From Prochlorococcus marinus CUG1417 (GTDB lineage Bacteria > Cyanobacteriota > Cyanobacteriia > PCC-6307 > Cyanobiaceae), in contig NZ_JAAORN010000001.1 of assembly GCF_017695975.1 (NCBI RefSeq), positions 682,001 to 746,000 on the forward strand: DNA of 64,000 nt, given 5' to 3'. The notes below the pieces were generated by a model. The model was not told where the DNA came from and did not search any database. It was given only the letters and a program-made list of their open reading frames with translations. The translations under genes and the position numbers were made by a program. Every line of letters starts with the position of its first letter. Positions within the stretch are counted from its first letter, which is position 1. Positions 1-64,000 of this stretch are shown piece after piece.

Positions 1-113
1 TTTTGTATTAGATCGGTCGAATGTATATTACTTAACGCATCTAATGTTGATAGAAGGCTTTCTTTGGCTTCAATTAAATGTCTACATTCTTTACTGCCTG
101 CTTCGTAGGACAT
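1..113 (-). CDS. Hypothetical protein, N-terminal part only (runs off the window)
   Basis: Reading leftwards from an ATG at 113 there is an uninterrupted frame of 37 codons to the window edge. It begins MSYEAGSKECRHLIEAKESL and looks like a helical, charged protein. The C-terminus lies outside the window, so no family can be assigned. It is likely to be real because the frame has no stop and starts with a clean ATG. Its promoter would lie in the 143-base gap before the divergent gene at 257. Function unknown. Confidence 0.5.
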   Translation of the reverse strand, partial: MSYEAGSKECRHLIEAKESLLSTLDALSNIHSTDLIQ

Positions 114-256
114 AGGTCTATTATAAAGAAAACTATTATCCTAAATATATTAAAAATTCTTCCGTATTGCTTGATACTCTTATTAAATCAACGCTTATTA
201 TTGTAATTTTCAATACAGAATAAGAAATTATTTTTACTAAGATTTAATAAAAACAA

Positions 257-439
257 ATGCAAGAAAACTCCAACGATTATAAATTTTGTATTAAGTTGGC
301 ATTAGATAATGCAAAAAAAAGAATTAATTTATTAGATAATTTTGATAAAAAGTGTGTTCTAGAAGAATATAAAGAATGGATTAATGATGGTTTAAATAAG
401 CATACGGTTTTACTTCTAAGAGATGATCCGATCATCTAG
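257..439 (+). CDS. Small hypothetical protein (60 aa)
   Basis: A 60-residue, probably soluble protein without signal peptide or membrane segment. It is rich in Lys, Asn and Asp, with an amphipathic middle (DNFDKKCVLEEYKEWINDGL) that suggests a short helical fold. It stands alone on the plus strand, between a divergent partial gene and minus-strand small ORFs. I do not recognise a family. Amino-acid composition and codon use match the neighbours, which favours a real gene. Confidence 0.5.
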   Translation: MQENSNDYKFCIKLALDNAKKRINLLDNFDKKCVLEEYKEWINDGLNKHTVLLLRDDPII

Positions 440-459
440 GAAAGATGTGAAAATATTCT

Positions 460-555
460 TTAATTCTTTGTACTAGAAGTAACCCTAAATAAAAAATAAA
501 GACTTACGATAAAAATTACTGACAGAATAAAAGTTAATGGTGAAAAACTATCCAT
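460..555 (-). CDS. Candidate 31-aa single-span membrane peptide
   Basis: From ATG at 555 to TAA at 460 a 31-residue peptide is encoded. Residues 8-23 (TFILSVIFIVSLYFLF) form one hydrophobic span, followed by a short tail carrying Arg24 and Lys30. This is the architecture of low-molecular-mass subunits of photosynthetic and NDH complexes, but no specific subunit is recognised. It is shorter than most gene finders accept. The hydrophobic pattern is the only coding evidence; chance is possible in AT-rich DNA. Confidence 0.35.
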   Translation of the reverse strand: MDSFSPLTFILSVIFIVSLYFLFRVTSSTKN

Positions 556-611
556 ATATATTAATTAAAAATTTGTTTAACTATAGCAGTTAAGTTTAAT
601 AATTCCTGCAT

Positions 612-740
612 TCAGTTTTCTTTGAAAAGTGAAAGAATAAATTTATTCAAACTATCTTTTTCTAAACATATTTTTTTATTCTTATAGGTCTTTAATTTCT
701 TAAAAATTAAATCGACTAAGTGTTCTGATTTTGGAGTCAT
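612..740 (-). CDS. Candidate 42-aa basic protein
   Basis: An ATG at 740 opens a 42-codon frame ending in TGA at 612. The product is strongly basic, with Lys runs (FKKLKTYKNKKICLEK) and no membrane segment. It starts 9 bases after the stop of the lipoprotein gene at 750-1100 and could be its distal partner in an operon. No family is recognised. In AT-rich DNA such Lys-rich frames arise by chance, so this is tentative. Confidence 0.35.
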   Translation of the reverse strand: MTPKSEHLVDLIFKKLKTYKNKKICLEKDSLNKFILSLFKEN

Positions 741-749
741 ATATTAAAT

Positions 750-1100
750 TTATTTTTCCAATAAATAAATTTTCTCTACACCTATTTTATCTGGCATTGT
801 TATTCTACATCCTTTATCTTTTTCCATATTGCAATCTTTTGTGGCAGGAACAGATTTCCAGGTACAAATTTTATCTTGGGATTCTTCTTTTAAAATATTC
901 CATCCATCATCTAAGTATTCTGAAATACCATCCTCTCCACAAGAAAATTTTATTTCCATTCTTTTCTTTTCTGAATTAGGATTATCCTCAATATTTTCCC
1001 CCAAATTATTTGTGGGATACTCTTTATTAGTGGATGTCCTACAAGAAATTAAGAAAATTGCGATTAAAATTAACATAGGAATTTGTTTTATTATTTTCAT
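750..1100 (-). CDS. Small putative lipoprotein
   Basis: A 116-residue protein if the ATG at 1100 is used; a frame open to 1124 would add eight residues before the signal peptide, so the inner start is preferred. It opens MKIIKQIPMLILIAIFLISC, a basic n-region, hydrophobic core and lipobox with Cys20, predicting lipidation and membrane anchoring facing the periplasm. The mature part carries four further Cys, which may form two disulfides. No domain is recognised. It lies in a run of unassigned minus-strand genes. Confidence 0.65.
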   Translation of the reverse strand: MKIIKQIPMLILIAIFLISCRTSTNKEYPTNNLGENIEDNPNSEKKRMEIKFSCGEDGISEYLDDGWNILKEESQDKICTWKSVPATKDCNMEKDKGCRITMPDKIGVEKIYLLEK

Positions 1101-1141
1101 TTTTTTTACTTTTGATGATTCCAAATTATTTAAATTATAGT

Positions 1142-1318
1142 TTATTTTGATTCTATTAATTTTAATAGTTTATCCATTTTATTCATCAAGTCTTTTACAT
1201 CTCCTGGCTTCGGTAATATTAATTCTTCCGTAACTTCTAAATGCATTTTCTTTAAGTTTTGCCTCAAAACTTTTAAATGCATTTTTACGTTTTCTTTCTT
1301 TTGATTTATATCAGTCAT
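1142..1318 (-). CDS. Small hypothetical protein (58 aa)
   Basis: The frame runs from ATG at 1318 to TAA at 1142. The product starts MTDINQKKENVKMHLKVLRQ and contains a segment VTEELILPKPGDVKDLMNKM followed by a Leu/Lys-rich helix. It is soluble, mixed-charge and probably helical, with no signal peptide. The internal near-repeat KMHLKVL / KMHLEVT is visible. No family is recognised. The balanced composition, unlike random AT-rich translation, suggests a real gene. Confidence 0.5.
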   Translation of the reverse strand: MTDINQKKENVKMHLKVLRQNLKKMHLEVTEELILPKPGDVKDLMNKMDKLLKLIESK

Positions 1319-1408
1319 AGGAATAAAATTTAAACTTTATTAAACTTAAAGTTACTATCATAGTATTGAGATGCTTATTTATAGAGAACAATTCAAAATT
1401 TAATTTTT

Positions 1409-1837
1409 TTAATTTTCTATTTCGTAGATTTCTTCGCCACCATAACAAAAATTTGTAGATAACATTTTTATTTCTCTATTATCAATTCCTACGGTATTTT
1501 TATTTTTAATAATATAATTTTTTGCAATCGCTTCACAATCTAATTTATTTTTTGCATGTTTAATAACTGGATAAAAATATGCCAATGCAGTAATTACAAA
1601 CAAAAATAATATTATTGATTTTTTCTCATTTTTAATAAATTCTTTAGATGTTTTTTTTGCTTTTAATATTTTTATTAGTAATTTATCTGGTAATCCTATT
1701 TGAACAAATAATAACTCTACCCACCATGGAAGCTCCTTATCTTTCTTTTTCTTTAAGTTTGGGGAATTAATCATTTTCTTGGCTTCATAGTTTTGGTTTT
1801 TCAGTTCTTTAGGATTAGTTGTTTCTTTTTTATTCAT
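1409..1837 (-). CDS. Hypothetical single-span membrane protein (142 aa)
   Basis: The first 35 residues are basic and probably disordered. Residues 36-55 contain ELPWWVELLFVQIGLP, an amphipathic Trp-rich stretch. A membrane span follows at about residues 75-93 (IILFLFVITALAYFYPVI), then a C-terminal domain of about 48 residues with two Cys (LDCEAIA, NFCYGG) that could pair. The layout suggests a cytoplasmic N-terminus and a periplasmic or lumenal C-terminus. The function is unknown and no family is recognised. Confidence 0.6.
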   Translation of the reverse strand: MNKKETTNPKELKNQNYEAKKMINSPNLKKKKDKELPWWVELLFVQIGLPDKLLIKILKAKKTSKEFIKNEKKSIILFLFVITALAYFYPVIKHAKNKLDCEAIAKNYIIKNKNTVGIDNREIKMLSTNFCYGGEEIYEIEN

Positions 1838-1965
1838 ATCATCTAATGATTTATTTGGAATGTAGAGGTTTTATTTTGATTTGGAAACTATATCTTTATT
1901 TTATAAGTTTTAATTTAATTTATCTGTGAATTTGAGTATTGTTAATCTGTATTAAGAAATTTTAA

Positions 1966-2235
1966 ATGGCAAAAAAAAGAAGGAAGTTAAATAAAGATTT
2001 TGAGAGAAAAATATATTCATCAAAAAAAAATGTCGAATTAGTACTGGCAAAAATCTATGATATCGATGATGAAGACATACAAAAAGAATATATGAGCGCC
2101 TTTAACAAAGTGGTTTATTTGTATGATGAATTAAAAGAAGATTACGAAAGACAAGGATTTTCTGATAATTCCGAAGAACTTCTCACAAGCTATAAAAATG
2201 CATTTAATCTTTTCGAATCAGAATTTGAAATTTAA
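1966..2235 (+). CDS. Hypothetical acidic/helical protein (89 aa)
   Basis: The protein opens with a basic leader (MAKKRRKLNKDFERK) and continues as an acidic, tyrosine-rich helical domain (DIDDEDIQKEY, YDELKEDYERQGF). There is no signal or membrane segment. Its stop codon is 13 bases from the stop of the convergent small secreted protein at 2249, with no terminator between them. No family is recognised. The ATG start is the only reasonable one. Confidence 0.6.
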   Translation: MAKKRRKLNKDFERKIYSSKKNVELVLAKIYDIDDEDIQKEYMSAFNKVVYLYDELKEDYERQGFSDNSEELLTSYKNAFNLFESEFEI

Positions 2236-2248
2236 ATTCAATTTCTAA

Positions 2249-2455
2249 TTACCGTTTGTAAGGGGTTACAGGTATTTCAATTAGCTTTCCTTTTTGGAGA
2301 TCAGATCTTTTCTCTTGTAAATTGTTGATACATAAAGATATTCTTTTCTCCTTAGCGCAAAATCTTTTTATTTGGTAATCAGTAAGTGATAATGTTTTAT
2401 TACTAAATGAAAAAAAGGCCAATAAAAACATAAAAAAATTTAATACCAATTTCAT
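2249..2455 (-). CDS. Small secreted or periplasmic hypothetical protein (68 aa)
   Basis: The N-terminus (MKLVLNFFMFLLAFFSFSNK) is a typical signal peptide, probably cleaved near residue 24. The mature part of about 45 residues has two Cys in the segment RFCAKEKRISLCINNL, which could form a disulfide, and a basic tail ending PVTPYKR. Export to periplasm or thylakoid lumen is inferred. No family is recognised. It sits 40 bases downstream of the DUF2103-like gene on the same strand and could share its transcript. Confidence 0.55.
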   Translation of the reverse strand: MKLVLNFFMFLLAFFSFSNKTLSLTDYQIKRFCAKEKRISLCINNLQEKRSDLQKGKLIEIPVTPYKR

Positions 2456-2495
2456 TTGTTCTCTCCTAACTATTTTCTAATACCCTTTAATTTAA

Positions 2496-2774
2496 TTACT
2501 TTCTATTATAAAGATTTATGATTTCTTTTAATTCATCTTTACTTAACTCTGTTGAAATAAAAACTTCTTGAGCTGTATTACCCTTTCTTGCGATTGCTTT
2601 ATATCCGTTTATAGTTTTCACTGACAATCTAATTATCAATTTAGAGGATCTTCCCCTGGCTCTTGAAATGACAGCTGGAGTTATTGTCTTGATATTATTT
2701 TCCAGTGCTAATTTTTGAAGTATTGGAATTAGACCTTCTATATTTGTACTGTGATTTAAAACTAACCTTCCCAA
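2496..2774 (-). CDS. DUF2103-like small conserved cyanobacterial protein
   Basis: A 92-residue soluble protein beginning GRLVLNHSTNIEGLIPILQK, which I match from memory to the cyanobacterial DUF2103 family (predicted metal-binding proteins). A basic RARGRSSKLIIRLSV strand and a C-terminal helix complete the fold. I see no Cys cluster to support metal binding. It is divergent to petN across a 116-base gap that must hold both promoters. The family assignment is recalled, not searched. Confidence 0.6.
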   Translation of the reverse strand: MGRLVLNHSTNIEGLIPILQKLALENNIKTITPAVISRARGRSSKLIIRLSVKTINGYKAIARKGNTAQEVFISTELSKDELKEIINLYNRK

Positions 2775-2890
2775 TTTAATTTTATTACAATTCTATTGGC
2801 TAAATTTTGTTTCTGAGAAATTAACTTTAGTTTTAAAATGGTTAAAAAATTTTGGAGTTCTGTTATATTTATAAAAACGATTAAATTCTA

Positions 2891-2992
2891 ATGATCTTTC
2901 AAATAGGCTGGGCAGCATTGGCTGCTATTTTTACTTTTTCAATTGCCATGGTTGTTTGGGGAAGAAATGGGGACGGATCCATTGACATATGA
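2891..2992 (+). CDS. petN: Cytochrome b6-f complex subunit PetN
   Basis: A 33-residue single-span membrane protein with the sequence [11 protein letters not shown], the conserved signature of PetN (subunit VIII). The span covers about residues 5-23. PetN is needed for assembly and stability of the cytochrome b6-f dimer, which passes electrons from plastoquinol to plastocyanin in the thylakoid membrane. The gene is below usual ORF length cut-offs. Its TGA stop overlaps the ATG of the next small membrane ORF in the arrangement ATGA-like (start 2989, stop 2990-2992). A TATATT-type -10 is visible about 25 bases upstream. Confidence 0.93.
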
Positions 2993-3129
2993 TTTCATTT
3001 TTAACTTATGAAGTCTATTTAAGTAAGTTTCTTATCTTAACATCGTTTGTTTTACTCATATTTATAACATTAGCAGTAATTTATATATCCTATGTCTCTT
3101 GGAAAGATAAAAAAAGATTAAAAAAATAG
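2989..3129 (+). CDS. 46-aa single-span membrane protein coupled to petN
   Basis: The ATG at 2989 overlaps the petN stop codon, so translation is probably coupled. The 46-residue product has one strong hydrophobic span at about residues 13-36 ([20 protein letters not shown]) and a basic C-terminus ([10 protein letters not shown]), predicting the tail on the cytoplasmic side. No family is recognised. The overlap with petN suggests a thylakoid protein, possibly linked to the b6-f complex, but that is inference. It ends three bases before the convergent psb29 stop. Confidence 0.65.
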
Positions 3130-3132
3130 TTA

Positions 3133-3789
3133 TTATTTTTTTTGGTTATTTTTCTTATCTTTAATTCTAAGCTCTTCAATTAATTCTTTTGCTTGTTCCA
3201 TTTTTGATATACTACTTTTGTAAATTCCAATATCTTTTTCTGCTTTATTAGCAGATAAGCTCAACTTCTCAAAAATATCAAAGGTCATCTTATTTTTATC
3301 TGATTCATTTTTCTCATTGAAATCTTGGGAGTTTGAAATTAATATATATATCCCTAAGTTCAAAATCCTTGAAGGATAAAGTTTAGAATTACTTTTTTCT
3401 ATTAATAATTTTAAAATATCTTTAGATGGTTTATCCTTTAATTCTTTTTGAGACTTTTTAGATATTTCATTAATTTCCTTCGCCTCAAAATTCGTAGAAC
3501 TGCATAAAGATTCAAAAAGTAGATTCAAGTGTTTTTCAGGTTTATATCCTTTCATTAATTCTTTGAATGTTTCGGTGAGGCCGACACAAAAGAGATAATC
3601 TTGCGTAAATTCATTTTGATGGTTCAAAAGATTAAGTTCGACAAGCATTTCATCAACTATTCTTTTATACAAACCTGGAATGACGTAAGGAAATTTTTCA
3701 TGAAATAACTTTTTGCTATCTGAAACAGTCAATTTTTCTTTCAATTTTTTATATGTAAACCTTAATAAGGTTAGCGTATGTTGACTCAA
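3133..3789 (-). CDS. psb29: Thylakoid formation protein Thf1/Psb29
   Basis: The 218-residue sequence carries the conserved family core around [20 protein letters not shown] and [16 protein letters not shown], diagnostic of Thf1/Psb29. In Synechocystis this protein associates with photosystem II preparations and stabilises FtsH protease complexes needed for repair of photodamaged PSII. The C-terminus is a Lys/Glu-rich coiled-coil-like helix ending in a basic tail. It is divergent from clpP with only 35 bases between starts, and ftsH follows clpP, so partner genes lie together. Family length is normal. Confidence 0.92.
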
Positions 3790-3824
3790 TATCGTTAATA
3801 TCTAATAAACAGATAAATATTATT

Positions 3825-4412
3825 ATGATCCCTTTAGTTTTAGAAGAATCGGGCGGTAGCGAAAGAGTCTTTGATATTTATTCGAGACTATTAAGAGAGA
3901 GAATAATCTTTTTGGGAGAGCAAGTCACTAGTGAAACTGCTAATAGAATTGTTGCTCAATTGTTGTTTCTCGAGGCAGAGGATCCAGATAAGGATATTTT
4001 TATGTATATAAATTCACCTGGAGGATCGGTATATGACGGATTAGGTATCTTTGATACAATGCAGCATGTAAAACCTGACATTCATACAGTTTGTGTAGGC
4101 TTGGCAGCTAGTATGGGTGCTTTTTTGCTTGCGGCTGGTACTAAAGGTAAAAGAAGCAGCCTTAGACATTCAAGAATAATGATACATCAACCGCTTGGAG
4201 GTGCTAGAGGGCAAGCCAGTGATATAAGAATTCAAGCAGATGAAATTTTATTCTTGAAAGAACGACTTAATACTGAATTATCAGAAAGAACTGGAAAGGA
4301 TTATGACACTATCAAAGAAGATACCGATAGAGATTTTTATATGTCACCAAACGAAGCGGTTGAGTATGGACTAATTGATTTAGTGTTAGACAAGAAACCT
4401 ATTAAAATTTAA
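3825..4412 (+). CDS. clpP: ATP-dependent Clp protease proteolytic subunit
   Basis: A 195-residue ClpP with the full Ser-His-Asp triad visible: Ser96 in GLAASMGAF, His121 in IMIHQPLGG and Asp170 in DTDRDFYMS. It forms the tetradecameric chamber that degrades proteins unfolded by ClpC or ClpX. Cyanobacteria carry several ClpP/ClpR paralogues; this one is catalytically complete, and I do not assign a paralogue number. It is divergent from psb29. Its stop overlaps the convergent ftsH stop by four bases, so there is no room for a conventional terminator. Confidence 0.95.
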
Positions 4413-6322
4413 TTTAATAGTTGTGGTGTTCTCTCTTTCTCAGGGATTTTGGTGAATTTGGAAAGAATACTCACAAACTCATCACCATCTAATGTTTCTT
4501 TTTCGATTAATAGGTCAACTATTTTATCCATAGCTTCTCTATTTTTACTTACAATATCGTAAGTTTCTTTATAACATTCCTTGACCATTACTCTTACGCT
4601 TTCATCTATTTGTTTAGAGATTGAATCAGAAACTTCACTTCTAGTCATTAAATCTCTACCAACAAATACTTCTTGATTACCACTTTCTAAAGCTATCGGA
4701 CCTAAATTACTCATTCCGAATCTAGTAACCATTTGGCGGGCCATTGAAGCAACTTGTTGGAAATCACCTCCCGCGCCTGTTGTAATCTCACCTTCTCCAA
4801 AAACTACATCTTCAGCAGCTCTTCCTCCTAAAGCACCCATTATCCTCGCTTTTAATTGTGCTCTGCTAACAAGGGATTGTTCATCGTCTGGAGTAAACCA
4901 AGTTAATCCTTTAGCTTGACCTCTTGGAATGACGGTCACTTTTTGAACAGGATCATGGGCTTTAACAAGTGAACCTATGAGAGCATGGCCAACTTCATGA
5001 TAAGCAATTAATCTCTTGCTTCTACCATCTGTTAATGGAGAGCCTTCCATCCCTGCGACAATCCTATCTACAGAGTCGTCGATTTCTGAAATACTTATGG
5101 AGTCTTTTCTCCTCCTTGCCGTTAATATAGCTGCCTCATTTAATAAATTTGCTAAATCTGCTCCAGTAAATCCTGGTGTTCTTCTCGCAATGCTTTCAAG
5201 CGTTAAATCCTCTTGGAGTTTTTTATTCCTAGCATGAACTTCCAATATTGATAGTCTGCCCTTGATATCAGGTGCATCTACAGTTACCTGTCTATCAAAT
5301 CTGCCTGGCCTCATTAAGGCTGAGTCTAAAACATCGGGCCTATTTGTGGCTGCAATTATTATTATGCCACTATTACCTTCGAAGCCATCCATTTCAGTAA
5401 GTAATTGATTGAGAGTTTGTTCTCTCTCATCATTACCTCCACCAATACCTGCACCTCTTTGCCTTCCGACAGCATCGATTTCATCAATAAAAATCAAACA
5501 AGGACTATTCTCTTTAGCTCTTTTAAAAAGGTCTCTAACTCTACTAGCGCCAACACCAACAAACATTTCAACAAATTCAGAACCTGATAATGAGAAGAAT
5601 GGTACACCAGCTTCACCTGCAATTGCTTTAGCTAAAAGGGTTTTACCAGTGCCAGGAGGACCTACCAGTAGAACACCTTTGGGAATTCTTGCTCCTACAG
5701 AAGTAAATTTTTCTGGTTTTTTCAGAAAAGTGACAACTTCTTGCAAATCCTGTTTAGCTTCATTAACTCCTGCAACATCATCGAATACAACTCCAGTTTC
5801 TGCTTCCATTGCAAATCTTGCTTTAGTTTTTCCAAACTGCATTGCTTGGCCAGGACCTCCAGGCATACCATTTGACCTCCTCGCTAACAAAATTAAACCC
5901 CCAATTAAGATAGCTGGGAAGAGTAAATTACCTAAAATTCCTAATGCAGGAGGAGCTGTTTTTATTGGATGAACATCAAAACTAATTCCCTCATTTTTTA
6001 AAATATTTATAAGTTCTGGTGTTAAGCCGGGAAGATCTACACGCAACCTTTGAACTTTATTATCTAAATCCGAATCTATTGTCTCTATAACTGCATTTCT
6101 CCCTCCCTCAAAAATATCAACAGATGTAACTCTTCCAGAATTAATGTAATCTAAAAATCTCCCGTAACTAACTCTTGCTACCGCTGAATTTCTTGGTGCA
6201 ACAGTTGTGCCATTAGATTTAAGCGAATCAACGTTGTTTGAAGATAAAAATTGGTAGGAAAGTGCTATTACTAAAAGTATAGGTAAAGCCCATAAAATTA
6301 ATGTTTTAAATTTTTGATTCAT
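4409..6322 (-). CDS. ftsH: ATP-dependent zinc metalloprotease FtsH
   Basis: Membrane-bound AAA+ protease. The ATG at 6322 (MNQKFKTL) gives 637 residues; the frame stays open to an earlier ATG at 6340. Counting from that earlier ATG, the order is: membrane span at 13-32, periplasmic/lumenal domain, second span at 137-154, Walker A GPPGTGKT at 227-234, Walker B FIDEID, the SRH region ATNRPDVLD, and zinc site HEVGH at 448-452. In cyanobacteria such hexamers remove damaged D1 from photosystem II. Its helper gene psb29 is two genes away. The 3' end overlaps clpP by four bases. Confidence 0.96.
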
Positions 6323-6429
6323 TAATTTGTAGAAAGTCAATTCTAGGATTCTAGAATGAATCAGTGCATTTCGTTGATATTTCCTCTAATTTTATGCTTA
6401 TACTACTCTTTAATGTATCTAATTAATAA

Positions 6430-6639
6430 ATGAAATTTGAGATCAACGATAAGGTTAAGTTAATTGCGCCAGTCTCTTACTTGAAGACTTCAGATAATAT
6501 GCCGATGTTAAGACCACCTGATCTAGTGGCAATTGATGAAATTGGCGAAATCCTTTCAATTAAATCTCCAGATACTGTTGAAGTAAAGTTTAGGAGAGGT
6601 TCTTTTTTAATAGATATTGATAAGATTGAGAAAAACTAA
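6430..6639 (+). CDS. sipA: SipA-like regulatory protein (DUF3148)
   Basis: The 69-residue SH3-barrel-like sequence with the conserved stretch DNMPMLRPPDLV and the ending FRRGSFLIDIDKIE matches the SipA/DUF3148 family. In Synechococcus elongatus SipA binds the essential histidine kinase NblS, which controls high-light and nutrient-stress genes. The gene is divergent from ftsH and its stop is one base from the convergent M16 gene. I considered NdhO, which is also small and barrel-like, but its signature residues are absent. The name comes from recalled family resemblance. Confidence 0.75.
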   Translation: MKFEINDKVKLIAPVSYLKTSDNMPMLRPPDLVAIDEIGEILSIKSPDTVEVKFRRGSFLIDIDKIEKN

Positions 6640-6640
6640 T

Positions 6641-7858
6641 CTAAAAGTTTTTCTTCCACCTATTAGAAATTTCTAAACATATATTTTTATTTCCAGAAAT
6701 ACTCAGAAAAGGTTTTGAAAAATACTTATTAGTTAATTTCAAAATATCTAACGAAGAAATTTCCTCTATTTTTGAATTTAAATCTTTCTCAGAAATTGGT
6801 GAAATACCATAACTGACTAACTGTATCATTCTCTGTAAAGCTTCATCTAGTGATTGATTTCCTAATAAAAAAGAACCTTTTAGTTTTTCTTTTGCTAAAA
6901 ATATTTCAGAATCAGTCAACGGATTTGAAAGTAAATTTTTCCATAGTGTTGATAAAAGTTCAAAAGCAAAAAGTGCTTGATTATTAGATACGGATAAATA
7001 AATTAAAAATGGAGCATTTCCACTCCTGATAGGATAATAAACACCTAAATCGTATGTGATGCCATGTTTTTCTCTAAAAAGTTTAAATAAAGCAGCGCTC
7101 ATTCCATAAGATAAATATGACTCCAAAACCTTAAGCGGAAAATATTCACTACTTCTTCGCGAGCAAGTTTGGTCCCCCATCATTATTATTGTTTGATTCG
7201 AATCATTAATAATGTAATCAAATCTATTCGTAGTATTTAAATTATGATTTAAAGGATCTGATTTTTCTTTTGAGATTTTTTTTTCAAGTGTTCCAAAATT
7301 TTCTCCATTTATTTCGGGATTATTTGAAATTAAATACTTTTCTCTATTTTTTAAATTTTTAAACTCAAGCAAAACATCTTCATAAGTAATCTTTGAGACA
7401 TCATTAGCATTGCCTATTGTGTTGAAAGCATAAGGATGATTTGAGTAAACAATTTTTCTCCATTTTTCAAAACAGATATTGAATGGATTCTCTTTATCTT
7501 TTTTAATTTGATCAATAGAAGATTTTTTTACTTTTTTAAATTCAGTTTCCGAGAGGATTGGCTTATTAATTATTAAATCTAATAAAGGGTGTAATTTACT
7601 GAAATGTTCATTTAGGGATTTAATACTTATTGAAATTCCATCTTCAAATATTTCTTGATTTAATTCTGCTCCATAGGACTCAATATATTCAGAGAGAGTG
7701 AAATTGTTAAAACCTTCACATCCTCTGGTAAGTAATGAACAAAGGATCTTGTTTATCCCTTTTTTTCCAGTACTATCCATATCACTTCCCCCTTTAATCC
7801 AAATTGAAGCAGTTGAAAAATTTCTTTTTTTATTATTTAAAAAATATCTTTTTAACAT
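6641..7858 (-). CDS. M16 peptidase family protein, HXXEH-less (non-catalytic partner)
   Basis: A 405-residue protein with the M16 fold: N-terminal STASIWIKGGSDMDSTGKKG and C-terminal FREKHGITYDLGVYYPIRSG. Where catalytic members carry the zinc motif HXXEH, this one reads NKILCSLLTRG, so it cannot bind zinc in the usual way. In bacterial M16B pairs, such as the mitochondrial processing peptidase relatives, one subunit is catalytic and the other supplies substrate-binding Arg/Tyr residues. Its start overlaps the upstream catalytic homologue by seven bases, which supports a co-translated heterodimer. Confidence 0.85.
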   Translation of the reverse strand: MLKRYFLNNKKRNFSTASIWIKGGSDMDSTGKKGINKILCSLLTRGCEGFNNFTLSEYIESYGAELNQEIFEDGISISIKSLNEHFSKLHPLLDLIINKPILSETEFKKVKKSSIDQIKKDKENPFNICFEKWRKIVYSNHPYAFNTIGNANDVSKITYEDVLLEFKNLKNREKYLISNNPEINGENFGTLEKKISKEKSDPLNHNLNTTNRFDYIINDSNQTIIMMGDQTCSRRSSEYFPLKVLESYLSYGMSAALFKLFREKHGITYDLGVYYPIRSGNAPFLIYLSVSNNQALFAFELLSTLWKNLLSNPLTDSEIFLAKEKLKGSFLLGNQSLDEALQRMIQLVSYGISPISEKDLNSKIEEISSLDILKLTNKYFSKPFLSISGNKNICLEISNRWKKNF

Positions 7859-9102
7859 TTACCTGGGGATGCAACTAATGTAAATTTCTCTCCACGAATA
7901 TATTCTGTGATCTCTTTGAAGTTATCCAATTCATTCCAATATTTTAAATGACTCTCTAAATTATTTATTGAAGATTTTCTCCCCCAAAGAAGTTCATTTC
8001 CAAAGAATGAAGAGAGTTGTGTAGATGTCTCTAAATTAAAGATATAATTACTTTTGACAATATTTATTGCTTTTTTTATTTCATCAAAAGACAAGGCTTT
8101 AAAATTTAATATCTCATCTATTGTTTTATTAATTTGCTTTTCTACTAAATCAATATCTTTGGACTCACAACTTGCTTCTATTATAAATAATCCTCCTAAT
8201 TCTCCAGCATTCACATCTACATATACCGATTCAACAAGATTACTATCTTCTTTTAATATTTTAACTAATCTGCTGTTTCTTCCAACAGAGAGTATTGATG
8301 CTAATATTTCTAGTCCAATAATATTCTTTTGATCATTTATGTTTGGGATAAACCAAGCCATAAATATTCTTGAAAACTCTAAATTATCAAACTTAACTGA
8401 CTCTCTACCATTCCTAATTTTTAAAGAAGGTTTATTTTTTAGATTAATTAAATTTGGACTTTTTTTTATGCCAGACAGATCACTTTTTTCAAAAATTTTA
8501 TAAATTTCTTCAGAGATATTACCAGCAATTGCAATACAAATTTTTTCTGTAGTGTAATGTTTTCTGTGAAATTTCACAAGGTCATTTATCTCTAGGTTTT
8601 TGATACTATGTTCAGTTCCAAGAATCGAATTTGCGTAATTCGGACTTAACCAAACCCTTTTCAAAAAATAATTAAATAATCTTTCCTCAGGCTGATCATT
8701 TTGTTGTTTTATTTCATCAATAACTACCCCTTTTTCTTTTATAAATTCATCAGGATTAAAATCTGGAGCAACGACAATATTTGTCAAAAGAGCAAGTGAT
8801 TCTTTAAAGTTACTTGGTGGAACTAAGACATGGTAATGTACATCATCATAACCTGTTGAAGCGTTACTTAATCCGCCTAGTGATTCAATTTTATGGTCAA
8901 ACACACCTGGCATTATTTTGTTAGATCCTTTAAAAATCATATGTTCTAGAAAATGAGCAGTGCCGTTTTTATCAACATCCTCAAATGAAGAACCTGCTTT
9001 GCACCAAATATCAATGCTTATAAGCGGCAATTCTTTATTATCCACAAACACACATCTAGTTTTGCTTGAATGAGTGTAGTAATTAACATCTCCTACGTTC
9101 AT
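7852..9102 (-). CDS. Zinc-dependent M16 family peptidase (catalytic subunit)
   Basis: This 416-residue protein has the inverted zinc motif HFLEH at residues 50-54 within TAHFLEHMIFKGS, and the downstream acidic region GVVIDEIKQQNDQPEE that supplies the third ligand in this family. It is expected to degrade peptides, possibly cleaved signal or transit peptides. It is the first gene of a two-gene unit with the non-catalytic homologue at 6641-7858. It is divergent from pcyA with only 41 bases between starts. No signal peptide is seen, so it is probably cytoplasmic. Confidence 0.9.
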   Translation of the reverse strand: MNVGDVNYYTHSSKTRCVFVDNKELPLISIDIWCKAGSSFEDVDKNGTAHFLEHMIFKGSNKIMPGVFDHKIESLGGLSNASTGYDDVHYHVLVPPSNFKESLALLTNIVVAPDFNPDEFIKEKGVVIDEIKQQNDQPEERLFNYFLKRVWLSPNYANSILGTEHSIKNLEINDLVKFHRKHYTTEKICIAIAGNISEEIYKIFEKSDLSGIKKSPNLINLKNKPSLKIRNGRESVKFDNLEFSRIFMAWFIPNINDQKNIIGLEILASILSVGRNSRLVKILKEDSNLVESVYVDVNAGELGGLFIIEASCESKDIDLVEKQINKTIDEILNFKALSFDEIKKAINIVKSNYIFNLETSTQLSSFFGNELLWGRKSSINNLESHLKYWNELDNFKEITEYIRGEKFTLVASPGKC

Positions 9103-9119
9103 TTCGGTTCTCTTTCTAA

Positions 9120-9868
<749 letters not shown>

Positions 9869-9869
<1 letters not shown>

Positions 9870-10786
9870 TGAAATTAAAAATATTAAAAAATTTATTTAT
9901 TTATTTTTTATTATTTACACCAATATCACTTGGGGTTATTTCTTGTTCTGGAAATAATAAGTCTAGTTCAAAATTTAAAGAGGAAATAACTTCAGATCTC
10001 ATACCTGCTATTACAGCTGTTGCCGCACTAGGTCAACTTTCTCCTTCGGGAGAGATTAGAAAATTGGCAGCTCCAATAAGTCGGTTTGGCTCTTCACCCC
10101 GAGTTGTCGAAATTTTAGTAAATGAAGGGGATTTCGTAAGAAAAGGTGATATTCTGGCAATCTTTGAAGATGGAGAAAAATTAACTGCTGATCTTGAAAG
10201 GAATGAAAATCTAATTAATACTCTTAACGAAGAAATTGCCCTAAAAAAAGATCAAATCCAAAGGTATGAGTTAGCTTTGAACAAAAATGTATATTCTTTT
10301 GTAGAGTTTTCACAGAGGAAAGATGAATTATTAAAACTGCAAAAACAAAAAATCAACCTTATCGGAGATCAAAAAAATATCAAGATAGATCTATTTAATT
10401 CAAAACTAAGGAGTCCAATTGATGGTTTTATCCTTGGAATAAATACGAGAGTTGGTGAGAGGCCCCAAAATGAAGGGATTTTAGATATTGGTTCTAGTCA
10501 AAAAATGGAAGCTTTGATAGAGGTTTATGAATCTGACATCGATAGAGTCTTTATCTCTCAGGATGTTGAATTGAGCAGTGAGAATGGCGGTTTCCAAAAA
10601 AATCTTAAGGGAAAGGTAATTAGGATTAGTCCTCAGGTAAAACAAAGAAAAGTGTTATCGACTGATCCAACAGGGGATGCAGATTCGCGAATTATCGAAG
10701 TACTAGTAAAACTAGATCAAGATTCTATAGATATCGTTCAATACTATGCAGGAATGAAAGTTATTGCAAAATTTATTCCTCAATGA
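9869..10786 (+). CDS. devB: DevB-type membrane fusion protein (HlyD family) of an ABC exporter
   Basis: A 305-residue periplasmic adaptor. It has an N-terminal hydrophobic segment ending GVISC with Cys26, which looks like a lipobox; a biotinyl/lipoyl-like half-motif (LVNEGDFVRKGDILAIFEDG); a coiled-coil hairpin at about 95-170; and a beta-barrel with RSPIDGFILGINTRVGE. It would bridge the DevAC inner-membrane pump to a TolC-like outer-membrane channel. In heterocystous cyanobacteria DevBCA exports heterocyst glycolipids; here the substrate is unknown. Its ATG overlaps the pcyA stop, and its stop overlaps the devC start by four bases. Confidence 0.9.
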
Positions 10787-11955
10787 GTTTTTCTTTTTTA
10801 AAATTTAGAAAAATACCATTAGCTTGGTTGTTATTAACTAGGCAACCATTAAGACTGGCAGTTGCCATAGCTGGAATCAGTTTTGCAGGAATTTTGATGT
10901 TTATGCAATTAGGTTTTAGGGATGGTTTATTTGACACGAGCGTAACTATTCATAAACTTTTAGATGCCGACCTTGTTTTGATAAGTCCCAGATCAAAAAG
11001 TTCTATAAGCATGAGTGGATTCCCAAAAAGAAGGTTAATTCAGACTCTCGCAGTAGAAGATGTTGAAAAAACTGCTCCCGTTAATCTAAATTATTTACTT
11101 TGGAGAAATCCTGAAAATCTTAAAACTAGATCAATACTTGCATTAGGTTTTAATCCTTCCGATTCTCTTCTTATAGATGAGGGATTTTCAAAGAAAGCTT
11201 ATAAATTGAGAAATCCATCAAGAGTTCTTTTTGACAAACTATCTAGACCTGAATTTGGCCCGATTGAAGAATGGTTCTTATCTGAAAAAAAGGTTGAGAC
11301 TGAGGTTGCTGGAAAAAGAGTAATTGTTGAGGGCCTTGTGGAGTTGGGACCATCTTTTGGTGCAGATGGTAATTTGATAACTAGTCGAGAAACCTTTTTA
11401 AGACTTTTTCCTGCTAATCCTCCTGGCAGTATAGAAATTGGTTTGGTAAAGCTTAGAAAAGGATCTGATCCCGAATTGATTTCAAGGATATTAAATAACT
11501 CACTCCCTAATGATGTTAGAGTTCTTACAAAAAAACAATTTATAGAATTTGAAAAGAATTATTGGAAAAATAGTACTGCAATAGGTTTTATATTCAGTTT
11601 AGGAGCCTTGATGGGTTTTGTTGTAGGGTGTGTGGTCGTTTATCAAATTCTTTATAGCGACGTTACAGATCACCTTCCAGAGTATGCCACCTTATTGGCA
11701 ATGGGTTATAGAATTAAGTCCCTTTTCTTTGTTGTAGCTAGAGAGGGGTTTTTGTTGGCATTATTTGGTTATTTACCTGCTTATTTCTCTGGTCAAATAC
11801 TTTACTCAGTTATAAGAAGTTCTACTAAACTCCCAATAATAATGGATGCTGATAAAACAATTTTAATTTTCGTATTAGTTTTAGTTATGTGTATGGGGTC
11901 TGCTGCTGTTGCGATGCGTAAATTAGTTGACGCTGATCCTGCTGAAATTTTTTAA
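10783..11955 (+). CDS. devC: DevC-type ABC transporter permease
   Basis: A 390-residue FtsX/MacB-type permease. One membrane span lies near residues 20-42 (LRLAVAIAGISFAGILMFMQ), followed by a large periplasmic domain (about 50-260), then three spans between about 265 and 385. The opening (PLAWLLLTRQPLRLAVAIAG) is characteristic of DevC proteins. It pairs with the ATPase DevA and adaptor DevB to move an amphipathic substrate out of the inner membrane. Start and stop codons are shared or close to those of both neighbours, so the three are co-expressed. Confidence 0.92.
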   Translation: MSFSFLKFRKIPLAWLLLTRQPLRLAVAIAGISFAGILMFMQLGFRDGLFDTSVTIHKLLDADLVLISPRSKSSISMSGFPKRRLIQTLAVEDVEKTAPVNLNYLLWRNPENLKTRSILALGFNPSDSLLIDEGFSKKAYKLRNPSRVLFDKLSRPEFGPIEEWFLSEKKVETEVAGKRVIVEGLVELGPSFGADGNLITSRETFLRLFPANPPGSIEIGLVKLRKGSDPELISRILNNSLPNDVRVLTKKQFIEFEKNYWKNSTAIGFIFSLGALMGFVVGCVVVYQILYSDVTDHLPEYATLLAMGYRIKSLFFVVAREGFLLALFGYLPAYFSGQILYSVIRSSTKLPIIMDADKTILIFVLVLVMCMGSAAVAMRKLVDADPAEIF

Positions 11956-11968
11956 GAAACAAAGAAAA

Positions 11969-12697
11969 ATGGTTAAAGCTAATAAATCAAAAAATAATGT
12001 TAAAAACCTTAAAACAGTCTCAATAAATAATTTGAGTCACTTTTATGGAAAAAATGAGAATAAAAAACAAGTTCTTAACAACGTTAATTTAAATATTGAT
12101 AAAGGAGAGTTGGTCCTTTTAAAAGGACCTTCTGGATGTGGTAAAACGACTCTTTTAACATTAATTGGCGCCTTGAGAACCTGTCAAAGTGGAGATTTAA
12201 CTGTATTAAATAAGCAGTTAAATGGAGCATCAAGGAAAACGCGTCAGATTCTTAGAAGAAGTATTGGAATGATTTTTCAAGGTCATAATCTTCTGAGATG
12301 TTTAACAGCAGAACAAAATGTCCAGATGGGCGCCGATTTAATAAAAGGTTTAACATATTTGCAAAGACGTGAAATAGCAAGGAATTGGTTGTCAGCAGTA
12401 GGACTAGAAGAACATCATAAAAAGTTGCCAAATGACTTATCTGGTGGGCAGAAACAGAGAGTAGCAATTGCTCGAGCTTTATCTGCTAACCCAAAACTTT
12501 TGTTAGCTGATGAGCCCACTTCTGCTTTAGATAGCGTCACAGGAAGAGAAATAGTAACCCTTTTAAGGAAACTAGCAAAAGAGCAAAATTGTTCTGTACT
12601 TATGGTGACGCATGATCCAAGAATTTCTGATATGGCGGATAGGATATTAAATATGGAAGATGGTAAAATATATAGTGCTCATAGTGAGCTAATATAA
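11969..12697 (+). CDS. devA: DevA-type ABC transporter ATP-binding protein
   Basis: The ATPase of the DevBCA-type exporter. It shows Walker A GPSGCGKTT, Q-loop GMIFQGHNLL, signature LSGGQKQR, Walker B LLLADEPTSALD and the switch His in VTHDPR, so it is complete. The ATG at 11969 (MVKANKSKN) is chosen, 242 residues; the frame extends upstream to 11927 but that would overlap devC. A 30-residue basic leader precedes the nucleotide-binding domain. It belongs to the MacB/LolD-like branch, matching the DevC permease type. Confidence 0.93.
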   Translation: MVKANKSKNNVKNLKTVSINNLSHFYGKNENKKQVLNNVNLNIDKGELVLLKGPSGCGKTTLLTLIGALRTCQSGDLTVLNKQLNGASRKTRQILRRSIGMIFQGHNLLRCLTAEQNVQMGADLIKGLTYLQRREIARNWLSAVGLEEHHKKLPNDLSGGQKQRVAIARALSANPKLLLADEPTSALDSVTGREIVTLLRKLAKEQNCSVLMVTHDPRISDMADRILNMEDGKIYSAHSELI

Positions 12698-12715
12698 TTA
12701 AAAGTTAAAAATTTT

Positions 12716-12865
12716 ATGTCTAAGAGAAGGAATTTAAAAAAAGAAAAGCAGGAACGTAATAGAGCCTATGCTAGAAAATTCAAAAAAAGGAAATTAAGAA
12801 CTGATGGAAGACCTGATGGTGGAAACGTTACAGGTACAGCAAATAATGGCGGTGCAGCTGATTAG
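12716..12865 (+). CDS. 49-aa basic protein with Gly-rich tail
   Basis: From ATG at 12716 to TAG at 12865. Residues 1-28 are almost entirely charged (MSKRRNLKKEKQERNRAYAR, then KFKKRKLR), and the tail from residue 30 is Gly/Asn/Ala-rich (DGRPDGGNVTGTANNGGAAD). It could bind nucleic acid or the ribosome, but this rests on composition alone. The non-random composition and higher GC in the tail argue for a real gene. It follows devA by 18 bases and probably shares its transcript. No family name is recalled. Confidence 0.75.
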   Translation: MSKRRNLKKEKQERNRAYARKFKKRKLRTDGRPDGGNVTGTANNGGAAD

Positions 12866-12927
12866 GTAATATCTTTTCTTTTTTATTTTTTGGAGTTCAA
12901 TATATTATGCATATTTAAGACATAATC

Positions 12928-13839
12928 ATGAATGTAAGTATTGTTATACCGACTTACAATAGATTGCCCATACTAGAGAAATGTCTCTTTGCGCTTGAGA
13001 ATCAAAAATTAGATACAAGTATCAGTAACTATGAGGTAATTGTAGTTGATGATGGATCAACTGATGGGACAACCTCATGGATATATAAAAACAAAGCTAA
13101 TCTTCCACACGTTATTCTATTTCAACAAGAACATGGAGGGCCTGCACTTGGAAGAAATCTTGGAGTAATTAAATCAAAATATGAAATTATTATATTCATT
13201 GATAGTGATCTTATTGTTTTAGACAATTTTATAAATTGCCACGTAGAAAAATTACTTGCCTCTTGGAGAAAGAATGATAAAAAATGTTTTACCTATGGCT
13301 CAGTAGTCAATACATCTAATTTTCTAAATCCTCAGAGTGAAAAACATAAAATAATGGACACTTCTTTTGCATATTTTGCTACTGGGAATGTAGCAATATC
13401 AAAAGAATTGATTTTAAGTGTGGGATTATTTGATACTTCTTTTAGTCTTTACGGTTGGGAGGATTTAGAACTTGGAGAAAGATTAAAAAAAATGGGGACA
13501 AAATTAATTAAATGCCCAAATGCAGTAGGTTTTCATTGGCATCCACCATTTAGTTGCGAACAAATAGATGCATTAGTAGCTCAAGAAAAAGAGAGAGCAA
13601 AAATGGCTTTGGTGTTTTATAAGAAACATCCAAATTTAAGGGTTAGATTTATGATTCAATTAACGCCTCTCCATAAACTACTTTGGCAAATTCTTTGCTT
13701 GGGAGGAATAATCAGTGTTGATAGAATCCTTCCTTTATTAAGATTCCTAGTAAATATAAGAAAAAATAGACTTGCACTTGAGATACTTAGGATCCCCCTA
13801 AATATGATTTACATTAAACAGTTAACAAAATCAAGATAA
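12928..13839 (+). CDS. Glycosyltransferase family 2 protein
   Basis: A GT-A fold transferase of 303 residues. It opens VSIVIPTYNRLPILEKCL, has the nucleotide-binding DDGSTDGT at 41-48, the segment GGPALGRNLG, a metal-binding DSD in IIFIDSDLIV and a catalytic-base region GWEDLELGERLKK. It transfers a sugar from an activated donor to an unknown acceptor, perhaps cell-surface polysaccharide. The C-terminus has a hydrophobic, amphipathic region that may associate with the membrane. No other polysaccharide genes are adjacent. It precedes the rpsB leader. Confidence 0.9.
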   Translation: MNVSIVIPTYNRLPILEKCLFALENQKLDTSISNYEVIVVDDGSTDGTTSWIYKNKANLPHVILFQQEHGGPALGRNLGVIKSKYEIIIFIDSDLIVLDNFINCHVEKLLASWRKNDKKCFTYGSVVNTSNFLNPQSEKHKIMDTSFAYFATGNVAISKELILSVGLFDTSFSLYGWEDLELGERLKKMGTKLIKCPNAVGFHWHPPFSCEQIDALVAQEKERAKMALVFYKKHPNLRVRFMIQLTPLHKLLWQILCLGGIISVDRILPLLRFLVNIRKNRLALEILRIPLNMIYIKQLTKSR

Positions 13840-13892
13840 AAAACTTTTAGAAATACACATCACTTGCTAGAATCGTTGAAATTAAATCCACA

Positions 13893-13955
13893 CATCTGAC
13901 AGTTTCGGGTGATTTTTAATATTAAATCCCCGTCAGATGGAGGCTAACCCGAAAC
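13893..13955 (+). promoter_or_regulatory. rpsB leader element with two interleaved perfect stems (possible pseudoknot)
   Basis: Two exact inverted repeats are interleaved just upstream of rpsB. CATCTGAC at 13893-13900 pairs with GTCAGATG at 13932-13939 (8 bp). GTTTCGGGT at 13902-13910 pairs with ACCCGAAAC at 13947-13955 (9 bp). The order a-b-a'-b' means either an H-type pseudoknot or two mutually exclusive hairpins. GGAGG at 13939-13943 lies within or beside the structure. The last stem ends 13 bases before the rpsB ATG, within the region a ribosome would cover. Translational control, possibly by S2 itself, is inferred. Confidence 0.7.
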
Positions 13956-13968
13956 CCTTTTCTAAATT

Positions 13969-14673
13969 ATGGCTGTTGTATCACTATCAGAAATGATGGA
14001 AGCTGGTGCTCATTTTGGGCATCAAACTAGACGTTGGAATCCCAAGATGTCTAAGTATATATATTGCGCGAGAAATGGAGTCCATATTATTGATCTTGTA
14101 AAAACAGCATTGTGTATGAACAATGCATATAAATGGACGAGAAACGCTGCAAAAAGCGGTAAACGTTTCCTCTTTGTAGGTACAAAAAAACAAGCATCAG
14201 ATGTAGTGGCTCAGGAAGCTACACGCTGTGGAGCTGCATATGTAAATCAAAGATGGCTTGGAGGGATGTTGACTAATTGGACAACAATGAAAGCTAGGAT
14301 AGAAAGATTAAAGGATTTAGAAAGAATGGAAAGTAGTGGTTCAATAGCAATGAGGCCTAAAAAAGAAGCTGCAGTTTTAAGGAGAGAACTTGAAAGATTA
14401 CAAAAATACTTAGGTGGACTTAAGGGTATGAGAAGATTACCAGATGTTGTTGTATTGGTCGATCAGAGAAGAGAATCTAATGCGGTATTAGAAGCTAGAA
14501 AATTAGATATCTCATTAGTCTCAATGTTGGATACAAATTGCGATCCTGATTTGTGTGAAGTTCCAATTCCTTGTAACGATGATGCCGTTAGATCTGTGCA
14601 ACTTATTTTGGGAAGACTTGCAGATGCAATAAATGAAGGTAGAAAAGGCTCTAATGCCGAAAGAAAAAATTAA
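13969..14673 (+). CDS. rpsB: 30S ribosomal protein S2
   Basis: A 234-residue S2 protein with signatures [19 protein letters not shown] near the start and [16 protein letters not shown] in the middle. S2 joins the small subunit late and sits at the head-body junction, close to where mRNA leaves. The gene is followed after 44 bases by tsf, the usual rpsB-tsf operon. The leader carries a strong structured element. Length is close to the family norm and the ATG start is unambiguous. Confidence 0.98.
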
Positions 14674-14717
14674 AATCCAATTTTAAACTTACTATTCACT
14701 ATTTTTTATTACTTCAA

Positions 14718-15374
14718 ATGGGAAACATTACAGCAAAACTTGTAAAAGATCTTAGAGATAAAACTGGCGCAGGAATGATGGACTGCAAAAAAGCACTTAA
14801 CGAAACTGAAGGAAATCTAGATAAAGCTTTGGAATGGTTAAGAAAGAAAGGCATAGCTAGTGCTGAAAAGAAATCGGGAAGAGTAGCGGCCGAAGGTTCA
14901 ATTGGCAGTTATATTCATACTGGATCAAGAGTCGGAGTTTTACTAGAGTTGAATTGTGAAACTGATTTCGTTGCTAGAGGTGATATATTCCAATCTCTGT
15001 TGAAGGATGTCTCAATGCAAGTAGCAGCATGCCCAAATGTTGAGTATGTATCAATTGATGAAATACCAGAAGATGTTGTGGAAAAAGAAAAGCAGATTGA
15101 AATGGGTAGGGATGATTTATCTGGAAAACCAGAACAAATTAAAGAAAAAATAGTTGAAGGGAGAATAGCAAAAAGACTTAATGAGCTTGTATTGCTTTCA
15201 CAACCCTACATTAAAGATAGTTCTTTAACAGTTGAGGATCTTGTTAAACAAGCAGCTGCAAAAATTGGGGAAAATATCAAAGTACGACGCTTTACAAGAT
15301 ATACATTAGGTGAAGGTATCGAAAAAAATCAGATGGATTTTGCTGAAGAAGTTGCATCAATGCAAACAAACTAG
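14718..15374 (+). CDS. tsf: Translation elongation factor Ts
   Basis: A 218-residue EF-Ts of the short cyanobacterial/plastid type. It has the N-terminal UBA-like domain ([20 protein letters not shown]) and the central [17 protein letters not shown] motif that contacts EF-Tu. It exchanges GDP for GTP on EF-Tu. It is co-transcribed with rpsB; no terminator is visible between them. The next gene starts within a few bases of the stop, so the operon may continue into the hypothetical gene and recG. Confidence 0.97.
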
Positions 15375-15378
15375 TCAC

Positions 15379-16464
15379 TTGAATGATTTGAATAATTTCA
15401 ATAATTACATAGATATAGATAAAATTAATGCTCAATTAGAGAGAGCAGACATACAAAAAAGAAGATTAATTCGAAGTATTTATAGGGAATATGAACTTTA
15501 CCTTAATCTCTTAAGAGATCTACTTTATATCTCGATAGAAAAAGGGCTTAAAGAAATATATAGTTATCCGTTAATTAATGATAATTTCTTAAATGAAAAT
15601 GAATTTTTTTGTCTCTTTGAAGAAAAAATAAGTAAATTCATTAATACGAATTTGCCTTTATTAACAGTAGAGCAATTAAAAATAAATGAAATTGAAAAAA
15701 ACATAAACAAGGAAATTAAATTTAATAGTTTGGGTAGTTCCATAAAAAGTAAAAATGACCAAAATGATAAATTTCAATGTGAAGATGGTTTTCAATTAGA
15801 AGAACCTATTCAGTTCAAGATTAATAAAGATATATCTAATACTTCTGAATATTATCAAGCTGATAATTATGAGAATTTAGTATCACTTGATCTAGATAAT
15901 AATGATCATGATAATTATTTATTAAATAACAAAATTATTGAAAATTTAGGAGTTGAAAAACAATTCATTTCCTCTTTACTTGATTTAATGGAGGAAGTAA
16001 AGGTTGAAAATCCAAGATATTCAGAAAAAGATAAAATCAAAAAAATGGATATTTCACCCAAAAATCAAAGCCTAAGAATTTTTGGTTTTATAGACAAGTC
16101 ATTGGAAAATTTACTTTTGAATCTTTCATACAATATTAACCAAGAATTATTTAAGGCTAATCTAATAAAAAAAATGATATCTAAAGATTCCTTTGAGTTC
16201 TTGGTTGGCAAAAAATTGATGATAAAACATCCTTATCCTTTTGTTATTAATTTCGAATTAAACTCAAATCGTTCATCAACAAAAGGCGATAATTTTCCAT
16301 GTATTATTTTCTTTAATGTATCTACTGTTGAGTTAGAATTTGAAAATTTAAATCTTTCTATTCAAAGGAATAAGATAAATGAGCTAAAAAATCAATTTCA
16401 GCGTTTGATTAAAAAAGAGACATACTGGAGGCAAAAAGAAATAACTTTGAATAAGATACGTTGA
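15379..16464 (+). CDS. Hypothetical protein between tsf and recG (about 361 aa)
   Basis: The open frame begins inside tsf, but a TTG at 15379, four bases after the tsf stop, gives a plausible non-overlapping start; a second TTG lies at 15388. The N-terminal 100 residues are helical and Leu/Arg/Glu-rich. Residues 110-230 are Asn/Asp-rich and low complexity, probably disordered. A C-terminal domain of about 130 residues (SLRIFGFIDKSLENLLLNLS onward) looks folded and ends in basic helices. I do not recognise a family. The position suggests co-expression with tsf or recG. Confidence 0.7.
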   Translation: MNDLNNFNNYIDIDKINAQLERADIQKRRLIRSIYREYELYLNLLRDLLYISIEKGLKEIYSYPLINDNFLNENEFFCLFEEKISKFINTNLPLLTVEQLKINEIEKNINKEIKFNSLGSSIKSKNDQNDKFQCEDGFQLEEPIQFKINKDISNTSEYYQADNYENLVSLDLDNNDHDNYLLNNKIIENLGVEKQFISSLLDLMEEVKVENPRYSEKDKIKKMDISPKNQSLRIFGFIDKSLENLLLNLSYNINQELFKANLIKKMISKDSFEFLVGKKLMIKHPYPFVINFELNSNRSSTKGDNFPCIIFFNVSTVELEFENLNLSIQRNKINELKNQFQRLIKKETYWRQKEITLNKIR

Positions 16465-16486
16465 AAAAATAACTTTTTTTTCAGAT

Positions 16487-18943
16487 GTGACTATTAGCGG
16501 AAATAATAATAAATTAATTAAAGATTGGATAAGACCTCTTCAAAAGTCTTTAACTATTGAAACTGAAAACAAATTTATTAATACTCTTGGAAGAGAAAAA
16601 TACTTTAATGATTATTTGCATGAATCATTAACCAAATTAGATAATCTAAATCTATCAGAGGAATATTTGAGGATATTTAATGAATTTTCAGAAAAATACA
16701 ATGAATATAATAAATTAGATGATAATCAAAGAAAAAGGTTAATTATAGATACTAGAAAAAGTCTTTATAAACTTAGTAAAACTTTAGAAATAGAAAATCC
16801 TAATAATATTTCTAATAAAGTTTTTCTGAATAAAGCTGATTCAAGTTTGTCTCTTGATTCAGATATTTCATTAATAAAAAATGTAGGAAAAGTTTATAAA
16901 AATAAGCTTTCTGAACTGGGGATTTTTCATATAAAAGATCTAATTAATTACTTCCCACGAACTTATCTAGACTATACGAATAGAGTTAAGATAATTAATT
17001 TAAAACCAGATAATTTATATACTTGCATAGTAAATATTAAAAGATTTTATATTTATAAGAGTACGAAAAATAGTAATTTATCAATAATGAACTTTGTAGT
17101 TTCTGACGAAACGTCTTCAATAAAGGTTACAAAATTTTTTTTAGGAAGGAGATTTAGATCTTATTCCTTTTTCTCATCTCAAAAATCTTTGTATACTCCT
17201 GGAACTAAATTAGCAATTTCCGGTAAGGTTAAATTGACAGAGTATGGCAAAACTTTTGTAGATCCGCAGATTGAAATTCTTAAGGATAACAATGATAATT
17301 TTAATTTCTCAGGCAAAATATTACCCTTGTACTCATTAGGTGAATCATTATCAAATATGAGTTTTATAAAAATTATGAAAAAGGTACTAATTTATGCAAA
17401 GGAATATCCAGAAATTTTAAATAATAAGCAACTTGATTCATTATCTTTGTTATCAAAAAGAGAGTCGTTGATCAATATCCATTTCCCATCAACTCAACAG
17501 GCACTTATTGAGTCAAAAAAACGTTTGGTTTTTGATGAGTTGTTCCTACTGCAAATAAAGTTCCTACTAAGAAAAAGAAAGACGAACAAAAATATTACTT
17601 CTCAACAATTACCTCAAAAGAAATCTTTATTAAAAGAATTTTTAAATACTTTCCCTTTTGAATTAACAAAATCTCAAGAAAATGTTTTAAATGAAATTAA
17701 GAAAGATTTATCTAATCCCGTACCAATGTCTAGATTGCTTCAGGGAGATGTTGGAAGCGGTAAAACCATAATTGCAATAGCGTCTCTTTTGCTTGTAATT
17801 GAAAAAAACCTTCAAGGTGCATTTATGGTCCCAACTGAGGTATTGGCAGAACAACATTATAAAAATATATTAAAATATTTGAATCCTCTTTTAGTTTCTG
17901 TTGAACTACTTACTGGGAATACTCCTCAAAAAAAGAGAAAAGAAATTTTCTCTAATTTGAATAATGGGTTAGTTGATATCCTAGTAGGTACTCATGCATT
18001 ATTTGAGGATAAAGTCATTTTTAATGAATTAGGGATGGTCGTTATTGATGAACAACACAGATTTGGAGTTACTCAAAGAAATAGATTATTAAGCAAAGGA
18101 GAAAATACTAACTTGTTATCAATGACAGCAACACCAATTCCAAGAACTCTTGCTCTTTCCATTTATGGTGATTTAGATGTGAGTCAAATTACAGAACTCC
18201 CTCCTGGACGAGTTCCTATAACTACAAAAATAATTTCAGAAGATGATTTAACTAACTTGTTCAAGATTGTTGAAGATGAGATCAATGAGGGAAAGCAAGC
18301 TTATGTGATTTTGCCACTTATAGAAGATTCAGAAAAAATGAATTTAAGCTCCGCAAAGAAAACATTCAAATATTTATCAGAAGGGGTCTTTTTTAACAAA
18401 AAAGTTGGCTTATTACATGGCAAATTAAGTTCACAAGAAAAGAATGAAGTGATTAATTCTTTTTTAAAGAATGAAATTAATATTTTGGTTTCAACAACTG
18501 TAATTGAGGTTGGCATTGATGTACCTAACGCCACAATTATGATTATTTATAATTCGGAAAGATTTGGATTATCACAGCTACATCAATTAAGGGGGAGAGT
18601 AGGTAGAGGCTCAACAAAATCTTTTTGTTATCTGGTAACCTCCGATAAAAATGGATTAGAAAATAAACGACTTTGTGTTTTGCAAAAATCTAATGATGGA
18701 TTTTATATTGCTGAAAAAGACTTGGAGCTTAGAGGACCAGGCCAGATTTTAGGCTATAGACAATCTGGATTACCTGATTTTGTACTGGACAATTTACCTA
18801 ACAATAAATTTCTTATTGATAAGGCTCGTGAAGAGGCTATTAAGGTTGTTAGTGATGATCCTGATTTAAAAGAAAATGTTGTTTTAAGGAATATACTTAT
18901 TGATAATTCTGATAATAAATTCATTCATGATTTCTTGAATTGA
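16487..18943 (+). CDS. recG: ATP-dependent DNA helicase RecG
   Basis: An 818-residue branched-DNA helicase. Features in order: a cyanobacterial N-terminal extension (about 1-120), a wedge/OB domain (about 125-270), Walker A GDVGSGKT near residue 423, the DEQH box IDEQHRFGVTQR, motif III SMTATPIPRTL, and the C-terminal helicase lobe with VGIDVPNATIMII and HQLRGRVGRG. RecG remodels stalled forks and Holliday junctions. The start is GTG at 16487; no ATG in frame fits the N-terminus better. Length and motifs are complete. Confidence 0.96.
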   Translation: MTISGNNNKLIKDWIRPLQKSLTIETENKFINTLGREKYFNDYLHESLTKLDNLNLSEEYLRIFNEFSEKYNEYNKLDDNQRKRLIIDTRKSLYKLSKTLEIENPNNISNKVFLNKADSSLSLDSDISLIKNVGKVYKNKLSELGIFHIKDLINYFPRTYLDYTNRVKIINLKPDNLYTCIVNIKRFYIYKSTKNSNLSIMNFVVSDETSSIKVTKFFLGRRFRSYSFFSSQKSLYTPGTKLAISGKVKLTEYGKTFVDPQIEILKDNNDNFNFSGKILPLYSLGESLSNMSFIKIMKKVLIYAKEYPEILNNKQLDSLSLLSKRESLINIHFPSTQQALIESKKRLVFDELFLLQIKFLLRKRKTNKNITSQQLPQKKSLLKEFLNTFPFELTKSQENVLNEIKKDLSNPVPMSRLLQGDVGSGKTIIAIASLLLVIEKNLQGAFMVPTEVLAEQHYKNILKYLNPLLVSVELLTGNTPQKKRKEIFSNLNNGLVDILVGTHALFEDKVIFNELGMVVIDEQHRFGVTQRNRLLSKGENTNLLSMTATPIPRTLALSIYGDLDVSQITELPPGRVPITTKIISEDDLTNLFKIVEDEINEGKQAYVILPLIEDSEKMNLSSAKKTFKYLSEGVFFNKKVGLLHGKLSSQEKNEVINSFLKNEINILVSTTVIEVGIDVPNATIMIIYNSERFGLSQLHQLRGRVGRGSTKSFCYLVTSDKNGLENKRLCVLQKSNDGFYIAEKDLELRGPGQILGYRQSGLPDFVLDNLPNNKFLIDKAREEAIKVVSDDPDLKENVVLRNILIDNSDNKFIHDFLN

Positions 18944-19000
18944 AAATTATCATTGTAATTTTTGATATATATGCCACTATAAATCAATTGCAAATTTCAA

Positions 19001-19684
19001 TTGAAAATTTGGAATAAAATACCAATTAAAGATAATGGAGATAAATTAATAGCTATACCTAGCTGCTTAAAGTTTTTAGATCCCCACCCTTACTCTCATT
19101 TAGGAGCACCTTACAAAGATAAAACTTCTATTTGGAAATTAAGAGAGGAGGTCATAAATAGATTAGTAAAAGCAAATGATTATTTGATATCAAAGAGTAG
19201 TTTTAACCTTTTAATTTATGACAGTTGGCGACCCTTAGAGGTCCAGGAATTTATGTTTAAAAGAGCATTTTTATTAGAGTGTAAAAAATACGATATTGAT
19301 ATTTCTTTTGAAAATATAAAATCGCATCCATCTATTTTAAAAAAAGTTGAAAAATTTTGGGCATATCCTTCTTATGACAATAGGTATCCTCCGCCTCATT
19401 CAACCGGAGGTGCATTGGATGTTTGTTTATCAGATAAAGACGGAAATCTTGTTGAAATGGGAAGCATGGTTGATCAAATGGATGAGACCTCAAATCCTTA
19501 TTTTTATGTAAACATAAAGAATGAAGAAGCAATTATTTGGAATAGTAGAAGAAATTTATTAAGGGAAATTATGACTAAATTTGGATTTGCTCAACATCCT
19601 AATGAATGGTGGCATTTTAGTTATGGTGATCAATTATGGGCTTGGAAAAATAACAAAGCAAATGCCCTTTATGGAAAAATTTAA
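19001..19684 (+). CDS. D-Ala-D-Ala dipeptidase (VanX/DdpX-like, M15D)
   Basis: A 227-residue zinc peptidase. The catalytic set is visible: SWRP with Arg77, zinc ligands His133 and Asp140 in PHSTGGALDV, the general base Glu202 and zinc ligand His205 in NEWWHFSYG. Such enzymes hydrolyse free D-Ala-D-Ala and in non-resistant bacteria recycle peptidoglycan fragments. The start is TTG at 19001 following a short gap after recG. No signal peptide is seen, so it is cytoplasmic. It ends three bases before the convergent sir stop. Vancomycin resistance should not be inferred. Confidence 0.87.
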   Translation: MKIWNKIPIKDNGDKLIAIPSCLKFLDPHPYSHLGAPYKDKTSIWKLREEVINRLVKANDYLISKSSFNLLIYDSWRPLEVQEFMFKRAFLLECKKYDIDISFENIKSHPSILKKVEKFWAYPSYDNRYPPPHSTGGALDVCLSDKDGNLVEMGSMVDQMDETSNPYFYVNIKNEEAIIWNSRRNLLREIMTKFGFAQHPNEWWHFSYGDQLWAWKNNKANALYGKI

Positions 19685-19687
19685 ATT

Positions 19688-21475
19688 TTATTGATTTTTA
19701 TTTAGTAAATTCAATATATAATTTTCATCTTGAGTATTTATAAAATCTCCGAAATCCATATCTAAATTACTCTTCCAATTATCAAATAATGGTTTAATAG
19801 TTTTTTCTAAATCGTTAAGTTCCATTCTTTGTAAAAATGGCTTAGCAAGCCTTTGTAGATTTTTACTCCCCCCCAACCATAATTGGTATTTGTTTTGCCC
19901 ACTTCCAACAAGTGCTAATTCGGCCATATAAGGCCTCGTACATCCATTCGGACATCCTGTCATTCTGAATAAAATTGTCTTTTGTATTTTCAGATCTAAT
20001 AGTAAATTTTCAATCCTTTTTAATACATCAGGTAATATTCTTTCTGCTTCAGTCATCGCAAGACCACAAAGTGGTAAAGCAGGGCAAGCTAAAGCGTGTC
20101 TTTGAATTTCATTAATGTTTTCTAAATTTTCGTATCCAATTTTTGATAGAGATTTTTGAATTTCACCTTTGTTTTTATTGGCGATATTACAAAGTAAAAT
20201 ATCTTGATTAGGTGTGAGTCTTAAATCTAAATTATATTTTTTAACAATACTTGTAATTGTATTCTTCTTCTCTCCAGATAATCTCCCTGACAATAATGGT
20301 AAACCTACGAAATAGGAGGTTTTATTTTGTTTATTCCAACCTAGGTAATCAATAAGAACATTGTCTGGTTCTTTTCTGATTTTTTTAATTTCTTTTTTGA
20401 AATACTTATCAAAAAGTATCTTTTTGAACCATTTAATACCTTTTCTATGAAGAAGGTATTTCATTCTCGAATTTTTTCTTGATTTTCTATCACCATAATC
20501 TCTTTGAATAGCCACTATGCTTTGAATTAATTCATAAACATCAGGTTCTTCAACATATCCAAGTGGATCTGCAATTCTGGCAAAGGTCTCTTCATTATTA
20601 TGTGTGCGACCCATACCACCTCCAACATAGAAATTACACCCTTCTAAGTTTCCATCTTTAGAAGTAAAGGCAACTATTCCTATGTCATTGGTAAGAAGAT
20701 CAACAGAATTGTCCCCAGGAACTGTCACAGCACATTTGAATTTTCTCGGTAAATAAGTTGAACCATAAAGAGGCTCATCTTTTATCCCACTAAAAACATT
20801 ATCTTTGAATTGGAGCTTCCTAATTGCTTCAATATCTTTGTCAGGTTTTATAGTGTACTCTAAATCTCCATCAGCCCAAAGCTCTAAAAAAGTACCCTGG
20901 CCAGCCATTGGGGTTAGAAGATCTGCAACTTTTTTTGCCAACGATCGTGCAATATTATAGTCTGGCGAATCAAATGGAGCCGCAGGGGCCATTACATTTC
21001 TATTTATGTCTCCACATGCAGCCAAAGTGGAGCCCATTGAATTTACTATTGTTTGAATTACTTCCTTTAGGTTCTCCTTTCTAATTCCATGCATTTGAAA
21101 GGCTTGTCTTGTAGTGGCCCTAAGTGTCCCATTGCCTAGTTTGTCAGATAATTCATCTAATGCTAAATATAATTTCCCAGGAATTTCACCCCCTGGGCTT
21201 CTTAACCTAAGCATCATTTGCCAATCTTTACTTTTCCCCGGCCTTCTATTTTCCCTGTTATCTTGTTGATAACTACCATGAAATTTTAATAACTGAACTG
21301 CATCATTGGTAAAATGATCGCTCTCATTAACTAATTCTGTAGCAAGTGGTTCTTTTAGAAATTGGCTGCCTTTCTTAAAATTTTCAAATTTAGAAACTTC
21401 CAGTCCATTTGCTAAACAAACAGTTTCATCCTTGGTAGATTCTTTTTTCTTTTTTACTTTCTCAACCTTGATCAA
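19688..21475 (-). CDS. sir: Ferredoxin-sulfite reductase
   Basis: A 595-residue siroheme/[4Fe-4S] enzyme reducing sulfite to sulfide with six electrons from ferredoxin, for cysteine synthesis. The four cluster Cys are visible in ACPALPLCGLA and TGCPNGCTRPY. The N-terminal half-repeat contains LRATTRQAFQMHGI and the Sir-typical LAACGDINRNVMAPAAP. Nitrite reductase is the main alternative, but these segments match sulfite reductase. The start is TTG at 21475. A basic extension of about 40 residues precedes the core. It is divergent from glyS. Confidence 0.93.
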   Translation of the reverse strand: MIKVEKVKKKKESTKDETVCLANGLEVSKFENFKKGSQFLKEPLATELVNESDHFTNDAVQLLKFHGSYQQDNRENRRPGKSKDWQMMLRLRSPGGEIPGKLYLALDELSDKLGNGTLRATTRQAFQMHGIRKENLKEVIQTIVNSMGSTLAACGDINRNVMAPAAPFDSPDYNIARSLAKKVADLLTPMAGQGTFLELWADGDLEYTIKPDKDIEAIRKLQFKDNVFSGIKDEPLYGSTYLPRKFKCAVTVPGDNSVDLLTNDIGIVAFTSKDGNLEGCNFYVGGGMGRTHNNEETFARIADPLGYVEEPDVYELIQSIVAIQRDYGDRKSRKNSRMKYLLHRKGIKWFKKILFDKYFKKEIKKIRKEPDNVLIDYLGWNKQNKTSYFVGLPLLSGRLSGEKKNTITSIVKKYNLDLRLTPNQDILLCNIANKNKGEIQKSLSKIGYENLENINEIQRHALACPALPLCGLAMTEAERILPDVLKRIENLLLDLKIQKTILFRMTGCPNGCTRPYMAELALVGSGQNKYQLWLGGSKNLQRLAKPFLQRMELNDLEKTIKPLFDNWKSNLDMDFGDFINTQDENYILNLLNKNQ

Positions 21476-21562
21476 AGGACCAAAAAATATCTCTTTTTAT
21501 ACATTAGCGAAAAGCTTATTTAACTGGTAGTAAATTATAGTAAGTGAAGTCATATTTTTTTC

Positions 21563-23725
21563 TTGTCTAAATATTTACTTGAGATAGGAACAGAAGAGTT
21601 ACCCGCAAAATTTTCTCATTCTGTTCTAGAACAATTTAAATCTCTACTAGAATTTGAATTGAATAAAAAGTTAATCAAATTCGAACATATAGTTGTTACC
21701 TCCACACCAAGGAGGATAGTTCTACTACTCGAAGGTTTAGTTGATTATGCAGAAGATAAGATAATAGAAAGAAAAGGACCTAAAGCAAATTCAGCTTATT
21801 TAAATGGAACTCCTACTAATGCTGCTTTAGGATTTGCTAATAGCTTAGATATAGATGTAGGTGATCTAGAAATAAAAAATACAGAAAAGGGTGATTTTGT
21901 ATTTGGAAAGAAAATTGAGAAAGGACTATCAACAAAAATTTCTTTGTCTTCGATTATCCCAAAATTAGTAAAGAGTCTTCAAGGTCCCCGATTTATGAAA
22001 TGGGGGGCTGGGAACATCAAATTTTCAAGACCTATTAGGTGGATTGCCTCTATTTATAATGATGAAATTCTTGATTTTGAATTTGATGAATGTGATCCAA
22101 AGATCAAAATAAGTAATAGAACAAAAAGTCATAGGTTAATCAATGAAATTTTAGAAGTTCAGAATCCTGATGTTTTTTTTGAATTATTGAAACGAAATAG
22201 AGTAATAGCTATTCGAAAAGAAAGAAAAGAAAAAATTGAAAGTTTAATAAATCAGGCATCTAAATCTTTAAATCTTAAACCTGACCTTTCAGAAGGATTA
22301 CTAAATGAACTTACCGATTTAGTTGAATGGCCAGATTTAATTATTGGCAAATTTAGTGATGAATTTCTTGATCTTCCGGTTGAAGTTCTCTCAACAGTCA
22401 TGAAAAGTCATCAGAGATACGTTCCTCTTTTATTGAAAAACAAAAGTTTTTCTAAACTAGATTTAAGCTCTGAAAAAAATATTAGTACAAGTTTCTGCGT
22501 TATTTCAAATGGTCTTGAAGAATCAAATAATAATATTGCCAAAGGTAATGAGAAAGTACTGAGGGCTAGATTTTCAGACGCAAAGTTTTTTGTAGAAAGT
22601 GACAAAAAAGTTGCTTCAGTCGAAAGAAATGAAAAGCTTAAATCTGTTTCCTATTTGAAAGGACTTGGAAATATATTTCAAAGGGTAGAAAGGATAGAGG
22701 AAGTTACTAAAAAAATTCTTAAATTTTTAAATGATAATTCTTTAGAAGAAAAAAAAATAATAGAAGCTACTAAATACTGTAAAAACGACTTATGTAGCGA
22801 AATCGTTTTCGAATTTCCTGAGCTGCAAGGAATAATGGGTGGTAAATATCTTAAATATGAGGGATTTAGTGAGGATGTTTGCTTGGCTGTCGCTGAACAT
22901 TATTTACCTTCATTTTATAAAGACGCTTTGCCCTCGACAAAATATGGTGCAATAGTTTCTATAGCAGATAAGGTCGAAACTTTAATAAGTATATTTATAT
23001 CTGGTAAGCGTCCCAGTGGATCATCTGATCCTTATGCTTTAAGAAGAAATTTGAATGGAGTGATTAAAATAATTTGGGATTATGAACTTGATTTGCCTTT
23101 AGATAAATTATTTAATGAACTTATTGATTTTTGGAAAATCGCATTCCCAAATTTAAACTTCTCAAGAGAAACAGTATTTAAAGATTTAAATGAATTTTTA
23201 GTTCAAAGAATTGTTGGTCATCTAGAGGAAATATCACTAAGTAAAGAATTAATAAAGGCCGTTTGCTTTTCTGATGAATTATCTCAACAAAGAGCATTGA
23301 ATATTGTGGATCTTAAATATAGGATTAAATCAATTATGCATTTTAAAGAAAAGGACAAATTATTTGAAATCCAGAAGGTAATTTCTAGGGTAAGCAAATT
23401 AGCTAATAATAGTGATCTTTCAACAGACGTTCTTTCAATAAGAGATTATGTGAACACAAAACTTTTTGAAAAAGATTGTGAGTTGAAAGTTTTTGAATTT
23501 ATTGGAGAATTAGAAAAACTTTTTTCGGAAGGTTATTGTAATTATTTTAAACTTCTAAATTTGTTTGAGATTAATATAAATACTATCGAGGATTTATTTG
23601 ATAATGAAAAGGGAGTCCTAATAATGTCAGATGATTTGAAAAAAAGAAATAATAGACTCAATTTGTTGAGCTTAATTAGAAATTATTCTCTAAAACTAGC
23701 AGACTTTACACTTTTGAACTTTTAA
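21563..23725 (+). CDS. glyS: Glycyl-tRNA synthetase beta subunit
   Basis: A 720-residue beta subunit of the bacterial alpha2beta2 glycyl-tRNA synthetase. It opens YLLEIGTEELPAKFS, has KSHQRYVPLL and an HD-like segment with GGKYLKYEGF and SIADKVETLI, and a C-terminal anticodon-binding region. It needs the alpha subunit GlyQ, which is not in this window. The start is TTG at 21563, giving the canonical N-terminus. The 3' end overlaps the convergent chlP gene by 20 bases. Confidence 0.96.
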   Translation: MSKYLLEIGTEELPAKFSHSVLEQFKSLLEFELNKKLIKFEHIVVTSTPRRIVLLLEGLVDYAEDKIIERKGPKANSAYLNGTPTNAALGFANSLDIDVGDLEIKNTEKGDFVFGKKIEKGLSTKISLSSIIPKLVKSLQGPRFMKWGAGNIKFSRPIRWIASIYNDEILDFEFDECDPKIKISNRTKSHRLINEILEVQNPDVFFELLKRNRVIAIRKERKEKIESLINQASKSLNLKPDLSEGLLNELTDLVEWPDLIIGKFSDEFLDLPVEVLSTVMKSHQRYVPLLLKNKSFSKLDLSSEKNISTSFCVISNGLEESNNNIAKGNEKVLRARFSDAKFFVESDKKVASVERNEKLKSVSYLKGLGNIFQRVERIEEVTKKILKFLNDNSLEEKKIIEATKYCKNDLCSEIVFEFPELQGIMGGKYLKYEGFSEDVCLAVAEHYLPSFYKDALPSTKYGAIVSIADKVETLISIFISGKRPSGSSDPYALRRNLNGVIKIIWDYELDLPLDKLFNELIDFWKIAFPNLNFSRETVFKDLNEFLVQRIVGHLEEISLSKELIKAVCFSDELSQQRALNIVDLKYRIKSIMHFKEKDKLFEIQKVISRVSKLANNSDLSTDVLSIRDYVNTKLFEKDCELKVFEFIGELEKLFSEGYCNYFKLLNLFEININTIEDLFDNEKGVLIMSDDLKKRNNRLNLLSLIRNYSLKLADFTLLNF

Positions 23726-25046
23726 CTTTAATGCCTCCCTTTATTGAATAATTTTCTAGCATTTTTTCTACTTCTTTATTTTCCCTGACAGCACTATCAA
23801 CTGGTTTATATTTTAGAGGTGCCAAGGCTTTCCCTCTTAAAATAGAACCAAGTGTAAGCATTGTAATTTTAAGTTGCTGTAATGGTTTCATAGAGACAAC
23901 TTTTTTGTATAAGTAACTATCAAAAGTAAGTCTTTGTACATCCATGTCATCACACATCTCAACAAAGGCTTCTCTTGCAGAATCATTTCTGTAGAAAATA
24001 TTTTGAAGGATTTCAAGCACCTTATAAGTTGTGCCATATTTTTTATCCCATTTTTTAAGATAGTTTTTTAAATCTTTTTCTGATGGAATTACTTGACCAT
24101 TTTTTGATGCTTCAACAATTTCTTCAGCGCACATTCTCCCGCTCTTTGCAGCAAAATAAATACCCTCTCCAGAACTCTTTGTAACATAACCTGCTGCATC
24201 ACCAACCAAAGCCATTCTCCCAACGACTCTTCTTGGTCTTGGATGCTCAGGTATGGGATGTGCTTCTACCTTTATTACTTCACCATTAACAAGTCTTTTC
24301 TTAGCTCTATTTCTTACACCCTCTTGAAGCCCTTTAATTAATGACTGATTCTTTTGCATAGTTCCAGTACCCACAGCAACATGATCATATTTAGGAAATA
24401 CCCACCCATAAAAATCTGGAGAAACATCTGTGCCGACATACATTTCAGCAAGATCTTCGTAGTAACTCATTTCTTCTTTAGGTAGTTTGATTCTCTCCTG
24501 AAATGCAATAGCAACTTTGTAATCCCCTGCATCCATCGCTTTCGCGACTCTACTATTGGCCCCATCAGCACCGATTAAAAGGTCAACAGTAAGCTCCTTA
24601 AGTTCTCCTTTTTTATCTCCATTCGTGAAATCTGAATAGGAGAGTTTATACGGCCCTTGATTATTATCACCAGTATCAATAGAAGTAACTAATCCATTTA
24701 TTAGTGTTGCCCCAAGATCTGATGCTCTATTACGCATAAAAGCATCCATAACTTCCCTTCTACACATACCAATAAACTCATTATCACTTTTCCCGTAAAC
24801 TCTATCTAGACTTATGTCTACCTCTCTATTCGATGGAGATATCATTCTCATATGCCTTACTTTTCTATCAATAATTGACTCAGGTAAATCAAATTCTTCT
24901 ACCATGCAAAGCGGAATAGCTCCTCCACAAGGTTTCGCATTATCTAGTTTTCTCTCGAAGAGCCAAGTTTTTATTCCAGCTTTAGCAAGTATTTCTGCAG
25001 CACATGAACCACTTGGACCTCCACCAATAACAGCTACCCTCAACAT
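23706..25046 (-). CDS. chlP: Geranylgeranyl reductase
   Basis: A 446-residue FAD enzyme with dinucleotide-binding motif VIGGGPSGSCAAE at the N-terminus, CGGAIPLCMV, GADGANSRVAK, and the second FAD motif ALVGDAAGYVTKSSGEGIYFAAKSG. ChlP reduces the geranylgeranyl chain to phytyl for chlorophyll and tocopherol using NADPH. It is peripheral to the thylakoid. It is divergent from a vanY-like gene over 113 bases and overlaps glyS at its 3' end. Family length and motifs are complete. Confidence 0.96.
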   Translation of the reverse strand: MLRVAVIGGGPSGSCAAEILAKAGIKTWLFERKLDNAKPCGGAIPLCMVEEFDLPESIIDRKVRHMRMISPSNREVDISLDRVYGKSDNEFIGMCRREVMDAFMRNRASDLGATLINGLVTSIDTGDNNQGPYKLSYSDFTNGDKKGELKELTVDLLIGADGANSRVAKAMDAGDYKVAIAFQERIKLPKEEMSYYEDLAEMYVGTDVSPDFYGWVFPKYDHVAVGTGTMQKNQSLIKGLQEGVRNRAKKRLVNGEVIKVEAHPIPEHPRPRRVVGRMALVGDAAGYVTKSSGEGIYFAAKSGRMCAEEIVEASKNGQVIPSEKDLKNYLKKWDKKYGTTYKVLEILQNIFYRNDSAREAFVEMCDDMDVQRLTFDSYLYKKVVSMKPLQQLKITMLTLGSILRGKALAPLKYKPVDSAVRENKEVEKMLENYSIKGGIKVKSSKV

Positions 25047-25159
25047 ATGAAAAAAAAATAATACTGTATATAAAAACTACATCTTTTTTGCTTATAAAAG
25101 TGCATTTCTTAAAATAATAGTTAATATCGAAATATCTTTTCCAAATTCACTTCTAAATA

Positions 25160-25873
25160 TTGGAACTAAACAAAGATATCGATCAATTTGATATACCACT
25201 TGCCAAAAGAACCTACCTAAATAATCCAAATTCAACATTATTAAAGAAATTATTAGTATTTTCTCCATTTCTTTTTCTTATCTTTTCTGTGGCTGCATTG
25301 CGATTAATCAGAAATATAGAGATAGGATCTCTTGGCAATATAAATGTTCAGGTTCAGACAAATCACGACCATAGAATTTTGGGCCATTTACCCTATGCTG
25401 AAATTCCTAAGGAGAAGCTAGTTTTAATTGAGCCCAATATTCAAGTTCACATTGATATGCGTGATTCTTTGTTGGAGATGAGGGATGAAGCAAAAAAGAA
25501 TGGGATATACTTAGTTTTCTTGAGTGGTTATAGATCAATAAATTTGCAAAACGAAATCTTCTATTCTCTTAAATCTATTAGAAATCAGGAAGCTTCAGAA
25601 AGAGCTAGGGTTTCAGCCCCCCCTGGATATTCTGAGCATAGTACTGGTTTTGCAATTGATATTGGTGATGCTACTCAAAGAGAAACAGACTTTGAGACCG
25701 AATTCGAAAATACTGATGCCTTTAAGTGGTTAATAAAGAATGCAGCTAAATTTCATTTCAAGTTATCGTTCACCAAAGATAATAAATTTATAGATTATGA
25801 ACCTTGGCATTGGAGATATGAGGGGTCAATTGAAGCTTTAAAGGTTTTTGAAAATTCAAATAGAAAATCATAA
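25160..25873 (+). CDS. D-alanyl-D-alanine carboxypeptidase (VanY-like, M15B)
   Basis: A 237-residue protein anchored by one N-terminal span at about residues 31-47, with the catalytic domain in the periplasm. The active-site pattern is complete: SGYRS, zinc ligands His160 and Asp167 in SEHSTGFAIDIGD, Glu214 and zinc ligand His217 in EPWHWRYE. It trims the terminal D-Ala of peptidoglycan stem peptides. The start is TTG at 25160. Together with the VanX-like enzyme six kilobases upstream it suggests cell-wall turnover rather than antibiotic resistance. Confidence 0.88.
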   Translation: MELNKDIDQFDIPLAKRTYLNNPNSTLLKKLLVFSPFLFLIFSVAALRLIRNIEIGSLGNINVQVQTNHDHRILGHLPYAEIPKEKLVLIEPNIQVHIDMRDSLLEMRDEAKKNGIYLVFLSGYRSINLQNEIFYSLKSIRNQEASERARVSAPPGYSEHSTGFAIDIGDATQRETDFETEFENTDAFKWLIKNAAKFHFKLSFTKDNKFIDYEPWHWRYEGSIEALKVFENSNRKS

Positions 25874-26003
25874 ATCTAATTCATTAAATTAAGTTATTCA
25901 ATAAGATTATGTTTTTCAAAGTCTTAAAGAGAAAATTTTCATAATAAGCATTCTTTGAGTTAGCCTTAATAAAGTTAATCTACTATTTATATAAAATTTA
26001 TAA

Positions 26004-27800
26004 ATGTCATCTTCGATAAAAGAAATTAGGAATGTTGCAATTATTGCGCACGTAGATCATGGTAAGACAACTCTTGTGGACGCATTATTATCTCAATCAG
26101 GAATATTTAGAGACAATGAAGTCATCCCCACATGCGTGATGGATTCGAATGATCTAGAAAGAGAAAGAGGGATAACAATACTCTCAAAAAATACTGCTGT
26201 GAATTACAAAGATACCAGAATTAACATTATAGATACACCAGGACATGCAGATTTTGGAGGAGAAGTAGAAAGGGTTTTGGGAATGGTTGATGGTTGTCTA
26301 CTTATCGTTGATGCTAATGAGGGGCCAATGCCTCAAACAAGATTTGTTTTGAAAAAAGCATTAGAAAAAGGACTTAGGCCTATAGTTTTTGTAAATAAAA
26401 TTGATAGGCCAAGAGTAGTCCCAGAAATAGCAATTGATAAGGTATTGGATTTGTTCTTAGAACTAGGAGCAGATGATGATCAATGTGATTTTCCTTATCT
26501 TTTTGGAAGCGGCCTTTCTGGTTTTGCAAAAGAAGAGATGGAATCTAATAGTGACAATATGATGCCTCTTTTTGAAGCTATTATTAGACATGTTCCACCT
26601 CCAGTAGGTGATGCCAACAAGCCTCTTCAGCTACAAATAACTACTTTGGACTATTCTGATTTCTTAGGGAGAATAGTAATTGGAAAGATCCATAATGGAA
26701 CTATAAAAAACGGCCAACAGGCTAGTTTAATTAAAGAAAACGGAAAAACTATTAAAGGCAAGGTTAGTAAGCTTTTAGGATTTGAAGGATTACAAAGAAT
26801 TGATATAAATGAAGCATTTGCAGGTGATATTGTTGCTGTTTCTGGTTTCGATGACGTCAATATTGGTGAGACCATAGCATGTCCCGATTCTCCCCATCCA
26901 CTTCCATTAATCAAAGTTGATGAACCTACCTTAAATATGACTTTTGTTGTTAATGATTCTCCATTCGCGGGTAAAGAGGGGAAATTTGTTACTAGTAGAC
27001 AATTAAAAAATAGATTGGAAAGGGAACTTTTAACAAATGTTGCCCTAAGGGTCGAAGAAACTGATTCTCCCGATAGATTTTCAGTTTCAGGAAGAGGAGA
27101 ATTACATTTAGGTATTTTGATTGAAACTATGAGAAGAGAAGGGTTTGAGTTTCAAATCTCACAACCTCAAGTGATTTTCAGAGAAATTGATAATGTTGAA
27201 TGTGAGCCTATTGAGACTTTGGTTTTAGATGTACCTGAAGTATCCGTTGGCTCTTGTATTGAGAAACTTGGATCGAGAAAAGCAGAAATGAAAAATATGC
27301 AGACAAGTTCAGATGGGAGAACTCAATTAGAATTTCTTGTGCCATCAAGAGGACTTATTGGGTTTCGCGGTGAATTTGTTCGTATAACTAGAGGTGAAGG
27401 TATCATGAGTCACTCATTTTATGAATATAAACCTAAAACAGGAGATTTTGAAACCAGAAGAAATGGAGTCCTTATAGCTTTTGAGGAAGGTGTGGCCACA
27501 TTTTATGCATTAAAGAATGCTGAAGACAGGGGAGTATATTTCATTAAACCTGGGGTTAAAGTTTATAAGGGAATGATAATTGGGGAGAATAATCGACCAC
27601 AAGATCTTGAGTTGAATATATGTAAAACTAAGCAGTTGACAAATATGAGGTCTGCAGGGGCAGAAGAACTCGATACTTTGCAGTCACCTGTTGATATTAC
27701 GCTTGAAAGAGCGCTCGAATATATTGGTCCAGATGAAATGCTAGAGGTAACACCTGATTCAATAAGAATGAGAAAAATAAATAAAAAGAAAAGAAATTAA
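26004..27800 (+). CDS. typA: Ribosome-associated GTPase TypA/BipA
   Basis: A 598-residue translational GTPase with G1 [10 protein letters not shown]3 [14 protein letters not shown] and G4 NKIDR, followed by the EF-G-like domains and the TypA-specific C-terminal domain ([20 protein letters not shown]). It binds 70S ribosomes and supports ribosome assembly and translation under cold or stress. It stands alone upstream, with a 130-base leader that contains no recognisable element, and is followed after 11 bases by the DUF309 gene, so both are probably co-transcribed. Confidence 0.97.
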
Positions 27801-27811
27801 TAATTAATTTC

Positions 27812-28180
27812 ATGAACGAAGAAAGTACAAAAAGTTTTAAAGATTCTCTTTTTACTGCTTTAAATCTTTTTAACAATCATGAATGGTATGAGGCTCATGA
27901 TGCTTTTGAAGAAATATGGAATTCCGTTGATGGAGACGAAAGACAAGTTATTCAAGGAATTTTACAAGTATCTGTCTCTCAGTTTCACTTAAGTAAGGGT
28001 AATTTGAATGGAGCTACTATTTTGCTTGGAGAGGGTTTAGGTAGAATAAAAACTAGAACTAAGATTGATTTAGGAATTGATCTTGAATCCTTCTGCCAAT
28101 GTTTGGAAGATTTATTGAGGAAATTACAATATGAAGAGCTATTAAATGAGAACGATAAGCCTTTTTTGAAACCTCTTTGA
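27812..28180 (+). CDS. DUF309 family protein
   Basis: A 122-residue all-helical protein with the DUF309 signature NHEWYEAHDAFEEIW and a second helix pair QGILQVSVSQFHLSKGN. The His and Glu residues of the motif could bind metal, but the function of the family is unknown. It sits 11 bases after typA. Its TGA stop at 28178-28180 shares its last base with the ATG of a 32-aa ORF, which in turn overlaps the start of lptB, so the three are likely translated in series. Confidence 0.88.
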   Translation: MNEESTKSFKDSLFTALNLFNNHEWYEAHDAFEEIWNSVDGDERQVIQGILQVSVSQFHLSKGNLNGATILLGEGLGRIKTRTKIDLGIDLESFCQCLEDLLRKLQYEELLNENDKPFLKPL

Positions 28181-28278
28181 TGAATATGAATTTATCTTTA
28201 TCTTTAATGAAATTATTATTGTCTATTCCAGATTTTTTTCAAGAAAACAAGAAAACTAATCAATCTCAAGAAAAATGA
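28180..28278 (+). CDS. 32-aa ORF coupled to DUF309 and lptB
   Basis: The ATG at 28180 overlaps the DUF309 stop (TGATG), and the TGA at 28276-28278 overlaps the lptB ATG at 28275 (ATGA). The peptide has a hydrophobic N-terminal segment (LSLSLMKLLLSIPDFF) and a polar tail (QENKKTNQSQEK), resembling a signal anchor or a remnant of a larger secreted protein. Position upstream of lptB is where lptA- or lptC-like genes sit in many bacteria, so a decayed relative is one possibility. The double overlap is the main evidence for translation. Confidence 0.5.
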   Translation: MNMNLSLSLMKLLLSIPDFFQENKKTNQSQEK

Positions 28279-29003
28279 ACCTAAAGATTCATAAAGTATC
28301 CCTTTCAATTAAAGGAAGATTAATCGTAAATGATGTTTCTATAATTGTAAATCCAGGAGAAGTTGTAGGTTTGATGGGACCTAATGGTGCGGGGAAAACT
28401 ACCACTTTTAATCTTGCCGTTGGGAATATAAAACCTGATAAAGGTGAAATTTTAATGAATGGAAAAAATATAACCAATCTCCCTCTCCCAATTAGATCAA
28501 GACTTGGTTTGGGTTATTTAACTCAAGAAGCGAGTATATTTAGGGACCTAACTGTTAAGGATAATATAGATTTAGCTTTGCAGAATTCATCTTATAGTAG
28601 AGCAGCAATTAGAAATAGAAGAGAACAATTAATTAATGAATTTAATCTGAATAACTTTGTAGATAATTATGGTTATCAACTTTCAGGAGGAGAGAGGAGG
28701 AGGTGTGAGATAGCTAGATCTCTCACGGTAGGCAGAAAGGGACCTAAATATTTGTTATTAGACGAACCTTTTGCTGGGATCGATCCTCTAGCTGTTAATG
28801 ATCTAAAGAAACTAATTCTTAAATTAAGTAGTGATGGGGTGGGGATTCTCATTACAGACCATAATGTGAGGGAAACCCTTCTTATTACTAACAAATCATA
28901 TGTATTAAGTGAAGGAAAAATTTTAGCTAAAGGTTCATCAAGTGAATTGGCTGATAATCCAATAGTCAAGAAGTATTATCTAGGAGATAATTTCAAACTT
29001 TGA
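28275..29003 (+). CDS. lptB: LPS export ABC transporter ATP-binding protein
   Basis: A 242-residue ATPase with Walker A GPNGAGKTT, Q-loop GYLTQEASIFRDLTV, signature LSGGERRR, Walker B YLLLDEPFAGIDP and the switch His in ITDHNVRE. The sequence is of the LptB type, which powers transport of lipopolysaccharide from the inner membrane with LptF and LptG. No permease, LptA or LptC gene lies in the window; a 32-aa ORF precedes it. lpxD elsewhere in the window supports lipid A synthesis. The ATG overlaps the preceding stop. Confidence 0.92.
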   Translation: MNLKIHKVSLSIKGRLIVNDVSIIVNPGEVVGLMGPNGAGKTTTFNLAVGNIKPDKGEILMNGKNITNLPLPIRSRLGLGYLTQEASIFRDLTVKDNIDLALQNSSYSRAAIRNRREQLINEFNLNNFVDNYGYQLSGGERRRCEIARSLTVGRKGPKYLLLDEPFAGIDPLAVNDLKKLILKLSSDGVGILITDHNVRETLLITNKSYVLSEGKILAKGSSSELADNPIVKKYYLGDNFKL

Positions 29004-29117
29004 AAAACTTTTTTAAAAATAAATTAAAACTTTATTATTAAAGATTTACTCATATAAGTGGGATTTTAATTATTATTTGTTTGTCATTAATTATTAAAAC
29101 TTGAGAAATTTCTAGAA

Positions 29118-30047
29118 ATGATACTAGATAATTTTTTTAAAAATTTAATATATGAACCGGTTTCAGTTTTAGGTCTTTTAGTTTTTTATTTTTTATTAAT
29201 TAACTTACCACTTTCTTTGGGTGCAGTTTTTAAAAAAAAGTCTTCTTCTGCTGTAAGACTTATTACGATTTTAGTGAACTTATTAATAACATTACAATTA
29301 CTTTTTAGGTGGTCAATCTCTGGTCATTTTCCTATTAGTAATTTGTATGAATCTCTTTATTTTCTTACTTGGGGTATCACATTAGGTCAACTATTGGTTG
29401 AAAGAGAATACCAAGCTCCAATAATTCCCTCAATTGCCATACCTATTGAGTTACTAACTGTGGCTTTTGCTTGTTTTGTTTTGCCTGAGGATTTGAAATT
29501 ATCATCCAATTTAGTTCCAGCTTTAAGGTCTAGTTGGTTAGTAATGCATGTTAGCGTCGTAATGCTTAGTTATGCAGCATTAATAATAGGTTCTTTACTT
29601 TCTATGTCCGTTTTGTTTATTAATAAAAATAAGCCGCTTCAAATCAGAAGTAGTTCTACAGGTATAGGAGGATTTAAACTTTCAAATAGTTACCCTGTAA
29701 ATGATTTAGTTGAACCTATTGAATTTTCTCATTCGGAAGAATTAGATACATTAAGTTATCGTTCTATATTAGTAGGTTTTGTTCTTTTGACTCTCGGATT
29801 AATTTCAGGAGCAGTTTGGGCTAATGAGGCCTGGGGTACATGGTGGAGTTGGGATCCAAAAGAAACATGGGCATTTATCTCATGGTTGTTTTATGCTGCT
29901 TATCTGCATATGAGAATAAGCAAGGGTTGGCAAGGACGCAAACCAGCATTATTAGCATCTACAGGCTTTTTAGTGGTTTTAGTATGTTACTTAGGAGTTA
30001 ATTTCTTAGGAATAGGGTTACATAGTTATGGCTGGATATTTGGGTGA
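29118..30047 (+). CDS. ccsA: Cytochrome c biogenesis protein CcsA (system II)
   Basis: A 309-residue polytopic membrane protein with about eight spans and the Trp-rich heme-handling motif AWGTWWSWDPKETWAF in the last third. CcsA together with Ccs1/CcsB brings heme across the thylakoid membrane and attaches it to apocytochromes such as cytochrome f and c6. The partner is not in this window. A 114-base noncoding gap separates it from lptB. It ends 21 bases from the convergent rpe stop. Confidence 0.95.
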   Translation: MILDNFFKNLIYEPVSVLGLLVFYFLLINLPLSLGAVFKKKSSSAVRLITILVNLLITLQLLFRWSISGHFPISNLYESLYFLTWGITLGQLLVEREYQAPIIPSIAIPIELLTVAFACFVLPEDLKLSSNLVPALRSSWLVMHVSVVMLSYAALIIGSLLSMSVLFINKNKPLQIRSSSTGIGGFKLSNSYPVNDLVEPIEFSHSEELDTLSYRSILVGFVLLTLGLISGAVWANEAWGTWWSWDPKETWAFISWLFYAAYLHMRISKGWQGRKPALLASTGFLVVLVCYLGVNFLGIGLHSYGWIFG

Positions 30048-30068
30048 TTTGTTAATCTCTCAGAATAT

Positions 30069-30827
30069 TTATTGAGGTTCAGAAAGAACATTCCCCTTTT
30101 GAGCTTCTTGTGCAACTTTTCTCAAGTCATCACATCCCTCTTTTAATGTTGGATAAGCAAACATTCCACTACCTGCAATAAAACAATTAGCTCCAGCATC
30201 TGCACATTGTGAAATAGTCCAATTTGCTTTTATTCCTCCATCAACTTCAATGTCGACATTTAAGTTTTTTTCGATAACAAAGTTTCTTATCTCTCTGATT
30301 TTATTAAGCATTGTTGGTATATAAGCTTGTCCACCAAAGCCTGGATTAACTGTCATAACTAAAACATGATCAACCATGTCCATAATGTTTTTAATCATTT
30401 CAAAGGGAGTATGAGGGTTTAATGCAACGGAAGGAGATCCTCCTAAATCTCTTATTCTTCCAAGAACTCTATGCAAATGAATATTTGCTTCCGCATGAGC
30501 TATTACTACTCCTGGTTCACCATTCGCTCCCTTTGTGGCGTTTACATAAGATTCAAGCATGGTTTCACAGTTGTATTGACTCACCATTAATTGAGTTTCA
30601 AAAGGGACATCGCAATATTTCCTGCATGCCGCAATCATTTCAGGACCGAATGTGAGATTTGGCACGAAATTCCCATCCATTACATCAAATTGAATTCTAT
30701 CTACTCCAGCTTCCTCGAGCTCTTTCACACATGCCCCCATATTTGCCCAATCTGCTGGTAAAACTGATGGAATTATTTGAATTGGTCTATTAACACCAGC
30801 TAAAATTGTTTGATTTGACTCAGTCAT
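30069..30827 (-). CDS. rpe: Ribulose-phosphate 3-epimerase
   Basis: A 252-residue TIM-barrel metal enzyme interconverting ribulose-5-phosphate and xylulose-5-phosphate in the Calvin and pentose phosphate pathways. Visible signatures are IIPSVLPADWANMG, FDVMDGNFVPNLTFGP, MTVNPGFGGQAYI and VDGGIKANW. A polar leader of about 15 residues precedes the barrel. It is divergent from glpX, another Calvin-cycle gene, across 187 bases with a long palindrome near the glpX side. The shared intergenic region may co-regulate both. Confidence 0.97.
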   Translation of the reverse strand: MTESNQTILAGVNRPIQIIPSVLPADWANMGACVKELEEAGVDRIQFDVMDGNFVPNLTFGPEMIAACRKYCDVPFETQLMVSQYNCETMLESYVNATKGANGEPGVVIAHAEANIHLHRVLGRIRDLGGSPSVALNPHTPFEMIKNIMDMVDHVLVMTVNPGFGGQAYIPTMLNKIREIRNFVIEKNLNVDIEVDGGIKANWTISQCADAGANCFIAGSGMFAYPTLKEGCDDLRKVAQEAQKGNVLSEPQ

Positions 30828-30945
30828 TTAATTTTTAAAATATTTAATAAAGATACTATATTTGGTTGTTTATTCCTAATTTCAAGTCACGGCCTGATAA
30901 AGTATCACCTGTAAAGAGTTAAAAAAAGCTTACTAGCATAATAAT

Positions 30946-30974
30946 TCTTATAAAAAATGACATTTTTTATGAGA
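30946..30974. promoter_or_regulatory. Long near-perfect palindrome upstream of glpX
   Basis: Centred on 30960, ATAAAAAATG (30950-30959) is the exact reverse complement of CATTTTTTAT (30961-30970). Pairing continues outward for four more positions on each side with one G-T wobble, giving 14 paired positions around a single central base. It lies 40 bases before the glpX GTG start. Such a dyad could be an operator for a dimeric regulator or a hairpin in the glpX mRNA leader. No known binding consensus is matched. AT-richness makes some chance pairing possible. Confidence 0.45.
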
Positions 30975-31014
30975 TCATACTCAAAACCTTTAAGAAAATC
31001 CTCAAAATTTAATT

Positions 31015-32016
31015 GTGAATCAAACTTTAATTCAAGAAATTCTCGAAGTTGTCGAGCAAGCAGCTATTGCCTCAGCAAAACTAACAGGTCTTGGTCAAAA
31101 AGATGAAGCTGATGCTGCAGCTGTAGAAGCAATGAGATTGCGAATGGGCAAAATTGAAATGAAAGGGAAAATTGTCATTGGAGAAGGTGAAAGAGATGAA
31201 GCACCTATGCTTTATATAGGTGAAGAGGTTGGGAGTGGAAATGGCCCAGGGGTTGACTTTGCAGTAGATCCTTGTGAAGGAACAAATCTTTGTGCGAATA
31301 ATCAAAGAGGCTCTATGGCGGTTTTAGCTGCCTCTGATACTGGTGGTCTTTTCAATGCACCTGATTTTTACATGAACAAATTAGCAGCGCCTCCTGCGGC
31401 TAAAGGTAAGGTGGATATTAGAAATTCAGCTACTGAAAACTTGAAGATACTTAGTGATTGCTTAGGCCTTTCTATTGATGAGCTTACAGTAGTTGTAATG
31501 GATAGAACTAGGCATAAAGATTTAATTAAGGAGATTCGAGGATGTGGTGCAAAAGTACAACCGATTTCTGATGGTGATGTTCAAGCTGCGATTGCATGTG
31601 GTTTCGCAGGTACTGGAACACATTGCTTGATGGGTATAGGTGCAGCTCCAGAGGGCGTTATTTCAGCTGCTGCTATGAGAGCTCTCGGCGGACACTTTCA
31701 AGGACAACTAGTGTATGATCCAGCCATCGCTCAAACTTCTGAATGGGCTGATTACACAAAAGAAGGAAATATAAAACGTCTTAATGAAATGGGCATAACA
31801 GATATAGATAAAATCTATGAAGCGAATGAATTGGCATCGGGAGAAAATGTTGTTTTCGCTGGAAGTGGAATAACTGATGGATTATTATTTGACGGTGTTA
31901 AATTTGAAAGGGATTGTGTTAGAACAAGTAGTCTAGTAATTAGTACATTAGATAGTACTGCAAGGTTCACAAATACTGTCCATATAAAAGATGGTGCTAA
32001 GAGTATCAGCCTTTAA
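31015..32016 (+). CDS. glpX: Class II fructose-1,6-/sedoheptulose-1,7-bisphosphatase
   Basis: A 333-residue GlpX-type bifunctional phosphatase. Metal- and substrate-binding stretches are visible: [29 protein letters not shown] and [20 protein letters not shown]. In cyanobacteria this type serves both bisphosphatase steps of the Calvin cycle. The start is GTG at 31015, giving the standard N-terminus [20 protein letters not shown]. It heads a plus-strand run with hemA, glgC, gnd and pgl; hemA follows after 18 bases. Confidence 0.96.
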
Positions 32017-32034
32017 AAATTCACTTTTGATTTT

Positions 32035-33345
32035 ATGCATATTGTTGTCGTCGGACTGAGTCATCGCACGGCACCTGTTGAAGTGCGTGAGAAGTTAAGT
32101 ATTCCTGACCAATCCATAACAGAGTCATTGAAGGCGTTAAAAGCTTTCTCTGATGTATTAGAGGTGTCAATTTTAAGTACCTGTAATAGGCTGGAAATAT
32201 ATGCGCTAGTAAAGGATAAAAATACTGGAATTTCGTCAATTAAAGAATTCATATCAGAATATTCTGGAATTACTTTTGAAGATTTAAATCCACATCTTTT
32301 TTGCTTCAGACAAGAAGAAGCAGTTTTGCATTTAATGAAAGTCTCGGCAGGACTCGATAGCCTCGTTTTAGGGGAAGGACAAATCCTCTCGCAGGTAAAA
32401 AAAATGATGAGATTAGGTCAAGAGAATCAATCTACTGGACCAATTCTTAATAGATTATTAACTCAATCAGTTAGTACAGGTAAAAAAGTAAGATCCGAAA
32501 CAAATTTAGGAACTGGAGCCGTGTCAATCAGTTCAGCAGCGGTAGAACTAGCTCAATTAAAAATTGGACAAGAAAAGGGTTTTGATAATCTTGTAAGTTT
32601 GGAATCAGAGAACGTTCTTGTTGTTGGCGCCGGACGAATGAGTAGGCTTTTAATAACTCATTTAAAATCAAAAGGATGTCATAAACTTATCCTTTTAAAT
32701 AGAAATATTGATAGAGCATTAAATCTTGCTCAAGACTTCCCTGATTTAGAGATTGTTTGTAAAGGGTTAAACCAATTAGAAGAAAACATATCATTATCTT
32801 CGCTTGTTTTCACCAGTACTGCTTCTGAAGAGCCAATTATTGATCTCAGAAAAATTGAAAAAATAAATTTGAGTAATAGACTTAAATTTATTGATATTGG
32901 TGTTCCGAGAAATATATCTAATGATGTCAAACAACATGAATTTGTAAAATCATTCGATGTTGATGACTTACAAGAGGTCGTTTCAAGAAATCAAGAATTT
33001 AGACAGAAAATAGCAAAGGAAGCGGAATCTTTAGTAGAAGAAGAAAGGATCATTTTTCTAGAGTGGTGGGCAAGTTTAGAGGCCGTTCCAGTAATTAATA
33101 AACTTAGATCAGATTTGGAGTTAATTCGAAAAGAGGAATTGCAAAAAGCACTTAGCAGAATGGGGCCAGATTTTTCAGCTCGAGAGAGAAAAGTTGTGGA
33201 AGCTCTGACTAAAGGAATAATTAATAAAATACTTCATACGCCTGTTACCAAGTTGAGAAGTCCTCAATCAAGAGAAGAAAGACAAGTTTCTTTGAAAATC
33301 GTTGAAAAATTGTTTTCTTTGGTAGAAGAGGATAAAAATAACTAA
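32035..33345 (+). CDS. hemA: Glutamyl-tRNA reductase
   Basis: A 436-residue enzyme committing glutamate to tetrapyrrole synthesis by reducing Glu-tRNA to glutamate-1-semialdehyde with NADPH. The catalytic Cys50 is visible in ILSTCNRLEIYAL; GLSHRTAPVEVRE, GEGQILSQVK and the NADPH-binding VVGAGRMSRLLITHL follow. It feeds both heme and chlorophyll. The gene begins 18 bases after glpX and so is probably co-transcribed with a Calvin-cycle gene, which may tie pigment supply to carbon fixation. Confidence 0.97.
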   Translation: MHIVVVGLSHRTAPVEVREKLSIPDQSITESLKALKAFSDVLEVSILSTCNRLEIYALVKDKNTGISSIKEFISEYSGITFEDLNPHLFCFRQEEAVLHLMKVSAGLDSLVLGEGQILSQVKKMMRLGQENQSTGPILNRLLTQSVSTGKKVRSETNLGTGAVSISSAAVELAQLKIGQEKGFDNLVSLESENVLVVGAGRMSRLLITHLKSKGCHKLILLNRNIDRALNLAQDFPDLEIVCKGLNQLEENISLSSLVFTSTASEEPIIDLRKIEKINLSNRLKFIDIGVPRNISNDVKQHEFVKSFDVDDLQEVVSRNQEFRQKIAKEAESLVEEERIIFLEWWASLEAVPVINKLRSDLELIRKEELQKALSRMGPDFSARERKVVEALTKGIINKILHTPVTKLRSPQSREERQVSLKIVEKLFSLVEEDKNN

Positions 33346-33475
33346 CTTTTTACGATTTATATTAAGTTTTACCAGTGATTTATCGAAATACCTTTGTAAA
33401 CTGACCATTTGAATTTCTAAATATGCCCATAATCAGTTACTTTAAGTAGTTGTATATATACCTCCATTAGATTGA

Positions 33476-34771
33476 ATGAAGCGTGTGTTGGCCATAATCC
33501 TCGGAGGAGGAAAAGGTTCTAGACTTTACCCTCTAACAAAAATGAGGGCTAAACCTGCTGTGCCTTTGGCAGGAAAGTATCGTTTGATAGATATTCCCAT
33601 TAGTAATTGTATAAATTCAGGCATTGAAAAAATGTACGTATTGACCCAGTTCAATAGTGCATCTCTAAATAGACATATAGGAAGAACCTATAATTTAAAT
33701 GGCCCTTTCGGCCAAGGATTTGTGGAGGTTTTAGCGGCACAACAGACTCCTGATAGTCCGAAGTGGTTTGAAGGTACTGCTGATGCTGTAAGAAAATATC
33801 AATGGTTATTTCAAGAATGGGATGTTGATGAATATTTAATATTGTCAGGTGATCAACTGTACAGAATGGACTACAGTTTATTTGTTCAACATCATAGAGA
33901 TAATGATGCTGATTTAACTGTTGCAGCTTTGCCTGTTGATGAAGCTCAAGCAGAAGGTTTTGGCTTAATGAGAACCGATGATGTAGGAAATATAAAAGAA
34001 TTTAGTGAAAAGCCTACTGGAGAGAAGTTGAAGGCTATGGCAGTAGATACTTCAAAATTTGGGTTAAGTAAGGAGTCGGCTGCCGAAAAACCATATCTAG
34101 CCTCTATGGGTATTTACGTTTTTAGCAGAAATACTCTTTTCGATCTTCTAAATAAATTTCCTAATTATACGGATTTTGGTAAGGACATAATTCCAGAGGC
34201 CCTCAAGAGAGGCGATACTCTTAAAAGTTATGTATTCGATGATTATTGGGAAGATATAGGCACCATTGGGGCATTCTTTGAGTCAAACCTTGCATTGACT
34301 GAGCAACCCAAACCTCCATTTAGTTTTTATGATGAGAAATTTCCAATTTATACTAGACCTAGATTTTTACCCCCTTCTAAACTTGTAGATGCTCAAATTA
34401 CTGATTCAATTGTTTGTGAAGGTACAATTTTGAAGTCATGCAGTATTTTACATTGTGTTTTAGGTGTAAGAAGCAGGATTGAAAGTGACTCGGTTCTCGA
34501 GGATACTCTTGTTATGGGAGCCGATTTCTTTGAATCTCCTGAAGAGAGGATTGCATTAAGAAAAGGGGGCGGAACACCTCTTGGAGTAGGTGAAGGGACT
34601 ACTGTAAAAAGAGCAATTCTCGATAAGAATACAAGAATTGGTGATAATGTCGTGATTATTAATAAAGATCGAGTAGAAGAAGCAGATAAGCCAGAATTAG
34701 GCTTCTATATCAGAAATGGAATTGTTGTAGTTGTTAAAAATGCAACTATTGCAAATGGAACTGTTATTTAA
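33476..34771 (+). CDS. glgC: Glucose-1-phosphate adenylyltransferase
   Basis: A 431-residue ADP-glucose pyrophosphorylase, the first committed step of glycogen synthesis. It opens [20 protein letters not shown], has [10 protein letters not shown] and [13 protein letters not shown], and ends with a left-handed beta-helix allosteric domain ([14 protein letters not shown]). Cyanobacterial enzymes are activated by 3-phosphoglycerate. A 130-base gap after hemA contains TATA-like sequence including GTATATATAC at 33452-33461, plausibly its own promoter. Confidence 0.97.
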
Positions 34772-34866
34772 ATCTTTTCCATCATTTTTCGCTGACATAA
34801 GTGTTTTTTTTGAGCAATTTTGTTGAGTTGCAGGCACACTATATTTATTGAGTTTTTTAATTTTTT

Positions 34867-36285
34867 ATGTCCAAGGCACATTTTGGTTTAATAGGTCTTG
34901 GTGTTATGGGCGAAAATTTAGTTCTTAACGCAGAGAGAAATGGATTTTCTAGTGTAGTTTTTAATAGGACTTTCTCAAAAACCGAAGAATTTTTACAAGG
35001 TCGCGGCCTTGGCAAGAATATAGAAGGAGCTGAAACTCTTCAAGAATTTGTTAATAAGCTAGAGAGACCTAGAAGAATTCTCATGATGGTAAAAGCTGGG
35101 CCAGCAACAGATGCTGTTATTGATAATATTTCTGGATATCTCGAGGAAGGAGATTTATTAATAGATGGCGGTAACTCTCAATTTAAAGATACAGAAAGAA
35201 GGGTGAATACTCTTGAAAGTAAAAGTTTTGGATACATTGGGATGGGAGTCTCTGGAGGTGCTAAAGGAGCTCTAGAGGGTCCAAGTATGATGCCCGGTGG
35301 TACTAAGGCTTCATATGATGCAATAGAAAGCTTACTAACAAAAATGGCTGCCAAAGTTGAAGACGGACCATGTGTTGCATATGTTGGACCAGGAGGCTCA
35401 GGTCATTTTGTAAAAACTGTTCATAACGGAATTGAATATGGAATTGAACAAATACTTGCAGAAGCTTATGACCTTATGAAGAGAGTTAAAGGTATGAATG
35501 GACAGCAGATGTCAGAGGTATTTGGTATTTGGAATAATACTGATGAATTAGCTTCTTATCTTGTTGAGATAACAGAGATTTGTCTAAATACAAAAGATGA
35601 GATAACTGGAGATGATGTCGTTGAAAAAATATTAGATAAGGCTGGCCAGAAAGGTACAGGTTTATGGACTGTTGTAAGTGCTCTAGAACTGGGGGTATCA
35701 GTCCCAACTATTTATGCATCTTTAAATGCAAGAGTAATGAGTTCTTTAAAAGAGCAACGTAGTGAGATTGAAAAAACTATTCCATCTAAAGAGATAGAGG
35801 ATTTTGATTTAGGAAATATATCAGATGGAATGAAACCTTTATTTGATGCTGTAGTCCTTGCCACAATTGCTAGCTATGCCCAAGGTATGGATATTTTAAG
35901 AGAAGCATCTGCGGTATATAACTATGATTTGAATATGCCGTCAATTGCTCAAATATGGAAAGGTGGTTGCATAATTAGATCAAAATTATTAAGTAAAATT
36001 CAAGATGCTTATAACAAAGAACCTAATCTAAAAAATTTAATTTTTGATGATTGGTTTAATAATGAAGTTGCGACAAGATTAGATAACTTAGCTAAAGTAG
36101 TTTCTCTATCCACAAAGGCAGGTATACCAGTTCCATGTTTATCTAGTACTTTAGATTATTTGAATAGTTATAGAACCAATAGACTTCCTCAGAATCTTGT
36201 TCAGGCAATGAGGGACTGTTTCGGTTCTCATACATATGAAAGAATTGATAGGGAAGGTAGTTTTCATACTGAATGGATGAAATGA
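34867..36285 (+). CDS. gnd: 6-phosphogluconate dehydrogenase (decarboxylating)
   Basis: A 472-residue enzyme oxidising 6-phosphogluconate to ribulose-5-phosphate with NADP. It shows the nucleotide-binding GLGVMGENLVLN, the segments IDGGNSQFKDTERR and GVSGGAKGALEGPSMMPGG, and the C-terminal FHTEW. This is the third step of the oxidative pentose phosphate pathway, the main source of NADPH in the dark. Its stop overlaps the preferred pgl start in ATGA form, indicating tight coupling with the preceding pathway step. Confidence 0.97.
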   Translation: MSKAHFGLIGLGVMGENLVLNAERNGFSSVVFNRTFSKTEEFLQGRGLGKNIEGAETLQEFVNKLERPRRILMMVKAGPATDAVIDNISGYLEEGDLLIDGGNSQFKDTERRVNTLESKSFGYIGMGVSGGAKGALEGPSMMPGGTKASYDAIESLLTKMAAKVEDGPCVAYVGPGGSGHFVKTVHNGIEYGIEQILAEAYDLMKRVKGMNGQQMSEVFGIWNNTDELASYLVEITEICLNTKDEITGDDVVEKILDKAGQKGTGLWTVVSALELGVSVPTIYASLNARVMSSLKEQRSEIEKTIPSKEIEDFDLGNISDGMKPLFDAVVLATIASYAQGMDILREASAVYNYDLNMPSIAQIWKGGCIIRSKLLSKIQDAYNKEPNLKNLIFDDWFNNEVATRLDNLAKVVSLSTKAGIPVPCLSSTLDYLNSYRTNRLPQNLVQAMRDCFGSHTYERIDREGSFHTEWMK

Positions 36286-37010
36286 TTGAAAAGGTCAAAA
36301 ATGGATACACCTTAAATATATACAAAGACAAGTTAGAACTATCAACAGCGGTTTTTAATTTTATTCAAAGCCACATTATTCATACCTTAAAAAAGAAAGA
36401 CAGATTCAAATTTTGTGTAAGTGGAGGTTCAACTCCTAAATCTGTGTATCATCTCTTATCTAATAATGATCTTAGATGGGATATGGTTGATGTCTTTTTA
36501 GGAGATGAAAGATGTGTTGATCCAAATTCAGAATTAAGTAACTCGTTAATGTTGAGAAATTCTTTGTTAACTAATTTTGGATCTAAAGCTTATTTTTATG
36601 AAATTTTCAATGATCTAAACGCTGATGATGAAACTACCAAAAATCAATTTATTTCTAAATTATTTGAAAAATGCGGATCAAACCCGCCCTCATTTGATTT
36701 GACTTTGTTAGGTCTTGGAGACGATGGTCATACAGCTTCATTATTTCCTTATCAAAAAAATAACAATGTAGATGATTTTGTGATTTTTAATGAAGGCAAA
36801 GGATTAAAAAGAATTTCATTAACGCCAAAGGTTCTTTCAGCCTCATCAAAGATAGTATTTTTGGTTAGTGGAGCTAATAAAAGAATTGCTCTTGAGAGGT
36901 TGTTAGATGAGAAAGAGCCGCCAGATAGAACACCATCAAAATTAATAAAATCTATTAATCAAATTTCAATATTTTGCGATCAGGATTCAGCAAAAGAATT
37001 AGAAATTTAG
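36282..37010 (+). CDS. pgl: 6-phosphogluconolactonase
   Basis: The ATG at 36282 overlaps the gnd stop (ATGA) and gives 242 residues; an ATG at 36273 is also in frame. Family motifs are FCVSGGSTPKSVYHLL, VFLGDERCVDPNSELSN and LLGLGDDGHTASLFP, the last containing the catalytic His. The enzyme hydrolyses 6-phosphogluconolactone, the step before Gnd. The operon position with gnd is functionally coherent. The partner gene zwf is not in the window. Confidence 0.95.
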   Translation: MIEKVKNGYTLNIYKDKLELSTAVFNFIQSHIIHTLKKKDRFKFCVSGGSTPKSVYHLLSNNDLRWDMVDVFLGDERCVDPNSELSNSLMLRNSLLTNFGSKAYFYEIFNDLNADDETTKNQFISKLFEKCGSNPPSFDLTLLGLGDDGHTASLFPYQKNNNVDDFVIFNEGKGLKRISLTPKVLSASSKIVFLVSGANKRIALERLLDEKEPPDRTPSKLIKSINQISIFCDQDSAKELEI

Positions 37011-37040
37011 TTAAAGTCTATTAATAATTTAAATTATTTA

Positions 37041-37589
37041 ATGAGTAAGAAAAAATTTTTATTCCAGAAAAAGGAGTTCGATGGTTGGAAAACATTAAAT
37101 GATACTGTTATGGGCGGATCAAGTTCAGCTTTTTGTGAAATTTCAAATTCTGGTTTGTTATTAAAGGGTAATATTGTCGAGAAAGCTGGAGGATTTGTTA
37201 GTTGTAGATCGCCTATTTATAAACCCTCTTTAAATGTATCTGAATATTCATCCTTCGAATTAAATATTGATGGACAAGGAAGAACTTTTAAATTTGCTGT
37301 TGCTTGTGAAGATGATCTTCTTGGACTAACCGAATTTATTCCTGGTGGTCTTAGATGGATTAAATCATTCCCAACAAAAAAATTCGGAACGACAAATGTT
37401 CAAATTCCGTTTAGTGAGCTAAAACCTTCAGTAAGAGCTAATAAGGTACGGTTCCCATTTAAATTCAAGCCTTCTAAAATTAGAAGACTGCAACTACTAC
37501 ACTCTAAGTTTGGTGATGATGGATTACTTAATAATGAGTTTAAACAGGGTTCCATAAAAGTTTTAATTAAATCAATAAGTGTTATTTGA
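37041..37589 (+). CDS. CIA30 family protein
   Basis: A 182-residue beta-sandwich protein with the family signature GWKTLNDTVMGGSSSAF near the start and internal strands such as FKFAVACEDD. CIA30 proteins include the mitochondrial complex I intermediate-associated protein; bacterial members are uncharacterised, though some are proposed to act in NDH or other complex assembly. No signal peptide is seen. It is followed by a hypothetical gene that overlaps its 3' end by 11 bases. Confidence 0.85.
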   Translation: MSKKKFLFQKKEFDGWKTLNDTVMGGSSSAFCEISNSGLLLKGNIVEKAGGFVSCRSPIYKPSLNVSEYSSFELNIDGQGRTFKFAVACEDDLLGLTEFIPGGLRWIKSFPTKKFGTTNVQIPFSELKPSVRANKVRFPFKFKPSKIRRLQLLHSKFGDDGLLNNEFKQGSIKVLIKSISVI

Positions 37590-37965
37590 AAATCCATCTA
37601 AAAATATAGAGAGCTTAATCGCTAAGTCAGCAGATTTAACAAATAAACCTTTTGTGCATTCTGTCGTAAAAATAAATGGTGAATACGAAATCGAAGAAGG
37701 AGATATTGATTTGACGGTTAATATCTTATGTCGAGATAAAGAAGGTAAAAGATTAGAAATTTACGATCTTGAATTAGAACTTTTTAAATCAAATAAAGAG
37801 TTAGTTTTAGTTATTTCTAAGCTTAATTTTCCTGATGAACCAATATTGTGGTGTGGAGTTAAAACATTGTGGATGAATAGCAATAATGGAAAAAAATGCA
37901 ACTCACCAAAATACAGCGCTAGATTGGAAAACCTAGCAAATAGGATAAAAAGCTTTATTGATTAA
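37579..37965 (+). CDS. Hypothetical protein (128 aa) overlapping the CIA30 gene
   Basis: The start is a GTG at 37579 inside the end of the CIA30 gene; no ATG is in frame near the beginning. The product is a soluble, acidic, beta-rich protein (EYEIEEGDIDLTVNILCRDKEGKRL, split here only as composition evidence) with a Trp-containing segment PILWCGVKTLWMNS and a helical C-terminus. No family is recognised. The overlap suggests translational coupling with CIA30. It ends 21 bases from the convergent ilvD gene. Confidence 0.65.
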   Translation: MLFENPSKNIESLIAKSADLTNKPFVHSVVKINGEYEIEEGDIDLTVNILCRDKEGKRLEIYDLELELFKSNKELVLVISKLNFPDEPILWCGVKTLWMNSNNGKKCNSPKYSARLENLANRIKSFID

Positions 37966-37986
37966 GAAAATAAATTTTGAGCTGAT

Positions 37987-39660
37987 CTATAAATCAGTAA
38001 CTGCCCCTAAACTTGATGTGCTTACGATTTTCGAATATTTTGAAAGTATCCCTCTCTTGTATTTTGGTTCAGGCTTTACCCAATCCTTTTTTCTTTTTTC
38101 TAATTCTTCGTCAGATAAATCAACTTCAATAAGTTGCTTTACAGCATCTACTGTAATTAAATCACCTTGTTTTATTAGAGCAATATTTCCGCCAACAGCA
38201 GCCTCTGGGGCTATATGACCCACAACTAAACCATAAGTACCTCCGCTAAATCTGCCATCGGTAATTAAGGCTACCTTCTCTCCGAGCCCTTGACCAACAA
38301 TTGCAGATGTTGGAGCTAACATCTCTCTCATGCCTGGTCCTCCTACAGGTCCTTCGTTTCTAATAACAACAACATCACCAGCTTTGATATCATTATTCAA
38401 TATCGATTTTAAACAATCCTCTTCACTTTCAAAGATCCTTGCTGGACCTGTTAATACAGGGTTTTTTACTCCGCTAATTTTAGCTACGGAACCTTCGCTC
38501 GCTAAGTTACCTTTTAATATCGCTAGGTGCCCCTTTTGATAAAGAGGATTATCTATGTCTCTTATGACTTTTTGATTTGTTGGAGGCTTATCTGGAATAT
38601 TCTGTAAGTATTCTGAGATAGTTTTCCCTTCAATATTTTTGCAATCGCCATGAATTAATCCTGCATTCAAAAGTATTTTCATTACTTGTGGAATCCCACC
38701 TGCATTATGAAGATCCACCGTAACATATTTACCACTCGGTTTAAGGTCACAAATAACGGGTACTTTTTGTCTGATTCTCTCAAAATCATTAATGTTGATA
38801 TCTATTCCTGCAGTATTTGCAATTGCTAAGATGTGCAATACCGCATTTGTTGAACCCCCAATTGCCATAATGACTGAAATTGCATTCTCAAATGCTTTCT
38901 TCGTCATTAGGTCTAGAGGTCTTATATCTTTTTCTATCGCAGAGACTAATATCTCAGCACTTTTATCTGCACTTAGTTCTTTTTCAAGATCTTCAGCAGC
39001 CATAGTGGAACTGTGAGGAAGACTTAACCCTAACACTTCAATAACAGCAGACATTGTATTAGCTGTAAACATCCCTCCACAACTACCAGCACCGGGAATA
39101 CAATTTTTCTCAACTTGGATTAGCCTTTCTTCATTGATTTTGCCTGATGTTAATTGTCCAACAGCTTCAAATGCACTAACAACAGTAAGATCTTCTCCAT
39201 TTAACTTTCCAGGTTTTATTGTCCCTCCATAAATGAAAATTGAGGGAATATTCATTCTTGCAATCGCTATCATGGCACCAGGCATATTTTTGTCACATCC
39301 TCCTATAGCAAGCACTCCATCCATACTCTGAGCATTGCATGCTGTTTCAATTGAATCGGCAATAACTTCTCTTGAAACTAGAGAATATTTCATGCCCTCT
39401 GTTCCCATAGAAATGCCATCACTTACTGTTATAGTTCCAAACATTTGAGGCATCCCACCTGATCTTTTTATTGACTCTTCAGCTTTGAGAGCAAGCTTAT
39501 TTAAACCTATATTGCATGGTGTTATGGTGCTGTATCCATTCGCAACTCCAATAATAGGTTTATTAAAATCTTCATCATTAAATCCAACAGCTCTTAACAT
39601 CGATCTGTTAGGGGATCTTTGCACACCTTGGGTTATTGCAGATGATCTGAGTTTATTCAT
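37987..39660 (-). CDS. ilvD: Dihydroxy-acid dehydratase
   Basis: A 557-residue Fe-S dehydratase in valine, isoleucine and pantothenate synthesis. Cluster and active-site stretches are visible: [44 protein letters not shown] and the C-terminal [16 protein letters not shown]. Length and motifs are complete. It lies on the minus strand downstream of a small membrane protein gene. Antisense frames within it are shadows of this gene. Confidence 0.97.
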
Positions 39661-39683
39661 ATTATTTGAGAACCTTTTTTATT

Positions 39684-39974
39684 CTATTGTCCCAACTCTT
39701 CAAGTTGCTTCCTTACATCAGCAATTGCAGAATTTAGTTGCTCAACTTTCTTCTCCAAATTCTCTCCTTCAACTTCATTTATATTTTCATTTGAATCAAT
39801 CGCTTCAGAACCGTCTTGAATTCTGGAGGAATACATCATTGCTTTTTGTTTTTTTTCCTCCTTTCTTTTGTCTGCTTCGGAAATTAACCACCAAGCTAGA
39901 CCTGCTGCTCCAATAAAAGCACCGCTTATTAATGATAAAAGATTATTTGAAGACGAATCTCTGTATTCAGACAT
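39684..39974 (-). CDS. Small membrane-anchored coiled-coil protein (96 aa)
   Basis: A membrane span lies at about residues 13-32 (LSLISGAFIGAAGLAWWLIS), followed by a Lys/Glu-rich linker and a C-terminal heptad-like helix (LEKKVEQLNSAIADVRKQLE) likely to form a coiled coil. It would be an inner- or thylakoid-membrane protein with a cytoplasmic coil. No family is recognised. It lies 23 bases upstream of ilvD on the same strand, and 29 bases downstream of the UPRT-like gene. Confidence 0.65.
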   Translation of the reverse strand: MSEYRDSSSNNLLSLISGAFIGAAGLAWWLISEADKRKEEKKQKAMMYSSRIQDGSEAIDSNENINEVEGENLEKKVEQLNSAIADVRKQLEELGQ

Positions 39975-40003
39975 TGGTAAAATATTTACTCCTATATTCT
40001 ATA

Positions 40004-40621
40004 TTAGTTCTTATCTTGAAATATAGTACTTAAACGCAATAAAGGATTCCCAATCCCCGGTCGTAATGATTTTGTTTTTTCGTCTTCCTCATCTATGCAA
40101 GAAGTGTAAATTACCTGATTAGGGAATAATTTCGCAATTTCATTTAACCCTTTATTTGAGCAAATAGCAGTTATTAAAAGAATCCTATTTGAATCAACAC
40201 CTAATTCCTTTAATTTAATTAAAGTTTCTAATGTTGCTGATTTTGTTGTTATTTGTTCTGAATAAAATATGACTCCTTCATTTGATTCAATAGTTTTAGG
40301 AAGTTCTCCTAATGAGAGGGTTGAATTAGGAATTACTTCTTTAGATCCAAACCAAAGAGATAACCCTTCGGGCAACATTGCGAGCACTTTTATTGGATAA
40401 TCATTATTAATAAAGAATCCATCTGCGTCCCCATTATCAGTATTTACTATTTCTTTTTTATATGGCAGCCAATTTCGTAATGCTTCATATGTAAGCCATT
40501 TCCCTAATTGCTCATATCCTGTTGAGTACAAAATATTTGGAGTATTTTTTTCTCGCAGTATTGAAAGCCAATGTTTTATTAATGGATGAGGAGGAACAAT
40601 AACCTTTAATGACATTGCCAT
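40004..40621 (-). CDS. Uracil phosphoribosyltransferase-like protein with degenerate active site
   Basis: A 205-residue protein whose N-terminus (KVIVPPHPLIKHWLSILR) and overall order match bacterial uracil phosphoribosyltransferases. The functional motifs are altered: the PRPP loop region reads VIFYSEQITTKSAT where Upp enzymes have VDPMLATGGS, and the uracil-binding end reads SLRPGIGNPLLRL in place of GDAGDRLFGT. It therefore probably does not make UMP. Cyanobacterial genomes often label this protein upp. An alternative ATG is two codons in. It is divergent from the pentapeptide protein gene. Confidence 0.75.
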   Translation of the reverse strand: MAMSLKVIVPPHPLIKHWLSILREKNTPNILYSTGYEQLGKWLTYEALRNWLPYKKEIVNTDNGDADGFFINNDYPIKVLAMLPEGLSLWFGSKEVIPNSTLSLGELPKTIESNEGVIFYSEQITTKSATLETLIKLKELGVDSNRILLITAICSNKGLNEIAKLFPNQVIYTSCIDEEDEKTKSLRPGIGNPLLRLSTIFQDKN

Positions 40622-40684
40622 ATATTTTCCTTTAAGATACTCTTACAAACTTTAAATACTTAAGTTCTAAAATACAGTCTTATT

Positions 40685-41197
40685 ATGATTAAATCAATTG
40701 TTTTCCCCTCACTAAAGAATGCATTAATTACTTTGTTGTTCGTTGGGATTTTATTTTTTAATTCTGTAAATTCTGCATGGGCTAAAAGACCTCCTGAGAT
40801 TAGAAACCAGCAAGACCTTAATTTAGAGCCAGATATGCATGGTCAAGATTTAAGTGGTAACGAATATGTTAAGTTTGATTTGAATGGGTTTAATTTCAGT
40901 GAAAGTAATTTAGAAGGCGCGGTGTTCAATAACAGTAAATTGCAAAATTCAAAGTTTAATGGAGCCAATTTAAGAGATGCACTAGCTTATGCAACGGATT
41001 TTACAGATGCAGATCTTTCGGATGTTAATTTTACAAATGCTTTATTGATGGAGAGTAATTTTGAAGGAGCAAAAATAGATGGTGCTGATTTTACTGATGC
41101 TGTTCTTAGTCGTACACAACAAAAACAATTATGTGCGATTGCTAATGGCACAAATAGTTCTACAGGAGAGAGTACAGAATATAGCTTAGGGTGTTAA
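40685..41197 (+). CDS. Exported pentapeptide repeat protein
   Basis: A 170-residue protein with a signal peptide (hydrophobic core LITLLFVGILFFNS, likely cleavage after SAWA near residue 33). From about residue 55 to 140 it has tandem A(D/N)LXX-type repeats, such as FNFSESNLEGAVFNNSKL and ADLSDVNFTNALLMESNF, predicting a right-handed beta-helix. The C-terminus has two Cys and may be disulfide capped. Similar cyanobacterial proteins are thylakoid lumenal. The function is unknown. Confidence 0.85.
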   Translation: MIKSIVFPSLKNALITLLFVGILFFNSVNSAWAKRPPEIRNQQDLNLEPDMHGQDLSGNEYVKFDLNGFNFSESNLEGAVFNNSKLQNSKFNGANLRDALAYATDFTDADLSDVNFTNALLMESNFEGAKIDGADFTDAVLSRTQQKQLCAIANGTNSSTGESTEYSLGC

Positions 41198-41206
41198 TCA
41201 TTAAAG

Positions 41207-42271
41207 ATGAAAAAAAAAATACCAGTTATCGTTGTTTCAGGATTTCTTGGTTCAGGTAAAACAACTTTTCTAAGATATCTATTAAAAGAGAGTAATAAAA
41301 AATTTGGTTTAATAATAAATGAATTTGGGGATGTTGGAATTGACGGTGATTTGATTAAAAGTTGTGATAAATGTGATGAATCTGAAGACGACTGCATAAT
41401 CGAATTAAACAATGGATGTTTATGTTGTACTGTTCAAGATGATTTTGTTCCATCAATAAAAGCTCTCCTAGAATTTAATCCTTCTATCGAATCAATAATT
41501 ATCGAAACAAGTGGCTTGGCACTACCAATTCCCTTAATTCAAGCACTTAACTGGCCTGAGATCAGGTCTTCCATCTACCTTGATATTGTTGTTGGTATCG
41601 TTAATGGAGAATCAATGCTTAATGGTTCACCAATTAATGATTTAAATAAAATAACAAAACAATATAATGAAACAGATAAAATTGATCACAACGCCAGTAT
41701 AGATGAACTTTTTGAGGAGCAACTAGAAGTTTCTGATATCGTTTTAGTCTCTAGATCAGATATCTTAAATGATGATCAGTTTGACGTTGTAAAACATAGA
41801 ATTCAAGGAAGTCTAAACTCATCTACACCAGTCCTTAAATCCAATAATGGCAAAATTGATTTGAACTATCTATTTGATTTTAATTTTAAAAAAGAGACTT
41901 ATAAAGAATTTTTAACTGAAGAACATGACCATAATCATGTTGAACTTGTATCAGATTCAATAAAATTAAGTTATTTCCTTGAAAAAAATAACTTTGAAAA
42001 GGAGATGTCAAAAATCTTGGATGAATTAAACATTCTTCGAATAAAAGGACGTATTTGGATACCAAACAAATCATTGCCTTTACAAATACAAATTGTTGGA
42101 AAGAAAATTAATACTTGGTTTGAAGAAGCTCCAGACAATTGTTGGAGACCAAATGATAATGCTGGGCTTGAATTAGTAATAATTTCCTTTGATGAAAAAT
42201 CTATAAAAACTTTCAATAGAAAAATTAAAGAGAAATTTAAGATTTTAAGTGAACCAAAAATAGCAATTTGA
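41207..42271 (+). CDS. COG0523/CobW family GTPase (putative metallochaperone)
   Basis: A 354-residue G3E GTPase with Walker A GFLGSGKTTF, the metal-binding CLCC at residues 71-74, Walker B-like IIIETSGLALP, and a His/Asp-rich stretch EEHDHNHVE before the C-terminal CobW domain. Such proteins deliver Zn, Co or Fe to target enzymes. An extra Cys-rich insert (KSCDKCDESEDDC) lies before the CLCC motif. The target metal cannot be told from sequence. It precedes a small zinc-finger-like gene, which may be relevant. Confidence 0.87.
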   Translation: MKKKIPVIVVSGFLGSGKTTFLRYLLKESNKKFGLIINEFGDVGIDGDLIKSCDKCDESEDDCIIELNNGCLCCTVQDDFVPSIKALLEFNPSIESIIIETSGLALPIPLIQALNWPEIRSSIYLDIVVGIVNGESMLNGSPINDLNKITKQYNETDKIDHNASIDELFEEQLEVSDIVLVSRSDILNDDQFDVVKHRIQGSLNSSTPVLKSNNGKIDLNYLFDFNFKKETYKEFLTEEHDHNHVELVSDSIKLSYFLEKNNFEKEMSKILDELNILRIKGRIWIPNKSLPLQIQIVGKKINTWFEEAPDNCWRPNDNAGLELVIISFDEKSIKTFNRKIKEKFKILSEPKIAI

Positions 42272-42282
42272 CATTATAGTTA

Positions 42283-42313
42283 GCTGTCGGGATACTTAGA
42301 CAGTAGAGACAGC
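42283..42313 (+). promoter_or_regulatory. Alternative hairpin just upstream of the mini zinc-finger gene
   Basis: GCTGTC at 42283-42288 can pair with GACAGC at 42308-42313 (6 bp), or its inner CTGTC can pair with GACAG at 42299-42303 (5 bp). The two GACAG copies are a direct repeat nine bases apart. The outer pairing ends five bases before the ATG at 42319 and would cover the ribosome-binding region. Weak stems make this only a candidate. Confidence 0.3.
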
Positions 42314-42318
42314 CCAAG

Positions 42319-42483
42319 ATGAAAAATCCAAAAATTGCTTTTAAACAAATAATCTCTGACGAAGTTACATCAATTGATAAAATAAAATGTTCAAAATGTG
42401 GAGGATCAGGGAATTTTAAAACACATGAAAATTCAAGAAGAACTTGCTTAGTATGTTTTGGTAGAGGCTACATAAACATCTAA
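42319..42483 (+). CDS. DnaJ-type mini zinc-finger protein (54 aa)
   Basis: The frame runs from ATG at 42319 to TAA at 42483. Two DnaJ-like motifs are visible: CSKCGGSGNF and CLVCFGRGYI, giving four Cys spaced as in one DnaJ zinc module. The first 22 residues are a simple leader. Proteins of this half-finger kind include chaperone-like assembly factors; the plant Rubisco assembly protein BSD2 uses full DnaJ fingers. The role here is unknown. The motif spacing makes it clearly real despite its small size. Confidence 0.82.
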   Translation: MKNPKIAFKQIISDEVTSIDKIKCSKCGGSGNFKTHENSRRTCLVCFGRGYINI

Positions 42484-42580
42484 TAATTCAGAAAACCTTA
42501 AGGTAAAAATATTTGTTTATTAATCAATAGTACTTTTTATTAAAATTTAAACTAATCTTCTAGTAGAAATTAATTTTTAA

Positions 42581-42835
42581 TTGGACCAATTTGCTGCAAA
42601 AGTTTTTATAAGACTAAGACCCTCAGTCTTGGATCCAGCAGGAGAAGCTACCAAATCTGCCTCTATAAAACTTGGAGCCGAGGGAATAAAATCATTACGT
42701 ATAGGAAAAATGATTGAGGTAAAAATAGAAGGTAATGGTGAAAAGGACGTAAGAGAAAAAATTGATTTATTGTGTGACAGGTTATTTGCAAATACTGTTA
42801 TTGAAGATTATGAGTATTCACTAGAAAAACTATAA
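42581..42835 (+). CDS. purS: Phosphoribosylformylglycinamidine synthase subunit PurS
   Basis: An 84-residue subunit with [20 protein letters not shown] and the pattern [17 protein letters not shown] typical of PurS. It bridges PurL and PurQ in the complex making FGAM in purine synthesis. The start is TTG at 42581, which reproduces the family N-terminus. Its TAA stop is followed one base later by the purQ ATG, so the two are translated together. purL is not in the window. Confidence 0.93.
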
Positions 42836-42836
42836 G

Positions 42837-43502
42837 ATGGATAATTTTATTGTAGGAGTTGTTGTCTTCCCTGGTTCTAATTGTGATCGAGATGTTTCAT
42901 GGGCATTGGAAGGTTGTTTAGATATAAGAACAAAATACTTGTGGCATGAGTCATCAGATTTAAGTGATGTGGATGCAATAGTTTTACCTGGAGGATTTAG
43001 CTATGGTGATTATTTAAGATGCGGAGCAATTGCGAGATTCTCTCCATTAATAAATGCCTTGGATGAGTTCGTTAAAAGTGGGAAAAGAGTTTTAGGAATT
43101 TGTAATGGGTTTCAAATTTTGACAGAATCAGGATTTTTGCCTGGCGCTCTTGTTGCAAATAAAAATCTTAATTTTATCTGTGATGACGTTGAATTGGATA
43201 TCGTTTCTTCAAAAGGAGGTTGGTTTAAAAATGAAGATGAAAAACAAACTATTAAGTTGCCAATAGCGCATGGGGAGGGAAGATATCATTGTGATTCTGA
43301 TACTTTAAAAAAACTTGTAGATAATGAATTGATTGCTTTGAGATATAAAAATAATCCCAATGGATCCTCATTCGATATCGCAGGCATAACTAATGAAAAG
43401 GGAAATGTTCTAGGTTTAATGCCTCATCCTGAAAGAGCATGTGACGAGACAATTGGTGGGACTGATGGTCTCTTTACATTAAAATCATTAATATTGAAAT
43501 AA
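42837..43502 (+). CDS. purQ: Phosphoribosylformylglycinamidine synthase subunit PurQ
   Basis: A 221-residue class I glutamine amidotransferase. The nucleophilic Cys is in [11 protein letters not shown], the catalytic His and Glu in [10 protein letters not shown], and the opening [15 protein letters not shown] is family-typical. It releases ammonia from glutamine for PurL. It is coupled to purS. Immediately after its stop is the only strong Rho-independent terminator seen in the window. Confidence 0.96.
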
Positions 43503-43534
43503 AAAAGACCCCCAATTTTGGAGGTCTTTTTTTT
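43503..43534. terminator. Bidirectional Rho-independent terminator between purQ and fba
   Basis: AAAAGACCCCC (43503-43513) pairs with GGAGGTCTTTT (43520-43530) around a six-base AATTTT loop, with one C-A mismatch. An eight-T run spans 43527-43534. On the opposite strand the A-run before the stem becomes the U tract, so it can also stop fba transcripts. It directly abuts the purQ stop codon. Confidence 0.9.
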
Positions 43535-43552
43535 ATTTAATTTGGGATGAAA

Positions 43553-44626
43553 TTAAACAGTAGCTTTTACTTTTGGATCTAAATCGCCTTTTGCGTAAAG
43601 ATCAGCAAAATAATTAGTGCTATTTTGTTTGATCTTACTTGCTTGACCTTCGCACCAGAACTGCTTGTATCTATCAAGACAAACTTGCTTCATATATTTT
43701 CTAGCAGGCTTGTTGAAATGTCTTGGGTCAAAGTTTGCCTTATCAGCAAATGCGGCCTCTCTGACCGCGGCAGTGAATGCAAGCCTGTTATCGGTATCAA
43801 TGTTCACTTTCCTAACTCCATTTCTTATTCCCTCTTGAATCTCTTCAACAGGAACACCATATGTTTGAGGAATTTCACCACCATATTTGTTAATGATATC
43901 CAACCATTCCTGAGGCACTGAACTAGATCCATGCATTACAAGATGTGTATTTGGAATTGCTTTATGGATTTCAGCAATTCTGCTTATTGCAAGAACTTCT
44001 CCTGTAGGTTTCCTTGTGAATTTATATGCACCATGACTTGTACCTATAGCAATTGCTAATGCATCAACTTTTGTTTTAGCTACAAAATCTGCCGCTTCTT
44101 CAGGATCAGTCAAAAGCATATCAGTAGAAAGTTCACCTTCAAATCCATGACCATCTTCTGCCTCACCTTTTCCTGTTTCTAATGAACCTAAGCAACCCAA
44201 CTCTCCTTCGACACTTACTCCAACTGAATGAGCAAAATCTACTACTTTTTTAGTAACTTCAACATTATATTCATAACTAGCAGGTGTTTTTGCATCTGCC
44301 TCTAGAGAACCATCCATCATTACTGATGTGAAACCATTTATTGCTGCTGAATAGCATGTTGATGGCTCATTACCATGGTCTTGGTGCATTACCACTGGAA
44401 TATTTGGATATGTTTCTGTAGCGGCAAGGATTAGATGACGTAAGAAAATTTCTCCTGCATAATTTCTTGCCCCTCTTGAAGCTTGGAGGATAACTGGACT
44501 ATCAGTTTCATATGCTGCTTCCATGATTGCTTGAACTTGCTCAAGATTATTAACATTGAAAGCTGGAATACCGTAACCATTCTCAGCAGCGTGATCTAAA
44601 AGTAGTCTTAGTGGAACGAGGGCCAT
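43553..44626 (-). CDS. fba: Fructose-bisphosphate aldolase, class II
   Basis: A 357-residue zinc aldolase of the CbbA/Fba type: [21 protein letters not shown], the metal-binding [13 protein letters not shown] and [11 protein letters not shown], and [12 protein letters not shown]. It catalyses both the fructose-1,6- and sedoheptulose-1,7-bisphosphate aldol reactions of the Calvin cycle and acts in glycolysis. A NtcA-like GTA-N8-TAC lies 74 bases upstream of its ATG. It is the last gene of a long minus-strand run and is convergent with purQ across a terminator. Confidence 0.97.
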
Positions 44627-44699
44627 AATTAAAATAAGTTAGATGCTATACAAAGCACTTGTTTCCGCGAGTTTAGTACAAAGAGGGATCAAATGTCAC

Positions 44700-44713
44700 G
44701 TAATTAGATATAC
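44700..44713 (-). promoter_or_regulatory. NtcA-like box upstream of fba
   Basis: GTA at 44700-44702 and TAC at 44711-44713 are separated by eight bases (ATTAGATA), matching the consensus GTA-N8-TAC. In the fba direction a weak -10-like TACTAA follows about 21 bases later, the spacing seen in NtcA-activated promoters. The consensus is short and expected by chance many times in 64 kb of such DNA, so this is a weak candidate. Confidence 0.25.
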
Positions 44714-44718
44714 AAAAT

Positions 44719-45816
44719 CTATATTTTTATATTTAACCCGCTCTTCGACGATTCTCTTATGGCTTCGCAAACTTTATGACTAGCAAGTCCTTCGCATAAG
44801 CCTGGAATGATAGGTGTTTTATTAAAAATACTCTCAGCCCATAAATTTTGAATTCTCAAAACTGGAGCTATCCTCCCATCAGTCCATGTTTTTTCGAAAT
44901 TAAAACTTGAATCTGCAGTTAGATTTTGTATTTTATTTTCGCTGTTTGAATATTTCAAATTAAAACCATGGACATAATCTTTTTGGTTCTCGCTTTTAAG
45001 AATAAGTGAACCTTCGCTTCCATATATTTCTAAACTAAAACCTCTACCGTTTTTAGAAATCGATGATAATGATACCTGACATGGAATAAGATTCGAGCTG
45101 TAGTTTGATATTTCTATATTCGCTAAACATACATCTTCACTAGTAACATCATTTAAATCAGATGAATTAGGTAAAGGTCTTTTTTTTATTGATGTTGCTA
45201 ACTTGCCAGTCACGCTTATTGCTTCTCCAAAAAACCAATTCAACATATCGAATGCATGAGTACCCAAGGCGCCAATAACTCCTCCACCTTTTTCTTCCAA
45301 TGAATACCAATTCCAGGATCTTTTGGGATCGGATCTACTGCCCATTAACCAATCTAATTTGACTAAATATATATCTCCTAAGATATTTTCATCAATAAGT
45401 TTTTTTGTCTGAAGGAAAAGAGGTACTGCTCTATATTCAAAATCAACACATACGCTTAAATTATTTATCAAAGATAATCTTTGAAGCTCTTCAATTTCTG
45501 AGGAGGATATTGAAACGGGTTTTTCTAAGAACAAATTTTTATTATTCTCAAGAGCTTGTTTCGCTAACTTGAATCTTGATTCAGGAGGGGTGGCAATAAT
45601 AATTCCATCAATTTTTGGAGATTTAACTAAGTCTTCCCAATTATGAAAAAAATCTAAGCCCGTTTCTTTTTCTAATATCGATTTTTGCTTTTTCTCGTAA
45701 TGATAAATAGCTACAGGAGTTAAGTGATCAGAATGCTTTAATGCCTCTAAATGAACTTTTTTCCCAAACCCCAGTCCAGCGATTGCTATTTTTAATTTTT
45801 TATTTTTTGTATTCAT
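44719..45816 (-). CDS. Gfo/Idh/MocA family oxidoreductase
   Basis: A 365-residue NAD(P)-dependent oxidoreductase with N-terminal Rossmann motif IAIAGLGFGKKVHLEAL, the family EKP motif in LFLEKPVSIS and a C-terminal substrate domain with GGGVIGALGTHAFDML. Members act on sugars, inositol or biliverdin. The biliverdin reductase assignment is not supported by any visible feature, so the substrate is left open. It lies two bases after the secreted hypothetical gene and 92 bases before fba. Confidence 0.87.
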   Translation of the reverse strand: MNTKNKKLKIAIAGLGFGKKVHLEALKHSDHLTPVAIYHYEKKQKSILEKETGLDFFHNWEDLVKSPKIDGIIIATPPESRFKLAKQALENNKNLFLEKPVSISSSEIEELQRLSLINNLSVCVDFEYRAVPLFLQTKKLIDENILGDIYLVKLDWLMGSRSDPKRSWNWYSLEEKGGGVIGALGTHAFDMLNWFFGEAISVTGKLATSIKKRPLPNSSDLNDVTSEDVCLANIEISNYSSNLIPCQVSLSSISKNGRGFSLEIYGSEGSLILKSENQKDYVHGFNLKYSNSENKIQNLTADSSFNFEKTWTDGRIAPVLRIQNLWAESIFNKTPIIPGLCEGLASHKVCEAIRESSKSGLNIKI

Positions 45817-45818
45817 TT

Positions 45819-46211
45819 TTATCCATCAATAAACTCTAAACAGCTATTTTCAATAACAACATCTAAGAGTTCATCATTATTAGAAGTTTGCCATTTTGAA
45901 TTGAATTGAGGAATTCCATTTATTGATGTATCTTTGAACTTCTTTTCATTACAATTGATTCTCATTACATAAAGTGATAACTCTCCATCATCATCAGAAT
46001 TAGTTGGATTCTTAAAGAACTTTGTTAATACACTTATTTCCCCATTTGGGTGAGGCTTAATACTCCCTTTATCAAGCCATTCTTTCCCATCATTATTCTC
46101 TTTAAGGAGAACCCAATCAACATTTCCTAACGCATATGAATAGGAGGCAAAGTTAAAAATAAAGAGTAAAAGGCTTAAAGAAAAATAAAATAAATTAGAA
46201 ATTATTCTCAT
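45819..46211 (-). CDS. Exported hypothetical protein (about 130 aa)
   Basis: The ATG at 46211 (MRIISNLFYFSLSLLLFIFN) is preferred because it starts one base after the accD stop; an in-frame ATG at 46232 would overlap accD. A signal peptide is evident, cleaved near SYALG. The mature protein carries VDWVLLKENNDGKEWLDKGSIK and LYVMRINCNEKKFKD, resembling small exported proteins of the surface-adhesin E-like fold; that resemblance is recalled and uncertain. Two Cys could form a disulfide. Confidence 0.65.
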   Translation of the reverse strand: MRIISNLFYFSLSLLLFIFNFASYSYALGNVDWVLLKENNDGKEWLDKGSIKPHPNGEISVLTKFFKNPTNSDDDGELSLYVMRINCNEKKFKDTSINGIPQFNSKWQTSNNDELLDVVIENSCLEFIDG

Positions 46212-46212
46212 T

Positions 46213-47094
46213 TTATATATTTGCTTCTGCAAGTTCTTTTACTCCATGGATCTTTAAAATTTTAGTCAAAGTAGTCTTGAGATCTTTCCTTTTCACTATT
46301 ACATCAACAAAACCATGCTCAAGAAGATATTCAGCTGTTTGAAAATTATCGGGTAATTTTTCTCTTAATGTTTGTTCAATAACCCTTCTTCCCGCAAATC
46401 CAATAAGTGCTTTAGGTTCCGCCAAAATCAAATCACCTAACATCGCAAAGCTAGCTGTTACCCCTCCAGTGGTTGGATGAGTTAACAATGGCATATATAG
46501 GAGATTTTTCTCTTTATGTTTTTTTAGTGCTCCAGAAATTTTTGCCATTTGCATGAGACTTAACATACCTTCTTGCATCCTTGCCCCACCTGATGCACAA
46601 ACAATAAGAATTGGGTAATTTTCTAAAGTTGCTCTCTCAATTATCCTTGTAATTTTTTCACCAACTACTGAACCCATAGATCCTCCCATAAACCTAAAAT
46701 CCATAACAGCTAATGCTAAAGGCATTGTATTTACTGAACAAAAACCTGTTATGACACCATCTCTTAAACCTGTACCTGCTTGACTTTCCTTAATTCGATC
46801 AGCATAAGACCTTCTATCTTTAAAACCTAAAGGATCTGTAGGACTTAGTGAACTATCAAATTCTTTGAATGAATTTTTATCAGCAATTATATTTATCCTT
46901 TCATCACTATTAATTCTATTATGGTGACCACAATTACTACAAACATTGAAATTTGAAATTAGGTCTTTTCTATAGGCTACTTGCGAACACTCTGAACATT
47001 TAACCCACAAACCATCTCCTTCATCAGTATCTTGGGAAACTTTCCCAACAAATTGATCTTTACGCCTTGCGGCAAACCAGTCGATTAATGACAC
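46213..47094 (-). CDS. accD: Acetyl-CoA carboxylase carboxyltransferase subunit beta
   Basis: The zinc-ribbon Cys pairs are visible in [12 protein letters not shown] and [10 protein letters not shown], followed by the carboxyltransferase core ([33 protein letters not shown]). With AccA it transfers CO2 from biotin to acetyl-CoA for fatty acid synthesis. The GTG at 47094 is chosen: it gives the family-typical [12 protein letters not shown] start and has a GGA about nine bases upstream. The frame stays open to an ATG at 47142, which would add 16 residues. Confidence 0.95.
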
Positions 47095-47233
47095 AACGTT
47101 TCCTTTTTTTCTATTTAAATCTAAGTTAGGTACTTTTATCAAGAAAGATATATAAATATTTGAGATTTTCTAAATTAGAAACTCCTTAAAAGTTAAAAAT
47201 ATAATTATTTGAGTTAATAATCGAAATTAATTA

Positions 47234-48130
47234 TTATTTATTTTTCTCCTCAATCATTTTATGAATTATTGGAGTAAGAATTAGCTCCATTGCGAAACCC
47301 ATTTTTCCACCATTTACAACGATACTTGTTGGACTTGACATAAATGAATCGTTAATCATTCCAAGCAAGTATTGAAAATCAATACCCCATTTCTCTCTTG
47401 CCCCCTTTCTGAAATGTATGATCACAAAGCTCTCATCAGGAGTTGGGATATTTCTGCATATGAAAGGATTTGAAGTGTCAATTGTGGGTATTCTTTGGAA
47501 ATTAATATCGGTTTTGCTGAATTGTGGGCAGATATGATTTATATAATCAGGCATTCTTCTCAATATCGTATCCACAATGGTTTCCGCTGAGTAACCTCTT
47601 TCTGCGTTATCTCTATGGATTTTTTGAATCCACTCTAAATTTGTTATTGGAACAACGCCAACAAGTAAATCAGCATAAGACGCCACATTGTATCCATCAC
47701 CTTCTACCCCGCCATGCAAACCTTCATAAAAAAGTACGTCTGTCCCTTCAGGAATATCTTCCCATGGAGTAAATTGCCCAGGTTCTAGGGATGTTCCAAG
47801 TCTTGTGTTATGTTCTTCTGCTTCTTCAAGACTATGTAGATAATATCTTTTCTTTCCTCCTCCAGTTTCACCATAGATTTTAAAAAGTTCTTCTAACTTG
47901 TCAAAAAGATTAGCCTCTGGACCAAAATGAGAGAAATTTTCACCTTTTGCAAGAGCCTCTGCCATAGCTTTTTTCATAGGCATTCTTTCAAATCTGTGGT
48001 AACTATCGCCTTCTACAACTGCGGGAACAATATCTTCTCTGGCAAAAATATGCTCAAAGGCTCTTTTTACTGTACTTGTTCCTGCTCCTGAAGATCCTGT
48101 TACAGCGACTACTGGATGACGTTTTGACAT
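47234..48130 (-). CDS. prk: Phosphoribulokinase, class I (proteobacterial type)
   Basis: A 298-residue kinase making ribulose-1,5-bisphosphate, the CO2 acceptor. The P-loop is GSSGAGTS at 12-19, followed by VVEGDSYHRFER and FYEGLHGGV. This is the class I form found in proteobacteria, about 290 residues. Typical cyanobacterial and plant class II enzymes are longer, have a GDSGCGKST-type P-loop and a regulatory Cys pair. Here the only Cys are at 201 and 225, so the N-terminal redox pair is absent and CP12/thioredoxin control of the classical kind is unlikely. Confidence 0.95.
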   Translation of the reverse strand: MSKRHPVVAVTGSSGAGTSTVKRAFEHIFAREDIVPAVVEGDSYHRFERMPMKKAMAEALAKGENFSHFGPEANLFDKLEELFKIYGETGGGKKRYYLHSLEEAEEHNTRLGTSLEPGQFTPWEDIPEGTDVLFYEGLHGGVEGDGYNVASYADLLVGVVPITNLEWIQKIHRDNAERGYSAETIVDTILRRMPDYINHICPQFSKTDINFQRIPTIDTSNPFICRNIPTPDESFVIIHFRKGAREKWGIDFQYLLGMINDSFMSSPTSIVVNGGKMGFAMELILTPIIHKMIEEKNK

Positions 48131-48219
48131 TTTTTAAAAACAATATCTAATGATTCTGACAGGTCATATGCCAACTTTATGTTTTACTTAAAAATATTTT
48201 TTTATTTATTAATTTTTTT

Positions 48220-49293
48220 TTAAATTTCATCCATTATTTTATCTCCGATTTCACTGCAAGATAAAACTTCAGTAGACCCATCAGCTAAATCTGCTGTTCT
48301 AAATCCGTTTGATAAAACTTTATCAATGGCATTTTCTAAATTTTCTGCAGCTTCTTCTTCATTTAATCCAATTTTTAACATCATGGAAGTAGATAAAAGC
48401 ATTGCAATAGGATTAGCTATGTTTTTACCAGCTATATCAGGCGCCGAACCATGAACAGGTTCAAAAACGCCTGGGCCATTATTGTTTAAAGAAGCAGATG
48501 GAAGCATACCGATAGAACCAGTTAACATTGCGGCTAAATCGCTTAAAATATCTCCGAATAAATTACTAGTTAAAATCACATCAAATTGACTAGGATCTCT
48601 AACTAATTGCATTGCTGCATTATCAACGTACATATTGCTTAGAGATATATTTTTATCTTTTGAGGTGATATTTAAAACTGTATCTCTCCACAATTGACTA
48701 ACCTCAAGAACGTTTGATTTATCAACAGAACATATTTTTTTATTTCTTTGGCTAGCGATTTTTATTGCTATTTCAGTTATTCTTTCTATTTCGGTCGAAT
48801 CATAAACCATCGTATTGAAAGCTTTTGGGATTTTTGTATTTGTTATATGTCCTCTTGGTTTCCCAAAATAAATTCCCCCTATTAATTCTCTTACAACAAT
48901 AAGATCTACATGCTCAACGATTTCTTTTTTTAATGTACTTGCTTCCAAGAGAGATTTTCTTATTTTGACAGGCCTAATATTTGCGAAAAGGTTTAGGGCA
49001 GATCTTAACTTTAGTAACCCACTTTCTGGCCTTAATTCTCTTGCAAGAGAATCATATTTAATATCTCCAACACATGCTAAAAGTACTGCATCACTTTTTT
49101 TGCATTGATCTAGTGTCTCATCTGGAGCTGGAGTACCATATTTTTCATATGCTATCCCTCCAAATAATTTTTCAATAATCTCAATATCGAAATTATGATT
49201 TTTTGAAAGCTTTTTTAAAACTTTTTTTGAAACTTCTGAAATCTCTGGTCCAATTCCGTCTCCTGACAATAGAACAATCTTATATTTCTTCAT
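48220..49293 (-). CDS. leuB: 3-isopropylmalate dehydrogenase
   Basis: A 357-residue NAD-dependent decarboxylating dehydrogenase in leucine synthesis. It shows the opening IVLLSGDGIGPEIS, the RELIGGIYFGKPRG loop, TSNLFGDILSDLAAML and the NAD-binding EPVHGSAPDIAGKNIANP. Motifs and length are complete. It is preceded on the same strand by lpxD with a 28-base gap, and followed by prk after 89 bases of very AT-rich DNA with no clear terminator. Confidence 0.97.
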   Translation of the reverse strand: MKKYKIVLLSGDGIGPEISEVSKKVLKKLSKNHNFDIEIIEKLFGGIAYEKYGTPAPDETLDQCKKSDAVLLACVGDIKYDSLARELRPESGLLKLRSALNLFANIRPVKIRKSLLEASTLKKEIVEHVDLIVVRELIGGIYFGKPRGHITNTKIPKAFNTMVYDSTEIERITEIAIKIASQRNKKICSVDKSNVLEVSQLWRDTVLNITSKDKNISLSNMYVDNAAMQLVRDPSQFDVILTSNLFGDILSDLAAMLTGSIGMLPSASLNNNGPGVFEPVHGSAPDIAGKNIANPIAMLLSTSMMLKIGLNEEEAAENLENAIDKVLSNGFRTADLADGSTEVLSCSEIGDKIMDEI

Positions 49294-49321
49294 TTAAATT
49301 TTTGTTTAATAGAACAATAAA

Positions 49322-50356
49322 TTATTGCTTGTCTAATTGTCTAAGTTTTTTTGCTAATTCTGGTAATTTTTTAAAAATACTTGAACTCCTTAGCCATGAT
49401 TTATTTTCCATCGCGGGGAAACCACTAATTACCTTGCCATCTTCTATGTCACAATGAATTCCGCATTTTGAACTCGCAATGACATTATTGCCAACTTTTA
49501 CTCTATTATTTACTCCTACTTGCCCTGCCAAAATAACACCATCTCCAATATTTGCTCCTCCAGCTATACCAACTTGAGCTGCAAATGCACAATTCTTTCC
49601 AATTTTTACGCCATGACCTATTTGTATTAAATTATCCAGCTTTGTTCCCTCATCAATAAAAGTAAATCCAACTGCAGGTCTATCAATACAACAATTAGTT
49701 CCAATTTCTACAAAACTCATTATTTTTACCCCCCCTTTTTGCGGCATCTTTACCCATTTGCCATTTTCAGGAATAAAACCAAATCCCTCTGATCCAATAA
49801 CAGAATTTGAATTAATTACACAATTATTTTTTAAGGTGGTATTTTCGTAAATAACACAATTTGGATGAATTATATTATTATTTCCTATTCGAACATTGCC
49901 TAAAATTGATGATCCAGGAAGAATATGATTATTGTCTCCAATGACAGTATTTTCTCCAATATAGACATTAGGTCCAATATGGCAACCTGTTCCAATTATT
50001 GCTGTTTTATCTATAACTGCTGAAGTGTGAATTCCTGGTTTAAAGTTGATAGTTTTATATAAACAATCCAATACTTCTGCAAATGCAATTCTTGGATTTT
50101 TAACGATTATGTTTGATATATTTAGTTTCTTTAGGGCACTAACGATTTCATCGTTGTTAGTAGTTATTATTGCTGATGCTTTAGTTTGATCTAATTTTTC
50201 TTTAAGAATATTATTTTCTTCTAAAAAAGATATTTGATGTTTAACTGCAGCATCTAATGAGGCAGCATCATCTATATTTAAATCTTCGAAAATTTTGGCA
50301 CTAATAAAATTTGAATTTCCTTTTTTTATTAGATCAACTAAATCACTTAAAAGCAT
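49322..50356 (-). CDS. lpxD: UDP-3-O-acylglucosamine N-acyltransferase
   Basis: A 344-residue trimeric acyltransferase of lipid A synthesis. The N-terminal domain (about 1-100) binds uridine; the middle is a left-handed beta-helix of hexapeptide repeats (IGPNVYIGENTVIGDNNHIL and similar), with the catalytic-site stretch IQIGHGVKIGKNC. Presence of lpxD implies an LPS-type outer membrane, consistent with lptB in this window. It lies between proB and leuB, with no functional link evident. Confidence 0.95.
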   Translation of the reverse strand: MLLSDLVDLIKKGNSNFISAKIFEDLNIDDAASLDAAVKHQISFLEENNILKEKLDQTKASAIITTNNDEIVSALKKLNISNIIVKNPRIAFAEVLDCLYKTINFKPGIHTSAVIDKTAIIGTGCHIGPNVYIGENTVIGDNNHILPGSSILGNVRIGNNNIIHPNCVIYENTTLKNNCVINSNSVIGSEGFGFIPENGKWVKMPQKGGVKIMSFVEIGTNCCIDRPAVGFTFIDEGTKLDNLIQIGHGVKIGKNCAFAAQVGIAGGANIGDGVILAGQVGVNNRVKVGNNVIASSKCGIHCDIEDGKVISGFPAMENKSWLRSSSIFKKLPELAKKLRQLDKQ

Positions 50357-50376
50357 CTTTCAGTTTTAATATTTTT

Positions 50377-51459
50377 CTAAGAGAGAGCAAGAACATCTCT
50401 ATGAACGACAATTATCGAGGAGTTGTTATTTTCTTTATTATTTAAGATACTTCTTAATTTGTCGCTACCTATTGATACTAAACCTTTTGCAACTTCTTTA
50501 TCATTTGTATTTACGATTTTAACTGCCTGATTAATTGTAAAGTTTCCTTCTACATTTTTAACACCAACCGCTAAAAGCGAGGCACCTTTTTTTTTAATTG
50601 CAAAAGAAGCGCCATCATCTAAAGTAATTTTCCCTACTGTTTGAATTGCATGTGAAAGCCAACTTTTTTTGTTTCCAATAGGTTTTTCTATTGGATAAAA
50701 TAAAGTTCCAATTTTATTATCATTAAAAATTTCAATTAAGTTTTTTTTATTAGTACCATCAACTAGTTGGACTTCGACACCTCCTTTTGTTGCTATTTCT
50801 GCAGAAATTAATTTTGTAGAAATTCCTCCTGTTCCCCATTCATTATTTGAGTTTTGAATATTTTTATCTTTAATTTCCTTTAATTCACTATTATGAACTT
50901 CTTTAATAGGTTGCGCATCTTTATTATTACGTGGATCTTTTGAGTATAGATTTTCAATATCGGTTAATAAAATAAGCTTGTTAGCATTTATAGCCAAGGC
51001 AACTAAAGCAGAGAGGGTATCATTATCTCCATATTTAAGCTCTTCATTTGCTACGGTATCATTTTCATTTACTATTGGAATAATATTCAAATCGATTAAT
51101 CTTTTTAAAGTTTTAGAAGCGTTATTAAAGGATTCTCGTGAATTGAAATCAGCTTTAGTTATTAAAATTTGAGCAATATTAAAACCTAATTTGTTAAATA
51201 CTTTATCGTATAAGGACATTAAATTAACTTGACCTACTGCAGCAGTAGCTTGAAGGGTACTTAAATCATTTGGTCTTGTTTTAATATTTAACTTTTGGCA
51301 ACCTAATCCAACGGCCCCACTAGTTACTAAAATTAACTTGTTTCCTTTTGCAAGAAAACTTGTAAAGGATCTAGAAAGGTTTTCAATAACTTCTTCTGTA
51401 GATGTTTCCTCTGTTCCTCTTAAAATACTAGTACCAATTTTTATAACCCAAGTTTTCAT
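50377..51459 (-). CDS. proB: Glutamate 5-kinase
   Basis: A 360-residue first enzyme of proline synthesis. The amino-acid kinase domain shows [40 protein letters not shown] and GTGGISTKL; a C-terminal PUA domain (about 275-360) follows ([20 protein letters not shown]). The start ATG overlaps the stop of the yqeG-like gene (ATGA), so it is translated from the same message. proA is not in the window. Confidence 0.97.
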
Positions 51460-51950
51460 TTTAAAAAATGAGAAATTAATTTTTCTATTGTCAAAGTTAA
51501 ATTAAATTTTATAGGCAAGCCATCTCTATTTAATCTTTTAACTAATATTGTTTTTATATCACATCTATTCCCAACAATAATATCTGTAAAGATTCTGTCG
51601 CCAATAATGGCTATATTTTTTGGATCTCTGCCAATTTCTTTAATAGCTAACAAGGTTACTTTTTTTCTGGGTTTTGATGCATTGTATTTATACTTTAAAT
51701 TTAATTCTTTCGCTATTTTTGCGATTCTTTTTTTTGATGGATTATTACTTATTAGATATAAGGAGAAAAGTTTTTTAGATTCTATGATCCAATTTTTTAC
51801 AGCTTTTGGGATCATATTTGATCTTCTATTTACTAAAGTCCCATCCACGTCTAGCAATAAAGAATTAATTCCTTTTTTTTGCAACTCAGATTGAGAAATA
51901 TTATATATTGGTAAGTTTGAATCCCAATTGACTTTTAGGATAGATCTCAT
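51456..51950 (-). CDS. yqeG: YqeG-family HAD phosphatase
   Basis: A 164-residue HAD superfamily IIIA protein. The nucleophile Asp is in [13 protein letters not shown], motif II Ser in LYLISNNPS, and the C-terminal acidic motif in [13 protein letters not shown]. The family acts on small phosphorylated substrates; a plant relative dephosphorylates phosphatidylglycerophosphate, which would fit with pgsA elsewhere in the window, but this is inference. It overlaps proB by four bases and starts six bases after the DUF3727 gene. Confidence 0.87.
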
Positions 51951-51956
51951 TTTTTT

Positions 51957-52493
51957 TTAAGAACTACTTTTTTCAAGCTCAGTTTCAATCAAAGGTTGAA
52001 TTTTATCGAACTCATCATCTTCAACCAATAAGACACCTTTGTCTTTTAATTTACCCACAATAAAAAAAGGATCTAGTGGTATATATAAGCCATATTCTTG
52101 GTCAAAAAGATTAAAGTTAACGAGCAATTCATAACTCTCACTATCATCATCGACGTAATCTTCTTCTAATTCATCGTAAATTGGTTCTTCAAGTTCTCCT
52201 GATACTGTTAATGTAACTGCTGATCTGATAAGTCTTAAATCATGTTCTTGAAGAACTGCTTCAGCATTTTTTAGTATTTGTTCATTTTTATCTATTTTCT
52301 CAATTAGTTCAGGTTCATCTTTTTCATTTATCTTAAAAAGACTAACTGGTGTATCAACTGGAGTTAATAAAGCATATTCTTGGCCTTCAACACTTACTAA
52401 TTGTTCAAGATAACAAAATAGCTCGTTTCCATTTGAGTCATTTAATAAAAGAGTCTGTGCATCATAATTATCATTTAAATTGGCTTCTTTCAT
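51957..52493 (-). CDS. DUF3727 family protein
   Basis: A 178-residue acidic protein with two similar halves: residues 10-60 (AQTLLLNDSNGNELFCYLEQ) and about 118-165 (YELLVNFNLFDQEYGLYIPL). These resemble DUF1292-like beta modules and the family is recognised as cyanobacterial/plastid DUF3727. The function is unknown. A strongly acidic linker (EEPIYDELEEDYVDDDSESY) joins the halves. It lies between ruvX and yqeG in a tightly packed operon. Confidence 0.82.
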   Translation of the reverse strand: MKEANLNDNYDAQTLLLNDSNGNELFCYLEQLVSVEGQEYALLTPVDTPVSLFKINEKDEPELIEKIDKNEQILKNAEAVLQEHDLRLIRSAVTLTVSGELEEPIYDELEEDYVDDDSESYELLVNFNLFDQEYGLYIPLDPFFIVGKLKDKGVLLVEDDEFDKIQPLIETELEKSSS

Positions 52494-52519
52494 TTTAAAT
52501 TTTTCTATCCTTTTTAATA

Positions 52520-52981
52520 CTAATATTTTATTTGAGGTTTACCAGCTATTTCTTCTAATTCAGGACCTTCTTCGATCCATTGTTCAAGTATTATTTTTGC
52601 TGAAAAACTATCAATCAAACCGGACTTATCTTTTTTTATTCCAAATCTATTTGAAGATTCCCAAGTTGAACTATGTTCGTTGACGTAAGAAAATGGAAGC
52701 TTTAATTCATTTGAAAGTAATTGACCGTAATTTTTACAGTCTATAGCTTGAGTGGTCATTTGACCTCTCTCATCTAGTGGAATACCCACAATAAACCCAG
52801 TCAAATTATATTCATTTATATAATTTCTAATGATTTTAATCTCTTGATTATTTTCAAAACGTTTTACTGCGGGAAGTATATTTGATGTTATACAAAGAGG
52901 ATCACAATAAGCTAAACCTATTCTTTTGGTACCTATATCCAAACTCAAAATTGACTTGGGTTTGGGTTTGCAAAATTTCAC
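52520..52981 (-). CDS. ruvX: Putative pre-16S rRNA nuclease / Holliday junction resolvase-like RuvX
   Basis: A 153-residue RNase H-fold protein of the YqgF family. Active-site regions are [15 protein letters not shown] at the N-terminus, [14 protein letters not shown] in the middle and [10 protein letters not shown] near the C-terminal part. In Escherichia coli the family member processes the 5' end of 16S rRNA. The start is GTG at 52981, which overlaps the upstream gene's TGA (GTGA), indicating coupling. Confidence 0.9.
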
Positions 52982-54033
52982 TTTGTTTTTAATGGAAAAG
53001 GAGATGGATATGGATTACCTTGTGGACCTAATTTTTCAAAGATTGATTCCAAAGATTGATTTATTATATTTACTTGTTTGGCTTCATTCTTAACTATTGT
53101 GTTCCTGATAAGAATTATTTCTTGATTTTTTTCTTCAAGATTGCATTCCTCGAGAAAAAGATTTAATTGAGAATTGTCTTTGTAGGTTTTTAAATATGAA
53201 ATAGGTGATTTTTCAAAAAATCTTTTTATAAATTCTCTTAATATAGAATTGAATCTCTTATCCCAATATCTACTTATAGTTAAAGTATAAATTTCTTCGT
53301 TTTGATAATTTATATCTTTTAAAATGGTACATAAAACTGAATTTTCATATATTAAAGCACCACTTTTAGAGTTATTTCTTTTAAGAATGTCGTCTTGATC
53401 AAAATCTAAAATATTTCTTATTAAGGCGGATTGATTTGATCTTATGAAATTCATTATTTTTAATATATTTTGTTTATTAATGTTTTGGAATTCATTAATT
53501 AATGCATAAGCATTGATATTTTGCTTTATAGATTTATTTAGATCAGAACCATCCCAAAGGATTATCTCTCCTAACGGCTGAAAGCCTAATTCTCTGGAGG
53601 TTGATATGAGGTCAACATTATTGATATCAGCGTTAATGATCCAACTTGAAGTTTTGATGTCTTTTATTGAGATAGATTTTTTTATCAATCCTAAAGTTAA
53701 TTGTTTATCTGTTAAAGAACACTTGTTGTTAATCAACTTGGGCTTAGATATTTTTAAACAAGTCTCTTTTTTGTTTAAAGGGAAAATATTCAAATAACCA
53801 ATAATTTCGTTTCCATATATAGCAATTATGCATTTTTTTTTATTTTTCTTTAGGTTATTTAAAAAAATTTTTAAGTCATCAAAGGTGTTAATAATTGCCA
53901 TCTTTAAAAACCAATTATTCAATTCCTTATTTTTGATATCTATTAAAAGGTTAATGTGTCTTATATGGAGTTCTTCAAAAGTTACTTCCATTCCTTTTTT
54001 AGATCGAAAAGAATAAGAGGTATCTTTTTTCAT
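52978..54033 (-). CDS. Conserved protein with GNAT-like N-terminal half
   Basis: A 351-residue protein. Residues 15-160 resemble a GNAT acetyltransferase in secondary-structure order: [36 protein letters not shown] and the later [14 protein letters not shown]. The typical acetyl-CoA loop (Q/RxxGxG/A) is not clear, so activity is uncertain. The second half ends with a proline-rich tail [13 protein letters not shown]. It abuts the CofE-like gene upstream with no gap and overlaps ruvX downstream, so it is part of one operon. Confidence 0.6.
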
Positions 54034-55200
54034 TTACTTTTTTTCTCTTATTAGTACTATAGGGGTTTTTTCATCTCCATTGCCAGCCGGATTAGAAATT
54101 AAATTTCTTTTGAGTATTTTATTTACTGCTTTATTTGAACTGGCTAAGACTTTCACACCTCCAAGATCATTAACATCTACTACAGCAACATTTATATTCA
54201 GATGGTTCGAGACCTCCCTACAAAATAACTCCGCATTGAGAGGACCCATAACTATACTCTTGTCGTAGGGTGTAACTGTACCGCTTATATCATCAATGAG
54301 AGATGATTCTGTACCAGTTAACCTATAAAACATACCTTTAATACCAAATAATTTGAAGAGACATCCAACAAATAGTGCAAAGGTTATTCTTGTGACTCCT
54401 ATTCTATTTATTAATAATTGCATGCCGCAAGCTGTTGCGAGACTGCTCGTAGGGTGAAAAAAATAACATAAAGCTTTCGAAAATAAACTATATTTTAAAT
54501 TTTGAGGGGAAATATATCTATTTTGCATAATCGCTAACGGACTCTCACCGATTGTTAAAATATCATTTTTTTCTACAATTTCTTTGCAGTATTCAATCAC
54601 AGTATTTACTGGGTTATCGAAGCAACCAAGTAAATCAGTTTTAATTGCAAAAGCTTTGTAATTATTATTTAAAGGAATTTCAAAAACTTCTTTTGGCTTT
54701 TGTTTTTGACCATCTAAATTAATTAAAAAACAATCCTTATTATTTGAAATACCAAAATGTCCATAGTTCTCCCAAAATACTTTTAACCATAAATATTTTA
54801 TTTTTTCCCTAAAATTATCATTGCTAAATTTATATATGATTCTTATAAATAATTCTGTATTTGACTTGATAATTGTTGTTGGCCAATAATTATTTAAATT
54901 CTTAATTTTATTATTTTCATATATATAAATATCTTCTTGATAGTTTAAATTTTGACAATATTCGTTACCTTTATTTTTAAAAAAATCTAATTCAAAATTT
55001 ATATTAGATACCATCGTCTCTTTGGTTTTACTTTTATTAGTTATTTTTAAATCAATAATTAATTCGTTTAAACCATCCTTTTTTTTAATTTTGTAATCTA
55101 TAGGTACCAGATTTAACTTTGATTTTGGTGAGATTTTAATATATAAGTCTGAAACAATTAAAAAAATTAAAAGAACTAAGAGGATATTTATTAATATCAT
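54034..55200 (-). CDS. Membrane-anchored F420-0:gamma-glutamyl ligase-like protein
   Basis: A 388-residue protein with an N-terminal span (about 1-20, ILINILLVLLIFLIVSDLYI), an extension of about 170 residues without recognised motifs, and a C-terminal CofE-like domain (FAIKTDLLGCFDNPVNTVIE, ILTIGESPLAIMQNRYI, NVAVVDVNDLGGVKVLASS). CofE adds glutamate to coenzyme F420, but marine picocyanobacteria are not known as F420 producers and no other cofactor gene is here. The real substrate is therefore uncertain. Confidence 0.75.
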   Translation of the reverse strand: MILINILLVLLIFLIVSDLYIKISPKSKLNLVPIDYKIKKKDGLNELIIDLKITNKSKTKETMVSNINFELDFFKNKGNEYCQNLNYQEDIYIYENNKIKNLNNYWPTTIIKSNTELFIRIIYKFSNDNFREKIKYLWLKVFWENYGHFGISNNKDCFLINLDGQKQKPKEVFEIPLNNNYKAFAIKTDLLGCFDNPVNTVIEYCKEIVEKNDILTIGESPLAIMQNRYISPQNLKYSLFSKALCYFFHPTSSLATACGMQLLINRIGVTRITFALFVGCLFKLFGIKGMFYRLTGTESSLIDDISGTVTPYDKSIVMGPLNAELFCREVSNHLNINVAVVDVNDLGGVKVLASSNKAVNKILKRNLISNPAGNGDEKTPIVLIREKK

Positions 55201-55207
55201 TTTTTAA

Positions 55208-55756
55208 CTAATTTTTGTTTTTATCTTTTTTTTCAGAAATGATACTGTTGTATTCATTAAAACTTTCTACAGAAAAAGTCGTATCTTCTATATCAATTCC
55301 TTTTAGTTCTCCTATTACTTTGTTTAATTCATCGATATTAATCATTCCATTTTGATCATATTTAACTTCACCATTACTATTTAAAATAATGGTTTGTGGA
55401 ATTAATCCGTTCCAATAATAATTAGGTTCATTTCTAAGATCAGACTTTTCTTTATCCTGTAATTCATCAGTTGTTAGAGCAATGATATCTATATTATTTC
55501 TCCATATCAAATCTAAACCAGATATTATCGGAGCCATAGCTTTACTATCTGAGCTATCGTCAAGATAAAAAAATAAAACTGAAACTCTTTTATTTTTTAA
55601 TGATTCCTTAAGAGTTGTCTGGGGAGGAACTATAGCCCCATTACCTGCGTATATAGGAAAGATGTTGCCATCGTAACTATCAGAATCTCTAGAGGCATTT
55701 GCTTTATATGGACTTAAGAAAATTAATGCTATTAGGATCCATTGAATTATTTTCAT
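55208..55756 (-). CDS. Exported thioredoxin-like protein lacking the CXXC motif
   Basis: A 182-residue protein with a signal peptide (MKIIQWILIALIFLSPYKAN). The thioredoxin fold is recognisable from VSVLFFYLDDSSDSKAMAP and the cis-Pro region NGLIPQTIILNSNGEV. Where thioredoxins have WCxxCKxMAP this reads DSSDSKAMAP, with Ser68 and Ser71 in the two Cys positions. It therefore cannot do dithiol exchange and may act in binding or assembly. Location is periplasm or thylakoid lumen. It lies between the DUF3685 and CofE-like genes. Confidence 0.8.
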   Translation of the reverse strand: MKIIQWILIALIFLSPYKANASRDSDSYDGNIFPIYAGNGAIVPPQTTLKESLKNKRVSVLFFYLDDSSDSKAMAPIISGLDLIWRNNIDIIALTTDELQDKEKSDLRNEPNYYWNGLIPQTIILNSNGEVKYDQNGMINIDELNKVIGELKGIDIEDTTFSVESFNEYNSIISEKKDKNKN

Positions 55757-55770
55757 TAAAGTTTAAAAAC

Positions 55771-57387
55771 TTACTTTGAACTTGATCTTCCTAATCCTTG
55801 AAGGATCCCTTTCCCGACTAAACCGATAGCTTTGCCAACAACCTTTGTAAGGAAATTTACGAAGAGATTACCGATATATTTTACCGCAACTTCTAACTGC
55901 GGTGCTACGGCATCTCTTATCTCGACTAACAATGTAACTTGTTTTTGTAGCCATTCTAGATTCTCTAATTCTTTCTCCCTATTTTCATTTTTAAAGTAAC
56001 GGGTAAATTTTTTATCGATAATATCAATATATTCTCGTTTACTCTCATACAAATAGATAGGCATATAAATATAGTCATGCCAGCGATTGTAGTTATTAAT
56101 ATTATTTCTAAATCTTTCAAAATTTCTTGTCGATTGTAATTCGGGATTTATGAGTACAGTTCTTAATTCAGGCCAAGAAGAACAAATATTAAAGATTTCA
56201 GAAGCTAATAAATTACAGTTCCTTATTGTCCAATTTGAAATTATATTTTCAAGAATCAAAAACGATTCTGTTTCATATAGAGGGAGTAATTTCCCATCAT
56301 AGTCAAGAGCTTCATTTTTAATAATTGGTTCAATAAACATTATTGATTCATGTGATTCTCTATCTATCTCTTCACAACTTACCTCACTATAGATAAAATC
56401 ATTTATTGAGATAGATTCGCTTCCTTTTTTTAATCGAAAATAGCTGTCTGTGATATTTGAAATTGTATTAACTTTAAGTTCTTTTATAAGAGAATTTAAA
56501 TCATCTTTAAAATCTTTCTCCTTATAGTTTTCCTTAATATTTTTTACTAAATTATCTAACTCATCTAACATTTTACAAATTAATCGTGAAATAAATTCTT
56601 TCTTTATCCCAGAGAGAATTATTGATGAATTATTAAATTCAACCTGTAAGTTAGTTGAGCTATACCTTTCTTTTAGTCTATCTAGAATTAAATTCCATAT
56701 TTCTGTTGTGTTTTTATCTTTAATGAATACAGTGTTCTTATTTTCAAGATTAAATTTATTTTCAGTGTAAACTGCCTCTGTATAAAGTTGTAGCGAATTA
56801 CCCCATAAGAAAATTAGAAAAGATTTTGCAGTAATAAGTTCTCTTAATCTTCCTTTTAAAATGAATTTATAAAATTCTGGTGTTGAATCAGAGTTGACAT
56901 ATTTAAATATATAATTGATTTCAGAATCAATTTGTTTAAGACCTGAAGTTAGAATTTTTTGACTTAAAGAAAGAGGCTTATTTTTGTTTAATTGAACTCG
57001 GGAATTATTTTCAATATCAAATACCCTTCCTCCATTTAAAATGGTTTCAATAGATTCAAGAACTTTTTCTGAACTAGGATTTAAAAGAAAACCTTCAGCA
57101 TTTAACGATGGAGGGGTATTTGCTTCATAAATAAGTTCACCAGAGAGAATTAGAAGAAACTTTGACTCATCATATTTTTCTCTTAATTTTAATAATTCTA
57201 ACCTTATAAGATCTTCTGATTGGAAATTAAGAACATTCCAAATAACTAAATCTGGAGTTTTATCACCTGTTCCATTATTAAAATAAATATCTAAATTTTG
57301 GTCTAGTGATGTTAATTTAAGCGATAAAGATTCTGCTATTAAGCTTGGAGCAATTATCAATATCGATTTTTTTGAAATTAATTCCAA
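55771..57387 (-). CDS. DUF3685 / Ycf55-like protein
   Basis: A 538-residue protein. The first 125 residues have the alternating strand-helix order of a response-regulator receiver (KSILIIAPSLIAESLSLKL ... LLILSGELIYE) but lack an evident phosphorylation set. The remainder is helical and corresponds to DUF3685, related to plastid Ycf55; a hydrophobic/Gly-rich C-terminus (VVGKAIGLVGKGILQGLGRS) may touch membranes. The function is unknown. The gene follows hisA after 79 bases. Confidence 0.75.
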   Translation of the reverse strand: MELISKKSILIIAPSLIAESLSLKLTSLDQNLDIYFNNGTGDKTPDLVIWNVLNFQSEDLIRLELLKLREKYDESKFLLILSGELIYEANTPPSLNAEGFLLNPSSEKVLESIETILNGGRVFDIENNSRVQLNKNKPLSLSQKILTSGLKQIDSEINYIFKYVNSDSTPEFYKFILKGRLRELITAKSFLIFLWGNSLQLYTEAVYTENKFNLENKNTVFIKDKNTTEIWNLILDRLKERYSSTNLQVEFNNSSIILSGIKKEFISRLICKMLDELDNLVKNIKENYKEKDFKDDLNSLIKELKVNTISNITDSYFRLKKGSESISINDFIYSEVSCEEIDRESHESIMFIEPIIKNEALDYDGKLLPLYETESFLILENIISNWTIRNCNLLASEIFNICSSWPELRTVLINPELQSTRNFERFRNNINNYNRWHDYIYMPIYLYESKREYIDIIDKKFTRYFKNENREKELENLEWLQKQVTLLVEIRDAVAPQLEVAVKYIGNLFVNFLTKVVGKAIGLVGKGILQGLGRSSSK

Positions 57388-57466
57388 GACTAGATTTCTT
57401 ATCTCTTATACAAAATTAACTAACAATTACTGCAAACACCAGCCTTAAATCAATTTTTATATTCTT

Positions 57467-58234
57467 TTAAGCGTAATAATTTCTTTTTAAATCAAAGTCA
57501 TTTAATCTCTCTGATGACAATACATTATTCGCTTCGTTTATCGTGAATTTTTTTTCATATAGAGCTTTACCTACAATTACTCCAAAAAGTCCATAGTTTT
57601 CAAATTTTACTAAAGATAATAAATCAGAAATTGAACCAACACCTCCTGAGGCTATTACTGGAATATCTGTAATTTCAAGTATGCTTTTTATGAATTCTTC
57701 ATTTGTCCCTCCTAAAGTTCCATCTGTATTTATATCTGTAACAATAAAACTAGCAATTTTAAATGAAGAAAACTCCTTTACTAGATCTGTGGCAAAAATA
57801 TTAGATTGCTCAAGCCAACCCCTTGTACTAACTTTTCCATCTTTTGCATCTATCCCAACAATTATCCTACCAGGGAATTTATTTGATAAGTCTTTTACTA
57901 GTTCTTTATTTTCTATAGCAGAGGTCCCCATAATAACCTTCTCAATACCATAAGAAAATAATTGTTCTATCCTTTCTTGAGACCTTATCCCCCCTCCTAT
58001 TTGAATAGGTATATTAACTGTTTTTGCAATCTTTTTTATTGATTTATCGTTTGTAGGGAATCCAGTTTTTGCAGCATCTAAATCAACTATATGTATATAT
58101 TTTGCCCCTTCGCTTTCCCAAAATTTAGCTTGCTCATGCGGCTCTTTTGTGAAGTCTTTTCTTTTATTAAAGTCTCCTTTAAAAAGCCTTACACACTTAC
58201 CATTCATCAAATCAATTGCTGGTATTAGTTCCAT
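57467..58234 (-). CDS. hisA: Phosphoribosylformimino-5-aminoimidazole carboxamide ribotide isomerase
   Basis: A 255-residue TIM-barrel isomerase of histidine synthesis. The catalytic Asp residues lie in ELIPAIDLMNGKCVRLFKGD and VGIDAKDGKVSTRGW; phosphate loops are QIGGGIRS and IASGGVGS. Length and motifs are complete. It is the first gene of the unbroken minus-strand run that ends with fba, and is divergent from the CSP41-like gene across 86-92 bases. Confidence 0.97.
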   Translation of the reverse strand: MELIPAIDLMNGKCVRLFKGDFNKRKDFTKEPHEQAKFWESEGAKYIHIVDLDAAKTGFPTNDKSIKKIAKTVNIPIQIGGGIRSQERIEQLFSYGIEKVIMGTSAIENKELVKDLSNKFPGRIIVGIDAKDGKVSTRGWLEQSNIFATDLVKEFSSFKIASFIVTDINTDGTLGGTNEEFIKSILEITDIPVIASGGVGSISDLLSLVKFENYGLFGVIVGKALYEKKFTINEANNVLSSERLNDFDLKRNYYA

Positions 58235-58326
58235 AGAATCATCCTTTTCATTAATTACTTATTAGTAGTACTATTCAATATGTAATTCTATTTAAGATTA
58301 CTACTTCAGTTAAATATTTTTTGAAT

Positions 58327-59247
58327 ATGAAAATTCTTGTAATGGGCGGCACTAGATTTGTTGGTAAGTCTTTGGTTGGAAAGTTATTAAGTAAAAATTA
58401 TGATATTGATATTTTCACGAGAGGTAATAAAAGTAATCCTGAAAAAACAAATTTAATTAAGGGAGATAGAAATAATTCAGAAGATATCTTCAAGTTAAAA
58501 AATAAAAAGTATGATGTTGTTTATGATATTTCTGGACGAGAGTTAGAACAAACCAAACTCCTAATTGAAAATTTAGATAACTCTTTCCAGAGATATATAT
58601 ATGTAAGCTCTGCAGGTGTTTATAAAGATAATTGTGAAATACCCTTATCTGAGGTAGATCCAATTGATCCAGATAGTAGACACATAGGAAAGTTTGAGAC
58701 AGAAAATTGGTTAAAAAACCAAAAAATTCCTTATACAAGTTTTAGACCTACTTATATTTATGGACCAGGAAATTATAATAAAATTGAAAATTGGTTTTTT
58801 GAAAGGTTATTTACTAAAAAATCTATACCAATCCCTGGTGACGGTTCTTTAATTACTCAGCTAGGCCATGTTTCTGATCTAACTGATGTAATGATTAGGT
58901 GCATAAATTTTGAAAATTCTAAAAATAATATTTACAACTGTTCAGGCGAAAAAGGAGTAACAATTAAGGGTTTAATTTATTTCTGTGCGAATGTTCTTGG
59001 ATTAAACCAAAATGAGATTTCTTTAAGAACATTTGATTATCAGAAATTAGATCCTAAATCTCGAAAGGGATTTCCAATTAGATTAAATCATTATCAGACT
59101 GATATCTCTAAGATAAAAAAGGATTTAGAGTGGGCGCCAACTTTTGATTTACTTAATGGTTTAAGGGATAGTTTTGTGAATGATTTTAATAATACAAAGC
59201 GTGAGGAGTTTGATGAGAATTCAGATAATATTCTTTTTAGTTCTTAA
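58327..59247 (+). CDS. NAD-dependent epimerase/dehydratase-like protein (CSP41-like)
   Basis: An SDR-fold protein of 306 residues with the nucleotide-binding motif VMGGTRFVGKSLVGKLL. The catalytic YxxxK of sugar epimerases is not seen; the equivalent region reads SRHIGKFETENW. This matches CSP41-type proteins, which in chloroplasts bind and cleave or stabilise RNA. The ATG at 58327 is preferred; a TTG at 58321 is in frame. Its 3' end overlaps the convergent pgsA gene by 27 bases. Confidence 0.83.
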   Translation: MKILVMGGTRFVGKSLVGKLLSKNYDIDIFTRGNKSNPEKTNLIKGDRNNSEDIFKLKNKKYDVVYDISGRELEQTKLLIENLDNSFQRYIYVSSAGVYKDNCEIPLSEVDPIDPDSRHIGKFETENWLKNQKIPYTSFRPTYIYGPGNYNKIENWFFERLFTKKSIPIPGDGSLITQLGHVSDLTDVMIRCINFENSKNNIYNCSGEKGVTIKGLIYFCANVLGLNQNEISLRTFDYQKLDPKSRKGFPIRLNHYQTDISKIKKDLEWAPTFDLLNGLRDSFVNDFNNTKREEFDENSDNILFSS

Positions 59248-59760
59248 ATACCTTAATAAAGTCAAAAAAGTCAAGATGAATCCTAACCAATAAAAAATTA
59301 AAGCTAAATTATTCAATAAACTAATTTTTAATGGTGTAAAGAATGTAATTACTGAAATAAAAAAGAAAAATGTTTTATATTTACCTAACATAGATGCTGG
59401 TAAACCGTCTTTTGTTGAGTTCCTCAGGCTAGAGATAATTAATTCTCTAAATAAAATTAATGACAAAGACCAGAAGGGTATAAAATTATTTTTACAAAGG
59501 AAGGTTAAAGGGATTAAATAGAAGACTTTATCGCTTAAGGGATCAAGGATAGCTCCTAATCTGGTTTTAAGATTAAATTTCCTTGCAATTAACCCGTCAA
59601 AATAATCAGTTAAACCTCCAATGATAATTATTATAAAGACATAAAAAGGTCTGTTAATTTCTAAAAAAAGTATTAATGGAAATACGAGGAAAAGGCGAGA
59701 TATTGATATTATGTTGGGAATATTCAATGCCGAATTTTTAAGTTTTTTGCTTAATAACAA
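59221..59760 (-). CDS. pgsA: CDP-diacylglycerol-glycerol-3-phosphate 3-phosphatidyltransferase
   Basis: A 179-residue membrane enzyme with the CDP-alcohol phosphotransferase signature DG-x2-AR-x8-G-x3-D-x3-D fully present (DGLIARKFNLKTRLGAILD, then PLSD). About six membrane spans are visible. It makes phosphatidylglycerophosphate, precursor of phosphatidylglycerol, an essential lipid of photosystems. It overlaps the convergent CSP41-like gene by 27 bases and has a 183-base AT-rich upstream gap in which I see nothing firm. Confidence 0.93.
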   Translation of the reverse strand: MLLSKKLKNSALNIPNIISISRLFLVFPLILFLEINRPFYVFIIIIIGGLTDYFDGLIARKFNLKTRLGAILDPLSDKVFYLIPLTFLCKNNFIPFWSLSLILFRELIISSLRNSTKDGLPASMLGKYKTFFFFISVITFFTPLKISLLNNLALIFYWLGFILTFLTLLRYLRTKKNII

Positions 59761-59943
59761 ATTAGTTTTTGTATTTAAAAAATATATTACACTCTCAACA
59801 AGCTTAAATTTTTAGAAAAATTTTAAATGTTTTTTAATGCTAGATTCTTAAATTTAATTTAAATCTGAATCATAAAGATTATAAACTGAACTTCTCTTTA
59901 TGAATGATGATGTTTTATATTACAAAATTATTTCTCATATATA

Positions 59944-60555
59944 ATGCAGCCTCATAGCTTAAAGCTATCTCCAGAATCTGATTTGATAAATTCAATTAAA
60001 GAATATTCTTTATCGAAGAATTTATACGGGTATGTATCTGGAGTGGTTGGTAATCTAAGAACAGTTTGTATTCAATGCCCCGGAAATCAAGAGATAAATA
60101 AATTTGAGGGGAATCTAGAGATAGTTTCTTTAAATGGACATTTTAATAAAGGAGATGTTCATTTACATTTGAGTTTTGCAGATGAGGGATGTAATGTCTT
60201 TGGCGGGCATCTTGAGGAGGGATGTATTGTAAAAAAAGGTACTGATATATTATTACTTTCATTTGAACAAAAAATTATTAATATCTCAAGTAATAATTTA
60301 TTAAAAAAGGAATCACGAGTAAAAGCATATATTTTAAAGGATTGTCCTTGGTCTAAAAGAGCAATTAGGTTGCTGAATTCTTTATCTATCCCTCATGAAA
60401 TTATTTTAATAGACAATGATGAGAGCTTCCAAAAAATAATGGCTCAAAGTAGCCATAATACTTTCCCTCAAATATTTTTGGATAATAAATTTTTTGGAGG
60501 ATATGATGAACTTTCAGAACAAGCAAAATTAGATAACTTAATTTCATTTAAGTAA
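59944..60555 (+). CDS. PPC/DUF296-glutaredoxin fusion protein
   Basis: A 203-residue two-domain protein. Residues 1-115 match the PPC/DUF296 fold: GYVSGVVGNLRTVCI, then HLHLSFADEGCNVFGGHLEEG with three His (73, 75, 89) positioned like the metal ligands of archaeal members. Residues 125-203 are a glutaredoxin with active site CPWS at 134-137, the cis-Pro TFPQIF and GSH-contact GGYDEL. The single active-site Cys makes it a monothiol type. A 14-codon ORF ends overlapping its ATG (TAATG). The fusion is unusual. Confidence 0.87.
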   Translation: MQPHSLKLSPESDLINSIKEYSLSKNLYGYVSGVVGNLRTVCIQCPGNQEINKFEGNLEIVSLNGHFNKGDVHLHLSFADEGCNVFGGHLEEGCIVKKGTDILLLSFEQKIINISSNNLLKKESRVKAYILKDCPWSKRAIRLLNSLSIPHEIILIDNDESFQKIMAQSSHNTFPQIFLDNKFFGGYDELSEQAKLDNLISFK

Positions 60556-60565
60556 TCTAAATTTT

Positions 60566-60754
60566 TTAACTATCACGATTAGTAAGCTTTTCAGAAACTA
60601 ATTCTTCCTCTAACTGCTTTATCAACCTTGATACAAGACTTTGAAATTCTGGCTGACAGCCTTTAAATGCTGCTTTATGTCTTATAGGTTCATTTCTAGT
60701 TCTTAAATCAGTAAGCATTAATTGTAATGCGTCAATTTTGGGGTTTATTTTCAT
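60566..60754 (-). CDS. Small conserved helical protein (62 aa)
   Basis: A 62-residue soluble protein without Cys-rich or membrane features, composed of two or three helices (IDALQLMLTDLRTRNEP, FQSLVSRLIKQLEEELV). I believe it to be a conserved marine cyanobacterial protein, but no family name is known to me. It ends 10 bases from the convergent fusion-protein gene and starts 26 bases downstream of the SDR gene on the same strand, so it may share that transcript. Confidence 0.65.
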   Translation of the reverse strand: MKINPKIDALQLMLTDLRTRNEPIRHKAAFKGCQPEFQSLVSRLIKQLEEELVSEKLTNRDS

Positions 60755-60780
60755 AGTTTTTTTTTATATATTTACATTTT

Positions 60781-61440
60781 TTAAATCATTTGCATAGCTT
60801 TTTTAAAAGATATCTTTTTATTAACATTCGAACTTGTAATTTCTATTAATTTATTTATGGATTCTTTGTTTTTCAAAGAATCTATACAACATTGCGCAAC
60901 TAATCGTCTTGGGATTGATCCATTAATTTGAGTATCCTCCTTTGAATAATTTATATTTTCTGATTTAATATCTTCACTTTCCTTTAATCCCCCAGGTCTA
61001 ATAATAGTCCATTCGAAATTTGTATTTCGTAGAAAGTTTTCACCTATTTTCTTCCAAATAAGAATTAAACCAAACAAGTTTAATGGGTGAAATAATTTAC
61101 CAGTACAAAGAGAACTAACTAAAATAACTCTTTTAATACCAACTCTTTTGCAACTCTCTAATTGTCTATATACCCCTAATGCATCAACCTTTGCAGGACC
61201 AGTTAAATCTAATGATGCTCTCGCTCCAGTCGCTATTACCAAAGCGTCAATATCTTCAAAAGCCTTATCAAGTTCTCCTTTTTTGTCTAAAGAAACCCTA
61301 ATCGTTTCTAAACTCTCTAGTCCTTCTGGGACTTTTGAATTTTTTCTAATGATTTGCCTTACTTTATATCCTTTCTTAACTGCTTCTTCAGAAATTCTGT
61401 AACCTGTTTTTCCCGATGCACCTGTAATTGCTATTTTCAT
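60781..61440 (-). CDS. NAD(P)-binding SDR-like protein (NmrA/TIC62-like)
   Basis: A 219-residue atypical short-chain dehydrogenase. The dinucleotide motif IAITGASGKTGYRISEEAVK is clear and VILVSSLCTGK and WTIIRPGGLKESE mark the later strands. The catalytic YxxxK is not evident, so it may bind nucleotide without dehydrogenase activity, as in NmrA- and TIC62-like proteins. It lies 34 bases downstream of nth on the minus strand. Confidence 0.8.
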   Translation of the reverse strand: MKIAITGASGKTGYRISEEAVKKGYKVRQIIRKNSKVPEGLESLETIRVSLDKKGELDKAFEDIDALVIATGARASLDLTGPAKVDALGVYRQLESCKRVGIKRVILVSSLCTGKLFHPLNLFGLILIWKKIGENFLRNTNFEWTIIRPGGLKESEDIKSENINYSKEDTQINGSIPRRLVAQCCIDSLKNKESINKLIEITSSNVNKKISFKKAMQMI

Positions 61441-61474
61441 GATTAAAAACTAATTTGGATATTATATAAATTTC

Positions 61475-62128
61475 TCAGGGTTTTTTGCATATAAATTTTT
61501 TTTTTCTTTTGGGATAAAGAGTACGACATAAATAACATTTTGTTCCATCGCAGCCTCTTGCTGTGCAATATTCTCTGCCATAAAAGATTATTTGCAAATG
61601 TAAGTTATTCCATTCATTTACAGGAAATATTTTTTTTAGGTCTTTTTCTGTCTGAATTACGCTATCTCCATTAGATAGCCCCCATCGCTGTGACAATCTG
61701 TGTATGTGCGTATCAACTGGAAAGGATGGAATTTTAAACACTTGAGACATCACAACTGATGCTGTTTTATGACCTACCCCTGGAAGAGATTCAAGCTTTT
61801 CAAAAGTATTTGGGACTATACTTTTATGCTTCTCAATCAAGAGTTTAGATAGTTTATAAATGTTCTTTGATTTTTGATTAGATAGACCTAAAAATTTTAT
61901 GTATTTATAAATGCCATTAATACCTAGCTCTACCATTTTTTCTGGATTATCTGCAGCCTTAAATAAGCTTTTTGTTAATTCGTTAACTTTTTTATCTGTT
62001 GATTGTGCACTTAGAACGACGGCGACGAGAAGTGTATATGCATTTGTATGATCAAGAGGGATTGGAGGAGATGGATATAGTTTTTTTAATTCCTTACGAA
62101 TTATTTCTGCTCTTTCGTACTTTCTCAT
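61475..62128 (-). CDS. nth: Endonuclease III
   Basis: A 217-residue base-excision glycosylase/AP lyase. The helix-hairpin-helix and catalytic region reads LESLPGVGHKTASVVMS followed by FPVDTHIHRLSQRWG with the catalytic Asp. The C-terminal Fe-S Cys read C-TARGCDGTKC-YLC, differing from the canonical C-x6-C-x2-C-x5-C spacing; from memory this variant occurs in other cyanobacteria. It removes oxidised pyrimidines. It is divergent from the iron-type ABC ATPase gene with a palindrome between them. Confidence 0.94.
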   Translation of the reverse strand: MRKYERAEIIRKELKKLYPSPPIPLDHTNAYTLLVAVVLSAQSTDKKVNELTKSLFKAADNPEKMVELGINGIYKYIKFLGLSNQKSKNIYKLSKLLIEKHKSIVPNTFEKLESLPGVGHKTASVVMSQVFKIPSFPVDTHIHRLSQRWGLSNGDSVIQTEKDLKKIFPVNEWNNLHLQIIFYGREYCTARGCDGTKCYLCRTLYPKRKKKFICKKP

Positions 62129-62148
62129 AAAAATTGAAAATTAAATGG

Positions 62149-62164
62149 TGTATAAAATTATACA
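62149..62164. promoter_or_regulatory. Palindrome between nth and the ABC ATPase gene
   Basis: TGTATAA (62149-62155) and TTATACA (62158-62164) are exact inverted repeats around a two-base AA spacer. The site lies 20 bases upstream of the nth start and 41 bases upstream of the ABC gene start, so it could overlap either promoter. It resembles the size of an operator for a dimeric regulator, or could double as -10 sequences. No known consensus is matched. Confidence 0.35.
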
Positions 62165-62205
62165 AGAGATATTTAAGGTGAATATTTTCTGCTAGTTTAA
62201 TATAT

Positions 62206-63282
62206 TTGAATAAGAAGAACTTAGTGAAAAATGATGCGCTATTAATTGATGAACTGCATCATAAATACGATAAGCGAAAATATTCAAGTTGGATATTAAA
62301 CGATATTAACCTTAAAGTTGAAAATGGCGAATTATTGGGTTTGCTTGGTCCTTCTGGCTGCGGAAAAACTACTCTTTTAAGATTAATCGCAGGGTTCGAA
62401 TATCCCTCTAAAGGAAGGATTTCTTTAAATGATAAGGAAATTTCTAGTAGAAAAAAAATCCTTAGCCCTGAAAAAAGAAATATTGGTATGGTTTTTCAAG
62501 ATTACGCACTTTTCCCTCACTTGACTGTTATGGAAAATGTGATGTTTGGTTTGAAAAACAAAAAAGATAGATCTAGAGTTGACTATTTATTAAATGTTGT
62601 TGGTCTTGATAGTTTTATTGGAAGGTACCCACATGAATTGTCTGGAGGCCAAAAACAAAGACTTGCAATTGCGAGGGCTCTTGCTCCAGGAACAAATTTT
62701 ATTTTGTTAGATGAACCCTTCTGTAGTCTTGATATGCATGTAAAACTTAAATTGAGAAGTGAACTCCCAAATATTCTAAAAGGTTGTAATACAAGTGGAT
62801 TGATGGTTACTCATGATCCTGAAGAAGCTATGTCAATTTGCGATAAAGTGGCAGTTATGAATGAGGGTAAAATTCATCAAATTGATACGCCTATCAATCT
62901 CCTTAATAATCCCAAGACTGCATTTGTTAGTAGTTTTATTTTGGGAAATAATATTATTAATCTCAAAAAGATTGGTAATTCATATAAGTCTTGTTTAGGT
63001 GAAATAAATAGTTCAGGGATTTTACAAAATGCAAATATTAAAAATATGTCAATTTCGCCTAAATTTATTTCAATTAAAAGATCAGAATCTGGAAATGCGA
63101 AAGTAATATCTAAAGAATTTTTTGGAGAATTTCTTATATATAAAGTAACTATTAATGGAAACATATTGCGGGTTAGAACTGATATTAATAATCTCCTAAA
63201 TAATGGTGATAAATGTTCTCTTTCTATAAATAAAAATAGTTATTATTTTTTATATCCTGGAGCACATAAGGTATATATATAA
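62206..63282 (+). CDS. futC: ABC transporter ATP-binding protein, iron(III) type
   Basis: A 358-residue importer ATPase. It shows Walker A GPSGCGKTT, the Q-loop segment RNIGMVFQDYALFPHLTVMENV typical of the FbpC/PotA branch, signature LSGGQKQR, Walker B LLDEPFCSLD and switch His in VTHDPEEA. The C-terminal 110 residues form a TOBE-like regulatory domain. Proximity to ferritin and a Fur-like site favours iron(III) import, but polyamine or sulfate transport cannot be excluded from this gene alone. The start is TTG at 62206. No permease gene is adjacent. Confidence 0.8.
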   Translation: MNKKNLVKNDALLIDELHHKYDKRKYSSWILNDINLKVENGELLGLLGPSGCGKTTLLRLIAGFEYPSKGRISLNDKEISSRKKILSPEKRNIGMVFQDYALFPHLTVMENVMFGLKNKKDRSRVDYLLNVVGLDSFIGRYPHELSGGQKQRLAIARALAPGTNFILLDEPFCSLDMHVKLKLRSELPNILKGCNTSGLMVTHDPEEAMSICDKVAVMNEGKIHQIDTPINLLNNPKTAFVSSFILGNNIINLKKIGNSYKSCLGEINSSGILQNANIKNMSISPKFISIKRSESGNAKVISKEFFGEFLIYKVTINGNILRVRTDINNLLNNGDKCSLSINKNSYYFLYPGAHKVYI

Positions 63283-63289
63283 AATTTAA

Positions 63290-63412
63290 TTATAGGCAAT
63301 TACACTTCCCTCCCTTCCAATTAGAGCATTTTTTCTTTTTACATTTCTTTTTTTTATTTTTATATATTTTATTAGTTAAAAGCAGTTCAGAAAAACTGTA
63401 CTCTAAATTCAT
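63290..63412 (-). CDS. Candidate 40-aa Lys/Cys-rich protein
   Basis: From ATG at 63412 to TAA at 63290. The first 17 residues are ordinary (MNLEYSFSELLLTNKIYK); the remainder is basic and Cys-rich (KNKKKKCKKKKCSNWKGGKC and NCL), with four Cys in 16 residues. Such a tail could bind metal or nucleic acid, recalling short SEC-C-like Cys patterns, but no family is assigned. It lies between the iron-type ATPase and ferritin, and a Fur-like box is 11 bases before its start. Coding status is not proven. Confidence 0.4.
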   Translation of the reverse strand: MNLEYSFSELLLTNKIYKNKKKKCKKKKCSNWKGGKCNCL

Positions 63413-63422
63413 TTATAGTATT

Positions 63423-63441
63423 GCGAGTGATTTTCATTATC
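63423..63441. promoter_or_regulatory. Fur-box-like site upstream of ferritin
   Basis: The minus strand reads GATAATGAAAATCACTCGC, which matches 15 of 19 positions of the classical consensus GATAATGATAATCATTATC; the plus strand matches 14 of 19. It lies 85 bases upstream of the ferritin ATG and 11 bases from the start of the Lys/Cys-rich ORF. Fur would link expression to iron status. The consensus is from enterobacteria; the Prochlorococcus Fur site may differ. Confidence 0.45.
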
Positions 63442-63525
63442 ATATTATTTAATTTAATTTAAAGGATTTATTAATTACTAATTTATACAAAATGTTGTAT
63501 TATTTATGTAGCTCCTTATTCGAAT

Positions 63526-64000
63526 ATGAATGCAAATAATTTAAAGACAAAGAAATTAATTAATTTTGGTCCATCTGGAAGAGCTGTTGCTCAACCGATA
63601 GACAATAGTTTATTAGATAACATTTTTGAGCATCTAACAATGGAAAGATATGCCAATGTTCAGTATTTTTCTATGTATCTATGGTTTCAAGAACGTGATT
63701 TAAATGGATTTGCTTCACATTTTCTAAGTGAATCACAAGGTGAAATGGAACATGCTCAGAAATTTGCAGATTACTTAATCGCAAGAGGACAAAGCGTAAA
63801 ATTAGATGAAATTCCTGCACCAATTCAAACATGGGATTCTATAGAGGAGCTTATTTCTTATTCTTTTAACATGGAGGCTGATTTAACTTCATCTTTGCAA
63901 CAACTTTATTCCATATCAGAAAGAATTTCAGATACAAGAACTAACGTATTTTTAGATCCAATTATAGATGCTCAAACACAATCAGAAGATGAATTTGCGA
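63526..64000 (+). CDS. Ferritin (N-terminal 158 residues; runs off the window)
   Basis: The N-terminal part of a ferritin that stores iron as a ferric mineral in a 24-subunit shell. Diiron-site residues are visible: Glu40 in LTMERYANVQYF, Glu75 and His76 in GEMEHAQKFADYL, Glu117 in NMEADL, and Glu154 in QSEDEFA. No Cys-heme ligand pattern of bacterioferritin is seen. The C-terminus is outside the window. The upstream Fur-like box and neighbouring ABC ATPase place it in an iron-handling cluster. Confidence 0.93.
   Translation, partial: MNANNLKTKKLINFGPSGRAVAQPIDNSLLDNIFEHLTMERYANVQYFSMYLWFQERDLNGFASHFLSESQGEMEHAQKFADYLIARGQSVKLDEIPAPIQTWDSIEELISYSFNMEADLTSSLQQLYSISERISDTRTNVFLDPIIDAQTQSEDEFA

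Follow-up and report, generated by a model that had tools for sequence, protein, structure and literature searches.

The DNA that we analyzed (hereafter, the window) is a 64,000-nt stretch of the Prochlorococcus marinus CUG1417 genome. On its (+) strand, it carries a gene for ribosomal protein S2 (234 aa) at 13969–14673, with the ATG at 13969, followed by a gene for elongation factor Ts at 14718–15374; we take these genes to be rpsB and tsf, names that we read off their own sequences. Among the best 80 of the 582 matches to the rpsB protein, 78 were Prochlorococcus records and 2 were Synechococcaceae records. Two interleaved stems lie upstream of rpsB on the same strand. Stem one (P1) pairs CATCTGAC at 13893–13900 with its exact complement GTCAGATG at 13932–13939 (8 bp), and stem two, the pseudoknot, pairs GTTTCGGGT at 13902–13910 with ACCCGAAAC at 13947–13955 (9 bp, also exact). 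The preliminary description had reported these as perfect inverted repeats in the order a-b-a′-b′ ending 13 bases before the rpsB ATG, and this arrangement is correct throughout.

Further elements on the (+) strand complete the fold. Only 1 nt separates P1 from the first pseudoknot strand, i.e., all that is present here of a possible P2, and a P3 hairpin, whose length varies elsewhere, is predicted by folding at 13911–13928 (GATTT at 13911–13915 with AAATC at 13924–13928). It is followed by CCC at 13929–13931, which can pair with GGG at 13907–13909 in an MFE fold that lacks the pseudoknot. Loop 3 (GAGGCTA, 13940–13946) is a conserved motif that reads GGAGG (13939–13943) when G13939 is added. 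Finally, an alternative hairpin at 13893–13911 (CATCTGA at 13893–13899 with TCGGGTG at 13905–13911) would exclude both P1 and the pseudoknot.

A promoter-like site at 13846–13873 on the (+) strand consists of TTTAGA, a 16-nt spacer and TAGAAT (13868–13873), with TG before the −10 hexamer and 9 of 12 consensus matches. Judging by this site, transcription would be expected to start near 13880, in which case the whole element would be transcribed. The site also has a conserved spacing: among the 53 leaders sampled from the same genus (see below), 49 have a −10-like hexamer that starts 24–26 nt before P1. Another promoter-like match, at 13896–13923, also scores 9 of 12, has no TG and would place the start inside the element. 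In total, 2 such sites fall within 13780–14000, against a mean of 0.8 in shuffled sequences.

Within the 129-base intergenic region (13840–13968), the interleaved pair of exact helices scored 43, a value reached by none of 3,000 dinucleotide shuffles (mean, 25.6; best, 42). The earlier claim that chance occurrence is improbable thus holds, albeit by a single point, and a best pair with both helices of at least 8 bp appeared in 8 of the 3,000 shuffles. Across the window, 3 of 1,486 tiles scored 43, two of them being the rpsB element itself and the third lying in AT-rich DNA near 62179. This third tile (62179–62307) matches the score of the rpsB element with the AT-rich interleaved helices TGAATATTTTC and GTTTAATAT, probably as a result of composition. 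Folding energies, computed with a program that is blind to the pseudoknot, depended on the segment: 13880–13985 gave a z-score of −1.07 (32 of 200 shuffles as good), and 13881–13968 gave −2.51 (4 of 200). The case against chance from this single sequence is therefore good, though not overwhelming, and it is conservation that decides.

In all, 161 rpsB leaders were compared: 53 from the same genus, 29 from other genera of the family (which we take to be Cyanobiaceae in GTDB) and 79 from other families of the class. The genus sample was drawn from 163 matching genomes (30 loci, 20 mostly lower-scoring rows, and genomes G000, G106 and G082), and two further rpsB-matching genomes, G350 of the class and G322 of the family, stood outside the sample. 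The fold was placed with a search for a GGGT core, an ACCC-like core and a P1-like helix, with the P1 anchor chosen by pairing, which favors the fold; in the final counts, the anchors of three leaders (L010, L100 and L109) were set by hand. The a-b-a′-b′ fold could be placed upstream of rpsB in 161 of 161 leaders, a figure that is partly built in because the search demands the cores and picks P1 by pairing. As an independent marker, CACA at the start of P1 together with TGGA at its end occurred in 129 of the 161 (51 genus, 26 family and 52 other leaders). In one cyanobacterium, a tRNA match (Rfam, 59.9 bits) lies on the minus strand within the 350 bases upstream of rpsB (L141:67–140).

The preliminary description had proposed compensatory base changes across many leaders as a test, and these proved to be strong in stem one and modest in stem two. 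In a MAFFT alignment of 41 leaders, picked for short P3 and for spread, all 7 P1 pairs were kept in 41 of 41 leaders, and 6 of the 7 had changed on both sides. The covariation score of P1 plus P3 was 0.636, against 0.300 in shuffles (reached by 0 of 500) and no more than 0.286 in slid alignments. By comparison, the number of P1 and P3 pairs with a double change (n = 10) is a weak measure, since 57 of 500 shuffles attained it. The P3 columns were 76.5% paired, with changes on both sides in 4 of 5 pairs. Among the 98 distinct leaders, P1 was paired in 94 at position 1, in 98 at positions 2–5, in 97 at positions 6 and 7 and in 83 at position 8.

For the pseudoknot, we counted on anchors rather than on MAFFT columns; the MAFFT counts were set aside, as the ACCC columns are shifted by a difference in loop 3, which measures 7 nt in genus and family leaders but mostly 8 nt elsewhere. 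The GGGT/ACCC core is invariant except for one G-U pair, and since the search imposes this core, its invariance carries no information. The flanking pairs are formed in 97, 91, 86, 77 and 54 of the 98 distinct leaders at the first five positions. Against shuffled partners, pairing reached 90.5% vs 84.0% (0 of 300 shuffles as high), and 52 double-change cells were found vs 20 in shuffles (0 of 300), with a slide of +3 giving 37, not far below; at least as many pairs with double changes arose in 10 of 300 shuffles. These shuffle and slide figures refer to the automatic anchors, before the three leaders were set by hand, as do the double changes by family, the spacing of the −10-like hexamer, the P1-constrained folds and the folds of the 5′ piece. 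Clean double changes occurred in four families: at position 1 in f19 (C-G to T-A), at position 2 in f18 (T-A to A-T) and at position 3 in f38 and f44 (both T-A to A-T). Double changes at flank positions 4 and 5 were excluded, many of them not lying beside a kept pair. Within Prochlorococcus and the family, we found no covariation in the pseudoknot, whose sequence hardly varies there, and stem two is therefore backed in this group by conservation rather than covariation. Taken together, the two stems form a genuine, conserved RNA element that is very likely regulatory.

Next to the stems, the P1 end carries GGAGG in 51 of the 53 genus leaders, 26 of the 29 family leaders and 55 of the 79 others. 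It had been suggested at first that GGAGG could be hidden or exposed by the fold. A role as the ribosome-binding site that the fold hides is rejected, because 25 bases separate GGAGG from the ATG and because the 55 class leaders that keep it carry a separate Shine-Dalgarno (SD) sequence near the ATG. Nor is GGAGG needed for the fold: it is absent after P1 in L115, L116, L120, L121, L124 and L130 of f18, where loop 3 is shorter, and in L117, L123 and L125 of f19, and all of these leaders keep P1 and the pseudoknot.

The leaders were divided sharply by the presence of an SD, defined as GGAG, GAGG or AGGA after the pseudoknot core and before the ATG. All 79 leaders of other families have one, starting between 3 nt inside the pseudoknot end and 4 nt after it in 79 of 79, whereas none of the 82 genus and family leaders contained any of these four-mers. 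The length of the pseudoknot (G-U allowed) follows the same division, i.e., 9–10 bp in 82 of 82 genus and family leaders vs 4–10 bp in the class, where only 12 of 79 reach 9 or 10 bp. Loss of the SD is general in Prochlorococcus, since an SD four-mer precedes only 3 of the 50 window ORFs of at least 150 aa (2.1 expected by shuffling) and since SDs are reported not to exceed chance frequency in Prochlorococcus MED4 and MIT9313 (PMC6778093). The coincidence of an SD-less leader with a long pseudoknot is seemingly not in print, and it amounts to one evolutionary contrast, family vs rest, which is not repeated.

We consider it probable that the cyanobacterial rpsB leader, an instance of the motif of Meyer et al. 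and kin of E. coli t44 (see below), is an mRNA operator in the 5′ UTR of rpsB, or of rpsB-tsf, in which S2 stabilizes the pseudoknot and blocks the 30S subunit. The fold, its covariation, its position and its kinship with the E. coli leader are observed; S2 as the ligand, repression of translation and a steric block as the means are inferred. Specifically, P1 would close a loop that holds P3, and GGGU in this loop would pair with ACCC just after P1 to form the pseudoknot. When S2 is in excess of free 30S subunits, S2, perhaps together with S1, would most likely bind and stabilize this pseudoknot. As its end lies 13 nt before the ATG and no SD is available, the 30S subunit would then be unable to load on rpsB. 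In the other cyanobacteria compared, the pseudoknot adjoins or overlaps the SD, and in the genus and family the 9–10-bp pseudoknot would itself occupy the entry site. Spanning a 9-bp helix with a loop of one nucleotide is geometrically tight, so all 9 pseudoknot pairs may not form at once. In E. coli, excess S2, helped by S1, represses rpsB-tsf translation through the leader (PMC10931766). The same source places the E. coli ribosome-binding site outside the operator and calls the details unclear, and direct steric block is therefore not a proven E. coli mechanism.

Several other explanations have to be weighed against an S2-responsive operator. The pseudoknot could be constitutive, setting a fixed low or S1-dependent level of rpsB translation or protecting the mRNA without sensing S2. 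The literature that we searched yielded no S2 binding or expression data for the rpsB leader of any cyanobacterium, which leaves room for such a role, and so do reports that Prochlorococcus is thought not to rely on SDs and may use S1 (PMC5607370) and that S1 unfolds structured leaders in E. coli (PMC3858243). We nevertheless regard a constitutive element as rather unlikely, given that the kindred E. coli element responds to S2 (PMC10931766) and that conservation in all 161 leaders fits a regulator better than a fixed brake. A different proposal shifts the action from the pseudoknot to loop 3, where GGAGG would trap the 30S subunit upstream of the start, as in rpsO/S15, in place of exclusion by the pseudoknot. 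GGAGG is complementary to the anti-SD and recurs in the E. coli leader (GTGGAGGC), but its distance from the ATG and its absence from the P1 end in 24 of the 79 class leaders make a trap of this kind quite improbable. Even less can be said for a chance repeat or a transcription terminator, which we hold to be barely conceivable. The best of the 3,000 shuffles did come close to the observed score, and one terminator-like match, 13893–13911 followed by ATTTTTAATA, was found vs 0.1 in shuffles. However, the conservation of the fold with covariation across the class in effect excludes chance, the terminator-like stem is the alternative hairpin described above, and a run of four Ts within the 8 nt that follow GGGTG is present in only 4 of the 53 genus leaders, none of the 29 family leaders and 12 of the 79 others.

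A further possibility, compatible with an S2 operator, concerns the pairings that compete with the pseudoknot. When P1 is imposed on the MFE fold, the pseudoknot GGG finds a partner within the P1 loop in 82 of 82 genus and family leaders and in 52 of 79 others; in the window, this partner is the CCC at 13929–13931, and a CCC near that place is shared by 52 of the 53 genus leaders, 21 of the 29 family leaders and 5 of the 79 others. Freeing the strands costs a mean of 7.06 kcal/mol in the genus, against a mean pseudoknot duplex of −13.1 kcal/mol before any pseudoknot penalty, and the two states may therefore not be far apart. Beyond this, the leader might act as a strand-exchange switch, in which the P1 5′ strand would pair first with GGGUG, during transcription, and then with the P1 3′ strand, so that GGGU becomes available for the pseudoknot, and S2, S1 or ribosome traffic would bias the exchange. 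In agreement with such a switch, the 5′ strand carries a pyrimidine in 98 of 98 distinct leaders at each of P1 positions 3–5, despite C/T exchange with the P1 partner, compared with 6, 19 and 41 of 98 at positions 6, 7 and 8. Complete pairing of the first five P1 bases with GGGTG is possible in 93 of 98 distinct leaders (156 of 161), vs 3–8% of shuffled arms, and in 84 of 98 the predicted fold of the 5′ piece contains 4 or 5 of these pairs. On the other hand, transitions by way of G-U pairs are easy in any helix, so that strand identity may be inertia (position 6 is strand-biased as well), and the purine-rich P1 3′ strand may be kept for a protein. Moreover, the early hairpin is worth −6.5 kcal/mol in the window, much weaker than the P1 folds (−19.4), and a G at position 4 disrupts it in E. 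coli (judged by eye). The switch is therefore put forward tentatively. On this reading, the P1 5′ strand has two conserved partners and GGGU has two or three (the P1 5′ strand, ACCC and, mostly in the genus and family, CCC). Equally tentative is the extension that cyanobacterial leaders in general exchange strands and that the SD-less family has moved from an SD guard to an entry gate, with a 9–10-bp pseudoknot offsetting the lost SD.

Prochlorococcus is among the most abundant phototrophs of the ocean, and the element described here extends a published kind of ribosomal-protein leader to this genus. It also offers a concrete test case for translational repression where ribosomes do not rely on an SD. 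The element itself is known; what is added here is its SD-less form with a long pseudoknot and, possibly, a switch. The titles and passages searched contained no description of a Prochlorococcus rpsB leader by name, of its 9-bp pseudoknot, of the SD split or of the alternative pairings. An early screen of marine cyanobacteria lists the leaders of the S10, rplJ and L11 operons, and rpsB is absent from its main text (PMC1242208).

The kind of element to which the leader belongs has already been published, as the rpsB motif that Meyer et al. reported in 2009 (PMC2704228) from hosts that include Cyanobacteria. This motif has P1, P3 and a pseudoknot that joins the loop junction to the 3′ extension of P1; its P2 is short or missing, and in Cyanobacteria P2 is absent or very short. 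The motif is reported to have five pseudoknot pairs outside Firmicutes, as compared with 9 here and 4–10 in other cyanobacteria, and the main text of that paper does not contain the term "Shine-Dalgarno" and names Prochlorococcus once, as a genus in ocean data. The features found here are those of the motif, i.e., a position upstream of rpsB, a covarying P1, a pseudoknot, a P3 and a short or absent P2. RF01815, the Rfam rpsB entry, which we presume to represent the family of Meyer et al., gave no match in 13840–14000 at E-values up to 10 (cut-off, 40 bits); it matched 5 of 19 other cyanobacterial leaders at E-values up to 1, all below the cut-off (best, 28.4 bits). At gathering cut-offs, no Rfam family matched anywhere in the window, the rpsB element included. 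However, RF00127 (t44), the E. coli tff feature before rpsB, matched 13871–13949 with 27.8 bits (E = 2.6e-4 in 161 bases; cut-off, 44), and the other four matches in a permissive scan of 13840–14000 all had E-values of at least 1.8. One or the other of the two models matched 9 of the 19 other cyanobacterial leaders, and these single matches are weak because their E-values range from 0.002 to 0.96 and all fall below the cut-offs; the E. coli control reached 83.5 bits. A search for t44 across genomes of the phylum gave weak matches in 4 of 117 and none above the cut-off; the three that were compared with the rpsB locus lie on other contigs or at other places, and the fourth is in genome G278. 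This search is no test of absence, as its strict filters missed the window element too.

A covariance model of P1 and P3 (R1) was built from the 41 aligned cyanobacterial leaders. It found all 48 of the class leaders left out of the model (some of them close to a member), which marks a gap in Rfam, given that none of the window leader and the 19 others reaches the cut-off of either Rfam model. On the whole genome, R1 gave one strong match, at rpsB, followed by a match with an E-value of 2.12; thus, no convincing second copy was found. Outside the class, it matched one (L173, E = 6e-6) of the 20 rpsB leaders taken from the phylum's other classes. Among these 20 leaders (L167–L186), several (L174, L177 and L183, for example) keep, by eye and uncounted, a frame like CACACGC...GGCGGAGG that R1 does not match; leaders such as L168 and L171 look different. 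At the base of the phylum, the element may thus take on another form.

R1 also found the E. coli rpsB leader (L166:376–462, E = 2.6e-4 in 72.6 kb). The Rfam scan proposed at the outset thus revealed, below the Rfam cut-off, a kinship with E. coli, and by sequence models matching in both directions, with an E-value of 2.6e-4 each, the two leaders are homologous. Upstream of rpsB, the E. coli leader shares the order CACA, P1, GGGGTG, P1′, GTGGAGGC and AACCCC with that of the window. It differs in its P1 sequence and, by eye, in its pseudoknot, which is 5 bp long and separated from the ATG by 24 nt that include a purine-rich GAGG. Another E. coli leader, that of rpsO, forms a pseudoknot at the start of its own gene that is stabilized by a ribosomal protein, S15, and traps the 30S subunit (entrapment). 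Its likeness to the rpsB leader is one of description: the S15 mechanism is trapping of the 30S subunit, whereas the mechanism that we propose for S2 is its exclusion.
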